This document shows positions 1 to 64,000 of a stretch of 64,000 nt of DNA, piece after piece. Numbering within the stretch: position 1 is the stretch's first letter; each line of letters opens with the position of its first letter. Below the pieces are notes generated by a model. It saw only the letters and a program-made list of their open reading frames with translations. It was not told the DNA's origin and searched no databases. The DNA is taken from assembly GCA_000827325.1 (NCBI GenBank), contig KN832874.1, positions 962,067-1,026,066 of the forward strand. The letters are read 5' to 3'. Source of the DNA: Oidiodendron maius Zn. Its lineage: Eukaryota; Ascomycota; Leotiomycetes; Myxotrichaceae. Both the position numbers and the translations under genes were made by a program.

Positions 1-1020
1 ATTAATCTAGGCATCTCAACAAGCACGTCGAGTAGTAGGTCTTTTGGTGTTTTCTTATGATAGCTCCAAGGGATCGTTTTCCATTCTTGATTGCTTAAGA
101 TTGATTTCTTTCTAGCTCTTATTGCTGAAAGTGTCTATGATGGCATATAATTAGTTGTTGCAAACTCTCTAGATTCCCAGTCAAGAGAAACTGACTAAAT
201 GAAGCCTTCCATCAACAAATAGGCGATGGGCATGACCATATATGTATTGATCTGCTCCCCGGGCAGCAAGAATTGATATTTCTCCCGAGTTATGAACAAT
301 CCAGCTTTTGGCCTGCGTCACTTTATTTCTATCATCAGCTCCAAACATGGCCTACAGACGAGAGATAAGAAAGTTAGATCGCCGCTAATAAGATATGGTT
401 CTGAAACTCACCTCATACAGGCTGAATAATTTTGATGCAGTTAAAATTGCATCGCTCCTTGCCTTAGACGGAATCCTCAAGGCGACAGCCATATCCTGCA
501 GGGCACTAGAGTAAAGCCGCAGCCCTCTCTCTTTCAGCTCTATATTGCCCTCGTCCCTTCCACAGCTTGACACAGACATAGCCAGAACAGTCTTCCTTAA
601 GACACCATCTGTTGGGTATAACGCCTGGATAGTGTTGCTCCAGCCTTCTAGAGCATCCTGTGTTGCGTCTGAAGGCAGGGCTCGTCCATTGGGCAAGTAT
701 GCGGACCAGAATTGTCCGAGGTATCTCTCCTCATCTGCTGACCGAACCAACGCTTCAGACAGGGCCCCAGTGGCTACCTTGCAGGAAAGCGACGGTTTCG
801 TTGAGTTCACAAATACTAGCTCACGTGCGTACCCTCCACATGGAAGACCCACCTTCTCGCATTGACCACAGCCGGGTAGTCTTCTATCGCACTATATGGA
901 TATCAGAATCTCCTACACCCATTCGAGGACACAAGAGCCGCGAGCGGGTTTGAGACTTACCCCTTTCCTTCGCTTTCGGCATGTGCTGCACGCCTTGGAT
1001 CGGCCGGGAACGCCAACCAT
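1..1020 (-). CDS. Zn2Cys6 transcription factor, truncated by the window edge
   Basis: Exons 961-1020, 412-891, 196-351 and 1-134 on the minus strand; the 3' end lies outside the window. Exon 1 opens with MVGVPGRSKACSTCRKRRKG. Exon 2, read after an acceptor at 892, supplies the rest of the zinc cluster, giving spacing C-x2-C-x6-C-x6-C-x2-C-x6-C. This is a binuclear zinc cluster that binds DNA in the nucleus. The remainder resembles the fungal-specific regulatory domain, with a segment around IRARKKSILSNQEWKTIPW typical of that family. Exon 4 is accepted because it restores this motif; its donor (GTCAGT) is weak, and without that intron the protein would stop at 181. Target genes are unknown. 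Confidence 0.75.
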
Positions 1021-1888
1021 CCTGCAACCTCCGGCGCGAAATGATCCTTCTCAGAGATATAACTACAGAAATTGGGGGATTTAATATTTATAACATAAAT
1101 TATGCACGAGCTAGGCTGTCGAGCTTGGAGCCAAGGAACCACTTTCGCCTGCTTCGCAGAGACAATCTTCTGTAATTCGCCCCAGGCCGCGTATATGGTA
1201 AGACTCATATAACGAGGTACCGAACAGAGTCTGTATCCATAGTAGAATTCTCCTTGCTAAGACGATAAATGCGACAACAAGCTGATGTGAGAGTCATGGA
1301 AGCCGAGCAAAAGGAGGTTGCCGACAGAGATTCGGTTCTTACAGATGGCGGCACAGGATGCGCCAAGCACTGGACTAACCCGAAAGCAGGAACATTTCGC
1401 GCCAGTGGGATCCTGATGCTAATTTGAGGTGGCGACAAGGGCAGGCAGGGCTTAGTGCCTGACACGGGCAGAGATGCCTCGATGGCATCACAATGCATGG
1501 CGCTTTCTAGCCCTGAATCTGGCAGGTCATTGGAGTTTCGCATTCGCATCCGAATTGCAACTCATCTAACATGCCGAGCCGCCACCCATCCAGCCAGATG
1601 CCCGTCCCCGACTGATGCTTTGGAGAGTTGTCGACTGGCGCATGGATTTACCTCGCCGTCGGACAGAATAGATCTTGTAATGCGAGAGACTAGGGATGAC
1701 ATCTAGGCCCGTCTAGCAATAATGGTATATCTATTTAACCAGCTGGTGTCTTAGAGTATCCGCACTCTCTCACAGAACAACACCAGCCATCAGAATTAAA
1801 TTGAAGACATACGCTACACTCAGAAATCTATAAATACGCTTCTCCGACTGGAAACTACTCTTTGTTTATATCAAAATTTTTACTCACA
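1021..1888. other. Intergenic, divergent promoter region
   Basis: This stretch separates the divergent genes starting at 1020 (minus) and 1889 (plus). It contains only short open frames without recognisable protein content. The sole element I can point to is the TATA-like box near 1829. Confidence 0.6.
1829..1836 (+). promoter_or_regulatory. TATA-like box of the NAD(P)-binding gene
   Basis: TATAAATA lies about 53 nt upstream of the ATG at 1889, at a usual distance for a fungal core promoter. Confidence 0.5.
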
Positions 1889-2662
1889 ATGTCCACTGCG
1901 CCCTCATCGTCAAAGCCTTCAATCGCCATCTTCGGTGCCACAGGCGGAACTGGCCTCGCGATCTTAAAGAACTCTTTGGCAGCAGGACACAACGTCAGTG
2001 TCCTGGCACGAACGCCATCAAAACTCAGCTCGATCTCATCGCAGTACCCAGATCTTCTCCACGTGACCCAAGGGGACATTCATGACAATGCCTCCATCAA
2101 ACGGGCTCTGGTCCTCAATAACCGTCGTGTTGATATAGTTATTAGTGCCGTCGGCATGGTACTCCAGTTCAAAGGCGTTAAGATCGTCAGTCCTGATCCC
2201 ACCATTTGCGAGGTCGGGACGCGAAATATACTGTCCACACTCTCCGAGCTCGAGGCCGAAGTCGACCAGGCATCTAATCCATCACCTGTCAAGCCGAAAT
2301 TAATCATCGTATCAACGACCGGCATATCGGAGAAGCGTGATATTCCACGGGCGGTAAGCCCGTTCTACCACTACGGGCTTGCTGTCCCGCACGCCGACAA
2401 AAAGAAGATGGAGGACCTAGTAATCAATAGCCAATGGCCCTGGGTGCTAGTTCGGCCGAGCTTTCTCGTGGATGGGCCAGCTAAGGGACTCAAATCTCTA
2501 AGGACTGGCACTGAGACTCCAGCGCATAAAAAGGAGGCCACCCACGCTATAGGATATGCCATACGAAGAGAGGACGTTGGGTTGTGGATTTATGAAGAGT
2601 GTGTGTCTAGTCGAGGAAACTGGGGGGAATGGGCTGGGAAATGTGTTAGTCTTACATATTGA
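1889..2662 (+). CDS. NAD(P)-binding Rossmann protein (atypical SDR / NmrA-like)
   Basis: Intronless, 257 aa. The first ATG in frame is at 1889; upstream codons lack ATG. Near the N terminus the dinucleotide-binding glycine motif GATGGTGLAI is visible, preceded by a hydrophobic strand (PSIAIF) and followed by a helix and a charged strand, as in atypical short-chain dehydrogenases of the NAD(P)H-binding / biliverdin-reductase-B type. The middle contains VSTTGISEKRD and later WPWVLVRPSFLVDGP, a typical segment of this family. There is no classical YxxxK pair that I can assign. It is probably a cytosolic oxidoreductase or redox sensor with unknown substrate. No functional partner is evident nearby. 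Confidence 0.8.
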   Translation: MSTAPSSSKPSIAIFGATGGTGLAILKNSLAAGHNVSVLARTPSKLSSISSQYPDLLHVTQGDIHDNASIKRALVLNNRRVDIVISAVGMVLQFKGVKIVSPDPTICEVGTRNILSTLSELEAEVDQASNPSPVKPKLIIVSTTGISEKRDIPRAVSPFYHYGLAVPHADKKKMEDLVINSQWPWVLVRPSFLVDGPAKGLKSLRTGTETPAHKKEATHAIGYAIRREDVGLWIYEECVSSRGNWGEWAGKCVSLTY

Positions 2663-3005
2663 TTGGAAATGGTCGACCGGGTGTGAATATGGTGTTCTGG
2701 AGACGTGGACCCTCTAGGGAAACTGTACGATATAGATTAATCAGGCGCCTTTTTTAAATAGAGACTACAAAATAGCAATGTACAATATGTCACAGAAATT
2801 ACTCGACTCTCTTACCTTCACGTGTAGCACAATATATAGTTGCAACGAGACTGATCGAAGTGGATAGATCTCATTTATTAAAGGATATATGGAGAGCCGT
2901 ATCTAAAGGTTACAGGAGGGGAGATTGTAGGTATAAGTGTGCTGCGAAAGAGTAGATATACAAAATAGTAGGGGTTTCGTTTGTCATCTCGTCTCCACGC
3001 TCCAT
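2663..3005. other. Intergenic between convergent genes
   Basis: An AT-rich stretch between the ends of the genes at 1889-2662 and 3006-3401; it should hold both 3' UTRs. Nothing else is recognised. Confidence 0.5.
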
Positions 3006-3401
3006 CTATCCCCCAGTGGACTTCTTCTCAATGCTCTTTCCCACTTCCTCTTCTCCTGTCGGAGATGGGCCAAATTTTGTCCACAAAACCTTAATCCAAA
3101 ATATAGATTCGAGAGTGCCAAATACCATCAGGACTGAAATCACGACGACCTTAACTGTCCTGTTCGCACCAAGGTCCTTAAAGCTGAAGGAGTTGGCGGT
3201 CGGACTGTCATGAACCGTTTTCTGATCTCCGCCTGATCTCGATCTGTTATTGATTGTTGGTGCTCTAGCGGCCTGGAAAGTGCTAATAGGGCGTATACTG
3301 CGTGATAAACTGCGGATGGGCATGGATAGCCGGATGGATGAGGGAGGCCCAGCTATCGGCATCCGCTGACCTAGCGCCCCTTGTCTCAGAAATGTTGACA
3401 T
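3006..3401 (-). CDS. Small mitochondrial single-span membrane protein, conserved unknown
   Basis: 131 aa, no intron. The start chosen is ATG 3401 (MSTFLRQGALGQRM); the longer frame upstream begins with GTG inside a sequence resembling a splice donor. The first ~65 residues are rich in Arg, Ser and Ala and almost free of acidic residues, as expected for a mitochondrial presequence. After a polar stretch comes NRTVKVVVISVLMVFGTLES, one membrane span, then an aromatic FWIKVLWTKFG segment and a charged tail. I recall similar short fungal proteins but know no function. Its promoter (3402-3782) is shared with the divergent regulator at 3783. Confidence 0.65.
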   Translation of the reverse strand: MSTFLRQGALGQRMPIAGPPSSIRLSMPIRSLSRSIRPISTFQAARAPTINNRSRSGGDQKTVHDSPTANSFSFKDLGANRTVKVVVISVLMVFGTLESIFWIKVLWTKFGPSPTGEEEVGKSIEKKSTGG

Positions 3402-3782
3402 GGTGCGACAAATGAGTACGAATGATGTCAAATTATGGATTAAGGAAAAGAAAGAGCCTCGTCTCACTCACAGCGGACCATGAGGCCTGGCCCAATCTTA
3501 TTTATGAACATCGGATAACCCTTGACTGTAGTTTGTACAGCCCCCGGTGCGACAGGCAGTCCCACTTCTGTGACCAGGATGCTGATGGGCTCTCGGCCTA
3601 AAGTTATCGGCGGATGAACTTTTCTTATGCGATCTGCTCACCCTGGATTTTGATCCCGACCATTGCATTTCGAGCTTGACCACTTGTCACAGGGTTCGAG
3701 GTAAAGTGATTCCGCCTAGGCTGCGCATCCTAGATCACCCAGAGCTTCTCAATACGCCACTCAGAGCTTATTCCTAGCGACA
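3402..3782. other. Divergent promoter region
   Basis: 381 nt between the start codons of the mitochondrial protein (minus) and the Zn2Cys6 regulator (plus). No specific operator is recognised. Confidence 0.4.
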
Positions 3783-5869
3783 ATGCCCGAAGTCGCAGAG
3801 ACGGCAAACGCACGTCCCTACAGGTCGCACAAGATCAGAGCATGCGACCACTGCCGAAAGCGAAAGACTAGATGTACTCTTGATGTTCTTGGGAAGGCTT
3901 GTGTGATGTGTCGTGTAGCTGGAATTGACTGCTACTATAACACCGGGAAACCTGTACAAATTCAGAGCAAACGTCTTCGATCTCAAAGGGTGGGATCTAA
4001 TGCTACTCCATGCCAAGAGGTTGTGGTCTCATCTTCTCCTGATCCCGGACGCCGTGAAGTTGAAGCGTGCTGGGAGACGTTGGTAGATGAAGACTCGGAA
4101 TTGACGCATATTGTTGGTCCAATTATGGCTGATGATGCAAAAGTTGTAGAGCAGCATTTCTCTCCTGGTTTCACAACTGCACAAGGAGGTTCCCACTACA
4201 AGGTATGCTCGAATGACTCGAGAGAACCAATGCTGTATACCAAGGTATCCCGTCGCCGGCCAGGTTTCCAGTCTAACTCTGTGGCCGGCTCACAACAGCG
4301 GATGATAATGGAGCAGATATTAGGGCATTATAAGGAAGAGGTCATAAGCATGTACGTTACATGCCCTAGATATTTCCCGCCCTACGCTGAATGAATCAAA
4401 GCTATTTCGACAAGATTCATCCATCGTTTCCAATTCTCGATCAAACTTATCTTCATGATATCGTGAAGAATGAGACTATCATGTGCGAACTATATGCCAT
4501 ATCCCTGCTATACTGGAGGTCTTTGAATCTCTCCCTCGGTCATCCTCAACCAGATACAAAATATTTCTGGAATCTAGCCGTCTCTGCGCTACAAGAAGAA
4601 TTCTTGAGTCCAGGATTATCCACTATCCACGCTGCATTAATTGATCTCACAGGCAGGCCAAGTCTGTGGCTTACTGGGAATGTTATAAACAGTGGTCGAA
4701 CTGTAGCATTAGCTCACAGTCTCGGCCTAAATCGTAATCCAAGAAAGTGGAAGATTCATAAGAGTGAACAAGATATGCGAATACGTTTATGGTGGGGAAT
4801 CCTGATCCACGACCGCTGGTAAGTGTTCTGCTCCTTGCTGCTGGTAGATGACCAATATTTCACAGGGCAAGTTTTACACATGGCGTTCCACCAAATATTA
4901 TTAGAGCTAATTACGATGTTCCACTACCAGTTATGGATGACTTGAAGATTGTATGTGGGACATCATCCCTGCACCTCCAATCAGCCGAGGTCTTCATCTC
5001 TTTGTGCACTTTGAGCCAGTTACTAGGAGATATCTTGCCGCTAGTCTACGACATTAGCATAGACAAACAAAAGAATACAGCCAGGAAACTCAGACAACTC
5101 GAGGTCGATCTAGATAACTGGGAGGATTGTCTCCCAGAATGGTTACACTCGGGTCAAAGAAGACCGTTGACGCCCATCATTTCGGGATCTAGCAATCTTC
5201 TGCTGGGTTTCCTAGAAGTAAAACTATTGATTCGTCGAATCAAACTTCATGTGAGCATTGTAATACCCATAGTTATTTAGACTCTAACTAGTTCCTTAGG
5301 AAGCAACTAAATCAGGACTGAAGGAGCAGATCTCTTACTATCGCTCAGAGAGCCGCGAAGGAGCATTAGAGATTGTCCATTTCATTCTGGCCCTCGAGAA
5401 GCCTCACATGCAAGAATTTTGGTTACCATGTGCGTATACTCTTTTAACTTTCTTAGTATAACCGGCTTATTTTCTACTAGACAGCGCATATCAACTCGGT
5501 TCCACGGCAACATTTTTACTTCGATGCGCTATCGAGACAGAGGACAAAGAGATTAAAGATGCATGTCTATCAAGTTTGAAGAATCTCATTGACTATTTGG
5601 AGAAGGCCAGAGAGGAAAATGATTGGGATATTGGAAACGTGTGCTTGACGCACTGTAAAACTGCTATATCGAGGATGCTTGTCTCTCAGTCGATGATAAG
5701 AGAGAATACAGCACTATCGACGGAATTTCAAAGCTCTAATGACTTTCTTATTGGGAGTTCCGAGGACGCCACGGCCATTTCAAGCGTTGAGTATGGAATG
5801 TGGGAAGGTTTTGATTTTGACATGGGTGATGTGTGGGAGGACTTTTGCTCCACTCTGGAGTATGTTTGA
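3783..5869 (+). CDS. Zn2Cys6 transcription factor with fungal_trans domain
   Basis: Five exons: 3783-4351, 4402-4818, 4866-5250, 5300-5429, 5481-5869; 629 aa. The zinc cluster sits at residues ~21-51 (ACDHCRKRKTRC, then KACVMCRVAGIDCYY), so it should bind DNA in the nucleus. After a disordered linker, the middle-homology region begins about residue 188 (YFDKIHPSFPILDQTYL) and holds the characteristic RIRLWWGILIHDRW, followed by helical repeats to the C terminus. All four introns (47-51 nt) keep frame and restore family motifs. It ends 155 nt from the end of the convergent decarboxylase gene, so regulating Aib catabolism is an attractive but unproven role. Confidence 0.87.
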
Positions 5870-6023
5870 GTCAATGTGGTATGTTCCAAATCAAGTCTCA
5901 GTATCCCTCAAACTATGGGTTGAAATTTAATGCTCTGAAAGACTACAAAGGTTTCTAACTCTCCTGGGCCACGTTTGTAACCATTTCGCTAAAGCCAAAT
6001 TATTTCCACGAAACCCTTGTGCA

Positions 6024-7414
6024 TTAGAAGTTCGTCTCTTCAGGCCCATACAGAGGCAAGCTTCCCTCTGTCATCTGAAAAGCTTCTTCCATGATCTTCA
6101 AACCCTGCTCTAGATCTTTATCGGATATATTAATCGGAGGTGCAATTCTAAACACGCCGCCAAAACTAGCCATCGTCGCCAAGTTCGCCATCAGACCCAA
6201 CTCCATCATCTTTGCCGACAATCGATTCCCTAGATCTAATGCTGGCTCCTTTGTCTTCTGATCCGCAACAATCTCAATCCCAGCCATCAACCCACGGCCC
6301 CTAATATCGCCAATGCATCCATACCGAGACTTGAGTCTGTGTAATGCATTGTGTAGCTTGACTCCCGATTCTCGAGCGCGAACTACCAAGTTATCCCGAA
6401 CAACGATTTCAAGTACTTTCAATCCCACAGCAGCTGGAAGGGGGTCATTAACATGCGTGGTATAAAACAGATACCCGTTTTCCCTCGACACGCTGGCGAT
6501 ATGATCGCTTGTGACTACAGCACTCAATGGTATTCCGTTCCCTAGAGTCTTACTCAGAGTTAAAATATCCGGAACCACGCCTTCGTGCTCGAAGGCAAAC
6601 ATGTCTCCGCAACGCCCGATTCCTGTTTGTGCTTCATCAATAATCAAAAGCATCTGGCGAGCGTCGCAATAAGATTTCATCGCTCTGAGGTAGCCGGGGG
6701 GAAGTGTAAGCATGCCGCCGGACGAAAGAATCGGTTCCAGGATGACTGCAGCAAGAGAGCCGCATGAAGCCCGATCCACCATTTCCCATCCAAATTTCAG
6801 CTCGGTCTCCCAGTCGTAGGAACCATCCGGATGACGGAAGACAGATCGATACTCGTTTGGCGCTGGGAGGACGAGGTTCCCCGGGATCTGGATTATAAGT
6901 ATGGGCTTTGTGAGTGGAAAAGGGGTCTTACAGTCGGCCCATATCCTTTTCGACCAGAATGATATTGGGCTCCCAGAGCTGCGCCAGTCATACCGTGCCA
7001 GCTCGCTCCCAGTCCAACGATCTCCCACTTCCCCGTGAAGATCTTGGCCAGTCTGATAGCGGCTTCATTACTCTCACCTCCGGTGCTTAAGAACATGGCT
7101 TTATCCAACCCCTCGGGGAGCAAATCTGTCAACTTTTTCGCCAATTGTATCACTGGAGGGCTGATCATTCCACTGAATAGATGATCAAGGTGGCTCGCGT
7201 GATCCGTGATAGTTTTGACTACCTCAGGATGCCCATGGCCGATCAAGCAGGACATCTGGCCAGATGTCCAGTCCAGGATTGGTCGGTTCGTAGAAGTGTA
7301 GATGAAGACACCCGAGGCGCGAGTAATTATCTCAGTATTGAAGGAGGTGCCATAGTGGAGCAGCGCTCTATGAGCATCTGATTTGAGGGCGTTTATGTCC
7401 AGGTCGGAGTACAT
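6024..7414 (-). CDS. 2,2-dialkylglycine decarboxylase-like class III aminotransferase
   Basis: Two exons, 6932-7414 and 6024-6887; 448 aa. The upstream in-frame stretch lacks an ATG, so ATG 7414 is the start. This is a fold-type I PLP enzyme. Residues close to the bacterial enzyme are GQMSCLIGHGHPEV, STGGESNEAAIRLAK, SWHGMTGAALG, DEAQTGIGR (Asp ~245) and LSKTLGNGIPL (PLP Lys ~274). The segment GYLFYTTHVNDPLPAAVGL is nearly diagnostic for dialkylglycine decarboxylase rather than GABA or ornithine aminotransferases. The bacterial enzyme decarboxylates 2-aminoisobutyrate (Aib) or isovaline and transfers the amino group to pyruvate, giving a ketone and alanine. Aib is a hallmark of fungal peptaibols. 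Cytosolic location is likely. A bacterial origin is possible but not tested. Confidence 0.88.
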
Positions 7415-8047
7415 GTTTGCTGCGGGGTCTGAGGGGTCTTTGGGGACGAACAACTAGCTAGAGAGCAATAGAATATGTCAATCTCATAGCAATTTCTTTC
7501 GGCGCGCTCTATTCATATATGCTTAAGGATTATAGCCACTGAAGAGATGATTGGCTGTCGTTTTATGTTCCCCGCGGAGATTTGGACGAGTTTGCCGCGG
7601 GAAACTGGTATACCACGGGCAACTAACTCTGCAACGTCAGAGCTCAGAAACCCTGTCTTTAAGATAGTAAAAATAATCAGAATTATTTTTTACTTATGCA
7701 TTCCATTAATTCGAACCAAGAACGGTATGAAAACAGACATCTAGCGGGACTCTTGTTCTTCTGCTGCTAATTATATTGGATCCGCAAATTAACTCTGCCA
7801 CAAAGGCATTATTAATTTAGTTTAAGAATAAAGCAGAAAATTTAGAGGGCTTGGAAATAGCCCACCCAGTTGGTAAAATTGGACTTCTTAGTCAGGTACA
7901 TAATAATTTTAGTTATAAGCAGGTCAGACAACTTCTATACATTTATCTACCCGCGTATGTCGTTGTGTATATAAGGAGAAGAAAGCTAGCCAGCCGGAGT
8001 TTATTATATTCTATGACTGGGGCAGCGGAAATAATAAGATTTAAATA

Positions 8048-8197
8048 TCACTGAGGGTTCATCTCGCAGTTAGAGCCATGCGTCGTCACAAAAGTGGTTA
8101 ACATATCAAGGAGGCAGATAGGGCCATAATTGCCTGATTCGGTGAACCGGTCAGCAAGCTGATAGCTAATGGAAATGTCCAGAAGAACGCCACACAT
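8048..8197 (-). other. Short coding-like frame (49 codons), possible relic
   Basis: Starts ATG-TGT-GGC at 8197 and ends TGA at 8048. The peptide contains LADRFTESGNYGPICLLDML, which looks protein-like in composition in an otherwise AT-rich noncoding stretch. It may be a gene fragment left by a mobile element. No family is recognised. Confidence 0.25.
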
Positions 8198-8345
8198 TCT
8201 ATAAATAAGTTACGGTATAACCCCGTTCCTGTGAAGCGAAAATCCCGTAGTGGAGCTGAGAAACTCGATAGAAATACAAAATCTCAGCTAAAAATTATAA
8301 TAACACTATTTTGGCTTCTAAGACAACATATATTGTAGTCTACTT

Positions 8346-8573
8346 GTGAGGGGCTGCAATGGATTTCTGCGGTCGACAATGAACCTCTATATTAACAAGA
8401 AGAAGAAAACTAAAGAGAGAAGAACTCTCTACTACTCTAGTATAAATACAAATATTACTTAGTTGCCTAGGCAACGTATCGTACGATAATTCAGAAAGGA
8501 AGAAGAAATTGCAGGTGCTCTAGGCACCAAGACATCTCACGGGTCCAACCCGTAACACTACTTCCTACGTTTA
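8346..8573. repeat. Possible solo or degraded LTR
   Basis: The segment begins TGAGGGG and ends GGTCCAACCCGTAACA; read on the minus strand it starts TGTTACGGGTTGGACC, which resembles fungal retrotransposon LTR ends. It contains a TATAAATA and AT/AG-rich tracts. I see no second copy or target-site duplication in the window, so this is tentative. Confidence 0.3.
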
Positions 8574-8830
8574 CGTTCGCCCCTTTATAACTAGTTAATT
8601 AGCTAATTTATTAAGAGATAAGTGCTCTTAAGCAGAATAATTACTGATTTAAATTCTATATTTTCTATTTTTATCATTTGGTAGTTGGGTAATCACACAC
8701 GATGTCTAGAAATTACTTTTTGCAACTATACGGCTGCGCCACCTGTGGCTGGAAGCGATAGTTATTCCCCTGCGCGACTCACCGCATTTCAACCTCCATT
8801 CCTCCCACATCCTGGCCACGAAGATTTTTT

Positions 8831-8856
8831 AAAGAGAAAGAGAAAGAGAAAGAGAG
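8831..8856 (+). repeat. AAAGAG microsatellite
   Basis: About four units of AAAGAG just upstream of the shared inverted segment and ~190 nt before the ATG at 9050. It could be a polypurine promoter tract. Confidence 0.7.
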
Positions 8857-8861
8857 CCTCA

Positions 8862-9025
8862 TTCAGAGCGAATCACGTTTCGAAAACTTTTTACATGTAA
8901 CAGAGACTCACTGTGTCGTACATCAACTGTTCGCGATCCCGCACGAGCATTCGTATCACAGCTGCTCTCGACAATTGCTTACGCCCAACGCAAACGCACC
9001 GTCCTTCCCTCCACTCCCTTCAGAG
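8862..9025 (+). repeat. Shared promoter segment, left arm of an inverted pair
   Basis: It matches the reverse complement of 12789-12960. The first 18 nt (TTCAGAGCGAATCACGTT) are identical; GCGATCCCGC, CGTATCACAGCTG and a final CTCCCTTCAGAG also match in the same order with a small length difference. It lies immediately upstream of the gene at 9050 and covers its likely promoter and 5' UTR. Confidence 0.75.
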
Positions 9026-9049
9026 AGAGCCGCGTTTCCAACGATAACA

Positions 9050-9580
9050 ATGGCAGACCCATCGAATGACATCCAAGCTGTTACCATATGGTGTAATCTT
9101 GAGATGAGAGGCAAACGCGAGCGTTGGAGCGCTACCACCGTTCCCGCAGATCACCCCGTCTTCTCGAAGCAAGTACTGCCCATTCCAGCGCTCATCGAGG
9201 TGCCTTTAGTTGTCTATCGCCTAGGCACTTCGTCCGACGATAGGGCAGACCTCGACAATCAGGCTGCAACGTACCTCAACATCGACCCGAGCTCTGGTTT
9301 TGCACCTCCTGCGTGGCAGCAACGTGTCGGTACCGTCATTGTCGCGCGCAAGGATAGAAAGCCGTTGCTGGTGCATCATCTTGAAGTCGTGTGGGACTAC
9401 TGCGACCACATTTTGAACTACTTCGGAGACGGAAATGGCGCCCCTACAAAGCTCTATAATCGGCAGGCCTTCCAGAGGTATTGGGAAAAGTATTGCGGGA
9501 ATCAGAACTTGGGATCCACCAAGGAAGGAGCGGAGAATCTGAATGATTTGGGTATGGTAAAATCTCCATATGAAATTTAA
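9050..9580 (+). CDS. Conserved fungal protein of unknown function, 176 aa
   Basis: Single exon. ATG 9050 is the first in frame; upstream codons of the open frame lack ATG. The protein has no signal peptide or membrane span. Distinct segments are RADLDNQAATYLNIDPSSGF, PPAWQQRVGTVIVARKDRKP and a C-terminal KLYNRQAFQRYWEKYC. I recall similar hypothetical proteins in aspergilli but no known function. It is convergent with the HET gene (end at 10074), and the regions upstream of both genes share a ~165-bp inverted segment, which suggests a common regulatory history. Confidence 0.7.
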   Translation: MADPSNDIQAVTIWCNLEMRGKRERWSATTVPADHPVFSKQVLPIPALIEVPLVVYRLGTSSDDRADLDNQAATYLNIDPSSGFAPPAWQQRVGTVIVARKDRKPLLVHHLEVVWDYCDHILNYFGDGNGAPTKLYNRQAFQRYWEKYCGNQNLGSTKEGAENLNDLGMVKSPYEI

Positions 9581-10073
9581 AGTAGCCAAGCCGCTTGGAA
9601 CTAGATTTAACGTCGCGACATTGAAGCAGTTAGGCGTAATTATCACTGCTTGCGATTTAATTTTACGATTTAGGTATCTGATTTCAATACACAACTTAAA
9701 GAAGAGAAAAGAATAGGGTTAAAGTAATTAGAGAGTAAGGTCAGTCAAAATTAAACTATATTCTACTAAAGAATAATGCATGGATCAGACAAGATTCAAT
9801 GGTGTTAGCGTGAGCTAGGAGAGCGTAGCTTCCGCTTCCCCACTCCGACGTGAACTGGGCACTCTATTGTTTCTCTATATGAATGAATCACATGGTAGAA
9901 GATTATTCTCATCTACTATGATTTTACTCTCTCACTGTATTCCCCTAATATAGTTCAGAGCGGAAAGGTTTTATTCCTATAGTGCAGGCACTATTTCAAA
10001 ATTGTCATAAAAACCAAAGTTACAAAGATCTCGAGAGACCAGCGTCTCAGACCAACCCGTTCTGCGCTGCGTA
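9581..10073. other. Intergenic between convergent genes
   Basis: AT-rich 3' flanks of the 176-aa gene and the HET gene. No feature is recognised. Confidence 0.5.
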
Positions 10074-12508
10074 TCAGACGATGGTAATTGTTCTTCGTGC
10101 AGATGGATCATCTAGCTCCCAGAATGCTCTTGCAGGAAGCTTAAGATTATCAGAAGTCTCCATGAAAGGTTGTTTCCTTATACCATCCATTTCAATTAGC
10201 CCAAGCCTGTGGTACACGTTACTATCCATCGAAGCCTGGCATTCCTTTTGTTTAGGCAATTGTGATAAGGCTGGTGCCAGAACAAGCGCAGTCAAAGAAA
10301 CATCGGTCTGCGTGAGGAGCAGAAGCAGTACAGGACTGACGTAACCTCTTTCCATACAGCTTTTACATTTCTCCTCTCCTTTGGAGGCTCGCACGATGGA
10401 GGGAACTCTACACAGAGCCAAGTTATTCGTTGATCCAGTAATTTGGTGGATGTGTGCAGCAGGGCTGATCGGCATATCTAAGACGAAATATAATGTACTG
10501 GGAACCTTAATCTCGTCCGTAACCGAGGCTAATGCAAAGTTTGAATTGACCCAAAAGGATAAACTTGGGCGATCATAATCACCCTTATGCTTATGATCCA
10601 CCCTCAAACTTAGTGGAGCGACGAATCCCTTGACTGTCAGGGACGCTTGGGCTTTGTGGGAATGAGAATATCCGGTGCAATTAGCTTCCACCAGATCCAC
10701 AAACGTTTTGGATGGCCGGCCATAGATGCAGTCATAGGACGCTGTGGTGGATGCCCAGCTCCAGGATGGTATATTTTCAATAGACTGGGTCGCCGCATCG
10801 AATTGTAAAACAGTCCAACTGAGGTCTTCTGAGATTCTTGTGCTCCAGAGTCCTACCAGGTACTTATGGTTCGGTATATGCAAGTGCTTTTCTTCCAACA
10901 TTTGTGCCAGACCTGCTATTGCGGGGAGTTTGTCTGAAGGGTACGTGAGAGCTCGTTCAAACAAGTCTTTCCTAACAGTTTCCCAGAATGTTCGGAAGCC
11001 GTGCTCCTCCTTAAAAGCAAAGCCACGGAGAATAGCCCGCGTGTGGGCACGTTGATCACGCTCTCGTCCAAATCGTGTGTCAACACCACCCAAACAGAGA
11101 AATCGTATATCATTCAAACAAAACTCGACAACCCTTAGGGGAAGATACCATTCTTGCAGGCACCAAACTCGTTTGTCCAGGGGAGCTGAATGTGATTTGG
11201 AAGATTCGTGGTTGATTTTATAGGTAGCATGGAATGGACGATATTCCGACATTTCCTCGTCCAGTGGTGCTTCGGCCACGATTCTGTACTGAACAGTATC
11301 CTCTGTAAAGTCGAATAGAAAGCCATGTTCAGAGTTTTGTGCTCTTGTTGCTGCAACGGTGAGGTACGACTCTTGATATATTTTGGACATCTTTTCTGCC
11401 TCCGTGAACCACTCATCACTAAGTAATTTTAGTCCTAGGCTAATTAGAGAGATGATAGTCATACCGATCGTCTTGGACAATACATAGACAATCAATCCAT
11501 AAATACTCAATGTCCAGATGAAGACAGACCCTGATAGCGTCGGTGAAGGACCGCGGAAGGCTAGACATAGCTATGCCAGACATATGATCATTCATAGTCG
11601 CTTGAGTGGACTTTATTGGGTGTCTTGTTGGATCACCCCAACAATGACTGAGAGCCACGTATCGACCTGTGCGACCGGCCGCTTCAACAATGCGTACAAT
11701 GCCTGTTGCAGCGTCTGCCAGATCTAAGATTCTCTTAGCAGGAATGGCAAGACTATTGACCTTCGGGCACGAGTCGTGTGGATCTCCGCTGGCCCGTATG
11801 GAATTTTCGCTATCATCATCTGAATTTTCGCTATCGTCATCTGAATTTTCGCTATCATTATCTGAATGCTCGCCAGCTTCTACCGATCTCTTTCCGCATA
11901 TTTCGAGCCAGTCCTTTAATGCGTCAAGTTGTTGATTGATATTCATAGCTTGGAAGCTCTCCATCTTCGGGTCCTGTTTCTGAAGATGTATCTCTGTCGT
12001 GGACATCACGGTAGAGAGATCGTCAACTTCGTGAAATATAAACGTGCTTATCAGGCGAGATTTTTCTGTATCTAAGGAGACTTTACGTCCAGGAAAGAAG
12101 TCCTGTGCCATATGATCAAGGAGCTTATGTAGGGTGCAGTGCACTGGCTGCCATCTAGGAACGACGACATCATTTTCTTTTTTTTCAAACGAAAACCAGG
12201 AATGATTTTCCAAATCATTTCCACAGAACAAGCACGGCCCTTTATGGTAATTTTCATCTGGACTAGAATCCGTTAGGAAAAACCTCAAAGCTACAAAATG
12301 TCACACACCGATAGCGCAACTCAAAAAGTTGACTGTAGTTACTTTCACTATCTCGCTCTATCTGGATGATGGATAGCGGTCGCCGAATCTCTTCTACGTT
12401 GGATTCTTGTAGTGGTCTATGACTATTCGGCCCGTAATTTTCCCAGAGGTTGTCCCACAGCCTTTCCCTGGAAGCTCGTTCAGATACATAAAGGGGGTCC
12501 ATGGCCAT
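10074..12508 (-). CDS. HET-domain (heterokaryon incompatibility) protein
   Basis: Three exons: 12309-12508, 11465-12262, 10074-11418; 780 aa; introns of 46 nt each. The HET domain runs from about residue 268 to 385: YVALSHCWG, SLPRSFTDAIRVCLHLDIEY, LWIDCLCIVQDD and, across the second intron, DEWFTEAEKMSKIYQESYLT. Such domains, now viewed as TIR-like, trigger cell death in allorecognition. The N-terminal 200 residues hold CLFC and an acidic stretch of three SENSDDD repeats. The C-terminal half contains RVWCLQEWYLPLRVVEF and SWSWAS, usual in long HET proteins. No NACHT, WD or ankyrin domain follows. The gene is convergent with the 176-aa gene and shares an upstream segment with it. Confidence 0.88.
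11801..11863 (+). repeat. Three 21-bp tandem repeats inside the HET gene
   Basis: Three near-identical units beginning GAATTTTCGCTATC encode the acidic heptad SENSDDD on the minus strand. Copy number is likely to vary between strains. Confidence 0.85.
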
Positions 12509-12788
12509 AGCGAGCTTGGCGTGTAAATGTATGTGAAGATATAATGCCTTTCAAAAGGGACAATAAGCGGCAATACTAATGGGCCGATTCTTAGCCATTT
12601 CATATCCTATGGCCAGGCATATCACGTATTACGCCCGGCTTTGTAGTGGCGCGTCGCCACGCGCTTCACCAAACAATGGTGTGTTTACAAGTAGGGGTTG
12701 GGAGGCCGCATTGGGCCGTGCAACGTCTAGAATTAGAATTAGCGAGCCAGGGTCATATGTGGCTCTGGTGATATTGGAATGTTTGTCC

Positions 12789-12960
12789 CTCTGAAGGGAG
12801 CTAGAGATTGTGGAGGACGAAATTGTAGCAGCGGGGATGGAGGATCACTGCTCTATTCTACAGCTGTGATACGGTTGCTCGCGCGGGATCGCGCATCGTT
12901 AATTTACAGTAGTCAGCCTCTGTTATGTGTAAGGCGTTAATGAACGTGATTCGCTCTGAA
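12789..12960 (-). repeat. Shared promoter segment, right arm of the inverted pair
   Basis: Read on the minus strand it aligns with 8862-9025: an identical 18-nt start, TAACAGAG, GCGATCCCGC, CGTATCACAGCTG and CTCCCTTCAGAG in the same order. It lies 280-450 nt upstream of the HET start codon, in the same orientation relative to its gene as the left arm. Confidence 0.75.
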
Positions 12961-13585
12961 CCACCTTCTGCTAGTCGTCAGCTTTGTAGACTATTAATAC
13001 CACTGAATGGGTTCTCTTCCCCTGAGCATCGTCGCCGCTCAAGGTGTGAGTGAAATAGAATCTCGGCCAGAGGGTAGATCGCATTCCAGCCACAGATGGC
13101 ACCGCCCCATTCTTGGTTGGAGTTTTCAATAACGTAAGGAAGGTGAGAAATAAGTCAAAGACCTGCCCCCTGTTTGCTTACAGAGCCCCTGTGCATTTGC
13201 GATAACTCTTTGCTGTGACTACTCTGTATTGAATCTGCTCACTTCGATTAGGATAAGAGGCTGAAACTTAATATGATTGTAAATGAGTTGGACATGCCTC
13301 AGAGCTACTCGCGTTATGAAGATCCTCTGTGCAAGGAATAATGACAGCGGGTACCTGATAACGGGAACTGTGCCCCTATCGACGCCGCACGCCCGACGGC
13401 CGTTGCGATGCGCGGTAAACATTCCCGCTTGCACTGGATTGTAGCACCGAGGAAATGTAACCATCACTGAACCCCACGTGGGAGCATGTCTCCTCAGGGC
13501 GTTCTTCTCTGGACTCGGCCGCACCAGGTTTATTCCAGGCTTAATCTCGCGAAACTTCTACACGCAGTAGGAAATTTACGGAGGG

Positions 13586-13593
13586 TATAAATA
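13586..13593 (+). promoter_or_regulatory. TATA box of the GH89 gene
   Basis: TATAAATA lies about 63 nt before the ATG at 13656. Confidence 0.55.
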
Positions 13594-13655
13594 AGAACCG
13601 GGCGCTCCACCCATTCTTGGCTTCTTGGCTGGAAGATCATCAGGTATCAACGACG

Positions 13656-16067
13656 ATGTGGTTGACCAAGGCATTGTGTCTGACCCTGCTCGCAGGCGCG
13701 GGGTTGGCTGCCCCGTCTACCAAGGGAATCTACGACCTCCTCCAGCGCCGGATGCCCCTCCACGCCAGTAGCTTCGAGCTCTCGCTGGTCGACTCCATTG
13801 GCAATGCTTCTGCGGGATATGATCAATACGTGGTCTCGTCCACCTCCAAGGGCAAGATCTTAGTCGAAGGAACCACTCTCAGTGCCTTGTCTTCCGGGTA
13901 AGCCAGTGGCAGCTCTGCAATTCCCGACCGGTCCTACCCCTCCCCCGCCGAGTCCAGCTAATGGTCAATTGCAGCCTCCGTCGGTACTTGACTGATGTTG
14001 CCCATGTCGACATATACTGGTACATTGGCAGCAGACTGAATGTCGCGCCATTCTACCTCCCAGCCCTGAAAGCGCCCATTGAGGGAGCCAGTGTCGTGCC
14101 ATGGAGATACCACTTCAACACTGGTAGGAACCCGTGACTCTTTCCTATCTTTCCTCATTTCTGTTTTGTGACCCGTCATTCTGAACCATCTTCTAGTCAC
14201 ATTCTCCTATACCGGGGCGTTCTGGTCGTTCGAAGACTGGGAGTTGCAGCTCGACTGGATGGCCCTCCACGGAATCAATCTCCCTCTAGCTTGGGTCGGC
14301 GCCGAGAAGTTCATCGTCGAGATCTTCCAGGAAATTGGTCTCACTGACGTTGAAATCTCCACGTTCCTCAGTGGACCATCGTTCCAGGGATGGAATCGCT
14401 TTGGAAACATCCAGGGATCCTGGAATGGCGAATTGCCTTTGTCGTGGGTTGATTCGCAATTTGCAATGAATCAGCAGATAGTAGCGCGCATGGTCGAGCT
14501 GGGAATGACCCCGGTGCTCCCGTCTTTCACGGGCTTTGTGCCCAGCGCGATCTCGCGCGTGCTTCCTAATGCGAACGTGGTGATCGGATCTCAGTGGGAG
14601 GGTTTCCCTGCTGAATACACCAATGATAGTTTTTTGGAGCCAACCGACCCCAATTTCACCATGCTGCAAAAGAGCTTCGTGGCAAAACAGCAAGCGGCAT
14701 ATGGCAATGTCAGCCATATCTATACTCTCGATCAATTTAATGAGAATAATCCATCCTCTAGCGATCCCGACTACCTGCGCAACGTCTCCTACAGCAACTG
14801 GCAAAGCCTCAAGGCCGCTGATCCCGATGCTATCTGGATGATGCAGGGTTGGCTCTTCTTCTCCAATTCCGCGTTCTGGACGGACAGTCTCATTGAAGCC
14901 TGGTTTGATGGTGTAGACGTTGACTCTGACATGATAGTTCTGGACTTGTTCTCCGAGTCTCAACCCCAGTGGCAGCGCACCAATTCGTACTATGGCAAGC
15001 CTTGGATATGGTGTCAGCTCCATGACTATGGCGGTAATATGGGTCTCTATGGGCAGATTTATAACGTAACAATCAATCCCATCGAGGCTTTGGCCAACTC
15101 GAGCTCTCTCGTGGGCTTTGGCCTAACCATGGAAGGCCAGGAACAGGAAAACCAAATCATGTACGATTTGCTCCTCGACCAGGCCTGGTCACCTACGCCG
15201 ATCGATACTGAGCTGTACTTCGAGAACTGGGTAACGACCCGGTACTCAGGTAGCATTACTGTGCCGAAGGGCCTCTATAGTGCCTGGGAAGTGATGCGGA
15301 CCACCGTATATAATAATGCCAATCTCGCCTCGTCCGCCGTGACCAAGTCGATCTTCGGCCTCGAACCCAGCAAGTCTGGTTTAACAAACCGCACCGGCCA
15401 CCACCCAACCACGATCAATTACGACACAAACGTTCTCGTTCAGGCATGGAACTCGTTCTATGGGGCAGCGGCCCAGAATGCCTTCTTGTGGGGAAATCCG
15501 GTGTACCACTATGATCTCGTGGATATAACACGCCAGGTCATCGCCAATGAGTTCATTACCCTCTACGTCGATCTAGTAGATATCTACACCTCCCAAACTT
15601 CGTCCGCGTCTGCCCTTGCCTCTGCCGGCCGCAACTTGCTAGCCTTGCTGGACGCACTCGATCTCGTCCTCAGCACGAATGAAAATTTCCAACTCACTTC
15701 GTGGATTGATCGCGCCGTAGCGTGGGCAGAGGGCAACGCCACCAACGCCGCTTTCTACGAGTATAATGCTCGGAACCAGATCACTCTCTGGGGCCCTACC
15801 GGCCAGATCAGTGACTACGCGTCGAAAGACTGGAGCGGTCTCGTCTCGACGTACTATAAACCACGCTGGCAAATCTTCATAAACTATCTGCAGGCTACTC
15901 CTGCCGCGTCATATAATGCTACCGCCCTGCACGCAGAGCTCCTTGAGTTTGAGCTGAAGTGGCAAAACGAAGGCACCTATATGAAACTGAAGAGAGGCGC
16001 GACAGCTGATTTGAAGACGGTCTTGGTACAAACACAGCAAGAGTGGCCGTCAATGTTTTCGACATAG
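13656..16067 (+). CDS. Secreted alpha-N-acetylglucosaminidase, GH89
   Basis: Exons 13656-13897, 13975-14123, 14197-16067; 753 aa. A signal peptide (MWLTKALCLTLLAGAGLAAP) starts at the second in-frame start candidate; the upstream part of the frame lacks ATG. GH89 enzymes remove terminal alpha-linked GlcNAc by a retaining mechanism. Conserved segments are WYIGSRLNVAPFYLP, NTVTFSYTGAFW, WMALHGINLPLAWVG, then TLDQFNENNP with Glu ~313 and GFGLTMEGQEQE with Glu ~443. These match the two catalytic glutamates of human NAGLU (316 and 446) in context and spacing. Length fits the family. Many N-x-S/T sites suit a secreted enzyme. The GH95 and GH20 genes next to it suggest joint removal of sugars from complex glycans. 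Confidence 0.92.
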
Positions 16068-16354
16068 CTGCCATGTAATATATAGAACATCAAAACGTCG
16101 AGATAGAAATGTAATGAAATTCACCTGCTAGAATTATATACGCAAACTGAAACGTGGGTATGGAAGCATAAGGATGGAATTATGGTATGTATAAGTCGAA
16201 ATAATCCAAATTCAATTTACGAGGACATTTTTTTTTCTTCGGGGCGGAAGATAAATTTCATGCAAAGACCGATCTTCTACTAGGTTTTTTTTAGGTAACT
16301 TATGGCATATCAAGTATGAAGGAACTTGATAGTGATTCATGGCACCTAAATGCC

Positions 16355-19300
16355 TTAGTGTGAAGCCAGTATTTTACCGTTCTTGTCTACGATGTGGACT
16401 GGAATCCGCGTATTGCGTCCACTGAGCTGAGCCGATGTAACAGTTCCGCTCTCGTCCCAAGAAAAGTTTACCACGCCACCACCCCGGATGCGCAGTCCGC
16501 TCACGCTTCCAGATCCCCATTGGGTTGGGATAGCCGGCCCAAGGATGACAACTTGAATACTACTTGGGGAAGCTGTCTGTGCCGCCGATCGTCCGAAGTC
16601 ATGGACCAACATCTCCATGACTCCTGCAGTCCACCCAAAGTTTGCATCGATCTGGAAAGGAGGCGATGCGGATGGCCCGCTATACATTGAGAGAGCATTT
16701 CCAGCGATATTATGATTGACTGTCAATCGGAGCTCGTAATATCTGGAGGTAAACGGCGTGAGTAAAGTCAAATTTATAAATGCGTTATGGTAGAAGGGTT
16801 TCTTTGACTCACGCTTGATCCGTATTGTTCAATCGGCCCCAACAGGCTGAGCGCCAAACCTTTTCCCATCCGGCATCTGAATCGATGATGCCGACCCCAC
16901 GAGACCATAGCATTGTTGTGACAGCTTCAACAACAGTTTCGTTGTTGAATGTATTCGCTATCATGTAGCCAGGGAACCAACCATAGAGACCAGACAAATG
17001 GCGATGTGTATCATTCTTGACATCTTCATCAATTTTCCATTCTAGGCAGCCCGTTAGCCTGATAAGTTCCTTCTATAATTCAAGGTTGTATATTGCGGAT
17101 AAATAGAAAAGATGTTGCTGAACAAACCTTGCAACTGTCCCCATGACCCGATATGGATTCCTTTGTCAACATAACTCGAGGCATTTTTCACGGACGTAAG
17201 GAATGCCTGATCAGTGTCTCCAGATGCACTCCAACCAGCTTCAATGTGGTCGAACATCTCCCAGATCAATTGCTGATACTGGGAGCATCCAAATGTCTGG
17301 GAATATTTTGTCAGCTGTCTATTCAATATAGAAACTGACACGGCTGCCCCTCGACATCTTTCCCTCCTGGTGACGGTGTTGTCAATTACAGGTGACACAA
17401 AATAAATAAACTAACCGCGTTTCCATGCTCCGCGGAGTAGCATGGATTTGAGACCAATGTTCCGTCCTTGAAATACTCGTCCTCCACGAGCGTGGACAGC
17501 CAGAATTGAACCACACCTTTCAGAAGTGGATATCCGACTTTCTGGTACCATTCTGCATCTTGAGTATAATCAAAATAGTCCCAGACATGCTGCACTATAT
17601 AAAAGTTATGTCAGTAACAGATTTATCGCGAGATTCACATTAGAAACTATCAAGGAACAATGATCGGGTATTGAATTGAGACATACTCATCCATGCCCCT
17701 GCAATTGGGTATAATGCCGCGTCGTACCAGTTCTTTATTCTGTGGATATTAGCGAGATTAAAACCTAGATTTAAGATTCTCTACCCGGTATGTCCAAAAA
17801 GATTCATCTCATCATGGGTAACCCATCCAGCATCTGCACCATATACCAACTGCGCGGTTTCAGCTCCACGCGGCATCCAATTTTGGGTCATGTAGTTAAA
17901 CGCGGCAGCCTTAAGATCGCCCAAACCAGTCTGGTCGACTGACCAATGATTCCTATAACCGTTAGAGAATGCCTTTGCCTATGGGATGTGTAGATGAGAA
18001 TGAAATAAAAGGGAGCGAAAATACATTTGGAGATTAACATCCGCGTGAAAATCTGCCCCCCAAGATGGGCTTAATTGCTCTGTCCAGCGCCCTTGAAGTC
18101 CTGCAGGGAGAGAATTAGAGCGTGCGGAGCTCATAAACAAATATCGCCCTAGATCAAATAGTAACGATTCGACATAAGGGTCTCCATTATCAACTGAGTA
18201 TCCACTGATAAGTGCAGATGTTTCTTTGTTTGATGATCCCATGGTATCGGGTAAATTTAGAGTAAAGCGCCCCGAATAAGATGTAAAGTCGTCGACATGA
18301 GCAGATAGCAGACTGCTGAAGGACTTTTTGGCTGCAGCAGACACCGTTGACGACACCTTCGCTGCAGGATCAACTCCACGGAAAGAGAAACTATTCGCTG
18401 CATTTCCCTTCGTATCATCAAAGCTAGTATCAGCAGCGATCAGAATCTGGAGAGAAGTGGCCGTTGAAGATGGAATAACAAGCTTTCCAGTGCTGGAATC
18501 GCAGAAGTTTGTGCCCTGGTGATTCGGTATCACTAACTGCGCACGTGCATCGTAAGTCATTCCTAAATCTGGATATGAGAGCCCACGAAAGACAAGTGTA
18601 TTTCCAGAGCATGATAAGCTTCCGGCTGGACTGGTACGAAGCTGATTCTCCAGGCCGACAGTGGTCTGGGGAAGGGCCGCTGTTGAGTTAAGCTGATAGA
18701 CGCAGACTTGGTCTGGATAAGAGCAAAAAGTAGTCCTGAAACAGACATTAGATACAAAATGACTAATAGTTGATAAACAATTAACGTTACTGTGAGAAGG
18801 ATGCCCCGTTGGCAACATATGTGACTGTATGAACTCCGCTGGCCAGGTCCAGTGACCGTCGATATGAAGTTGGTGAGGAGATACCAGCAACATTTATTGT
18901 CAGATTTCCGAGTACCTCGTAGCTTCCATAGTTATTAACGGACCCCATAATATCCGTGTAATCTTTTATGATCAGTATTCTTAACCTTGAACCGGAAGGA
19001 CAGAACCTCACCTCCATATCCCTGTTTGAAAATGGTGGCTTGAAGTTGTCTGACCAGGGGTACAATAGACGAGGATGGGTTGCCGCCAGTATAGGACTAC
19101 GTATCGAGCAAAAGTTAATAAATTCGCTACATTGGAGTAAACATATTGCCTCACGGAATTCTCAAATGGACCACCGGTCCACAAGCTATCTACGTTGAGA
19201 TTCACATAGTCTGACCCAGCGGCGCCCAACGGCATTGCTATAAGCAATTAGCCATCTGCTTTATACAGAACGAGAAAAAAAGGACACTATTGTACTTACC

Positions 19301-19456
19301 GCCCAGCTTTCCATTTCCTAAGACGTATGCCGTGCGAATAAAATCAGATGTGACTGCTGGCTGACTCGACCACAGCGCTTTTCCAGCTGCGGTGGAAAAC
19401 ATAGCTGCTGCTACTATTGAATACATCACGGAAGCCTCTGGATTTTTTTTGCCCAT
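16355..19456 (-). CDS. Secreted GH95 alpha-L-fucosidase
   Basis: Eleven exons on the minus strand: 19300-19456, 19155-19237, 19012-19096, 18791-18962, 18025-18735, 17952-17785, 17739-17687, 17594-17416, 17296-17128, 17041-16813, 16742-16355; 797 aa. All splice joins keep frame. The N terminus has a signal-like stretch (MYSIVAAAMFSTAAGKA; an alternative ATG lies at 19426). GH95 landmarks are VLGNGKLGAMPLG, NVDSLWTGGPFENS, NNYGSYEVLGNL, GLQGRWTEQLSPSWGADFH, NLQMNHW, EHGNATFGCSQYQQL, NDTHRHLSGLYGWFPG and FQIDANFGWTAGVMEML. The family hydrolyses terminal alpha-1,2-fucose (some members alpha-galactose) with inversion. It is convergent with the GH89 gene, with 287 nt between the ends. Confidence 0.9.
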
Positions 19457-20720
19457 TGTCGTGATACAAATTACAGAGGACAGAGCAAGACTGATCTGAT
19501 GATGACAGGAGCAATAAATAGCTCGTGTGTGGCCATATTTCTGTCTTAGATCCCCTCACTCGACCGATCAACATTAGAAGAGGAGAAGGCGACGTGCAGG
19601 TATGTTCAGGCTAAACTCCCGTGAATTTTAACTCGTGAAGAGGAGCCTTCTGATGACGTTCTTCCTAACCATCGGATTGAAAAGTGATCATCGTGTGCTA
19701 TACCTAGTAAGTATGAATGTGCGATAGCACCCGATTACTCCGCACGTACTGTACAATGTCTGGAGCGCTTAGGGCCGAGCCAGGGCCGAGTTACACAAGA
19801 GAGAAGAATCGGGTATTAGCTGTGCATTTCTATTTACTTTACCGCTAAAGTAGCCGAAATAGCCAGAGAAACGTACTCCATTTCTCTTTCCGTATTTGGA
19901 AGAGACACCCCAGCCCCTCTTGTCTCAAATGCCATTAACTCAAGCTCAATTTAGCCGGCGCGCATTGTTGGTATAAAAGCCTTCTCGCGCGCTTGTTTAT
20001 GAGTCTGGCAGATCTCAGTTGCTTTTTACTTTGAATTATAATGCTGGAGGGCCATACACTTTGTCGCCAGCATGAATCAACCAGGAAGCTGTAGTCATGT
20101 TTGACATCTGAGCCGATGATTCTACCAATTTATCCTCGACATTCAAAATTGCTACATACAGAAAACGCGTCATGACCTCAGTGGGAACCCTTGATGAAAG
20201 TCGTTGTTTAACTACCAACAAGATATATCGCTTCCTCCTCCCCAGCTAGGCTTCTACTAGATTAACAGAAGGAAATTATTCGGCACTTGAAGAATTGGCA
20301 CCTGTTGCCGTATCAGAAACTTCGCAACAACCTATTACTAGGCCAACCATGGTCCTTTAATTGTCTCTAAACAGGAAATTTAAGAACACGAAGATGAGGT
20401 CTAATGGCTTACTAAACAGGAATGAAGCTTCCTAAAAATAATTTCCCTCTACAGCCTTTCGCCGATGTGAATACTGGCAGCCAAATCTTATAATAAATGG
20501 CCAGTGGTACGTTACGTTACCGGCGAAATAATCTTTGTTTAGCGCAAGAAAGGGGGAAAGTGGGATGATCTAACGTTACACGAAATATTATCAGGAAGGT
20601 GAGGTCCGTGTGTTGCGCTGTAAGCCCATGAAACCGAAAATCATATATTCAATAGAATTGCTCTAGAATTTAATTATCGATAACGTAAACGCGTGCTCTG
20701 ACTTTAACATAGCGGGCACC
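19457..20720. other. Intergenic divergent region (GH95 / GH20)
   Basis: About 1.26 kb between two divergent glycosidase genes, so it probably carries both promoters. TATAAAAG at 19972-19979 reads towards plus but lies ~740 nt before the GH20 ATG. A minus-strand 61-codon frame (20036-20221) is unexplained. Confidence 0.45.
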
Positions 20721-22997
20721 ATGACTCTCATTTGGCGGGTTGTTGGATTGCTGGGGTTTCTTCTTCCTGTCGGTATGCTATATGGCTTAGCATGGCTTGA
20801 GCGTGATTAAGCAGCTGACTGGAGACATGTTTGCAGCTGCGTCGTTTCTTCCTGGCATCCCTACAGTCCCGTTCAATGTATCGGTACCCGCAGAAAGTTA
20901 CTCAGTCACAAAACTTGAAGCAATTATTGTTGATTCTCGATACGCGAATACTGTTGATGCTAATGGATTGACACTAATTCCACCGACTCTTTGGAGTTTC
21001 GCCGAAACCTTTCGTAGTGATCTGGCGAGCATTGGAGTTAATGTTCCACTGATTCTTGGCCGCCAAGCTACTAAGAATGTTGTGTTTCTTACCATTTCTG
21101 GCAGCCCTAATGAGTTTCTGGACGCTGCCGGCCGCCCAACGTCTGAAGGATACTCATTGACGGTTACTACTTCAAGTATAAGTATTGCTGGAGCAAGCCC
21201 ACTTGGAACTTGGTGGGGCACACGGACAGTTCTTCAGCAAGCTATTCTTCACGGACTGAAGATCTCTGTTGGTGAAGGCGTCGACGCGGCCGGTTGGGGA
21301 GAGCGGGGAATGATGGTTAGTTTTGTCATGTGCTCCATCCGCCATGTTATGCTCAACACTTACGTGAAGTCTAGCTTGATGTCGGACGCCACTACTATCC
21401 TCCGGATTTTATAATTGAAATGTGCTCGTATATGTCGTATTTCAAACAGAATGTCTTTCACTTGCATCTCAGCGACCATGTATGGAATCCCGCGAATCTG
21501 TACTCCCATGAGCTTGCTCTAGAGCTCTATGCTGGATTCCGACCAGCTTCAAACGATCCAGACATTGCGGGTCTAGCACGTCCATCCAATGAGACTTATA
21601 GTCCATCCGTATTGGAAAACATGCAGCAGGAGTGCGCTGCGCGTGGGGTGACAATACTCCCCGAGTTGGAATCGCCCGGCCATTCAATAGCCACTACTGA
21701 CTGGAAACCAGAGCTTGCCCTGGCTGACTTCAGCATGCTAAATATCAGCTATCCAGAGACAATTCCGGTAGTTCAAAGCTACTGGAAAGCACTCCTCCCC
21801 GGATTTCACTCCAAAGTCGTACACATCGGTGCCGATGAGTACGCAAGCAATCTCGTGGACGAGTATACCTACTTCGTCAATACTATGAGCTCCTACATTC
21901 AAGGCATATCCGGCAAAGCAACACGCATCTGGGGCACGTTTCCTCCATCAAGTCTGCCGAATGTAACAAATGTAGATACCGCTGTTTCAATTCAACAGTG
22001 GGAGCTGGACCAAGACAACGCTCTGTACGACTTCGTGAACCGCGGATATCACGTTTTGAACTCGGATGACTTTTTCTATCTAGATCTTAAGTATTCGGAT
22101 TCATATCCTCCTGCTGTCGATCTTGAGAGGGTCTTCTTTGGTGCCCCGGATGGTGGGCCATATGCGCCTAACATTTTTGATCATTCGAATGCAACAAACA
22201 ACCCGCCCCGCGATAATCCTTATGTTCTCGGTCAACTTTGTGTTGTCTGGAATGATTGGGGCCCGAATGCTAGTACTTACAATGAAGCATACTGGATGGT
22301 CCGAGATGGACTCCCCGCGTTAGGAGACAAGCAATGGGGTGGTCAGCTCACACTGCCAGATTATCAGTCTATTTTCCCCACGCTGCAAGCTTCTGTGCCA
22401 GGACAGAACCTAGATCGCCGCATCCAATCTAAATCGTCTATTATTCTATCATATACGTTTGCCGAAAGCCACCAGTCCTTGCTGCCTATTGTCCCAGACG
22501 TATCTGGAAACGAGTACAATGGTCTCCTGGTTGGTGGATCCGAAGTGCGGAATGGCGTGCTCCATCTCAACGGAAATGGCTATCTCAAGACACCACTAGG
22601 AAGTAAAGGTCGCAATTACACTCTATCCTTCTCAGTAATTTCTACTTCATCAAATAAAGGAGGTATATTGTTCTCAGGGCCAGATTCATCTTTCTTAAAC
22701 GGCAATGGAACATCTCCGCTCCTAATGCTTGTCTCTGGCAACATTGCATATCCCGTAAATATGGTTCTCCCCTTTGAACAATGGGCAGACGTCACAATTC
22801 AGGGAATCGGGCCGCAAACTTTTATTTCAGTCACAGTCGAAAAATCTCCGAAGCAGACAGAAGAAGTCACAATCAATATGGGTATCTGGGGTGGTGGGAT
22901 GCAGGAGGGTTCGATGGCAATTGAAGCACCGATACAGAAAATTGGAGAGGGTTTTGTCGGGCAAATGAAAGATATATCCTTGGTAGGCACGGCATAG
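20721..22997 (+). CDS. Secreted GH20 beta-N-acetylhexosaminidase with C-terminal LamG-like domain
   Basis: Exons 20721-20772, 20837-21315, 21375-22997; 717 aa. The first short exon supplies a signal peptide (MTLIWRVVGLLGFLLPVA), joined in frame to ASFLPGIPTVPF. A GH20b-type N-terminal domain follows. The catalytic barrel starts with ERGMM, then LDVGRHYYP after the second intron. KVVHIGADEYASN at about 325-337 carries the Asp-Glu pair (331-332), where Glu is the general acid and Asp assists the substrate acetamido group. WGTFPPSS and VWNDWGPNAS follow. From ~527 to the end a beta-rich LamG/concanavalin-like domain is visible (VSGNEYNGLLVGG, NGNGYLKTPL), perhaps carbohydrate-binding. It releases terminal beta-GlcNAc or GalNAc. 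Confidence 0.9.
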
Positions 22998-23185
22998 GCA
23001 CATATTACAGAGGCTAAAACTAAAGGCAGTTGTATAATGTGTTTTCGAATATCTGATAGGACAGATGATACAAGAATACAAGTCCTCCCTTGTGGCAATA
23101 GCAATGCCCAAACCGATTCGTTGATACTGACTACTCTCTATACAGATCAGGATCTCGGTGACCTTTCAGGAGGTACATGACCCTT

Positions 23186-24144
23186 TTACTTGTTGCTATA
23201 TTTCTCGCCCGTTCCAACTTTTACGGCTGGCCTCTGCGCAATACGCTCAACCCACTGCAGCAGATGAGGGTGAGAAGAGCTCATCTCTTCCTCAGTAAAT
23301 CCACGCGGCCAGTTCTTCACCCATGTCCATGCTGCAATATCGGCAATCGAATACTTTCCTTTACCTTTGCCAACTAAGTAGTCGCGTGGTTCGCCAGCGT
23401 AGATGCCTGACAATCTGATCTCAAGGACTCCAAACACTCGAAAAGTTTCCTTGCGGAAGCGCTCGATTGCAACTACAGGAAATAAGCATGCCTGAAAGGA
23501 TTTTTACGTCGATAAGATACCAAGTTCAAGAGAAAAAAATCTTACAGGGAATCTTTTCTGCTGCGCGGGTAAAGAACCCTAGGTTGCCCTGATAAGGAGC
23601 ACCGCCACCATGCCAGAAGAAGAGCCACTGCAGGCACTCGCTCTGTTCCAGTTCATCTTGGAATCCAAACTTGTGGTCTTTATCAGCAAGTTTTAATAGG
23701 TAGATCATCTCTGCTGCAGTCTCGAATACAGGAAATGGGGGCGATAGAGTGTTATCGATGATGGTTGGGATGCGCCCTACAGCAAGATTAGTAGGGCCCC
23801 AGATAATGCCGGCATGAGTAGCTATATACCATTTGGATTAAGGCGAAGATACCATTCCTTCTTCTGCTCATTGGTCGAAATGTCACTGATCTCAAGTCAA
23901 CAAGCAGTCCATAATAAAGAGGGAGAACGGACATCACGGTCGTTGTCCACTGAGTTCCGTAGACAGCAGCCAGCTCCTCAAGCAAGATCTGGACCTTTTG
24001 GCCATTAGGTGTGCTCTGTGTAATCAGGTGTATGCCCTATATTATATCATCAGTCACTCCCTCCACCTGCAGTTCATCGCACCCAGGTACCTTTGCATTC
24101 TTCACTTCTGCCGGCGTGTCATTAATATACAAGGGGTTGGACAT
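23186..24144 (-). CDS. Ure2-type glutathione S-transferase
   Basis: Five exons: 24091-24144, 23938-24036, 23830-23890, 23546-23776, 23186-23472; 243 aa. The thioredoxin-like N-domain reads GIHLITQSTPNGQKVQILLE, then NPNGRIPTIID and FPVFETAAEMIYLLK, the glutathione-site loop with the cis-Pro and E-(S/T) pair. The helical C-domain shows FFWHGGGAPYQGNLGFF, ERFRKETFRVFGVLEIRLSG and KGKYSIADIAAWTWVKNW with the N-capping S/D motif. The splice choice at 23937 (47-nt intron) gives exact alignment with fungal homologues. The open frame continues upstream to another ATG at 24246 with an Arg/Ser/Tyr-rich stretch, so a longer, possibly mitochondrial form cannot be excluded. Likely role: glutathione conjugation or peroxide detoxification. 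Confidence 0.87.
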
Positions 24145-27092
24145 TTTGCTAGTAAAAGATCTATGTATTTTCGGGGGTGTGAAGAGTCTTAATGGTGAAG
24201 AATGAATATAATACTTGGATAGATGTCGGGCCCAGTAAAGCGACATTGAAGTAAGTAAAGGCTGGCCCGACAAATATATGTTAAAGAGGTGGGGGGCCGA
24301 GCATGGCGACTCGACAATTCTCTTTAGCGTTGATTCCAAATCACCTCATAATCTGCCACTTCATTATTCAGCAGCATGACGTATTATGTTACCTGATACC
24401 GACCAGAAACTCCGATTTCTACGTACTCAGGACATGAGACGATTGTCTATTGCAGCGGCCGTGACGGAACGTGCCGAGACATGGAAATCTCAAGTAGATT
24501 CCAACTTCGTGACGGGCATATTCATTGGACAGAATCTATCGATGTCTATCCACATGCCCTGTGGGATATCAAAAGCACGCCGGCTATAACTATGGGGCGG
24601 GCACGAATTGTAATAGGGTGTGGTAAAACCCCCGCACCGGAGAAGTGTGGACACCTTCAGCTGCAATTATGGCTAGATGGCAATCCTTGGGCCAAGATAA
24701 ATGCGAATTTCGCCCAAAATTTTGCTGGGTAGAGCCTCTGAACATTGCCTTTGCCGAATGAGATCGCTTAGTGAGCTGTAATCAAAACGCTCCATCTTTG
24801 TCGTAGAAGACACTGGTTCCGATCGGCTAAAAATATATAATTGCCCTGGTAGAGGAAGATGGAGCGATCTATCTAGTGGCTAGAAGACTTATAATCGCAG
24901 GGCTTCGAGCTCGCAAGAACTTACCCTGCTGTATATTCCATGCTCACTGCTCCAAGTTAACGTGTGCTTGTCATCGGCAGTTCCCCTATCGATCCGCGGT
25001 GCACCAAACAGAATTTCGCAGACTATGTAGAGGAAACTGGCTATTACTTCCACCTTTCGCTTCCCTATGAATTGCATCATGTCAGACAGTGAATGTTAAT
25101 TCCGACACTTATAGTAAAGGCGGTAAATATACTATATTCTATAGTAGGAGATATAATAATAAGATCACTATAAAGAGGCAAGAGGAGAAAGGCTAGGTTT
25201 TCTAACGGCTTGTACTATAGGATAATGCTCTCTATCTACCCCAATCCACTTGACTTTATCCTTTACATTAGAGTAAAATAGCCTATTCTATATAATACTA
25301 CAAGTAAATAACTCAATTATTACTTCCATCTTACCGTGTAGGTTAACCTACCCCAACTCTTGCGCTATAGGGGAAGATTACGGTCCTAACTCTAACTTTC
25401 AGGAAAGGAAAAGTATAATATAGTCTTAGATATAGAATCAAATCGCCATTATGATTACACTCTCCTTTCAAAACATCTCAGTCTCAAGCTCATTATCGGT
25501 CCACCGTTTTCTGACAGAACAACCCCACCTCCTAGCTCTGGCCAGATGAATTCCACCCTCTTATTCTCGACAATCTTGGGTGTCGTTGATATGATTATTT
25601 TCGACCTAGCTGGGCCGAACAGCTTGTACTGGTGGCTAGTCAGCATATATCCGATTAGACAAGTGTGTATAGCCTTCAGTTCCATCTTGTGCTCCCTTAT
25701 TTCAATCAGGACGTGCGCTTAAGCTCAGCACCTGTAAGCTTATAAGTGGGCTTAGATCAGCTCTTTTACGTAGTCTCGACAGCGCTACCCCACAGCTAGT
25801 AGGGCAGTTTAGCGTCCTCAATAATACTACGACCTACTTGAACAAAAGTCCTATTTAACCGCTCGGCTACTTTGATCTACTAGTGGGTGTGGGTTATGGT
25901 GTATTCGAGCCGAATAACCGCTGTCTCTTCCCCTACGGCGTGATATTTGGGCCTGTTATTCACACCTAAACTTCTGGATCTTATAACCTTTCGCCGATTG
26001 CTCTAGCTCCCTTTCGGTCCTAAATTGTGGGAATATCGGCCGTAAAATCTTACGGTTCTTTGTCAAATACACTCACGCTTTACGGCTAAAGTTATCCGTA
26101 TAGCTGATGAAGTATGTCGCTCCTAGCCCTTCTGGCATGTCGATCAGTTCCTATATCTGAGTGGATACGCTTTAATGGCTGAGTTTCCCTCTCTGGTGGC
26201 TTGCGGTTGATCACCGTTTTGGCTTTTGTGGTGCTGCAGGGCCCATAGTCATCCTTACTATGGCTAGGGAGGGCTTCTTTAAACCCGTAGACACCTCTTC
26301 AACCGCTCTGAGCGTGTTTAACTCTAGGTGACCGAATCATTGCATATATATCACTGTCGTGGACATTGTACTTCGGCCTTTGGGACATAAAAAGGTGGTA
26401 CCAGGATTGCAAAACGTCTTATTCTTGGGCCAAAAAGAACGCCATTTGTCCAGCGGAGGAATGTATCAAATGGAAGGAAGGGTGATGATTAAAGAAAGCA
26501 GGCCAGTTGAGGCTTTTGTTGTCTCCTTTAGCTTCGAGTAGCTCCTCTGCCGTTTTTCGAAGCTTGACAGATTTACGCAGGCGTTCCCACTCTTCAAGTT
26601 GTTAACACTAAGGTTCTAGTGAAGCCTCTTCACACAAGAGTCGTTGTAAAGCAACATTTGCTACTTGTTTCAGCACTCTCCCGTGAGTAAATCAATCTCG
26701 AACAGCGTCGAATAGAGCGCTGTGCTGAAGAGTTACCTTTCGAACAGATATACACCCGCCGTGTTGTGCATAGGCGTCGACAGCCATTTGGATGGGCAGC
26801 CTTTCGGAAGCTCCTCATTATCGATTTGCGCATCCTGATTGCGTGGCAGACCAAATCACGATTAAAAAACAGGCAGGAATGTCAGTTGCGTAGCGTTGAG
26901 CGGTTGAGAGAGCATAGGTAAGTCAGTGCGAAGCAACTTCAATGGCAAATTCATGGTTTCTGGGTTGTTGCTAGGGTTGAGTAAGGTGAGACGGTGAGCA
27001 GTACCCCGCAGTCCGCCTCACCCGAAGACAAGGTATGACTTGCCATTGTCCGCATTCTCCTCCTCATCAACAATGAAATTCGGAACATCACA
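24145..27092. other. Long intergenic region with retroelement remains
   Basis: About 2.9 kb without an intact gene. A minus-strand Ty1/copia relic occupies about 25150-26330. 24145-25150 and 26330-27092 contain only fragments; a basic, coding-like plus-strand stretch at about 26590-26900 is unexplained. Confidence 0.6.
25150..26330 (-). mobile_element. Degraded Ty1/copia retrotransposon fragment (integrase and linker region)
   Basis: Reading the minus strand across frames gives recognisable copia pol pieces in order: PLKRIHSDI near 26180, then ATYFISYTDNFSRKA and LTKNRKILRPIFPQF (integrase core), VAERLNRTF and EDAKLPY near 25830. The open stretch 25455-25685 continues with KAIHTCLIGYMLTSHQYKLF and RVEFIWPE, the usual post-integrase segment. 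Stop codons, several where Trp would be expected, and frameshifts break it throughout. The AT bias suits repeat-induced point mutation. LTRs and reverse transcriptase were not found. Confidence 0.75.
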
Positions 27093-28142
27093 ATGCCGGT
27101 GAGAGTAGGGGGTGTGACCGACATCATCGCCATAATCAGAGTCGCTCGAGAGAAACAGCATCGGCCTTGGATGGAAGCGGAGTATCCCGCCACCGAGAAT
27201 CATGAGGTGCGATGAGAACTGGACGGGGGCTAGAAAATGCGCTGCTATGCTATCACCAACTGCTTGAGGGCTCGATGCGACGGCTCGGCATTGAACGAGA
27301 TATTCGAATCAACCAAGAAGGCTGCGAACTACTGCAAGCAATACATCAAGGCTTCCTCACAGCAGCCTGTATAGTTCGGCCGAAGTTTGGGGTTCGGTAA
27401 GTGCGGGAACATCTGCGCGACGTGACAATGAAGGTGCAATGGCAGATCTCGAAGAAAGAAGAGATTGTCAGATTTCGAGCGCAATTAGCGCAGCAAATCC
27501 TTGTGCTAAACGTTCTATTTTGTTTCGCAAATTTGTAAGTCTGGTGCTTCGAACGTTGAGCGAGGCTGATAGTTCAATGCAGAAATATTCAATGGGATAC
27601 CCAGAACAAACCGTACTCTAAACTTGCCATTCTCGAAGAGAAGATCGGTTCGAATTCTCCGGATCACGAGCATTCGATTTCCGAGCCTATGGAACACGTT
27701 GATAGAGGGTTCAGCTAGAATGGGAAAGTAGGAACGAGCATACAAGCCGATTTGAAGCTTGGATGGGCTGCAACAACTCGGCTCTGAACCAAGAGGGATG
27801 GTGTCGGAATATTTACAATAAGTGGGAGGATGCCGAGTGCTATAGCGGTATGAATAGAGACTTCCAACCCAATCCGCGGTGGCTCTTATTCGCACTTTCA
27901 CGCTCGAAGATGCGATTGGCCGCACGACGCAGGTCGATATGGTCTTCATCCGCTCATGGGAGGCGTTTGACGCCATACTTAAAGGAGGTTTTAGAACGTT
28001 TCCAGGTCTTAGACAGGTCGTCAAGACGGAATATTATTTCCAAGACCAGAAAACCAACAGGGAAAGAGACCAATCCCTTGGTCCGGGGCCGTGGTATCTG
28101 GCCAACAGATCCAATATATCTTTTGAACAAAGCCATTCATGA
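27093..28142 (+). pseudogene. Broken fungal ubiquitin-like-domain (ULD) protein gene
   Basis: Three separated coding pieces on the plus strand lie in the order of an intact family member. 27093 onward gives VRVGGVTDIIAIIRVARE (N-terminal helix). 27428-27538 gives MKVQWQISKKEEIVRFRAQL (coiled-coil segment). 27879-28142 gives FTLEDAIGRTTQVDMVFIRS and WEAFDAILKGGF (ubiquitin-like domain). The frames do not join: at least two frameshifts and a TGA near 27206 lie between them. The function of such proteins is unclear, though similar regions occur in fungal signalling and NLR-like proteins. The longer 251-codon frame overlapping the 3' part is out of frame with the domain. A heavily spliced live gene is the less likely alternative. 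Confidence 0.6.
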
Positions 28143-29454
28143 GACTAATGAGTTGGGCCATTCTTCAAACTCCAACTATTCCTTACTAAGACTGCCCCCA
28201 GCAAGATCGAGCGCATTCAGGGTGTATAAAAATAGCGCTCAAACAATAATAGTTGTTCTAGTCGAACGCAATCATATCATTACCAGAAAACTCGATAATC
28301 ATGCTCCTGCAAGCTCTCCTGGTTTAGGAGATCCGTGTCGTGAGATTATAAACGACGAAAAGAATGGAAGCAAATATGGGCAGGAAATGTCGAGAGACGG
28401 AGACGTGCCTCCATACACTGAAGCTCTTCTGTCATCATCTCAGATCCCAGATTACCGTCTTTGTGTAAGATTTGCTCAAGCCCCTGGCTGTTTTCTTGCT
28501 CTCTATCCGCCGAATTAGTCGTTGATATTGAAGTTTGCTTGGTCCTTCTGTGAGACTAGATGTTAGTCTATTTTAATTGACAATACATGGCCTGTTAAGC
28601 TATTGGAGGGCAACGGCTATTACTCCGGGTAACCTATAAGCCTATAAATTTGCTGCCTCTTAGATTGTACTGCATTGGTGTTGACTAACACACTCGAGTC
28701 TGTAACGGGCCGCCGGTCCGCAAACAAGTCTCTATGCTTAGGAAGTTTTGGTTATGTTAATTTGATATTTTGAAATGTAGAGACGTACGCTATCGTGTTT
28801 AGAACACGCATTCATGATATTGACGGTGATGGAATTTCTCTTTCTAGGATTGTAATGTGTCTGTTGAGGATCGCGCCTCTGAAATGGATATGATCTGGCA
28901 GTATATCCGAGCTTGTATGCAACTTGATATATGTGCCGGGATGTCCATCCGATCATTGAGGGTTATCCAATTATATGCCAGGTACAATTTACCGGCTCCG
29001 TAATACAAGCTTTTTCCTCCGCTCGATTTATGAATGTTTGGAAATGCGGGGTAGAGAGTATTTCAACTTTGCCAATCATTACGCTTTTAGGGAAAATATC
29101 TCGGACATTCACACCTCCCAAAAGCGGTAGAAGCTTCGGTCTTTGGATTTGCCGGAAACTGAAACAGTGAAAAACGCCATCCTTTAACCTTAACCGCAGG
29201 AAGACCATCAACGAGAGCTCATCCTCAATAGCCTCAATTTCGTGTATTCAAATTCCCGGTATCTGGCTTAGCACACCGGAGAGCAAACTTCCGTCCTGCC
29301 AAGGAGAAGGAGATGACATCCAATAGTATAATGTCCTCGCAGCATGCCAAAAAGTATATGAGCAGCTATGCTGGCCCCACAGACAATAGTCTCTACAGTG
29401 TCGCCGTAGCATTTCGTTATACTATTACATTCGCAGTGTATATACAATTGAAAA
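28143..29454. other. Intergenic region upstream of the endoglucanase
   Basis: 1.3 kb with short frames only. The last 500 nt should include the endoglucanase promoter. I do not see a clear XlnR site (GGCTAA/G) close to the start. Confidence 0.4.
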
Positions 29455-30777
29455 ATGAAAACTTTCGCATTTTCAGCGCTTCTGCTAGTTGCAGTAGAAG
29501 CTCAATCTACAGTCTCTGCATGGGGACAGTGCGGTGGTGAAAGCTATAGCGGCAGTACGCAGTGTGTGGCTGGATACACTTGCATCTATGAGAATCCCTG
29601 GTACTCTCAATGCCAGCCTGGCTCCAGTCCAACCTCGGCCACATCCACTGTGTCCACGCCGACTTCATCGTCCTCGGCGCCAAGCGGAACTGGTAAACTC
29701 GAATGGGTTGGAGTTAACGAATCGGGTGCCGAATGGGGTACGGCGTACCCGGGAACTGAGGGAGTTGACTACTTTTTCCCGTCCACGACTACAATCGGAG
29801 TACGTACTCTCCTTCATCTCTATAAACTGACGTGCTATTGACCCCGTTTCCATCAGACTCTAGTTAACGAAGGATATAATATCTTTCGCGTGCCATTTGC
29901 TATGGAACGTATGGCCGTGGGTTCAATTACTGCATCACTAAATTCGGCCTATTTGACGCCATACTCCAATGTTATCAACTTTATCACCTCCAAGGGTGCG
30001 TATGCCATCGTCGATGCGCACAATTATGGCCGTTACAACGGTCAAATTATCACCGACACGGCTGGATTTCAGACTTTCTGGAACAACCTTGCTAAGGTAT
30101 ATAGCAGCAATTCAAAAGTGGTACGTATTTGAGCATCTACGACAGACTCGTAATCTTAGAGCTGCGAGTGAAAATTCCAGCATGTATTAAATGGTTACTG
30201 AGCAACTGCTAACAAAGATGTTAACATGCAGATATTTGACATCAATAACGAGTTCAATACAATGGATGAAAGTTTGGTTTTCGAACTTAACCAGTCTGGA
30301 ATTGACGGGATTCGCGCCGCCGGTGCTACCAGCCAATATATCTTCGCAGAAGGAAACAGCTGGACTGGTGCTTCAACTTGGAACGTTACTAACGACTCCC
30401 TGAAGACACTAAGTGATTCGTCAAATAAGCTGGTCTATGAAATGCATCAATATTTAGACTCTGATAGCTCCGGTACCGGATCAGACTGCGTTTCAAACAC
30501 GGTTGGTGTGGACCGTGTCGAAGGCGCAACGGCCTGGCTTAGGGCTAATGGGAAGAAGGGGATGTTGGGAGAGTTTGCTGGTGGGAACAACAACGTTTGC
30601 TTAGCCGCTGTGACAGGACTGTTGAATCATCTCCAAGCCAATTCAGATGTATGGCTTGGAGCAAGCTGGTGGGCCGCCGGTCCCGACTGGCCTGCAGGGA
30701 CATGGGCGAGCTTTGAACCCCCAAGTGGTATCTCGTACCAGTATTATGATACCCTGCTAAAGAGTTATGCACCATAA
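29455..30777 (+). CDS. Endo-beta-1,4-glucanase, CBM1-GH5
   Basis: Exons 29455-29799, 29857-30120, 30232-30777; 384 aa; both introns phase 0. Signal peptide [19 protein letters not shown]1 at about residues 20-54 ([15 protein letters not shown], with [11 protein letters not shown]) whose aromatic face binds cellulose; a Ser/Thr/Pro linker to ~80; then the GH5 barrel. Catalytic residues in context: FDINNEF (Glu ~210, acid/base) and GMLGEFAGG (Glu ~317, nucleophile); [12 protein letters not shown] and [11 protein letters not shown] are further family marks. It is a retaining secreted enzyme acting on internal cellulose bonds, close to fungal Cel5A/EglB types. Expression is probably under cellulose induction and carbon repression (inference). 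Confidence 0.93.
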
Positions 30778-31374
30778 GTTTGTATGTATGAGATTGCTAC
30801 GATAGTTGAAATAGGACTAGTCTGTGAGCCAAAGTGGAAAACGAGACTAAAATTTGGAGAATCTATCTTGACAATATACCTTCAAATTCGTATTTTCTTT
30901 AAGCTACCACTCTTCATTCAAATAGCATTGTATTGTGTTGATTGAATCCACGCCAGTATTACAGGAGCATAGATGTGATATACTAACCTAATTGGGCTTA
31001 ACGAGCCTAGACAGTACGAGGCACTGATCAACTCGTTATTGGGAGCCATGAATCAACAAGCCAAGAGACACGGCAGAGGCACAGCGAGGCTGTGATGCGC
31101 CACAAAAATTCTTTCCTGAAGGCTTTTTGCGGGCGCTGACGGCAGTTCACAAACACAAGACTCCCAGTGCATGTCAAAACATCGACTCAACGTCTCAAGG
31201 GCTGAGCCAACGACTTGCCAGCTCCTGCGGATTAGACCAGAATTAGGGACAAGCGTCTGTAGACGCTTCATCAGCGACAGCCTCGTCACTACTCTGATGG
31301 CGCATCCTCCTCAAGCGCCGAAGCCTCTAATGAGAAAATTCGTCGTATTACCTGAATAGTCTCAGCATACAATC
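30778..31374. other. Intergenic, endoglucanase 3' flank and receptor promoter
   Basis: About 600 nt. No distinct element is recognised. Confidence 0.4.
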
Positions 31375-34300
31375 ATGGTATCTAGGGCTGTGCGGCCTAG
31401 AGGCCGTGAGGATTTCGAGATAGCTATCATCTGCGCCCTGCAAGTAGAGGCCAATGTAGTGGAAGCTCTGTTCGATGAGTATTGGGATGAAGATGGTGAC
31501 CGATACGGAAAGGCACCGGGAGATACAAATGCATATACTACGGGGGCGATCGGTCATCACAATGTGGTACTGACACATATGCCAGGTATCGGAAGGGGCA
31601 ACGCCGCGAGCGTAGCCTCTAGCTTCAGGTCTAGCTTTAGAGGAATCAAGCTTGCCCTAATTGTCGGAATTTGTGGCGGGGTACCAATCGGGATCAATTC
31701 TGAAGAGATTTTACTCGGCGATGTTATTATCAGCACTGGAGTTATACAGTATGATTTCGGCAGGCAAGTACCCGATAGATTCATTAGGAAGGATACCCTG
31801 GAGGATAATCTAGGAAGACCGAACGCTCAAATTCGCTCTTTGCTGTCCAAGTTAGGAGGAAACAGGAGCCGTAAACGCCTAAGGAATAACACCTTTTGCT
31901 ACCTTCAAAAACTACGCGAGAAGGAAGATTTTCCAAAAGCTCGATACCAATACCCAGGTGCAGCCGAGGACAAGCTTTACGAGCGGACGTATCGTCATAA
32001 ACATCACAGCCCACCAGCATGCATAATATGCATGGAATGTACGAAGAAAGAGGACAAAGTGTGCGGAATTGCTCTTGAGTCGTTATGTTCAGAGCTGAAG
32101 TGCGACGAAAACAAGTTGGTTCGCCGCAATAGGCTGTCTGAGAGCATTGCACTAGGGACAGCGGCAGAAGAACAAGAACCTTACATACATTTTGGCTTAA
32201 TTGCATCCGGAGATACAGTTATGAAATCAGGCGAAGACCGTGATGAGGTTGCAGCTAGAGAGAAAGTCATCGGATTTGAAATGGAAGGCGCTGGAGTGTG
32301 GGATAATTTCCCTTGTGTCGTGATTAAAGGAGTTTGCGACTACGCAGATAGTCACAAGAACAAGAAGTGGCAGGGCCATGCCGCGGCTACCGCTGCTGCT
32401 TGTATGAAAGCCTTCTTGAAAGAATGGGTTTCAACGGATTCCCCCCCACAGCCAGATGCAACAACTCAGGGTGAGTGACTCTCGTTTGTTAGGCCTTTCC
32501 TCGGACTCGAGTGCAAGCGAGCTCATGGGCAAAGAAACTCCCATCGCAGGAGGGAAGAAAGCTAATTAATGGCACCTAGCCCATCATGCGACATATGGAA
32601 GCCTCCAAGCCTCCAACCTGCTTACAAATGCCAGCTTCTTAGGATTTGACGGCATCGATTCAAGAGGTGTTCTTCAGTTCTCAGCAAGCCAAGTTGTGGA
32701 AACACGAACTGTAGAAGGAGTAATAACGAGCATCAATGGTAAGTTATACCAACACAATTAAAATCTGTCATCAATTTAACGAGTCGATTCCAGCCGCTCA
32801 AGAAGAGCAAGACTGCCTGACGGCATTATTCTTGACCAACCCATGCGACGACCGACAAGGGCTTACCAATGAAAAAGGATCACGAGTGGATGGCACATGC
32901 GAATGGATCAAGACTAATAGACTTTACGAATCATGGCTTCGTTCTCGCTCACAGCTGCTATGGATTTTCGGTGGTCCTGGTAAGGGCAAAACAATGCTGT
33001 CGATTTTTCTTGCTGAAGAGCTGGAGAGAAGTACGAGGAAGTCGCAAGACACATTGTTCGTGCAATACTTCTGTGATAACAATGATGAAAAGCGAAATAC
33101 AGCTGTTGCTATTGTAAGAGGGCTAATTTCTCAACTTCTATCACAACGGCCGACACTGTTCCGTCATATCCTGCCAAGTTTCAGGACTCAAAAGGAATCT
33201 CTGTTCGCTAATTCATCATTCGAAAGTCTCTGGAGGATCTTCGAGACTATGGTTCATGATCCAATCCTCGGCACTACAAACTGTGTCTTAGACGGTCTCG
33301 ACGAATGCGATAAAGTTTCATTGGAAGCGCTTGTTAGGAAGCTTGAGGCCTTGTTCTCAACGAAATTCGAAAAAACTTCAACTTGCTATCTCAACTTAAT
33401 CATTGTTAGCCGTAAGCTTCCGGACTTAGCATTGGGGACCTTATTAAGCGCTCCCTGTATACAGTTAGATGCCGATGCAGCTGACGAGGTTAACCACGAC
33501 ATTTGCCGGTTTATTCAGGTCAAAGTCAACGAACTCTCGCTCCATCGGCATTATCCGGAACAGCTACGTAGGCATGTGGAAAATGTCCTCTTGAGTCGTG
33601 CCGCAGGCACATTCCTCTGGGTAGGAATTGTAGCCAATGAGTTGAGAAAATACACATCATCAGAAGTCGAAAAGGCCCTGGAGCTCTTTCCACCAGGATT
33701 AGAAAGACTTTATGACCGCATGCTGCTTCAGATTAACGACCAACGACGAGAAATTGCCGCCAAGATATTGCGCTGGGTTGTTATGGCTGTCCGCCCCTTA
33801 ACTCTCACAGAGCTGATTACAGCGATTGAAACACCTGTTAGACATTCTCTTGGCTTGGGTTACGTCGAGACAATTCGAGACCGGGTGTCATATTGCGGAT
33901 ATTTCCTGACGATCAAGAATAATAAAGTCGGCCTTATCCATCAGTCAGCCAAGGAATATCTCTTACGCGAATCCCCTCATCCACACCCGCAGCTAGAGTA
34001 TTTTCGAGTCAAAGGACAGCAAGCAAACCTCGAAATTACGCGAAAGTGTTTGAATTACCTTCAAAATAGCGTTTTTGCGGCTGGCAAAGTTAATCAGGGG
34101 GCGAGACACAGCCAGCTTAAAGATATGTCCAGGATGTCGGCTTTTCCTTTGATTTCTTATGCAGCGATTTACTGGCCTGAGCACGCGCGATCTCTACCCA
34201 GTTCAGTAGATGTATTTGATTTATCACTCCCCTTTTATAAAGAGAAGTCTCCAGTTCGGCAGGCTTGGTTGAAGACATTTTGGGCTACTAGAGAGCATGA

Positions 34301-35639
34301 AGACCTACCCGATTCATTTTCGCTACTGCATTTAGCTTCTTATTTTGGCATAGTTCCACTTGCTGAAAATCTGCTTTTCAAGAAGAGCTCGACGAATAGA
34401 CTAAGATTCCATAGCTCAGGAAATAAAGGGGATAGTTCAGTGAACGAAACGGATGGTAATGGCCAAACAGCACTATTTTGGGCTGCCAAAGGCGGGCACC
34501 CAGCGGTCATACAACTCCTACTAGAGAATGGTGCAGATATTGAAGCCAAGAATTCAAAAGGGTGGACTCCATTGCACTCCGCAGCCGAGAGAGGCAATGA
34601 AGCTGTCGTATGCTTATTACTAAAGAATGGGGCAGATGTGAAAGCAAAGGATGAGAGTGAATGGATGGCGCTACACTCCGCGGCTAGGGGTGGGTATAAG
34701 GCGATAGTTTGGCTCTTGCTATCGACTAACGAGCGCGACATTAACGTGATGGATAAGGAGGGAAATACAGCTTTGCACATGGCGGCCGGTAACGGACACA
34801 ATGCCGTTATGCAGCTACTGTTAGAAAATGGTGCTAATATTGGGGCAAAGAATTATACCAAGTGGACACCGCTACACTCAGCATCTGAGAGAGGAAGCGG
34901 GGCGAGCGTGCGGCTACTGCTAGGAAATGGGGCAGACGTTGAAGCAAACACTTCTAACGGATGGACAGCGTTGCATTTGTCGGCTAGGAGAGGGCAGGTG
35001 GCAGTAGCACGACTATTGATTGAAGCCGGGGCGTTTATTGAGCAGAAAGACGAGAGTGGAGCAACAGCACTACATCTTGCAGCCGGGAGTGGCTATATAG
35101 CAGTGGTTCAGGTCTTATTAGAAGAACAAGTAGATATCGAAGCAGAGGATAAAAGTAGGGCGACAGCTACTCACTGGGCGGCCAAGAGCGGGCATGAGGC
35201 AGCAGTGCGGCTACTGTTAGAAAAAAATGCGGATATCGAGGCAAAGAACTCAAATGGATGGACGCCGTTGCATTCAGCGTCTTGGGGTGGGCATGAGGCG
35301 GTGATACGGCTATTGCTAGACAGGGGGGCGGACATCGAGGCAAAGAACTCTGACGGATGTACGGCGCTGCATTTGTCGGCTGTGAAAGGGCATCAGACAA
35401 TAGTACAGCTATTGTTAGATAAGGAGGCGGAAATCGAGGCCAAGAGTTCTGATGGGTTGACGGCGTTATGCTTAGTAGGTAGGAGTGGACACGAGGCTAT
35501 CGTGCGGCTGCTGCTCGCAAAGGGGGCGGATGTCGAAGCAAGAGATGGGAGCGGGAAGACGGCACTAGACTGGGCGGTTAAATCCCAGCACAAAGCGGTG
35601 GTACAGTTGCTGCAAGAGAAGGAGCAGATGTCACACTGA
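31375..35639 (+). CDS. PNP-NACHT-ankyrin NLR-like receptor
   Basis: Exons 31375-32470, 32580-32738, 32794-35639; 1366 aa. Residues 1-~365 form a purine-nucleoside-phosphorylase-like domain: FEIAIICALQVEANVVEALF, GIGRGNAASVASSF, LIVGICGGVP, EMEGAGVWD and VIKGVCDYADSHKNKKWQGH. A NACHT module follows, with P-loop WIFGGPGKGKTM (~478-485) and Walker B CVLDGLDECD (~585). A helical linker leads to about twelve 33-residue ankyrin repeats from ~970 to the end, many very similar to each other. This is the STAND layout of fungal NLR-like proteins tied to non-self recognition and regulated cell death. Several PNP-type N domains in such receptors cleave nucleosides or nucleotides; catalysis here is untested. 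Confidence 0.92.
34450..35636 (+). repeat. Ankyrin repeat array (about 12 units of 99 bp)
   Basis: Units of 33 codons repeat phrases such as GWTPLHSA, VRLLLE and GADIEAKNS. Units at 34550-34640, 35240-35340 and 35340-35440 look especially close, which suggests recent duplication or gene conversion. This region is expected to be the variable recognition surface. Confidence 0.85.
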
Positions 35640-36079
35640 AGAGGTAATTAATAAAATAGTTATTAAGCGTAATATATTTTGGATCCTTGGCTAGGGAGGG
35701 GCCTTTTCGGGCCACTCATTAAAAGTTGATGATTTCTGATGAGGTTAGTCTTGGGTAAGCCTCGCTGTGTAATGGGGTTGAGCAGACCCTGAGCAGACCT
35801 GAGCCGAAGATGAACATAGCCTGAACCGAGCCCGAGTAAGGACGGCGCTGCTCACAGGAGACATAAGGTTGGGAAGAGCAAAAATTCCCGTGGTATAACA
35901 ATAGCTATGCGTTCCTGCGTACGATGAGTCTACTAGAACATAGCTCGTCCCGTCCAAGCAGTGTTCGCTACTTTATGGTGTTGAACTGCAACTTCCTTGC
36001 TGACGACCGCTGAGAGTCTGTTAATAACCTCTCTATGTTCCTAACAGTAGTAATGTTTGCCGTCGAGTAATTTTGGATC
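35640..36079. other. Intergenic between convergent genes
   Basis: Between the NLR and a convergent regulator. A short stretch with repeated GAGCAGACC/TGAGCC phrases lies at about 35780-35840. No gene is recognised. Confidence 0.4.
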
Positions 36080-38370
36080 TTAGGAGTCCCAATCAAGTCC
36101 GATTCTAAAATTGTAATCACCTCCATAACCGGGATATTGGTTCCAGTCGAGAGTATCAAACACCTCCTCTAATACCATTCCCTGTTCTGCGAGATAGGAG
36201 ATATATTGAGATGAATTTTGATCCTCCCAGTATGAAGCAGTACTTGGTGACTGCTCAGGTAGCCCGTACTCCTGTATATTAGACGTGATATGTTCAATTT
36301 GGGTTCCGATTGGTCCATTTTTGGCAGATCTCCGCTTGCTCACCTCGAAGAGTAAGCTGATAGTATCCAATGAAGGTCCTGCAGATATTATATAATCCTG
36401 CAGAATAGAGAGTGTTGCTTTGGCGAGCTCAACTTGTGCTACACTATCATCAATCACGACTTTGTCCGCTGAATCAGAGAACAGAGTCAGGAGAGGCACC
36501 ATAGTTGCCTGATATAAGTGCCACGTCGCTCCCCACGCTGCCATGATGTTGGGGGTCTTCCCATTCCAAGTACTAGATATGTCGTCTATCAAATCGCGAG
36601 TTATATCGCGACACAATCTGATAGAGCTTGTTTTGTCTTCTGACATGTCTCCAAATGGTGTTTTGGATATAGCATGCCACAAAAGCACTGGCCGATGTAA
36701 AAGAATTCTTGCCCACTTATATCGCCATCTAGTGACATTTCGCGCGGCCAAAACTCCTGGTGATACTGCTTGCTTAGAATCTATATTAGTTTCCTGGACA
36801 GTTGAAACTCGATAACACTCTTCAAAGGTCGAATCGAGTGCCATCCTTTCCTCTTCGGCGATGAGAGGCGAGACTGCGAGGGCCTCTTCCATTCTAGTGC
36901 TGACCTTGCAAAATTGAATATTATCGCATAGGAGACGGAGAACATCCTTAGATATTGCCTGCTGGGTGTTACTACCATGAACCACTTAAAGAGATGAGAG
37001 CATACTGTAGGTTCTTGCGGGTACCTCGTCGTTACAGCACTTCCTGAGCGTCCACCACATGGTCTTCCCAGAGAAGTGCCTGACCATGCCTCAAGAATAT
37101 ATAAGCACCACCAGATCCTACGACGAGATTCAAAAAACTTCATTCTCTCCTCTGACTTTGAGGCAATGATGCTATCTGGATACTCTCGGTGGAGGCAGAG
37201 AGCAGTTGCTAATCTTAACGTTGCGCCCATTAAAGAGTGAGCTAGATTTGGCAATTGAAGATAGTGTAAATAAAACCCTCCGAGAATGGCCAAGGCTTGG
37301 ATGGTTTCTGGATGTGCCATGTCAAGTGTGTCGATAGAAAGATATTGCCTGATGCGAGCGTAATAAGATTTATGCTCGGCAACTTGCGTAGGTCCAGCAG
37401 CGAGTTTGCCCATAGCCAAAACAACACTGAGCAACAACATCCATCTCTGATCTGTCCTTTGACTCTGAAGATAAGTGTGCCGAAAATTATGCTCCTCAAT
37501 TAATGGAATAAAGGGATGTACGTTGGTGAAATAGGAGTTGATAAAGGGAATCTCATCCCAAGCAGGAGATGTAGCACATTTCCCTGAACTTGGGTGGTGT
37601 ATAGGGAATGTATCTATTGATGTCCACTGTGAAGGGAGGTCGAATTTTTGATTTCTTGCTTGTTCTTTCTGGCGGAGGAGGATACCGTGTACTTCAGGAT
37701 GCAACCTATCTATTACACGTAATACGGCTATCACAGAGGAGATACCCAGATATGAAGATGGCTGTTTCAGCGATTGCATTAATGCATTGAAATTATCTTG
37801 GATATCTGTCCTCGGTTTTATTTTCAGTGCGGGGGTGATCGTGCCTTGCTCCGGTATCACTTGCAATGCCGCAAGATCAGCAGCAGCCGGACTAGTCTCC
37901 CGTGACTGCTGCTCATGATATTCTGAGGCAGTTGTTAACGATCGATCTGGTATATTTGAGGGATCGTGTTTGGATGCCATTGATATAAGCTGCTTTCTCG
38001 TGAGGCCACTCAATTGCTCCTCCTTGAACCCAGGAAACATTACTTGAAGAACATCATTTTGGAGTCGCGAAGAACGTTGCGAAGTTCTTCTAATAGGCCT
38101 GGGAGGAAATTAGCTGCATGTCGAATGTCTTTTGCTACTCTAATACCTCTTGGAATTTGTCCTCTCTTTAGGATCTCCATAGCGACATTGAGTAGCTCTC
38201 CGGTGCAATTGGCATGCGCGACAAGGCAGGCTACCAGTGCAACGGACTTTTCTCTCTCGACATGGCTGACACGCCCGAGGAACCAGAGGCCTTCTCGAGC
38301 CAGTGTTCAATAGCTCTGCGTCCGAGTCTAGCGGACCTGCTTCGTCCTCCAACTTGAATGTGAAGAACAT
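36080..38370 (-). CDS. Zn2Cys6 transcription factor with fungal_trans domain
   Basis: Exons 38147-38370, 37025-38098, 36080-36971; 729 aa. The zinc cluster is at about residues 33-63 (ACQPCRERKVRCTG, LPCRACQLHRRATQCRYG). The middle-homology domain includes AWDEIPFINSYFTNVHPFIP and FFESRRRIWWCLYILEAWSG. The second intron is placed by the only in-frame donor/acceptor pair near GRPCGGRSGSAVTT; that junction is the weakest part of the model. The start lies 608 nt from the divergent alpha/beta hydrolase gene (38979), with a sugar transporter just beyond. It is a good candidate as local regulator of those genes (inference). Confidence 0.85.
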
Positions 38371-38978
38371 GTTGGCGGGTTGGTACGTGTCATATCAAGC
38401 TTGATAGGATAAATTTGAAGAAGGAGAAAAATACCTATCAAGTGCAGCTTCGCGACCAGCTGAACAAGCGATGGTATGAGAAGTTAAAAACAGATCCGGC
38501 TCATCTTTGTCGTGCTAAGACTGATCGGAATGCGGGGCTTCTGCGATGGGTTCGCGGAACGAGTATTGGGATTACCCCGCTCAGGAGGGATTGGCCACAG
38601 CAGCATCACAGGATAACTCTTCTGACACACGCTAGAAGTATCCTAGCAAATACCCATTATAGTGAGGTTATTTAGGCTAACAGCGGTTGATATCGTTCAC
38701 TTTGAAGAAAATGTATCACAGGCCAGGGGAGCCGACGGGTAATTTCCTCGCTTGGCAAGAGAAACTTGCTGTTGACAGACAGAGCAAGAATTATTTTGCG
38801 GAATTCTAGATGGAATATTCATCGCATTCAGGGATCGAGATCGACTAGATCGTCCTTACCGCCAACCGGCCCACAAGCACGACGCTGTGCTGTGCGCACA
38901 TAAATCGCTGAGATGATTGTTGCTGATGACCGAAATTAAAATATCTAAACTATACTGCCCTTCTGCTACAGCTTCAGC
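38371..38978. promoter_or_regulatory. Bidirectional promoter region (regulator / hydrolase)
   Basis: 608 nt between divergent start codons. An 86-codon plus-strand frame (38415-38675) is present but overlaps this promoter and is not convincing as a gene. No operator is defined. Confidence 0.4.
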
Positions 38979-40208
38979 ATGGAACCTGATACACGCATAT
39001 CAGATCCCAATCCCATCGCGGATCGAATATCTGCGTGCGAAGTGCTTAGTTTCGCTCTCACCTTGATATTGAAATGGCCAGTTGTTGTAATCTTGACTCT
39101 CGTTCGACGCTTGACCACGGATAACGAGCTGAGTTTAAAGACGGACTTGTTACGATCGTCAATCAGGATGCAGGTTTGCCAACAGCACTGAAACACCCTG
39201 TCCAGTTCTGACAGAAATTTTAGGATCCAGGTGCCTAGTTCAATCATGCAGTCTTTACTTGTAACTAATAACCCGGAGGCTATCCTTGGATCCAATCGAT
39301 TCCGAAATGCTCGTCATCATCTCTGTGAGCACATTCTCCGCAAAGACTTTGCTGGCTACTGGGTTTGTAAGGGACCGCCAACGGAAATACAGACCACTAA
39401 GCAATTTGATAAAATTCTCATACACATTCACGGGGGAGGATATATAGCTGGTCACCCTCTGGGCTCTCTTGCGCAATTCTTAAGGGTTGCTGAACTGGCA
39501 GCCGAACAAAATCTTGCTCTGGGGATTTTTGCACTTCATTATTCCTTGGGTCCCAAAGCTAAATTTCCCCAGCAGACGGAACAAGCCGTGGCTGCTTTCC
39601 GATACTTGATAGAGGAATTGTACATCTCCCCGCATAATATCATCTTGGAGGGGGATTCGGCTGGTGGTCATCTGGCCTTGTCCATGCTAGTGGAGCTTTC
39701 CAGGCAGGGCTTACCACGGCCAGGAGGCTGTATACTAGTATACCCTTGGGTTAATTTAAATAACTCCGGAGCCAGCTTCCAGCGCAATAAGTTTCGAGAC
39801 ATCCTTAACAAAAAGGATCTGGATCGTGCAGCCAGTGAAGTACTGGGGGAGCATGGTCGAGTCGAATTCGCTCATATATGCAACTTCAGTATTCCAAGTG
39901 AACGAAAATGGGCTCAAATCTTGCCAAGGACATGGGTTAGCACTGGAACAGATGATTGCTTTGTTGATGATATCGTTGCATTTGTTGAAAACGCGCGATC
40001 AGATGGAGCAGAAGTGAGCATGCAGTTTGCAATTGGCAAGGCCCATGCCTGGCTTACCTTCGATGATGCGTGGGATACTAGTGTCTATTGTCAACAAGAA
40101 CCGTCTGCAGACCTGAAGAATATAATGCCAGGTGCCTCACATATTTTCAAGGGTCTGTCTGATATCCTTCACATTGATGGTCACAACTATGAAGCACATG
40201 ATAAATAG
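38979..40208 (+). CDS. Alpha/beta hydrolase, HSL/arylacetamide deacetylase type
   Basis: Exons 38979-39173 and 39231-40208; 390 aa. An N-terminal hydrophobic segment (FALTLILKWPVVVILTLV) probably anchors it in the ER membrane. The oxyanion motif IHIHGGGYIAG (HGGG ~132-135) and nucleophile motif LEGDSAGGHLAL (Ser ~208) define the hormone-sensitive-lipase group. Asp in STGTDDCFVDD and His in IGKAHAWLTF complete the likely triad. The acceptor at 39230 is chosen because the next one upstream leads to a stop. Substrate probably a small or medium ester or acetylated compound. Divergent from the Zn2Cys6 gene and convergent with the sugar transporter (end-to-end gap 192 nt). Confidence 0.88.
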
Positions 40209-40400
40209 ATTCTGCAAGAACCATTATTATCAAGATGCAGTAATCCAATATACAGAAAAGGTAAACTAGAATAATAATTGCGGCATATTTACACAGTTTT
40301 CTATTGCGGTTTACACAGTACAACTTGTGTCTCGCTTATCTAGACATAATTGTTTCCTCATCTCCTCATATTCTTGACCACTAGCTATGTATTTCGATGT

Positions 40401-42193
40401 TTACAAAACTTTGCTAGAAATGACGTGATTTTCAGCATCCAGTGCAAGTTGTTCCTTTTTCAAAGACTCCTTGACTGGATTTTGGGCCTCAAAAATATGA
40501 TCCAGCTCCTCAAGCTATCAAAGATATTAGCGATGCATTGTATGGAAGTGAGTCTCGAGAGGTGACATACAGTTCGCTTTCTTGTTTCTGGGAAAGCGAA
40601 GTACATTATGACGGCCTGAGCGGCATCCCAGACGATAAAGATGAGATATGTCTTCCAGCCAATGTTCTTCAGGGCCACGGGCCAAGCAAACTGCCCAAGA
40701 AGGCCGCCAGCGTTGGTAGCTAAGCTGCAGAAAGCCATGCCCTTGGCACGCATCTCATACGACAGCACCTCAACGGGGTAGAGTGCTTGCAGCGGCGTAA
40801 TCCCTACGGAGTATACAGCACCAAATATAAAGATAAAGGCAATTGCAGCTTGCGCCGACGCAATGTTGGTATCCCCAGAGCCCGAGTATATGCCAGTAGC
40901 AGTGCTCATGGCGATCCAGGTGAGGCAACAAGACGACATGGAAAAAAGCATGAGCGGCCGACGTCCAATTCGATCGACGAATGCAGCTCCAGCGAGTGCG
41001 AACGCGAATTGAAAACAGGCATAGGCCAAGATAATGTTTGTCTGAGTAACAGAATCATGATACCCAGCGGTGTCCAAAACCGCTGAGAGGAAAAAGGAGA
41101 GGACAGAGTTCCCAGCCCATTGGCCAAAGAGAGCGAATCCGCAGTTGCACAGAACTCGGTAGCGGCTGGCTCCATTCTTGAACAGAGCGCGATAATCCCA
41201 CCATCGCTTGTCCTGCAAGAATCCCACGTTAGCACACATTCGCCCAGCAGTAATAGTACTTGGGGGTGGGTCTTACTGCGCCATCTAGATTTAGTAGCTC
41301 GTCGTACTCAGCTAGCTGGAGCTTCACCCATGCCGAATCTGGATTTCCGTACCCATGCCACTTATGTAGAAAGGCATTTGCCTGCTCTCTTTTGCCATTG
41401 ACATATAGCCATCGGGGTGACTCTGGGAGGAAGAATGCTGATAATGCAATAAGACCGGAAAAGAGCATTTGTAGCCAAACTGGGATCTGCCACGAGGAGT
41501 TTCCAGTTATATTGATTGCCCCACGGACGGCTCCAGATGCTAGTATGGAGCCAACAAACCAGAAGGTATTGCAGTATGCAGTGACGACTCCGCGAAAGGC
41601 TGGGTGGCTGGTCTCAACGACATAGATTGGCCCAGCAGCCGAAGCAATTGACACACCGAAGCCAAGCAGGAATCGGCCGCCCATAAACTGGCCAGCAGAG
41701 GCATTCTGAAGCGTCAAACCGGTAACGATCGTTCCCAAAATAATCAAAATACTGCCAATGAACATGCCTGCACGTCGGCCCCACGTATCGATAGCGGGAC
41801 CAACAAAGGGTAGTGCGCAGACACCTCCAATTTGATACATTGAGGAGACAAGGCCAGCCCAGATGCCATCATTTTCGCCGTGGAAATGATCTAGGAAAGT
41901 TTTGTTTGCAAGCAGGCCTCCGAATAAAGAGCCATCAAAGCCATTCATTGTCTGGCAAAAGAATCCAACTAGGGTGCACAAGCACAGCAATATGGTAGTA
42001 GGGTGCAACAACGGCGGCGCCTCGATCAGAAGCGCCTCATTAAAAGCACCGCTACCTTTGACAACTCGCACTTGAGGTGCATCCTGTTATTTAATCGATA
42101 GTGTTAGCTAGAACTTGATTGGTTTTAGCAGGCACATACGACTTCTTCGGGAGTCTGAATCTCCTCGACCACTTCCTGCACTGGTTTCTCCAT
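40401..42193 (-). CDS. MFS sugar transporter
   Basis: Exons 42140-42193, 41277-42083, 40571-41212, 40401-40514; 538 aa. Sugar-porter marks are QTMNGFDGSLFGGL in TM1, DTWGRRAGM between TM2 and TM3, GRFLLGFGVSIASAAGPIYV, PESPRWL after TM6, DRIGRRPLML between TM8 and TM9, and PETRKRTLEELDHIFEA after TM12, the last restored by removing the 56-nt intron at 40515. About 12 membrane spans, plasma membrane. Of hexose or disaccharide permease type; the exact sugar cannot be read from sequence. Position next to a hydrolase and regulator suggests uptake of a product of the same pathway. Confidence 0.9.
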
Positions 42194-43467
42194 TATGGCA
42201 ATCGGGCAGAGCTGTATCAATTAAAACTCAAGAAGTTGCGACCCAAAGTGCTTGACCGTGGTAAAGGATCTATCTAGACGGGCTCATGAGAGCATTATAT
42301 AAGCCCATTTGTATCCAAGCAATGTATTTACATCACACGGGACGCTCTCAGCGGACCCACAGCGGCCGTCCTAGCTCTGGCTCCAGAGTATTCTTTTAGC
42401 TCTAAGTTTCTACGGAAGAGAGAAAAACTATCTAGGTTCGGGATCCTGCCCGGATTCCCATACTCCACATATGACCAATACAAACCGCCATCGATAGAAG
42501 CAGGTTTCCTCCCGCCTGGTATTTAACGTCGTTGCTTAACCGAGACTCCAGCGCCGGCGGCGACTCGCAGATATTGAACGCCTCCAGATAGATTAAGGTA
42601 CGCCTGCTAATTGCAGTGTCTGCCCTAATTAGTGGAATGTAGCTAGTTGGAAGTCGCCAAGAGAGTTGTAACCGGATCGGGGAATGCACCCTCCCTCCGA
42701 GTTCATAATTACTGTTTTGGGAAGCGAGCCGTCCCTCCGAGATCCAGGAGGTACCCGACAACGGAACTTTGAAGCGAGATCCCGTAGTGGTGCAAAATTG
42801 GCAATGCGAATCGTACTTTAAATATACAATACCAAGACCGATAGTTAAGGAAATTGCAGACGGATGATAGATGTCCTATTAATTCTGTGTCAATTACTAC
42901 CCAGGAACGGGGTATTTCGGGAGTTGTATTTGCCTGAAAGCGTTACGAAATCCTTTCTTTCGAGGCCCTTACAACAGCAGGTAGTTTTCGGCGTCAATAT
43001 CGCACAAATGAACAGTTCCTTTTTTCTTCGGTCCTTTTATACTTTCAAACTATACTCTCCTGTGCAATCTTGCCGTTATATTGCCCTCCAACAGTCGGGA
43101 GCTTTTTTTTTTTTCGCGACATCGGTAGAACATGATTTCTTACAAGCCGCCAGCTGCGATTAAAGTAATTCGGCTCTAATTACCATTGAGCTCCAACAAG
43201 CTCCAGAAGGAGGTCTTAGCATGGTAGATTGTGCAAGGTATATGCATACTTACTAAGTAAGATATTGTTGCAATTCGAGTCAAGGTTCAAGCTGACAAAT
43301 ATATTTAATCATGAAGTATACCTAAGGATGTCGAAGAGTAACTGCTAATGCAAGAATATATACTACCTATCAGGCCATACCTCAAAGTTAACCCTATTAC
43401 GACGTCTCTTCAACTAGCTCTGGTTATGCGAAATCGTTCTCGACATCTTTCTCGAGCCGAGGCCAAA
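42194..43467. other. Intergenic
   Basis: 1.27 kb with short frames and a T tract near 43105. The frame at 42864-43163 is AT/T-rich and does not look like protein. No gene is recognised. Confidence 0.45.
42295..42302 (-). promoter_or_regulatory. TATA-like box of the sugar transporter
   Basis: The palindromic TTATATAA lies about 100 nt upstream of the ATG at 42193. Confidence 0.4.
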
Positions 43468-44331
43468 CTACAGGTACTGAGAGTACTATGCATTTGATTC
43501 TTTGCATGTTCCCGAAGAGCAGCGCGTAAGGCCTGTCCAACCCTCACCACCGCATTCGCCATACAGCGCCAAGCAAGAACCGCCAGGTAGAGTCCCAGTT
43601 GCCGAAGAGGTTGTACTACCACCAGTGCTGTCGCCAGTAGTCTTGCTGACGGTCTGTTAGGCAGATCCAGCGCCTCCCCAACCCTCTATTGCAATGACTT
43701 GGTAATTGAATGACCCTAGTCCATTGCCAGCCCGGCCCATGCCTAGAAATGTTTCCTGAGAGTGACGGTGCCGCTAGTCCGCTGTGAAGAACGGACCGAG
43801 ATGTACTGGGTAAATGTAGCGTCGCCGTGCCGGTGATGGGAGCCCCATTTACTCGCTGGTTCTCCTAGATGGTATAGCTCGATCCATCGCTCGTGACAGA
43901 GTCCTTCATGAAGCCAAAGCTAGGAGAGCTGTGGCTGAACTCGATGATGTAGTACTCAACGAGGGGGTTAGTAGTCCAACCGTACACGGACAGAAAACCA
44001 GTGCCACTGCTGGCAGAGACGGAAATACCAAAGGCAATGGGGCTGCACCACAAAGAATGAGTAGATTGCCAAGAGAAAGGTCATAAAGGTTGTTTACGTG
44101 GTAGTTTCGGTCGTCCATTCTACACCAACGACGCAGTAATCTTGGGCACTCCGGTTCAAAGAGAAAGAGCCGCCTGATGGAGAGAAGTTGACAGAACCTC
44201 CAGTGGTATAATCCTGGTTATAGCGGGGTGTCTGGCGACGATTGAGGGTCGAACTGTCACGACGCAAAATAAAGTCTGCGAGTCCAACCTCTTTGATACC
44301 TACAGGAGAAGCGGCCGACACAGCAATCACG
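43468..44331 (-). pseudogene. Decayed GH11 endo-xylanase with CBM1
   Basis: On the minus strand the order is that of a secreted GH11-CBM1 enzyme: a signal-like VIAVSAASP without an ATG in frame, then NQDYTTGGSVNFSPSGGSFS and YCVVGVEWTT, a probable intron (about 44041-44096), [20 protein letters not shown], a shifted-frame piece VIAIEGWGGAGSA, and finally [12 protein letters not shown] with [15 protein letters not shown]. Lesions: no start codon, TAG at 43865-43867 where Trp is expected (YTI-stop-ENQRVN), at least two frameshifts and further stops. Both glutamate contexts (VEYY and IEGWGG) are still visible. It cannot make active enzyme as sequenced. Confidence 0.85.
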
Positions 44332-45017
44332 GAAAAGCTTTATGGATACAGACTCAATAAAATATGTTGGTTAACCGATGAAAACTCAATCAGGTCCCCC
44401 AATTTAGGAGCAACATTCTTACATGCCCTGAGAGGTACAGACATACTATTAGTTATCTAGTATAACTCCATGGCTCTTTTAACAGAAAATCTAGCATTGA
44501 CTTCATGTTTTGTATGCTTTGCACGGTATAATCCGCCACTGAGAGTCGACCTAGCCAAATTAATCACATCTTGGTAATTTATAGCAGGAGAGTTTGTTAA
44601 CATATTTCGGAATATAAAATCCTTTATAAGGCATTATATAACTCTGCTTCTACATTTTAAAGAGCAGATTATTGTACTTGAAGTGTCTTATCGTAACTGT
44701 ATTCATTATATTTGATGTGTTACTTGAAACAGTATATTTTTAGTGGAACCGTGGCATTATCGGCACTTTCATGAAATCAAATTTGTTTCTCAACGATAAA
44801 TATATTACCCAGACATAGCCTGCAATATCGTAAATCCCAAACGCCTAGACTCCCCAACGCACACTAGTATTCGCCAGACTCCCCCAGGTAGATGTTCGTG
44901 CTCCAGGCACGAGCACCCACTAGTTCACTCCGTATTGCACTGCATTTATCGAATCAGTTACTCTGTAGTAACACCTTTTAATAATCTAACAATATGAGAA
45001 GGACGCACCATGTATGT
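44332..45017. other. AT-rich intergenic
   Basis: No open frame of note. It contains an imperfect hairpin at 44893-44915 (arms TGTTCGTGC / GCACGAGCA, 5-nt loop) of unknown meaning. Confidence 0.4.
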
Positions 45018-45287
45018 TTAATATGCCTCCGGGTTAAACGGTATCGGATCTGGCTTAACGACGCCCCTATAAAAGAAAGTCGTCTTCTTGTCGTCATCCT
45101 GTCGATTCTTCTTCCGTTTCCGTAGTCTGCAGCATATGAAAATGATAACGCCGAGGGTAAAGACGAAAATGACACAGCCAAGTGCTATTCCAACAATCAC
45201 CGGAACCGGCATTTTATAGCATGCCCAGCCATCGGTGTATGCCGCGGCACAGTCACGCTTCAAGAGGGCGGAGAAGGTGGACGTCAT
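45018..45287 (-). CDS. Small single-span membrane protein, unknown
   Basis: 89 aa, single exon, ATG 45287. The N-terminal ~25 residues contain two Cys (DCAAAYTDGWACY) and would face the lumen or outside. The span VPVIVGIALGCVIFVFTLGV continues to IIFICC, then a basic stop-transfer RLRKRKKNRQ and a short tail ending PDPIPFNPEAY. The topology is clear; the function is not. The layout (short extracellular, one span, basic cytosolic tail) is common in fungal small membrane proteins of the plasma membrane or ER. Confidence 0.6.
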   Translation of the reverse strand: MTSTFSALLKRDCAAAYTDGWACYKMPVPVIVGIALGCVIFVFTLGVIIFICCRLRKRKKNRQDDDKKTTFFYRGVVKPDPIPFNPEAY

Positions 45288-46025
45288 GGCTTAGTCAATA
45301 GGATACGCAAAGATCGATATACGACGGCATTCAGTTTGCTTCATGAAGTTTTGGCAAGCGGTGTGGGGCGTCCTTCAGTTATACCCAAAACCCGCCCTTA
45401 CATATCGCTGCCGGTATATGCGCCTCATTCTCTGCGGTATTAATCTAACTGGCCTTTCAGGATTCTGGGCGTATGCGTCGGCGGTTAGGAGTTTGAAAGA
45501 ATTGACTGTACGCGGGAACGCTCTCACCTGATTTGTTCTGTTAGAAAAAGTTATCCCGGTCGATGATGCTTGCTTGACCTCATTGGCTAGAGGTCGATTT
45601 GGGTGTTTTAGTTGACATGGTTTTACCTTACACAGCCTCCTTCCCCACCAAACTCCTTGTGCCAAGTCACGGTACGTTCCGGAATTTCACGGCTTATAAC
45701 CGCCAGTCTTGGCATTTATTCGCGCTCTTGGTATTTATTCACGCCCGAGAGTGATGATATTCCCATGCCACTGGATCGTGAAAAGGCATCTCTGACCTTT
45801 CGTCTGTCAAGAATGCGTTTACTAACTGGTGATTTGAAGTGGTTTCCCTGCTATAAAACCATCGTTCCGGGCATCTTTCAGAAGCAAATAACTCTTCTCG
45901 GTTGAGTCAAATCCGAGTTCACGGCTTTCCCTCGCTCCTACAATCTCTTCATCCCAGCGTGTATTGCTAAAAATCCTATTACTCATTTATATCTAAAGGC
46001 GCCATCCTCTGGTGAAGAGGGAGCA
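45288..46025. other. Intergenic divergent region
   Basis: About 740 nt between two small divergent genes. No convincing frame or site. Confidence 0.4.
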
Positions 46026-46382
46026 ATGTCTCGGGACACGGGCTTTACCGAGCCTTTCAATAAAGGTTTGTGGTTGTAACCGTGAAGTTGATATTACTGA
46101 CAGAGGTAACATTTAGATCGTAACACCACTCTTCCTCATCCAGATGCGGACACTTCTGGAAATGCATCCATTCAGGCGTCTGGTATCTTGAGAAGCTCCC
46201 CCACCAACAAGCAGCGCCAGCCCTTTCACAACAAGGTTGGCAACTTGGTACACGAAGAGATGGAGAAACTGGAGGAGTCTCGCTTGCATGCGAAGCAAAG
46301 CGTCATTCAAAATAAGATACTAGAAAATAGTGAGGCATTGGAGGTTCAAGAGCCGGAAGAAGGCGGGTCAACAAAGAATTAG
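46026..46382 (+). CDS. Small charged protein, two exons, unknown
   Basis: Exons 46026-46065 and 46117-46382; 101 aa. The first exon (MSRDTGFTEPFNK) joins through a 51-nt intron with donor GTTTGT and acceptor TTTAG, in frame with the second. The second exon is polar, with an amphipathic Glu/Lys-rich helix (VGNLVHEEMEKLEESRLHAK) and an acidic end. No signal peptide or span. I recognise no family. Support comes from clean splicing, protein-like composition and a continuous frame. A chance open frame is possible. Confidence 0.45.
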
Positions 46383-46956
46383 TAGCACTCTTTTAAAATA
46401 TGGCCTCAGACTGTGCCCCTCGTCACCATCTCGCGACTTTGTCTCTTGGCATGCTTTAACTTAACTGCTCTACCACGTAGACGTTGTCTTCGTACGGAAA
46501 ATATATACGAACTAGGACGCTTACATGATAATGATTTATTTATACCCCTCATAAAAATGATCTGCAATGCCACGTCCTATCTGCACATTACTTAATGCTT
46601 GGAAAGGTTACCTGAATTGCAGTGCTTGGTTTTAAACAGAACGTCTCAAAATATTACTGCTAAATTCGAAAGGCCCGTGAAATAATTCGTTACCACAGCT
46701 ACTTGATATAATGTTTGGATTCTATAGCAGTCCATTATAGTATGTATTTTATTGTTAAGTTTGCTATGCCTTCTAACTCTAGTGGTCTAAGCGAAATAAA
46801 GGGCCAGATAGAGCGGACAAATTCCGAATCCAACAGCATATCAAAGGAATTCCGTAGAAGCTGTATTATACGCTCTCTAAGATTAGCGTATCTGAGAAGT
46901 ATTGTTGTTGGTTTAGTTTATATGCCACCTAATGGCTAGAAAATTCAGTGCCGAAC
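46383..46956. other. AT-rich intergenic
   Basis: 3' flanks of convergent genes. Nothing is recognised. Confidence 0.5.
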
Positions 46957-48429
46957 TCATTGCACATCAAGATTGCATTCTTCCAATTCGGTTGACGAGG
47001 AATTGGCTCTCGGATGACCATGTTCCTTCCCCGTATCGTCATCCTCGTGCTGATACAGTTTCATATTAATAAACATAATAAAAAGTCCCAAATCATAGCA
47101 AATTCGCAATGCACCCGCCACGACAAAAGCGATCCAGAATTGGCCATTGCCAGCAAGCAACCCGGTAATTGTTGGCCCAGCAGTGGCAGCCAATGTCTTT
47201 ACCATGCTCGTAATGCCCATGACAGCAGTACGCTCTTCCGGTTTCACGACCGCCGCTATGAACGCTGCTCGTGGGGCTTGGTCCATGTTGTTCAGACTAG
47301 TGCGGAGGAAGAACAGTGCAACTGTGAAGAATATGCCCGACGGGGCAGGGAAAAGGAGAACTGCTGCGGACGATGGAAGATGGGTGAACACCATTGTATT
47401 AATCAAGCCCAGACGACGGGACAGCGGGCCAGCCGCTACCGTAAAGCAGGATGACAGGAAGTAGCTAATACTTGTGATGTCCCCGAGGGTTGATTTTGAG
47501 AGGGTAAACTTCTGATCCATGTAGTATACCGTTAGTGAGTAGCCAACCATGCCATCAGCTAGAGTATCAATGATGAACAGGAACCAGAGCTTGTACATGG
47601 TAGACCGAGTTTCCCGCGAGATTCTAGCGAAATATCTGCGACTGCCTGTCTTGGAAACCTCCGTTCTTGGTGGGGCAGGCTCCTCAGATTCATCTTCCTG
47701 TGAGATGGTGGAGGAGCCATTGAGAAGCACGTCAGCCTCTTCTGTCGTTTTCAAGATCTCCTTGACATTTGATTCACACTTTGCGCTCAAGAATAGTGTT
47801 AATACCATGTTCAAGGCTCCCGTTCCTGTATATATCCAAAACACCCCGTGATAGGCATCAATCAGCGTCCATCCCGACTTTTTTTGCAGCGAATCTACGA
47901 CCCGACCTGATATTTCCGTACCAATGGCACTCCCTAGGCTGGCAGTGGTGACATACCAAGCCAGAACATCGGCCCTGGTGGCCGGACTCGTCAAATGGCT
48001 TATGGTACTCTCCTCGATGGCTCGGAAAGGACCGAAATCGCTTCCTGTTGCGCTAATAACCCCAACCACGGCTGCCAGTAGCAGGATCCAAAAATTTTCA
48101 AATATGGCAAATGCTACTCCTGAGAGGACCATGAGAAATGACCCTAGGAACAGAACGCGACGACGACCAACCCGGTCTGCGACGAGCGTAAGAAGTAACG
48201 AGAGGAGCATATCCCCGAGAAGAGTGAGAGTCATGAAGAGACCAATATGGAAGTCCGAAAATTCAAGAGCAGAGAAGAAGAGGGCCAGGATAAGTGAATT
48301 TGTGCCATATGCTAGCATCCGAGTACTCCGCGTCAGGATAATGAGCCACCCATCTGGGCCAGTATCGCGAAGGGATTTCAACCCCAATTCACGATATAAC
48401 CAATATATATTTCGTACAACAGAGGCCAT
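46957..48429 (-). CDS. MFS transporter, 12-span, fungal conserved
   Basis: 490 aa, single exon. ATG 48429 (MASVVRNIYWLYRELGLKSL) is the first ATG; the open frame upstream starts with GTG and reads like 5' UTR. The MFS signature is LVADRVGRRRVLFLGS between TM2 and TM3. Other strong segments are SATGSDFGPFRAIEESTISH and FLRTSLNNMDQAPRAAFIA, which I associate with a conserved fungal MFS group without assigned substrate. A long charged loop (TTEEADVLLNGSSTISQED) separates the two six-helix halves, and the C-terminal tail is acidic. Plasma or vacuolar membrane. Not a sugar porter. Confidence 0.85.
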   Translation of the reverse strand: MASVVRNIYWLYRELGLKSLRDTGPDGWLIILTRSTRMLAYGTNSLILALFFSALEFSDFHIGLFMTLTLLGDMLLSLLLTLVADRVGRRRVLFLGSFLMVLSGVAFAIFENFWILLLAAVVGVISATGSDFGPFRAIEESTISHLTSPATRADVLAWYVTTASLGSAIGTEISGRVVDSLQKKSGWTLIDAYHGVFWIYTGTGALNMVLTLFLSAKCESNVKEILKTTEEADVLLNGSSTISQEDESEEPAPPRTEVSKTGSRRYFARISRETRSTMYKLWFLFIIDTLADGMVGYSLTVYYMDQKFTLSKSTLGDITSISYFLSSCFTVAAGPLSRRLGLINTMVFTHLPSSAAVLLFPAPSGIFFTVALFFLRTSLNNMDQAPRAAFIAAVVKPEERTAVMGITSMVKTLAATAGPTITGLLAGNGQFWIAFVVAGALRICYDLGLFIMFINMKLYQHEDDDTGKEHGHPRANSSSTELEECNLDVQ

Positions 48430-51046
48430 AGCTTCGTTAAAACTGGCTGGTCGCAGAAAGCCGCCGAGTGCAGAGCTGAGATAAAAGTTGTCGTATCTCA
48501 CGTGCTCAAATACGTCAAGACCCCCCACCTTCGACCTGAGATCACACCATTGGTCATGATCAAGCCGACTTCGGACAAATGAGCGTTTCTCGCAAAATCC
48601 TAGAATATTTATTCGAACTATATATCGTCAATCGTGAGTAACTTGGAAGTAAACCATCTACTTGCATGATGGGTTGTTCAAGAAGCGGTACCGGTTTCTA
48701 TTTGAGACACGTTAGCTGCAATATGCTAATTGTTTCCCGAACATGACATATTTAGCCCGTAGCGATGATTTTAAGCTTAGAATATGTGGATAAGAGGAAA
48801 ACTACTTCCTTCCCTCTGCAAGAGGTGCGAAATGCAGTCTAGTCGAAAGAAAGTCCACTGCAACCTGACAAGCATGTTGGCTTGTATACATGCAATCCTG
48901 TCAAATGTTAGCAAAGATTTTCCGCCGGGGCGTTACCTGAGAATCCATGTATCGAATTAGTTGAAATAAATGAAATGTATGCGATTACAGCTCAGATTAT
49001 CCTAAAGAACAGAAGCAAGTGAATGATTATAGTATGCCCTGAATATTGACTCTTTTAGCATTGGGAGCGATCGGAAGTACGATGAGCGCAGGACGACTCA
49101 CAGAATGAGGAAGCGGGAAGTTAGGGTCTCTTATGCGCATAGCGGAGAACCTTCATTCACAGAATCTCTGGTCTATTCTAGATTTGGTTATGGTACTCAC
49201 TATTAGCCCGGCTTAAATGAGGGGTCTTGATCAGATCTCTCGTGTGCTCGTCATTTGTAGTCCGAGCCCAGAGCTTTTGGGCCATCCCCGTGCCGTATCA
49301 GAGAGTGTAGAGAATTCAAACAGCGTTGATTAGCCATCGGACAAGCCATTTCTTCTGCAGACATTCGGGAGTTCGTAGATGTTTCTAGGCTCCGGTACTA
49401 GTTTGTCGTGTTTCACGGTACCATCCGAGGAAGTCAATCCTATATCCCAAGTAAGCTGAGCGATGTTCTAAATGGGAAACTGGGCTAACTATAATCCACT
49501 GTGTCAAAGGGTCTGAGGTCATTCTGCTGGGTGAGAATATATCAAAACCATAACGCTTTTCCATATACTGACTTATTATGAACCTGAGTTCTTTCGTTGC
49601 CACAATCTCGTCTTCTACACTCTCTTTGTGTCAATTCACGCTCAGCAGGACTCTGCTACCAGCTGAACGCTGGCAACTACACGTATTCATCAATATCATA
49701 CCTCACAGTTCGATTCATAGCTGCTAGGAGCTAACTGGCCATGCTTTGGGTCATGGCACTTGCTGCGTTTCCAGAAATTGGACACAAAACGTAAAAAGAA
49801 GGATATGAGTGGTCGTGAGCATGAATTCAAAGGCCCTTTCCACTTCAATTTATCATTCTTTCTTTCCATAGCTCCATGTTCAATCGCACCATCAGCTACT
49901 CTACAAGACCCCTTTTCCCGTTATAGCCAAGAAAATTTTACCCGACAGGACGCTCACCAGCTCGGCGACTCCGCTTCCCTACCCTACACATTCGCCCTTG
50001 CCTATTACATTCATAGACACCACGTGTATACTCCACAGCCTCGTTCTAAATCGCCCACCAGAAATCAGTCGCCCTTCATCTCCGACGGCATCTGCCAGTG
50101 AGCTCAATAAGTCAACCCTGTTCGGCCTCAGTCGAAACAGGTGGAGCACATATGTCCCAAGGCTATTCTGTGTCCCGTCCCTGGAAACAAGCTTTTTAAC
50201 CCCAACCGCTCCCGTGTTGTGCTAATAATACAACAATTCCGTATGGCTGTGTCTGAGCCACTTCGCTAGAGGACATGGGGTTAGCTCTCACCGAAATGTC
50301 AGTAGCCGACGATCACCATCGGAACCCCTGAGTTTTAGATCTCTCAGCTAAGGCTCTGTATCGTTCCTGCAGCATACCTCTACAAGACGCCTCACTCACT
50401 TGGTATGACAACGCCTGGCAGGTCCGAAAGCCTCGGCTTGCTGTGGCGCACCTGCACAATGCCTCATCCCAGCCGCAAAATCTCGGACACAGAGAATAGA
50501 TTGTAGCCTCGTTGCTCCGACCTCACCGCCGTTCACCGGGTACCTCGAAGTTATCTTCACTATTCAAGGGGAAACCCAGTCCACAAAAGCTTGGTGAGCT
50601 TGTACGCATCAAGCGCGGGACGTAGCGCTGAGAGCAACCATTCATTGTGACAAAATTAGCGGCTCAAAGGCCCTTACCAAGATGTTCCCTGGTCTAATGT
50701 CCGAATGTTGGCAGATCCGAATACTAGCATGACCGGGGTGGATTTCAAGCCGCAAGATGTACCCATGTACATTCTAACTGAACACAGCGGTCGTCATTTC
50801 AATTACTTCAGCTTGCTTCCTATATTCAGAAAATATAGCGGCTATGTAATATGCCAGCATTCGGATACGGCTGAAAGACTGCTTTTGTTGGTCCAGCGCT
50901 CCACCGTGACGGCCAAAATGGGCCGTCAATCTTGGCTACAAATAGAGGCCCCTTCCTCTACTAATCTTAATCTCCATCGACGTTCAGAACTCTCTACTTG
51001 AGCCCAACTCGAATCAAAGTCATCAAGATTAAGAATATTAGCAACT
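48430..51046. other. Large intergenic region
   Basis: 2.6 kb. Open frames at 49760-50101 and 49998-50225 overlap and have no recognisable domain. No tRNA, transposon ends or repeats were spotted. The last few hundred bases should hold the promoter of the gene at 51047. Confidence 0.45.
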
Positions 51047-52294
51047 ATGCAGTTCTTCGTGTCTCTTCTTTCTCTTTCCATGGCCACTTTGGCCGTGGCC
51101 ACGAGCTGTAACACACCAGTATGTTAATCCGATCCTCTTGGACAAGGTGAAACTGATTTTGCCACAGGATGGATCTGGAACTTGCGTGTCCACATCCAGC
51201 TGCGGAGGCTTCTCCGTTGCCGGCTACTGTCCCGGTGCCGCTGATATCCAATGCTGCATTTCGAAAACTTGCTCCACACCAGTTCGTTCCTTGTCGTTGC
51301 ATTTGATTTATCCATTCTAATCGGTATTGTAGTCGGGATCTGGTGTATGTAAGTCGACCAGCAGCTGCGGTGGGAAGTCTGTCTCTGGATATTGCCCAGG
51401 ACCGAGTAATATCCAATGCTGTGTTGAGAGTAGTAGCACTTCTTGCTCCACTCCTGTTTGTTCCCCTGCTTTGTTCTATTGAATTTTACCTGACTTGGAG
51501 TCTAGTATGGATCTGGGACCTGCAAGTCCACTTCCAGCTGCGGTGGCTTCTCCGTTGCAGGCTATTGCCCAGGCGGAGCTGATAATCAATGCTGTCTTTC
51601 TAAGTCTTGCTCCACTTCAAAGGGCTCTGGAACATGCAAGAATACAAGTAAAGGTTGTTCTGGCGGAGGCTTTATTGCCGGTGCATGCCCTGGCGACAGC
51701 TCCGTTGAGGTACGTGATTGCTAACTACTCCGTATTTTTTTCAGTACAGATTTGTCTGGAGTACTAACTGCTATACAGTGTTGCGTTCCAGGTGCTTCCA
51801 GCGGTGGTGGCAGTGGCAATCTGCCAGGTCTCTCTGCCACTCAGTCTTCTCACGCAAGAGCTATCATCCAGGAAGCAAAGAACGAAGGCCTAGGCAACCA
51901 AGGCTGCCTTGCTGGTATCGCAACCGCTTTGACCGAGGTAAGTTGATCGGCACGCTTGTTATGATTATATTACTCACACATACAGTCGAGCATCCTCATC
52001 TACGCCAATTCTGATGTTCCGGCCTCACTCAACTACCCACACGATGCAGTTGGCAACAACTACGACAGTGTCGGTATCTTCCAGCAGCGAGCAGTGTACT
52101 ATCCTAACATCGCCGCGGATATGGACGCCGCAAAATCCGCAGCTCAGTTCTTCGCTATCATGAAGGGCATCAGTGGTTGGCAGACAATGAATGTCGGTAC
52201 TCTCTGCCAGAAGGTCCAGAAGTCCGCATATCCCGACCGATATGAAGAGAATGTAGCAGCTGCTCAGTCTATCTGTTCTGCAGACTCTGATTAA
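51047..52294 (+). CDS. Secreted Cys-rich module protein with bacterial-type lytic (peptidoglycan hydrolase-like) domain
   Basis: Six exons, all introns phase 0: 51047-51118, 51168-51281, 51333-51455, 51506-51709, 51779-51937, 51986-52294; 326 aa. The signal peptide ends near LAVATS. Three similar modules of about 38-41 residues follow, each starting at an exon boundary, with core GTCxSTSSCGGFSVAGYCPG and QCC; a fourth, divergent module (CKNTSKGCSGGGFIAGACPG) closes with CC from the next exon. The C-terminal ~140 residues read ARAIIQEAKNEGLGNQGCL, GIATALTE-SSI, LNYPHDAVGNNYDSVGIFQQ and QKVQKSAYPDRYEENVAAAQ. This is the pattern I know from actinobacterial secreted lytic-transglycosylase-like proteins, where the Glu after TAL is the likely catalyst. 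Inferred role: attack on bacterial wall, with the modules as binding units. Confidence 0.78.
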
Positions 52295-53178
52295 TTGATG
52301 TTGTGTTCAAGACTGTTGAAATGGTATGATTGCCTATGGGGTGTCTAGAAACATAGTATTTAGCATATTTGGACTTGTACTAGTAGCGAATGGGCTTATG
52401 GCTGTGGTTATCAAGTTAGTCTAAGTAGATTTTTTTTTAATTTATTTTAAACATAACTTCAAACTTTTCGGTCCTATAGTTGATGTGATAAACGAGAAAT
52501 AGAGAGACAGTCCTATTGTATATGATGGTTCTGCTGTTTATCTCCGAAGGTAATTGTTACTACTCATTGCAATTTAGAGTCAACCTGTAGTGTATTAATT
52601 CAGTCTGGTACGCGAAAAATGTCTAAAGGCATCTATGGTGGTATTTTTGTGCGGCTGAAAACTTTCACATCCCCGCTCTGGCTGCCCCTCTGGTCCAAAT
52701 TATAACAGGTTGTTGCAACTCTAAGAAGTCGGATCGCAAAACCATGGCCATATTGGAACATGATAATGCGAGAGATCCTAAGAACAATAGCTGTAGGGTC
52801 TATCCCGCGGCTGTATGACTTAGCTCTATCATTATTTCAAATAAATATGAATGACTTAGTACAACTTGTGTATCTATGCAATGATAAATCCTCTTTCAGA
52901 ATTATAACCATCTTCGGTGCTAAATACTATTCGCACGCCCAAATTTTTGTATGCTTAAAGCACAGCCGGTGGAAAAGTTAGAGAATAAGAGGTATTGGGT
53001 GAAGAGAGGGGGGGGGGCCGGGCGGAAGGCAGGGGCGGAGCGGTACAGGTGAAAATTAAAATAAACCCAGTGTAGGCTCCACCCGTTACTACTCTATAGA
53101 CTGTGTACTTATAGTTCCGTATTATTACAAAATCTAATTAAATATACCAATGGTAATCTGGCATAATTGACTACTTTG
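52295..53178. other. Intergenic with G-rich tract
   Basis: AT-rich 3' flank region. 53008-53045 holds a run of ten G followed by GGG, GG, GG and GGGG, an unusual purine-rich island. No gene is recognised. Confidence 0.5.
53008..53045 (+). repeat. Poly-G / G-run tract
   Basis: A 10-nt G run is followed by several short G runs within 38 nt, which could form a G-quadruplex. Confidence 0.6.
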
Positions 53179-55436
53179 TCAAGTCGAGCCATCAGTTGAG
53201 AACCGAAGGTCGACCATCTTCGCGATACAATTCAAGATCTCTGCTTCATCTTCATCTGTGGAAAGATTTCCAGTATTCAAGGGGCCATCATCGGTAACAG
53301 CAAACGGCTTATTGTAGGGGTCGCGTAGCCGGTAATGAATGTCCGTCTGAGTAATGCCAAGTTTAGCAGACCGTTCTATAATCTCACTTGTTGATTCCCC
53401 CATGATATCTGCTAATAGCATGGCAGGTCGGAACCGCGTGGCGAGAGCAGCTACAAAAGGTACAAAGTCCTCATAACACCGACCGTTTATCTCACCTGAG
53501 ACGCCGTCTTTCTCCTTCAAAGTTTTGAAAACTGCCATTGGGAGAGCAATCCAAGCAACTCTGCGACATGGCATACAGTATCAGCATCGTCTAGTTTAAT
53601 TTCGGAATGGAGTCACCACGAACATTCCAATTATAAACTCTTCTCCGACTTTTGAACCTTGGCTAGTTTTATAGCAATGAAGAGCAGTAGCACACGAAGC
53701 TTCCTTGATTCTTCGAAGTGCAATCTTCTGGAACTTCTGAGCGACTCGACTGCTGCCAGGGGGGCAGTGAATGTACGGTATATACAGAGTTGCGAAAATG
53801 GAACTAGTCGCATGTTAGAATAGACAAGTGGAACCGATAACTAACTTACTCGCAGATCATCAATACATAGTTAGGGAACTTGGAAGTTCCAACTTTCAAT
53901 GACGCGATATACTCGCCGTTCACTTTAAGGTACTCCTCTCTCCAGCTTCTTAGCTGGGTATCAAATTGTGAGACACGACTCGCTTCAGACATAATCTTGG
54001 CTTGATCGATGCGCTTGCCAGACCATTCCCGGTCAAAACGCGTCTGTTCGTGGAAGACGGCAATGTCCCTCATGATATCACTTAGCTTGCATAACCAGAT
54101 GAAGGCTTGGATCAGGGATTTTTTCGTCTTGACAGTTATGAATTTGGGAAACATGACTTCAAGGCCAAAGTCAGCTTCAGTAACTAGAGGCCAGGCCGAC
54201 TTAGCCTCATGTATTCGGTAAGGGCGACGCATAGCAATTGAGATCAGACGGTCGCGCAAAAGACAGCACCACCATATTAATCGGTACCGTCTTGAAGTAA
54301 CGGCGTTCTCGCCTGGACGGTCCCATAATCTAATGACCCGAGAGTGGTAGAAGGCACGATCAGTCCAATAGTTATTGACTTGATATTCACTATCAAAGGG
54401 ACTCCAGTACGTGAGTAGGAGAGCAATTTTAGTGAGAATGAGATGGTCTGGAGTATGGCGCACGCGATAGAGTAACTATATGAAACGTTAAAAGATTGCT
54501 GACGTCGGTAGCTAGCATTTCCCCCTTACGCTTGCTTTCTCAAAATATGCTTTTTGACCTTCATAAATGGTTTTAAACGGCGTGCTTGGAAGCCTTTCGC
54601 TTGGCAGGTGCTACTAGCATATATTAGCGCCAGCGCAGCGTCATCTAACGATGTATAAACATACTCCGAAGGCTACATTCATCATGGCTTGGAAGAGTGG
54701 GATGGAAACTCTTTCCTTAAGCTGCTCGTCATCCTCAATATCTCTGTAGATTTCCATGAATTCGACTTCGTTAACGACCGGGCAGAACGGATGGAAGTGA
54801 ATAAAGTATAATTTCACCAGTTCATCTCGCAACCTCTTCTCGGGAGGTTGGCATGCCTCTTCAATAGAAATATATCGAGATGGAGCCACGGGGCCATCTT
54901 CATCGCCGAATGCTATCTCATGGGTACGCTTGCCCTTTGTTTTGATGGTCTTGGAAAGTGCGATGGCCGATGACATATCAAGATCTGCCAGGTGTGAGAC
55001 CACTAAAAGGCGGTAGGGTAAGGCGCAGCTTACCTGGAGTAAGGACCACCTTCTTGGAACTGTCCACATATACACTCGGGGTATGATCCAACTCCGGAGA
55101 AAGGACGGGAAGAGGGGGAGGAGGACAAGGCATATTATGCGCCTCCGGACGGGCTTGCTTGTACACTTCATTGAGTTGATTAGATAGGGATGGGTAATAT
55201 CCGCTTTCAACTATCCTGCCCAAGGAGTGTATAGGAGTAGAACCTGGAATCGATGCTGAACGGACGATGGGGGGGAACGTCGAGGTGCCCGAGGTGCTCG
55301 ATGGCCCAAGTGAGGTTTGTGAACGCCTAAGAGGGGGCTTCTTGGGGGGCTTGTGGTCGGTAACCTCGGGGACGCCATTGAAAATAGCGTTAATGACATT
55401 CTCCACGTCAAAGAAACTATCAAGATCGAAATCCAT
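53179..55436 (-). CDS. Fungal_trans-domain regulator without a visible zinc cluster
   Basis: Six exons: 55034-55436, 54665-54984, 54530-54610, 53850-54475, 53624-53803, 53179-53560; 663 aa. All joins keep frame and restore family motifs. The middle-homology region starts near residue 190 (KLYFIHFHPFCPVVNEVEFM), then IPLFQAMMNVAFG joined to HLPSERLPSTPF, LTKIALLLTYWSPFD and SRRYRLIWWCCLLRDRLISI, as in cutinase-factor-like regulators. The N-terminal 135 residues are acidic then Pro/Ser-rich (MDFDLDSFFDVENVINAIF) and contain no Cys pairs. I also see none in the 350 nt upstream. It may act without its own DNA-binding domain, or a remote 5' exon is missing. Confidence 0.8.
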
Positions 55437-56754
55437 TGTCGTCACTTCACCTCGGCGGTGTCATACGAGGAGCAACAGAACCGTGGTCGGCAGCATCCGA
55501 TCACTGTTTTGTGCGGCCCTCTGGCATTGAGCGGGGTCGAGCACGGTCCTCTCGTAGGAGTATTGGGCCAATGGTGGTGGCGGGTAAGCAGCAAGTCAGC
55601 TTCGCAAAAAGCAATCCCTCGTCAATATCCAACGCCTCTTGCGAGTGGTTCTCATCATAGGAAAATGTCAGTGCATATAGCATGCGGTAGGCGTACTATT
55701 GGCACAGCTCGCCCGTTCCGTGTGACCACCAAATTCCCGCATAGATTGATGCACCAGACACACCATAATACTTTGTGCCCCAAGCTCTGACTGGGCCGCT
55801 TCAACGTAACGTCGTGTTACCTTCCCTCCCCCCGGGGGGCTGACGGGTTCTCGCCGCGTGCCGTCGCCACCCTTAGACTCTACTGGTGCCCACAGACAAC
55901 TCTACCCGTCTCACCAGAAGGCTAACTGCGTTTGGAAACCTCACAAGTGACTGTCAAACATCTCACAGGCTGTGTGAAGCCATCCCGCCACTTAAGAGAA
56001 AATTTTTCATGTCAAGCTGGTTCTCCCTAAGTGTGGACTAAGGACAGGGAGAGAAGTATTGCCATGCAATCCTCCAGAACGCCTCCTTACCCCGTCTCCC
56101 TTATCTCTGCTGGGGTTATCTGTCTTAGTTATGCCTTGAGTTATGAATGGGGGTCTTTAATTAAGCATCGAGGTTTGTATAGATGAAAGTCAGGGGCTCT
56201 GGATCAATTAGGGGGCCGGATATTCAAGCTTCCCCCTTGTCCAGATCGTCAGCACGCCGCCAAAACGATCATGGTCGGCAAAACGCAAGTGCGCCGAGAA
56301 ACTGCCGAGGCATCGTAAATTTCCCCAGGTTCCCCAGAAAATTCTCATAGGGCGATGGTGCGTTCAGTACCTGAGCATGCCTTTCTTCGGCGGCCAGGTC
56401 CACCGTTTGCCTCGGGACACTGGTCAAAGCACACACCGTGCTTTGTGACGCTCTGACTTTGGTAGAGCCTGAATTGGTCTTGCCCTGCCTTTAATGCTAC
56501 ATTAGTCTGCACATTATTCGTTGCGTCAACATCACAAACGAGGCTCACGCTCTAGCAGGGCCGAAAACATCGATCAATCGTTGTCAATCGTGTCTTTTTG
56601 AGCATAGCACCAGTGATAGAGTTTGGTACTCTACATATAGCAGCATATTGGCTATAGTTTTCGTCGTCTATATAATGCTCAGCTCCCAACCTTTCACATC
56701 AAATTTCTTTTAATTGCTTCAAAAACCCGACTTTTACATTACAAGGATTTAGTC
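55437..56754. other. Divergent promoter region
   Basis: 1.3 kb between the regulator and the rhodopsin-domain gene. Short frames only. A TATA-like box for the latter lies at 56669. Confidence 0.45.
56669..56676 (+). promoter_or_regulatory. TATA-like box of the rhodopsin-domain gene
   Basis: TATATAAT lies about 80 nt before the ATG at 56755. Confidence 0.45.
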
Positions 56755-58017
56755 ATGACTATCCAAGATTACGGTCCACAAGTTGAAGCAGTTGGGATTC
56801 TGTTCCTCATCTTGGCGTGGATTTCAGTGAGTCTGAGGTGCTATGTCCGGTTCTTCATGACCCATTTTTTCGGGATCGATGACTGGCTTGCAATTATAAC
56901 TCTTGTATGATGCTTCTACTCTTTATTCTCGGTACGAAGGCTGATAATCACCAGGTAGCTTTCTCACTGCTCTGTTTCTTTGTCATTATAGGAGCAAGGT
57001 CGGGGACAGGCCGACTTGATGCAGACCTGACTCAGGATGAAATTGTGATTTCCATGAGGGTAATTACCCAAGATGAGTTTATATGTACTTGTATAGACCA
57101 AAAATTCTAATATTGACTAGTGGTGGTATGGGGGAGAGATCAGTTACGTCCTTACGACTTGCTTGCTGAAGATTTATATTGGGGCGTTTCTCAAACAGAT
57201 ATGCATCCTTAGATCTCAGATTCTGGTCATCTGGGCAGTGATCATTACCTTCAGTACTTTGTCCACTTATTACCTCTTTTTGATGGCCTTCCAATGTCAC
57301 CCAGTGTCCTACTTCTGGGAACGATATGGCGTGGGGGCAGTAGGCACATGTGTTTCCACAGCTATCATTGTCGACTCGTCTTACGTCCATAGCGTGTTCA
57401 ACGCAGTCTCAGATTGGACATTAGCTACCTTGCCTATTTTCCTTGTGTGGAACTTGCGCATGAGTACCCGAACCAAAATTTCGGTAGCTGTACTCCTGTC
57501 TATGGGCGCGATGTATGTCACCCCTTTTCACTTGAATACAGTTTGAATGTAGTTACTGACTTGCTAAAGTGGAAGTTTGGCAACCGTCATACGAATTCAA
57601 TATATTCACGAATTAAACAACACCAAAGAATTCTTATACCATAATGCTTTAGTTTCTATTTGGTCAACGGTGGAACCTGGCATGGGCATCGCCGCATCGT
57701 CACTAGCGTGCACGAAGCCTCTATTCCGGGATTGCTTCTCAAAATCGCGACACAGCACCTCAAATGCCACTAATACCTCGAACTGGACCCAGGCACTGGG
57801 CAGGCGTCCCTGTAGTACCAATAACCCCTGCACGGAAGAGCTGGGTCTCCATGAGCATGCCGCTAAATCCATTCGTGTAGAGACCGTCATCGATATCCAT
57901 TCCGCTCAAGATTCTAGCGATATCGAGGCCGGAATTGGCCGGAGATCAGAAGGAAGTGAAATAACAACCCTTCCGGTGGGAACTGATAATGATAACCGAA
58001 AGGACTTTGATGGATGA
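56755..58017 (+). CDS. Integral membrane protein, fungal rhodopsin-like (PTH11-related) domain
   Basis: Exons 56755-56904, 56955-57059, 57121-57512, 57570-58017; 364 aa. The N-terminal span is followed by SLRCYVRFF and FGIDDWLAI, the typical R-x-Y-x-R...DDW pattern of the fungal rhodopsin domain. After a loop (GTGRLDADLTQDEI), spans include YVLTTCLLKIYIGAFLKQI. FQCHPVSYFWERYG with a conserved Cys and the helix pair ending MGAIGSLATVIRIQYI also match the family; the latter is restored by removing the intron 57513-57569. TVEPGMGIAASSLACTKPLF precedes a cytosolic, 100-residue polar tail. The ligand is unknown. The short second exon is the least certain part; its length would shorten one helix. 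Confidence 0.82.
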
Positions 58018-59753
58018 TACGAGTCACAAGCTCTTCGATGCTCTAGAGGATTCAAAGTGATTTGTCAAGCGATAGAAATGTGGTCAAGGCGTTGATAAGG
58101 CATAGTACATATGAATCCCTTTCTTAGAGGCTTGGATGGCGGCAAGCACTGAGTTGGGGTTGGGAATTTAAATTACGGCCTACCCACATTACGCAGGGCG
58201 GCGGGATAATTGGGTGTTCATGTTACATAAGTCTACTGGGTTTCAAAACAATGAAATAACTTACATTAATGCTTGTGATGCTCTCATCATTTTGTTCAGC
58301 AAACTTTTGACAATTGGAGGGACTTATCCTCTTCTCTCTCTCATACATTTACCTTTAGTTTCATTCAAGATTTGATAACTTATACTTTATAGTATTACTC
58401 CTGGCTACCTGCCACGACATTAAGAGTTCTGGTTGCTCGGGCTTGCACGCAGGAGATGGCTCAAACAAGCCAAATGCCGAATACTCTCCAAAGCAGTTGG
58501 TAGGTTTATGACAAGTGCAAGCAAGATAATCCAAAATCATGGAAGATGACGATCAAGAGGAGACCGCTGCTAAATATGTATGAGCCGCCACGATATTCCT
58601 GGTTAAGGGACCCCGTACTGCCACCCTACGAGCGCCGATGTAATAATAGAGTTGTTAAACTGCCAGATTTTCCATAACCGCTACAATAAAATATCAATGT
58701 GGTCTCAATTCAATGTTTCCTCATTCTCTCTGTTAATACGGCTTCTGAACGTACAATAGAGTCAGATATCAAAGACTTCTCTGTGGGATAGCTTTGAGAG
58801 CCTTTTGAGAGTGGATATAATATCTCAAAATCCTCACGTAGTACTGTGGAACTACCGGCAGCTGTTAAACAATCATGTGTGTAACGCTCCAAAGACCGGG
58901 GTAGGATGCGTAATCTAGTTCGGAACTTGCTTTATTGACAATTAATATATTCATGCGTCCCGTGCACATTCTAAATTAAAACGCAATCATGATAAAAGGA
59001 TGGATGAGAGTAATAGCCTAAAGGTCAAAATGCATTTCTGCTTAAATGTTAAGACTATAATCATTGTGGAACATGATCACTATGCGAGAACCGCGCAATT
59101 ACTGATCCCAAAACATTTCAAGTTTAATTTACTCTCGTGATCAGTAGAGCTAATAATGAGATAGGCGCTAAATCATGTCTTCGGTAGAAGAAGAGGAGAA
59201 GGGAGGGGTGGCATTGGCCACTGTCTCAGTAGTCCCATTCGAGGTTAAACAGCCTCGATGCAATTAACTGAAATCATCTTCATTAGTGCCGTAAGACCCA
59301 ATATACAAATTCACCGAAACTATATTGACCTCGGTCACAGACTGCAGTTTGCGAAGCAACTACAATTCTCTCCTCACATTAATCCGGTTCCGATTTGCCT
59401 ACTTGGTTAACATTCTTCGTTTAGATCCTGGGTTAAATAGCGAGATAAGGGGACACATTACTGTGCATAATTATTTCAGGAGTTTTCTCGCATAAGATAT
59501 GCTGACTCTTCTACTATAGAAGACTGACTTCCTGAGCCCTAGCTAGGATTTAGTATCAAACATGGAGCCCGAGCCCACGGCTCGGCTGCTGAGGTTGCAA
59601 ATACGAATAAGGATGCTCTATTTCACTCATTCCAGAAAGGAATCTATTATATGTCTGTCCTGACTAATAACATCTTTCATCGTCGGATCTGCCAAACTCT
59701 TTTCTGTACGCCATAAGCCCACACCTCAACACTACCGCACCAGCATATTGGCT
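58018..59753. other. AT-rich intergenic region
   Basis: 1.7 kb between convergent genes. No open frame beyond ~60 codons and no recognised repeat. Confidence 0.5.
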
Positions 59754-60464
59754 TTATATCGTCTTCAATGTAGATTCGGCCTCTATCATGTATGTCTCAG
59801 CTCTCTCTACTAAATCTCGGTAACAATCAGCTAACTTGTGAGGGTTTGGTAAAATTCCCCAGTGTAATCGGTACAAAAAGTCTCGCTCCAGTAAGGAGAG
59901 TTCGGAATTCCCCACACCACCGACGTATGCATAAATTTCATGGGGCCAGCAGAAGTCGGATAGGCCCTTTGACGCTATGGTTGCCGCTGTAATCAAAAAT
60001 CGATGGACTGTGAGGCTAGAAAGAATGAAATCTGGATAGAGAAAACACAGCCGATCCATATAGAAGACGACTGAGAGTAATAATGGAGGAGTAAGCGAAA
60101 CATATTTGACTATTCTGTGGAGGTAATCGATGATAGGAATATTGGGTGGCTCTCTATAGTAAGGTTATTTTACTGAAGAGTAATGGCAAGTTCAGGGCAC
60201 GAACCTAGAATGGAATCTAGTATAGACGTTACTCCCGACAGTGCGCTGGTCATTTACTTGTACAACTTCGGAAAGCATGTACGCGATAAGAATAACTAGA
60301 TCTTCCACAGGGCATAAGTTGTATTCTGCGGGCAAAGTCTTGATTGACACTTGCTTTGACTTCAAGGCCTCTAGTGATGAGCATTCGCTGCTCACGGGAA
60401 GCGATGTGAAGCAGCTCCATTTCAATGCCGCCGGTCGACCTGACTTGAAAGGCCATATTTTCAT
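59754..60464 (-). CDS. Pho80-like cyclin
   Basis: Exons 60205-60464 and 59754-60153; 219 aa; intron 51 nt. Family motifs are LVILIAYMLSEVVQVNDQ, FHSREPPNIPIIDYLHRIVK (joined across the intron), YMDRLC, LTVHRFLITAATIASKGLSD with the cyclin-box helix, YVGGVGNSELSLLERDFLYR and LHWGILPNPHKLADCYRDLV. Cyclins of this group bind Pho85-type CDKs and control phosphate, glycogen or morphogenetic responses; fungi carry several paralogues. The protein is compact, with a short N-terminal part before the box, and DFCWPHEIYAYVGG replaces the commoner DSFW-N-x-x-YA form. It is probably a divergent paralogue rather than the main phosphate cyclin. Confidence 0.82.
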
Positions 60465-61259
60465 AATTACACAAGAGCGGCGCAGAATCCGGATATTTTG
60501 CAGATCAGTTTAAACGGTTCGGCCAAATTGTCACACTCCAAGGAAGGGAACCTAAAAATTGCGATAATTTTTCTCCGTCAGTAGGACTTCTAGCAAAAGC
60601 TTCTCTGCAAATAGAGGTTAAATGGTTCATGAAATACGGAGCACGAAAAGCCGATAAAATTACATGCTTATTGCGGATCATTAACCAGAAGTTCATTCGA
60701 CCGCAGGTAAACGCCCTCGGCTACATGCAGCCTCAGGGGCCGAGGACCGCCGATAAGCTGACAGGACGGCGTTCAAGTACCATACCGCGGTCCCCAAGAC
60801 CGCCGAGGGGTGACTGAGACTAGAAAAGGAAGTCGGTCGCATGCACCCTTATAGATTGCTTGCAGAATGTGTTGTTTCAGGATGGTTTCGCACATGACAC
60901 TTCGCATACCTGTAAGGAGTTCCCAAATGCAGGCATTCTAATGGAGAAATGGAACAGAAGGATTTTCAGTCTTATTATATGTTAGATGGCGCAGCTTGCT
61001 ACAGAAAATAGTGGAGAAGCAGTGAGTCTCAGATGACTGAAGTGGCTTAGAAACCTCCACAGAGAGACGTAAAGAGATGGTAAATCCCGGGTGGCCAAAT
61101 CGTATGGTAAGTGCAACATCATCCTTCTGGCTCCGATAAATATTTTCCTTTTACGCCGCTAAGATGATCTATTGAAGAGACGGCCATAAATTACACATCT
61201 ATATCAGTTCAAAAGCTGAACTAACTCTTGTCCCTCTTTACGACTACGAGCCCAACACC
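60465..61259. other. Intergenic divergent region
   Basis: 800 nt between the cyclin and the DUF1275 gene. A GC-rich patch near 60710-60815 carries repeated CCGCCGA/GACCGCCG phrases of unknown meaning. No gene is recognised. Confidence 0.4.
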
Positions 61260-62036
61260 ATGGGACGGCCGGCCTTTGCAACGCGCCTCAGAGAATACTT
61301 TAGTGCACCAATTCCCGAAGACGTTCTACTTGAAGCTGAAATGCTCGCTCTCACTTTCGCCACCGGTATAGAAGACGCTGCTACATTCCCTGATTTCCAC
61401 TGCTTCGTCTCCAACCAGACCGGCAACACCGTGTTACTAGCAATAGCAGCAAGTGGTATAAGCACTATGACATCCTTGCCCTATATTGCTACGAGTCTTT
61501 CAATGTTTATCCTAGGCGGATGTGTTATGGGCCAAATAGGCAACTTTGTTGGATGTCGCCGGCGTGGGTGGTTAATACTTAGCAGTATTATCCAAACAAC
61601 ACTGGTGTTTGCAGCATCGTTGCTACAATTTCGAAATGTAGTCCCGTTCAAATCTGAAGCTGCGGATTTAGGTGTTCTATCGCTTCTGGCTATCTCGGCA
61701 GGAGGCCAAGTTGCTATGGCAAGATCATTGCGGATGACCGAAATTACAACAGCCAATGCCACGTCGGCGTACGTCGATACCTTTATTGACGTGAATTTAT
61801 ACAAATTTCAAAACAGATCTCGTAACCGGAGGTTCCTCTTCTTGCTCAGTCTTATCGGGGGAAGTTTCACGGGCGCATTTGCATACGCAAAGTTAGGGTC
61901 GCCTTGGACACTGATGATTTCTGCAATTGGGAAAGTGCTGGTCACTGTTGCGCTGTTTTTAAATAGAGAGTATATTAGAGATGAGAGGAGCTTAACCACG
62001 GCCTCTAGCACTCTAAATCTCTCAGCTGTAGTATAA
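61260..62036 (+). CDS. DUF1275 (YoaK-type) membrane protein
   Basis: 258 aa, single exon, ATG 61260 in a CACC-ATGG context. Motifs of DUF1275 are GIEDAATFPDFHCFVSNQTG followed by NTVLLAIA, GQVAMARSLRMTEITTANAT and a late IGGSFTGAFAYAKLG. About six hydrophobic segments are visible (ATSLSMFILGGCVMGQIG, GWLILSSIIQTTLVFAASLL, LGVLSLLAISAGG, FLFLLSLIGG, LMISAIGKVLVTVALFL). The family is widespread in bacteria and fungi; function unknown, suspected transport. Frequent in accessory regions of fungal genomes. Confidence 0.88.
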   Translation: MGRPAFATRLREYFSAPIPEDVLLEAEMLALTFATGIEDAATFPDFHCFVSNQTGNTVLLAIAASGISTMTSLPYIATSLSMFILGGCVMGQIGNFVGCRRRGWLILSSIIQTTLVFAASLLQFRNVVPFKSEAADLGVLSLLAISAGGQVAMARSLRMTEITTANATSAYVDTFIDVNLYKFQNRSRNRRFLFLLSLIGGSFTGAFAYAKLGSPWTLMISAIGKVLVTVALFLNREYIRDERSLTTASSTLNLSAVV

Positions 62037-62685
62037 ACAGAACGATCAAAACCAAGTTACGATAATGCCTATAGATGTATGATAGAGATTTAAATAGAAA
62101 ATAATTTTGTCTGATATAGCATCCCATAGTTTCAAACGCCTTATTAGTGTATGTAAAAAAAATGCAGTTTAATATAGTTCGACCTAGCAAGACTAAGAAT
62201 TTAATTATAATTAAAACTGCACAGGCCATTCGACTGTCATCTCTCCTTTACGTGATCGTCCGCTGGAAGGGGGTGTTGTGGATGCTTATATGATCATCAT
62301 AATTACTAACTCTACATGTAAATAAATAACCTTGAAACGTATAGTAATAATATATTGATTACATGTATAGAGTTTTTGCTCGTGCTATGCATAGCAAGCT
62401 AATAGGCTTAAGTAGCATTGCACAGTTTTAAGGACCGCTATTCCACGCGAATAAATTTGGTCAAATTGTAGCTGCCTCTCTGGAAGAATCCGGGCTCATT
62501 TGTAGAAGAGAGCTACACAGCTACACTACTCTGCTGTATACTGTAAACGAAGATGAGGCATGTAACTAGAGAACAGAGCAATACTCATCCGCTGAAGCAA
62601 GTTAGAATATCGTTATCGCTTCAATTCAGTGCAATTATCCTAACGCTATGGCTTGATATGGGACTAATCTATGATATAATACACT
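62037..62685. other. AT-rich intergenic
   Basis: 3' flanks of convergent genes. Nothing is recognised. Confidence 0.5.
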
Positions 62686-63564
62686 CTACATATCCCATCC
62701 TCTCTTCCTAACGCAGAACCAGCTGTCCGTCTTCCTGCTGTGCCCCATGTATGCCTCATTCTGATTTACGCTTGCGTATAAATTCCACCCATACCTTTCC
62801 AATGTCTCAACCATTTTCAGTAATAACATTCTTGCAACCATCCTCTGCTCACCTGTTGCTACCCACGAAGTTCCTTGAATCTTAAACTCCCAGGCGTTCC
62901 GACTCTTATCCTTCCAGCTCTCTCCCTGTAATACCCTCGTTCCCTTCAGCATGCTCCGAAAAGCGGTGATAAGTTGTGTATTGGCCCCAATTAAGCGCAA
63001 TTTATTAGTTTGATTGAAGGAGATTGCTACCCATTCGCTCTCTGGCGGCGGTATTTCTTGTTTCCGGAATATCAATGTACTTTTGTCGTGTTCCTTCTTA
63101 CCAACATCTGTGGCAGCCTGCAATATCCATCCCGCAGAAAATAAATATGCTAATATAGAGCACATGACGATGCGAGCGGGGATTGCATCGCTGCCTTGAC
63201 CTCTCCAAGGACTGCCGTTCAATTTGAATTCGTACGAAAGGGGAAACTTTCGTACAGTTTGAATGCCTAGGTGCCAGGAAGTCTGGACAACAGTGTGCAG
63301 GGCAACAATATCTTCATGGCGAAATTGGAGGAGACTGACGCGGTCAACGCCGGAGAGTGACATAGATGCAAAAGTCGCGTGGAAAGGAGGATCAGGTGAT
63401 ATAAGTTGCTGCACATTATGTTTCTCGATCTCCTCGGATAGAGGCGAATCCACCTTGTGTGCAAGGGGCTCAAAAATGCTTTCATCGAATTCCAGATGTT
63501 CATCGAATATAGGCGGATCCATCTCCTGAGAGTTGGAGGTCGTCGAGGATAATGAAAAAGACAT
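62686..63564 (-). CDS. Conserved fungal protein of unknown function, 292 aa
   Basis: Single exon. ATG 63564 is the first ATG in a longer frame whose upstream part starts with GTG. After an acidic, Ser-rich N-terminal quarter, two related blocks follow. Block one is VVQTSWHLGIQTVRKFPLSY, then EFKLNGSPWRGQGSDAIPAR and ILAYLFSAGWILQAATDVG. Block two is AFRSMLKGTRVLQGESWKDK, then WEFKIQGTSWVATGEQRMVA and MVETLERYGWNLYASVNQNE. Each ends with a leucine-rich helix and a GW strand, so an internal duplication is likely. TDSWFCVRK closes the domain. I recall multi-copy fungal hypothetical proteins of this kind; no function is known to me. Confidence 0.72.
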   Translation of the reverse strand: MSFSLSSTTSNSQEMDPPIFDEHLEFDESIFEPLAHKVDSPLSEEIEKHNVQQLISPDPPFHATFASMSLSGVDRVSLLQFRHEDIVALHTVVQTSWHLGIQTVRKFPLSYEFKLNGSPWRGQGSDAIPARIVMCSILAYLFSAGWILQAATDVGKKEHDKSTLIFRKQEIPPPESEWVAISFNQTNKLRLIGANTQLITAFRSMLKGTRVLQGESWKDKSRNAWEFKIQGTSWVATGEQRMVARMLLLKMVETLERYGWNLYASVNQNEAYMGHSRKTDSWFCVRKRGWDM

Positions 63565-64000
63565 AAGGCTGGGCTGGTTTAGCAAGAGTCTGCATTCCAC
63601 TCATAATGCACACATATCAACTTACTCGTTCCTTTGATGGTCACTCAAGTCAGTTCTGTAGTTGAACAGAAGCGAAATATGTTCTACGGAGAGAAATAAT
63701 TGTATGGGTCTTCTAACTGATTGTCTGAATATAAACCGGAACCGAGGCTGCCGATAAGCGCCCAGGAAGATCATCCAATGCCGAGGTAGCAAAATCAAAC
63801 AACCCTTGCATGACGAACCAGCAAATCACGTATCTTTTCGGTCTAAAGGACCGAGGCTCTATGCCCAATTAATTTGGGATGTCAGCCTCTAAGGAGACGT
63901 GCCTATCAAGGGAATTATCGGGGTCTCCATAGAACAAGCATCCCTGAAAACCACGCTGTGCCCTTGGCTAGCTCAATTCGACTGCCGCAAATTCAAGGGT
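63565..64000. other. Intergenic to window end
   Basis: Promoter side of the 292-aa gene. No other feature is recognised. Confidence 0.45.

Follow-up and report, generated by a model that had tools for sequence, protein, structure and literature searches.

A gene of Oidiodendron maius Zn joining four six-cysteine modules to a predicted GH184 muramidase domain

Here we describe a gene on the plus strand at positions 51047-52294 of the window, a 64,000-nucleotide stretch of contig KN832874.1 of Oidiodendron maius Zn (GCA_000827325.1). The gene model, derived from the DNA sequence, comprises six exons that join into one protein of 326 amino acids, and its limits agree exactly with those of the original prediction; the signal peptide, the cysteine-rich copies, the C-terminal domain of ~140 residues and the motifs quoted there, among them TALTE and DSVGIFQQ, are all present in this protein. 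All five introns are bounded by GT-AG and lie in phase 0. If left unspliced, the 49- and 50-bp introns would shift the frame, and the 51-, 69- and 48-bp introns would each bring in an in-frame stop (read by eye); a CTRAY-like branch sequence was seen, also by eye, in four of the five. The exons carry the following features:

51047..51118, plus strand: exon 1, signal peptide (MQFFVSLLSLSMATLAVA-TS, from hydropathy and an A-x-A cleavage motif read by eye) and Cys1 of module 1
51168..51281, plus strand: exon 2, Cys2-Cys6 of module 1 and Cys1 of module 2
51333..51455, plus strand: exon 3, Cys2-Cys6 of module 2 and Cys1 of module 3
51506..51709, plus strand: exon 4, Cys2-Cys6 of module 3 and Cys1-Cys4 of the diverged module 4, ending directly 5' of the CC pair
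51779..51937, plus strand: exon 5, CC pair of module 4, Gly/Ser linker and start of the GH184 domain, with Glu224 as the last codon
51986..52294, plus strand: exon 6, remaining GH184 domain with Asn249 (52058-52060), DSVGIFQQ, Asp251 (52064-52066) and the stop codon

Further glycan-degrading genes lie ~20-35 kb from this muramidase gene. A GH89 alpha-N-acetylglucosaminidase (14172-16067), a GH95 gene (17979-18893, minus strand) and a GH20 gene (21375-22997) are clustered at window positions 14172-22997, and a GH5 gene is found at 30202-30777. At window positions 31360-35639, a PNP_UDP_1 open frame precedes one of 970 aa that combines NPHP3_N/NACHT with very regular ankyrin repeats, a pair resembling, in its predicted domains, a fungal NLR-type immune receptor.

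The N-terminal part of the muramidase gene product is built entirely on one cysteine pattern. All 24 of its cysteines (residues 21-173) fall into four registers of six, C-x8-C-x5/6-C-x8/9-C-x7-CC, each of which we call a module:

Residues 21-54: module 1 (cysteine register)
Residues 59-92: module 2 (cysteine register)
Residues 100-133: module 3 (cysteine register)
Residues 138-173: module 4 (cysteine register)

Compared as DNA, exons 2 and 3 and the opening stretch of exon 4 share 66-80% identity, with none of 500 shuffles as good; module 4 is 69% identical both to exon 2 and to module 3 (again 0/500 shuffles as good), and its 67% identity to exon 3 was equalled in 76 of 500 shuffles. These shuffle-tested identities bear out the proposed arrangement of three near-copies and a fourth, diverged one. 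Introns 2 and 3 bear no significant likeness to each other (63 of 500 shuffles as good), so a recent duplication of exon plus intron is not demonstrated in this gene. The modules had also been proposed to start at phase-0 exon boundaries; the boundaries are indeed in phase 0, but the structural unit begins a few residues earlier (C-x-T-P before the boundary, x-G-S-G after it). Since the exon boundary falls just past the C-x-T-P of each unit, each exon corresponds to a circularly permuted module. Module 4 is itself split by an intron directly 5' of its CC pair.

Scans of the whole 326-aa protein against Pfam and NCBIfam returned zero matches. The module, searched by itself, hit no Pfam family at a credible score (one module of the gene at C17:376k, described below, had two weak matches, E 0.11 and 0.21, below cut-off), no NCBIfam family among the scanned proteins of the muramidase gene, C9 and C18, and no PDB chain up to E=10. 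A structure prediction for the exon-4 peptide and two other exon peptides, none of which holds a complete module, had a mean pLDDT of 44. The SH3-like wall-binding domain is absent from the muramidase gene, as a genome search placed its five matches at E<=0.01 elsewhere.

The C-terminal domain, which begins at about residue 185 behind the Gly/Ser linker, had been proposed to be a peptidoglycan hydrolase, and a search against known structures strengthens this proposal considerably. Residues 186-323 match 8b2e, the Kionochaeta enzyme KsGH184, at E=1.2e-49 with 60% identity over the domain, and the Thermothielavioides terrestris enzyme TtGH184 (8b2h) is matched at E=1.4e-68 with 76% identity over the domain, in an alignment (127-323) that also spans unlike, poorly aligned N-terminal parts. 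By sequence, then, the domain almost certainly belongs to the GH184 muramidase family. The Glu of TALTE, Glu224, aligns with Glu41 of KsGH184 and is Glu in all 61 rows of an alignment of fungal, bacterial, plasmid and phage domains; a KsGH184 E41A mutant had no activity (PMC10394673).

A second position is less regular. Asn249 stands at the place of Asp66 in KsGH184 and Asp150 in TtGH184, a column with 57 Asp, three Asn and one Arg among the 61 rows, the three Asn belonging to the muramidase gene product and two identical Dactylosporangium rows; nearby, Asp251 is kept in 55 of 61 rows. Asp66/Asp150 was proposed to lie near the substrate and to have a stabilising role, which the authors call potential and did not report as essential (PMC10394673). 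Furthermore, the counterpart of Asp66 in phi29 gp13 is Gln (PMC10394673). Given this Gln, Asn249 is no bar to GH184 membership and an active enzyme would be expected, perhaps with altered properties; the substitution of the usual Asp by Asn may thus alter activity. The gene had been put forward as part of a poorly described system. That description does not fit the catalytic domain, as GH184 was defined in 2023 by Moroz et al. (PMC10394673), but it does fit the N-terminal six-cysteine array, without match in Pfam, NCBIfam or the PDB.

The C-terminal sequence pattern had been called typical of actinobacterial proteins, and the relatives listed are in agreement, coming from actinobacteria and from actinobacterial plasmids and phages. 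Searching 84,980 bacterial and archaeal species, each represented by a single genome, with two peptide patterns, we found 27 GH184 loci, all in Actinomycetota; in a sample of 396 genomes from this phylum, the only one sampled in this way, 26 had a GH184 match at E<=1e-3, a count that takes in the known centre genome. Bacterial GH184 members are already in print. Among phage records, 516 of 50,697 had a match, 515 with actinobacterial-phage names (judged by the first word) and one named Microcystis, and the 20 phage matches listed are minor tail, virion structural, tape measure and hypothetical proteins and one lysin A. Among plasmid records there were 188 of 72,556, of which the 20 listed and ten named genera are all actinobacterial; 13 of the 20 plasmid GH184 proteins among the matches listed are M23 or DD-metalloendopeptidase proteins. 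A scan of viral contigs with one GH184 sequence found no relative, and we judge that scan insensitive because the phage collection holds 516 GH184 records.

A 61-row tree unites the three fungal rows in a single clade (100/99) and joins this clade to seven phage rows and one chromosomal row (96/94); these phage rows were drawn from the best-scoring 20 of 516, a choice that favours near kin of the query. Removal of four long rows left the fungal-phage grouping at 100/96. In a 30-row tree without phages, a Micromonosporaceae row was the neighbour of the fungal clade (85/86), and a 53-row tree, with eight loci fewer than the 61-row tree, placed the fungi in a weak group (76/85); L047 was excluded from the 53-row, 61-row and reduced trees as a long branch. 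The phage GH184-type domains nearest the fungal clade belong to tail, tape-measure or lysin genes of Gordonia, Mycobacterium and Corynebacterium phages. The grouping with phage-type domains makes an acquired origin likely, as had been predicted, and the simplest reading is that the GH184 domain was probably transferred into fungi, with a phage or prophage tail enzyme as the best present candidate for the source. With unrooted trees and no more than three fungal rows in them, the donor is to be taken as a lead and not as a result.

We next consider where else the six-cysteine module occurs. Module walking inside this one genome (45.9 Mb, 58 contigs), with four module queries and a GH24 search, gave at least 19 module places at E<=0.02, of which 18 were read; C1:5555k (E=3.4e-5) lies outside these 18. 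A further candidate, C11:1731k, was dropped as weak (E=0.43). At seven of these 18 places the modules are joined to a peptidoglycan hydrolase, which belongs to one of three families (GH184, GH24 or NlpC/P60-like), and no other enzyme class was recognised among the 18:

Muramidase gene: 4 modules, GH184
C9:951k: 5 modules, NlpC/P60-like, single uninterrupted open frame (no Pfam match; C-terminal part alike by eye)
C17:22k: 2 modules, NlpC/P60-like, single uninterrupted open frame
C18:710k: 2 modules, NlpC/P60-like, single uninterrupted open frame
C21:422k: 3 modules, GH24 (E=1.4e-20), one gene read from adjoining open frames
C11:1749k: 5 modules, GH24 (E=2.9e-24), one gene read from adjoining open frames
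C17:376k: 7 modules, an SH3-like domain, then GH24 (E=1.8e-21)

The NlpC/P60-like assignment makes use of a DCSGF motif, which we take to be typical of NlpC/P60, and is accompanied by Pfam matches below the curated cut-off in two of the three proteins (E=0.006 and 0.001) and by none in C9:951k. In the region C11:1747500-1753500, DUF7029, DUF7223 and the first of five modules share one open frame with GH24 downstream; going by this arrangement, a role of DUF7029/DUF7223 in attack on bacteria is possible.

The seven-module gene at C17:376k (C17:374000-377500 and C17:377417-377527, with its first module in a 572-aa open frame) gives the clearest view of how such arrays grow. Six of its exons each run from one CC pair up to the following one, with a phase-0 end, and the six exon-plus-intron units are 85-92% identical in their exons and 77-91% in their introns, which shows tandem exon duplication. 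Its last CC pair shares one open frame with the SH3-like domain (8b2g, E=2.7e-30), and GH24 follows. The forecast that the phase-0 layout would allow module number to change is well supported: the genes hold 2, 3, 4, 5 or 7 modules, and exon-plus-intron duplicates are seen in this one. An intron directly before the CC pair is common to the GH24 genes C11:1749k and C17:376k and to module 4 of the muramidase gene, a common position that suggests shared descent of module exons across enzyme classes.

The remaining 11 of the 18 places carry no recognised enzyme, which suggests that the module also acts alone and is not merely an enzyme accessory. Ten of the 11 hold a complete module followed by a second that is present in whole or at least in its opening part, and in five of these ten the protein stops at once or a few residues past the second CC pair; at the eleventh, C9:1390k, there is just one module. 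A signal-peptide-like start was seen, by eye, in at least six of the ten, and Pfam scans of fragments from eight of the 11 found no family. Nor is the module required by the enzymes of the other places. Three of five GH24 loci have modules (C11, C17:376k and C21), the GH24 gene at C3:628k has only an SH3-like domain, and in that at C18:109k neither was found; likewise, the genome's two strong NlpC/P60 matches (C3:2077k and C8:806k) are not at module places. None of two GH25 matches is near a module place. Outside this genome, a module profile gave no convincing match in 14 of the 27 GH184-bearing bacterial genomes (in five large ones scoring was limited to 150 candidates); seven of the 14 had short weak matches, with a best E of 0.005, which we read as chance. 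Plasmid records had no module at E<=1, and scans of viral contigs, of the insensitive single-sequence type, had no match.

We consider it probable, on these grounds, that the gene encodes a GH184 muramidase in which four modules replace the SH3-like domain as a peptidoglycan-targeting cassette. The secreted enzyme would cut the MurNAc-GlcNAc backbone of bacterial peptidoglycan through its GH184 domain, with Glu224 as the putative catalytic residue, and the modules, via the Gly/Ser linker, would hold it on the bacterial wall by several weak simultaneous contacts. Genome-wide, the same cassette would target GH184, GH24 and NlpC/P60-like enzymes to peptidoglycan, would be produced without an enzyme in small, probably secreted proteins, and would change in copy number through phase-0 exon duplication. 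Enzyme activity, wall binding, multivalency and the role towards bacteria are here what we infer from sequence. The original prediction had spoken of binding modules; fusion to peptidoglycan hydrolases supports this indirectly, and we regard it as rather probable, as an interpretation of these partners, that the modules bind the bacterial wall. The strongest single evidence for the module as a putative wall-targeting unit is the gene at C17:376k. Since KsGH184 is active and has no binding domain (PMC10394673), the modules may be dispensable. As to the use of such enzymes, action against competing bacteria, as originally proposed, would be one candidate role; the role suggested by the GH184 authors is feeding on dead bacteria (PMC10394673).

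Other functions of the module would be compatible with parts of this evidence. The modules could instead bind the chitin or glucan of the fungus's own wall and so keep the muramidase at the hyphal surface, where it would act as a shield; the small module-only proteins, several of them with a signal-peptide-like start, could then be wall proteins, and the modules of C11:1749k do follow DUF7029 and DUF7223. We think this unlikely, as the 23 GH18 (chitinase) matches are all remote from module places (where the two share a contig, ~80 kb is the shortest distance), all seven recognised enzyme fusions are to peptidoglycan hydrolases, and the module of C17:376k adjoins an SH3-like domain related to TsCWBD, which binds bacterial cells but does not bind Avicel (PMC10394673).

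The uniform functional class of the recognised partners also weighs against modules that bind nothing and act as disulfide-rich spacers, shielding a long linker from proteases, and module-only proteins would have no purpose under such a scheme. A range of two to seven modules would suit a spacer, and during crystallisation the long linker of the T. terrestris and P. virgatum GH184 enzymes with an SH3-like domain was cut (PMC10394673); all the same, we hold a pure spacer to be quite improbable. Finally, the module might be an antibacterial mini-protein, defensin- or knottin-like and directed at lipid II or membranes, such that the enzyme would be a fusion of killer peptides and lysozyme. With six cysteines, a C-terminal CC pair, a unit of ~38 residues and a spacing that presumably resembles beta-defensin, and with about ten module-only proteins in the genome, this has some appeal. 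However, the module matches no Pfam family or PDB chain, the module-fragment prediction (mean pLDDT 44) gives no usable model, and the modules look, by eye, low in positive charge, so that we rate it very improbable.

Returning to the module as a peptidoglycan-targeting cassette, a broader proposal can be made, which we put forward tentatively and with somewhat less than even confidence. The six-cysteine module may represent a new class of fungal bacterial-wall-binding mini-domain, encoded at 19 or more places in this genome, attached to three kinds of hydrolase in two to seven copies that would arise by phase-0 exon duplication, set beside an SH3-like domain in at least one enzyme and made in enzyme-less secreted forms; together these would form an undescribed antibacterial arsenal, whose catalytic domain here maybe came from a phage tail enzyme. 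Fungal attack and feeding on bacteria are known mainly from a few lysozyme families and defensin-like peptides. What is known here is GH184; what is new is that a six-cysteine array takes the position of the SH3-like domain and that the module extends over three hydrolase families and module-only proteins. A full-text literature search, which returned mostly titles and the openings of abstracts and had patents outside its scope, found no paper describing the module. Just as the SH3-like domain led to GH184, the shared module may lead to more fungal enzymes directed at bacterial walls, and arrays of two to seven modules offer a natural system for relating module number to wall binding. If confirmed, a small disulfide-stabilised binder of bacterial walls would be of use for lysin design and feed enzymes.

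Several known systems invite comparison. In Trichomonas, laterally acquired NlpC/P60 enzymes are likewise a case of a eukaryote using bacterial-derived peptidoglycan hydrolases on bacteria; organism and enzyme family differ, and the excerpted text of that report mentions no six-cysteine module (PMC6299479). The GH184-type domains of actinobacteria, plasmids and phages, found in tape measure, minor tail, lysin A and M23-coupled proteins, share the domain and its conserved Glu, and most rows also have DSVGxFQQ; they differ in being 24-46% identical over the aligned domain and, in the 14 genomes searched, in having no convincing module. Closest are the fungal GH184 enzymes (TtGH184, 8b2h; KsGH184, 8b2e), which are alike in the catalytic domain, its Glu and its C-terminal position behind a linker, and which differ from the four-module enzyme with Asn249 described here in having Asp66 (Ks) or Asp150 (Tt) and, in most, an SH3-like domain. 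Indeed, of 15 fungal GH184 enzymes made and tested in 2023, 14 have an SH3-like wall-binding domain and one does not (PMC10394673), a share biased by the way in which the enzymes were identified, namely by module walking that set out from that domain. Recognition of the SH3-like domain itself came through its partners, namely amidase, C40, M23, GH24, GH73 and GH184 (PMC10394673), the same logic that we apply to the six-cysteine module, and its loss from TsGH24 lowered the OD drop from 0.50 to 0.17 (PMC10394673). The two show no significant sequence match, and the SH3-like domain is a single unit of ~70 residues whereas the module has ~38 and comes in arrays of 2-7. Yet both are N-terminal, disulfide-bearing and common to several peptidoglycan-active enzymes, and in one GH24 gene of this genome they occur together.
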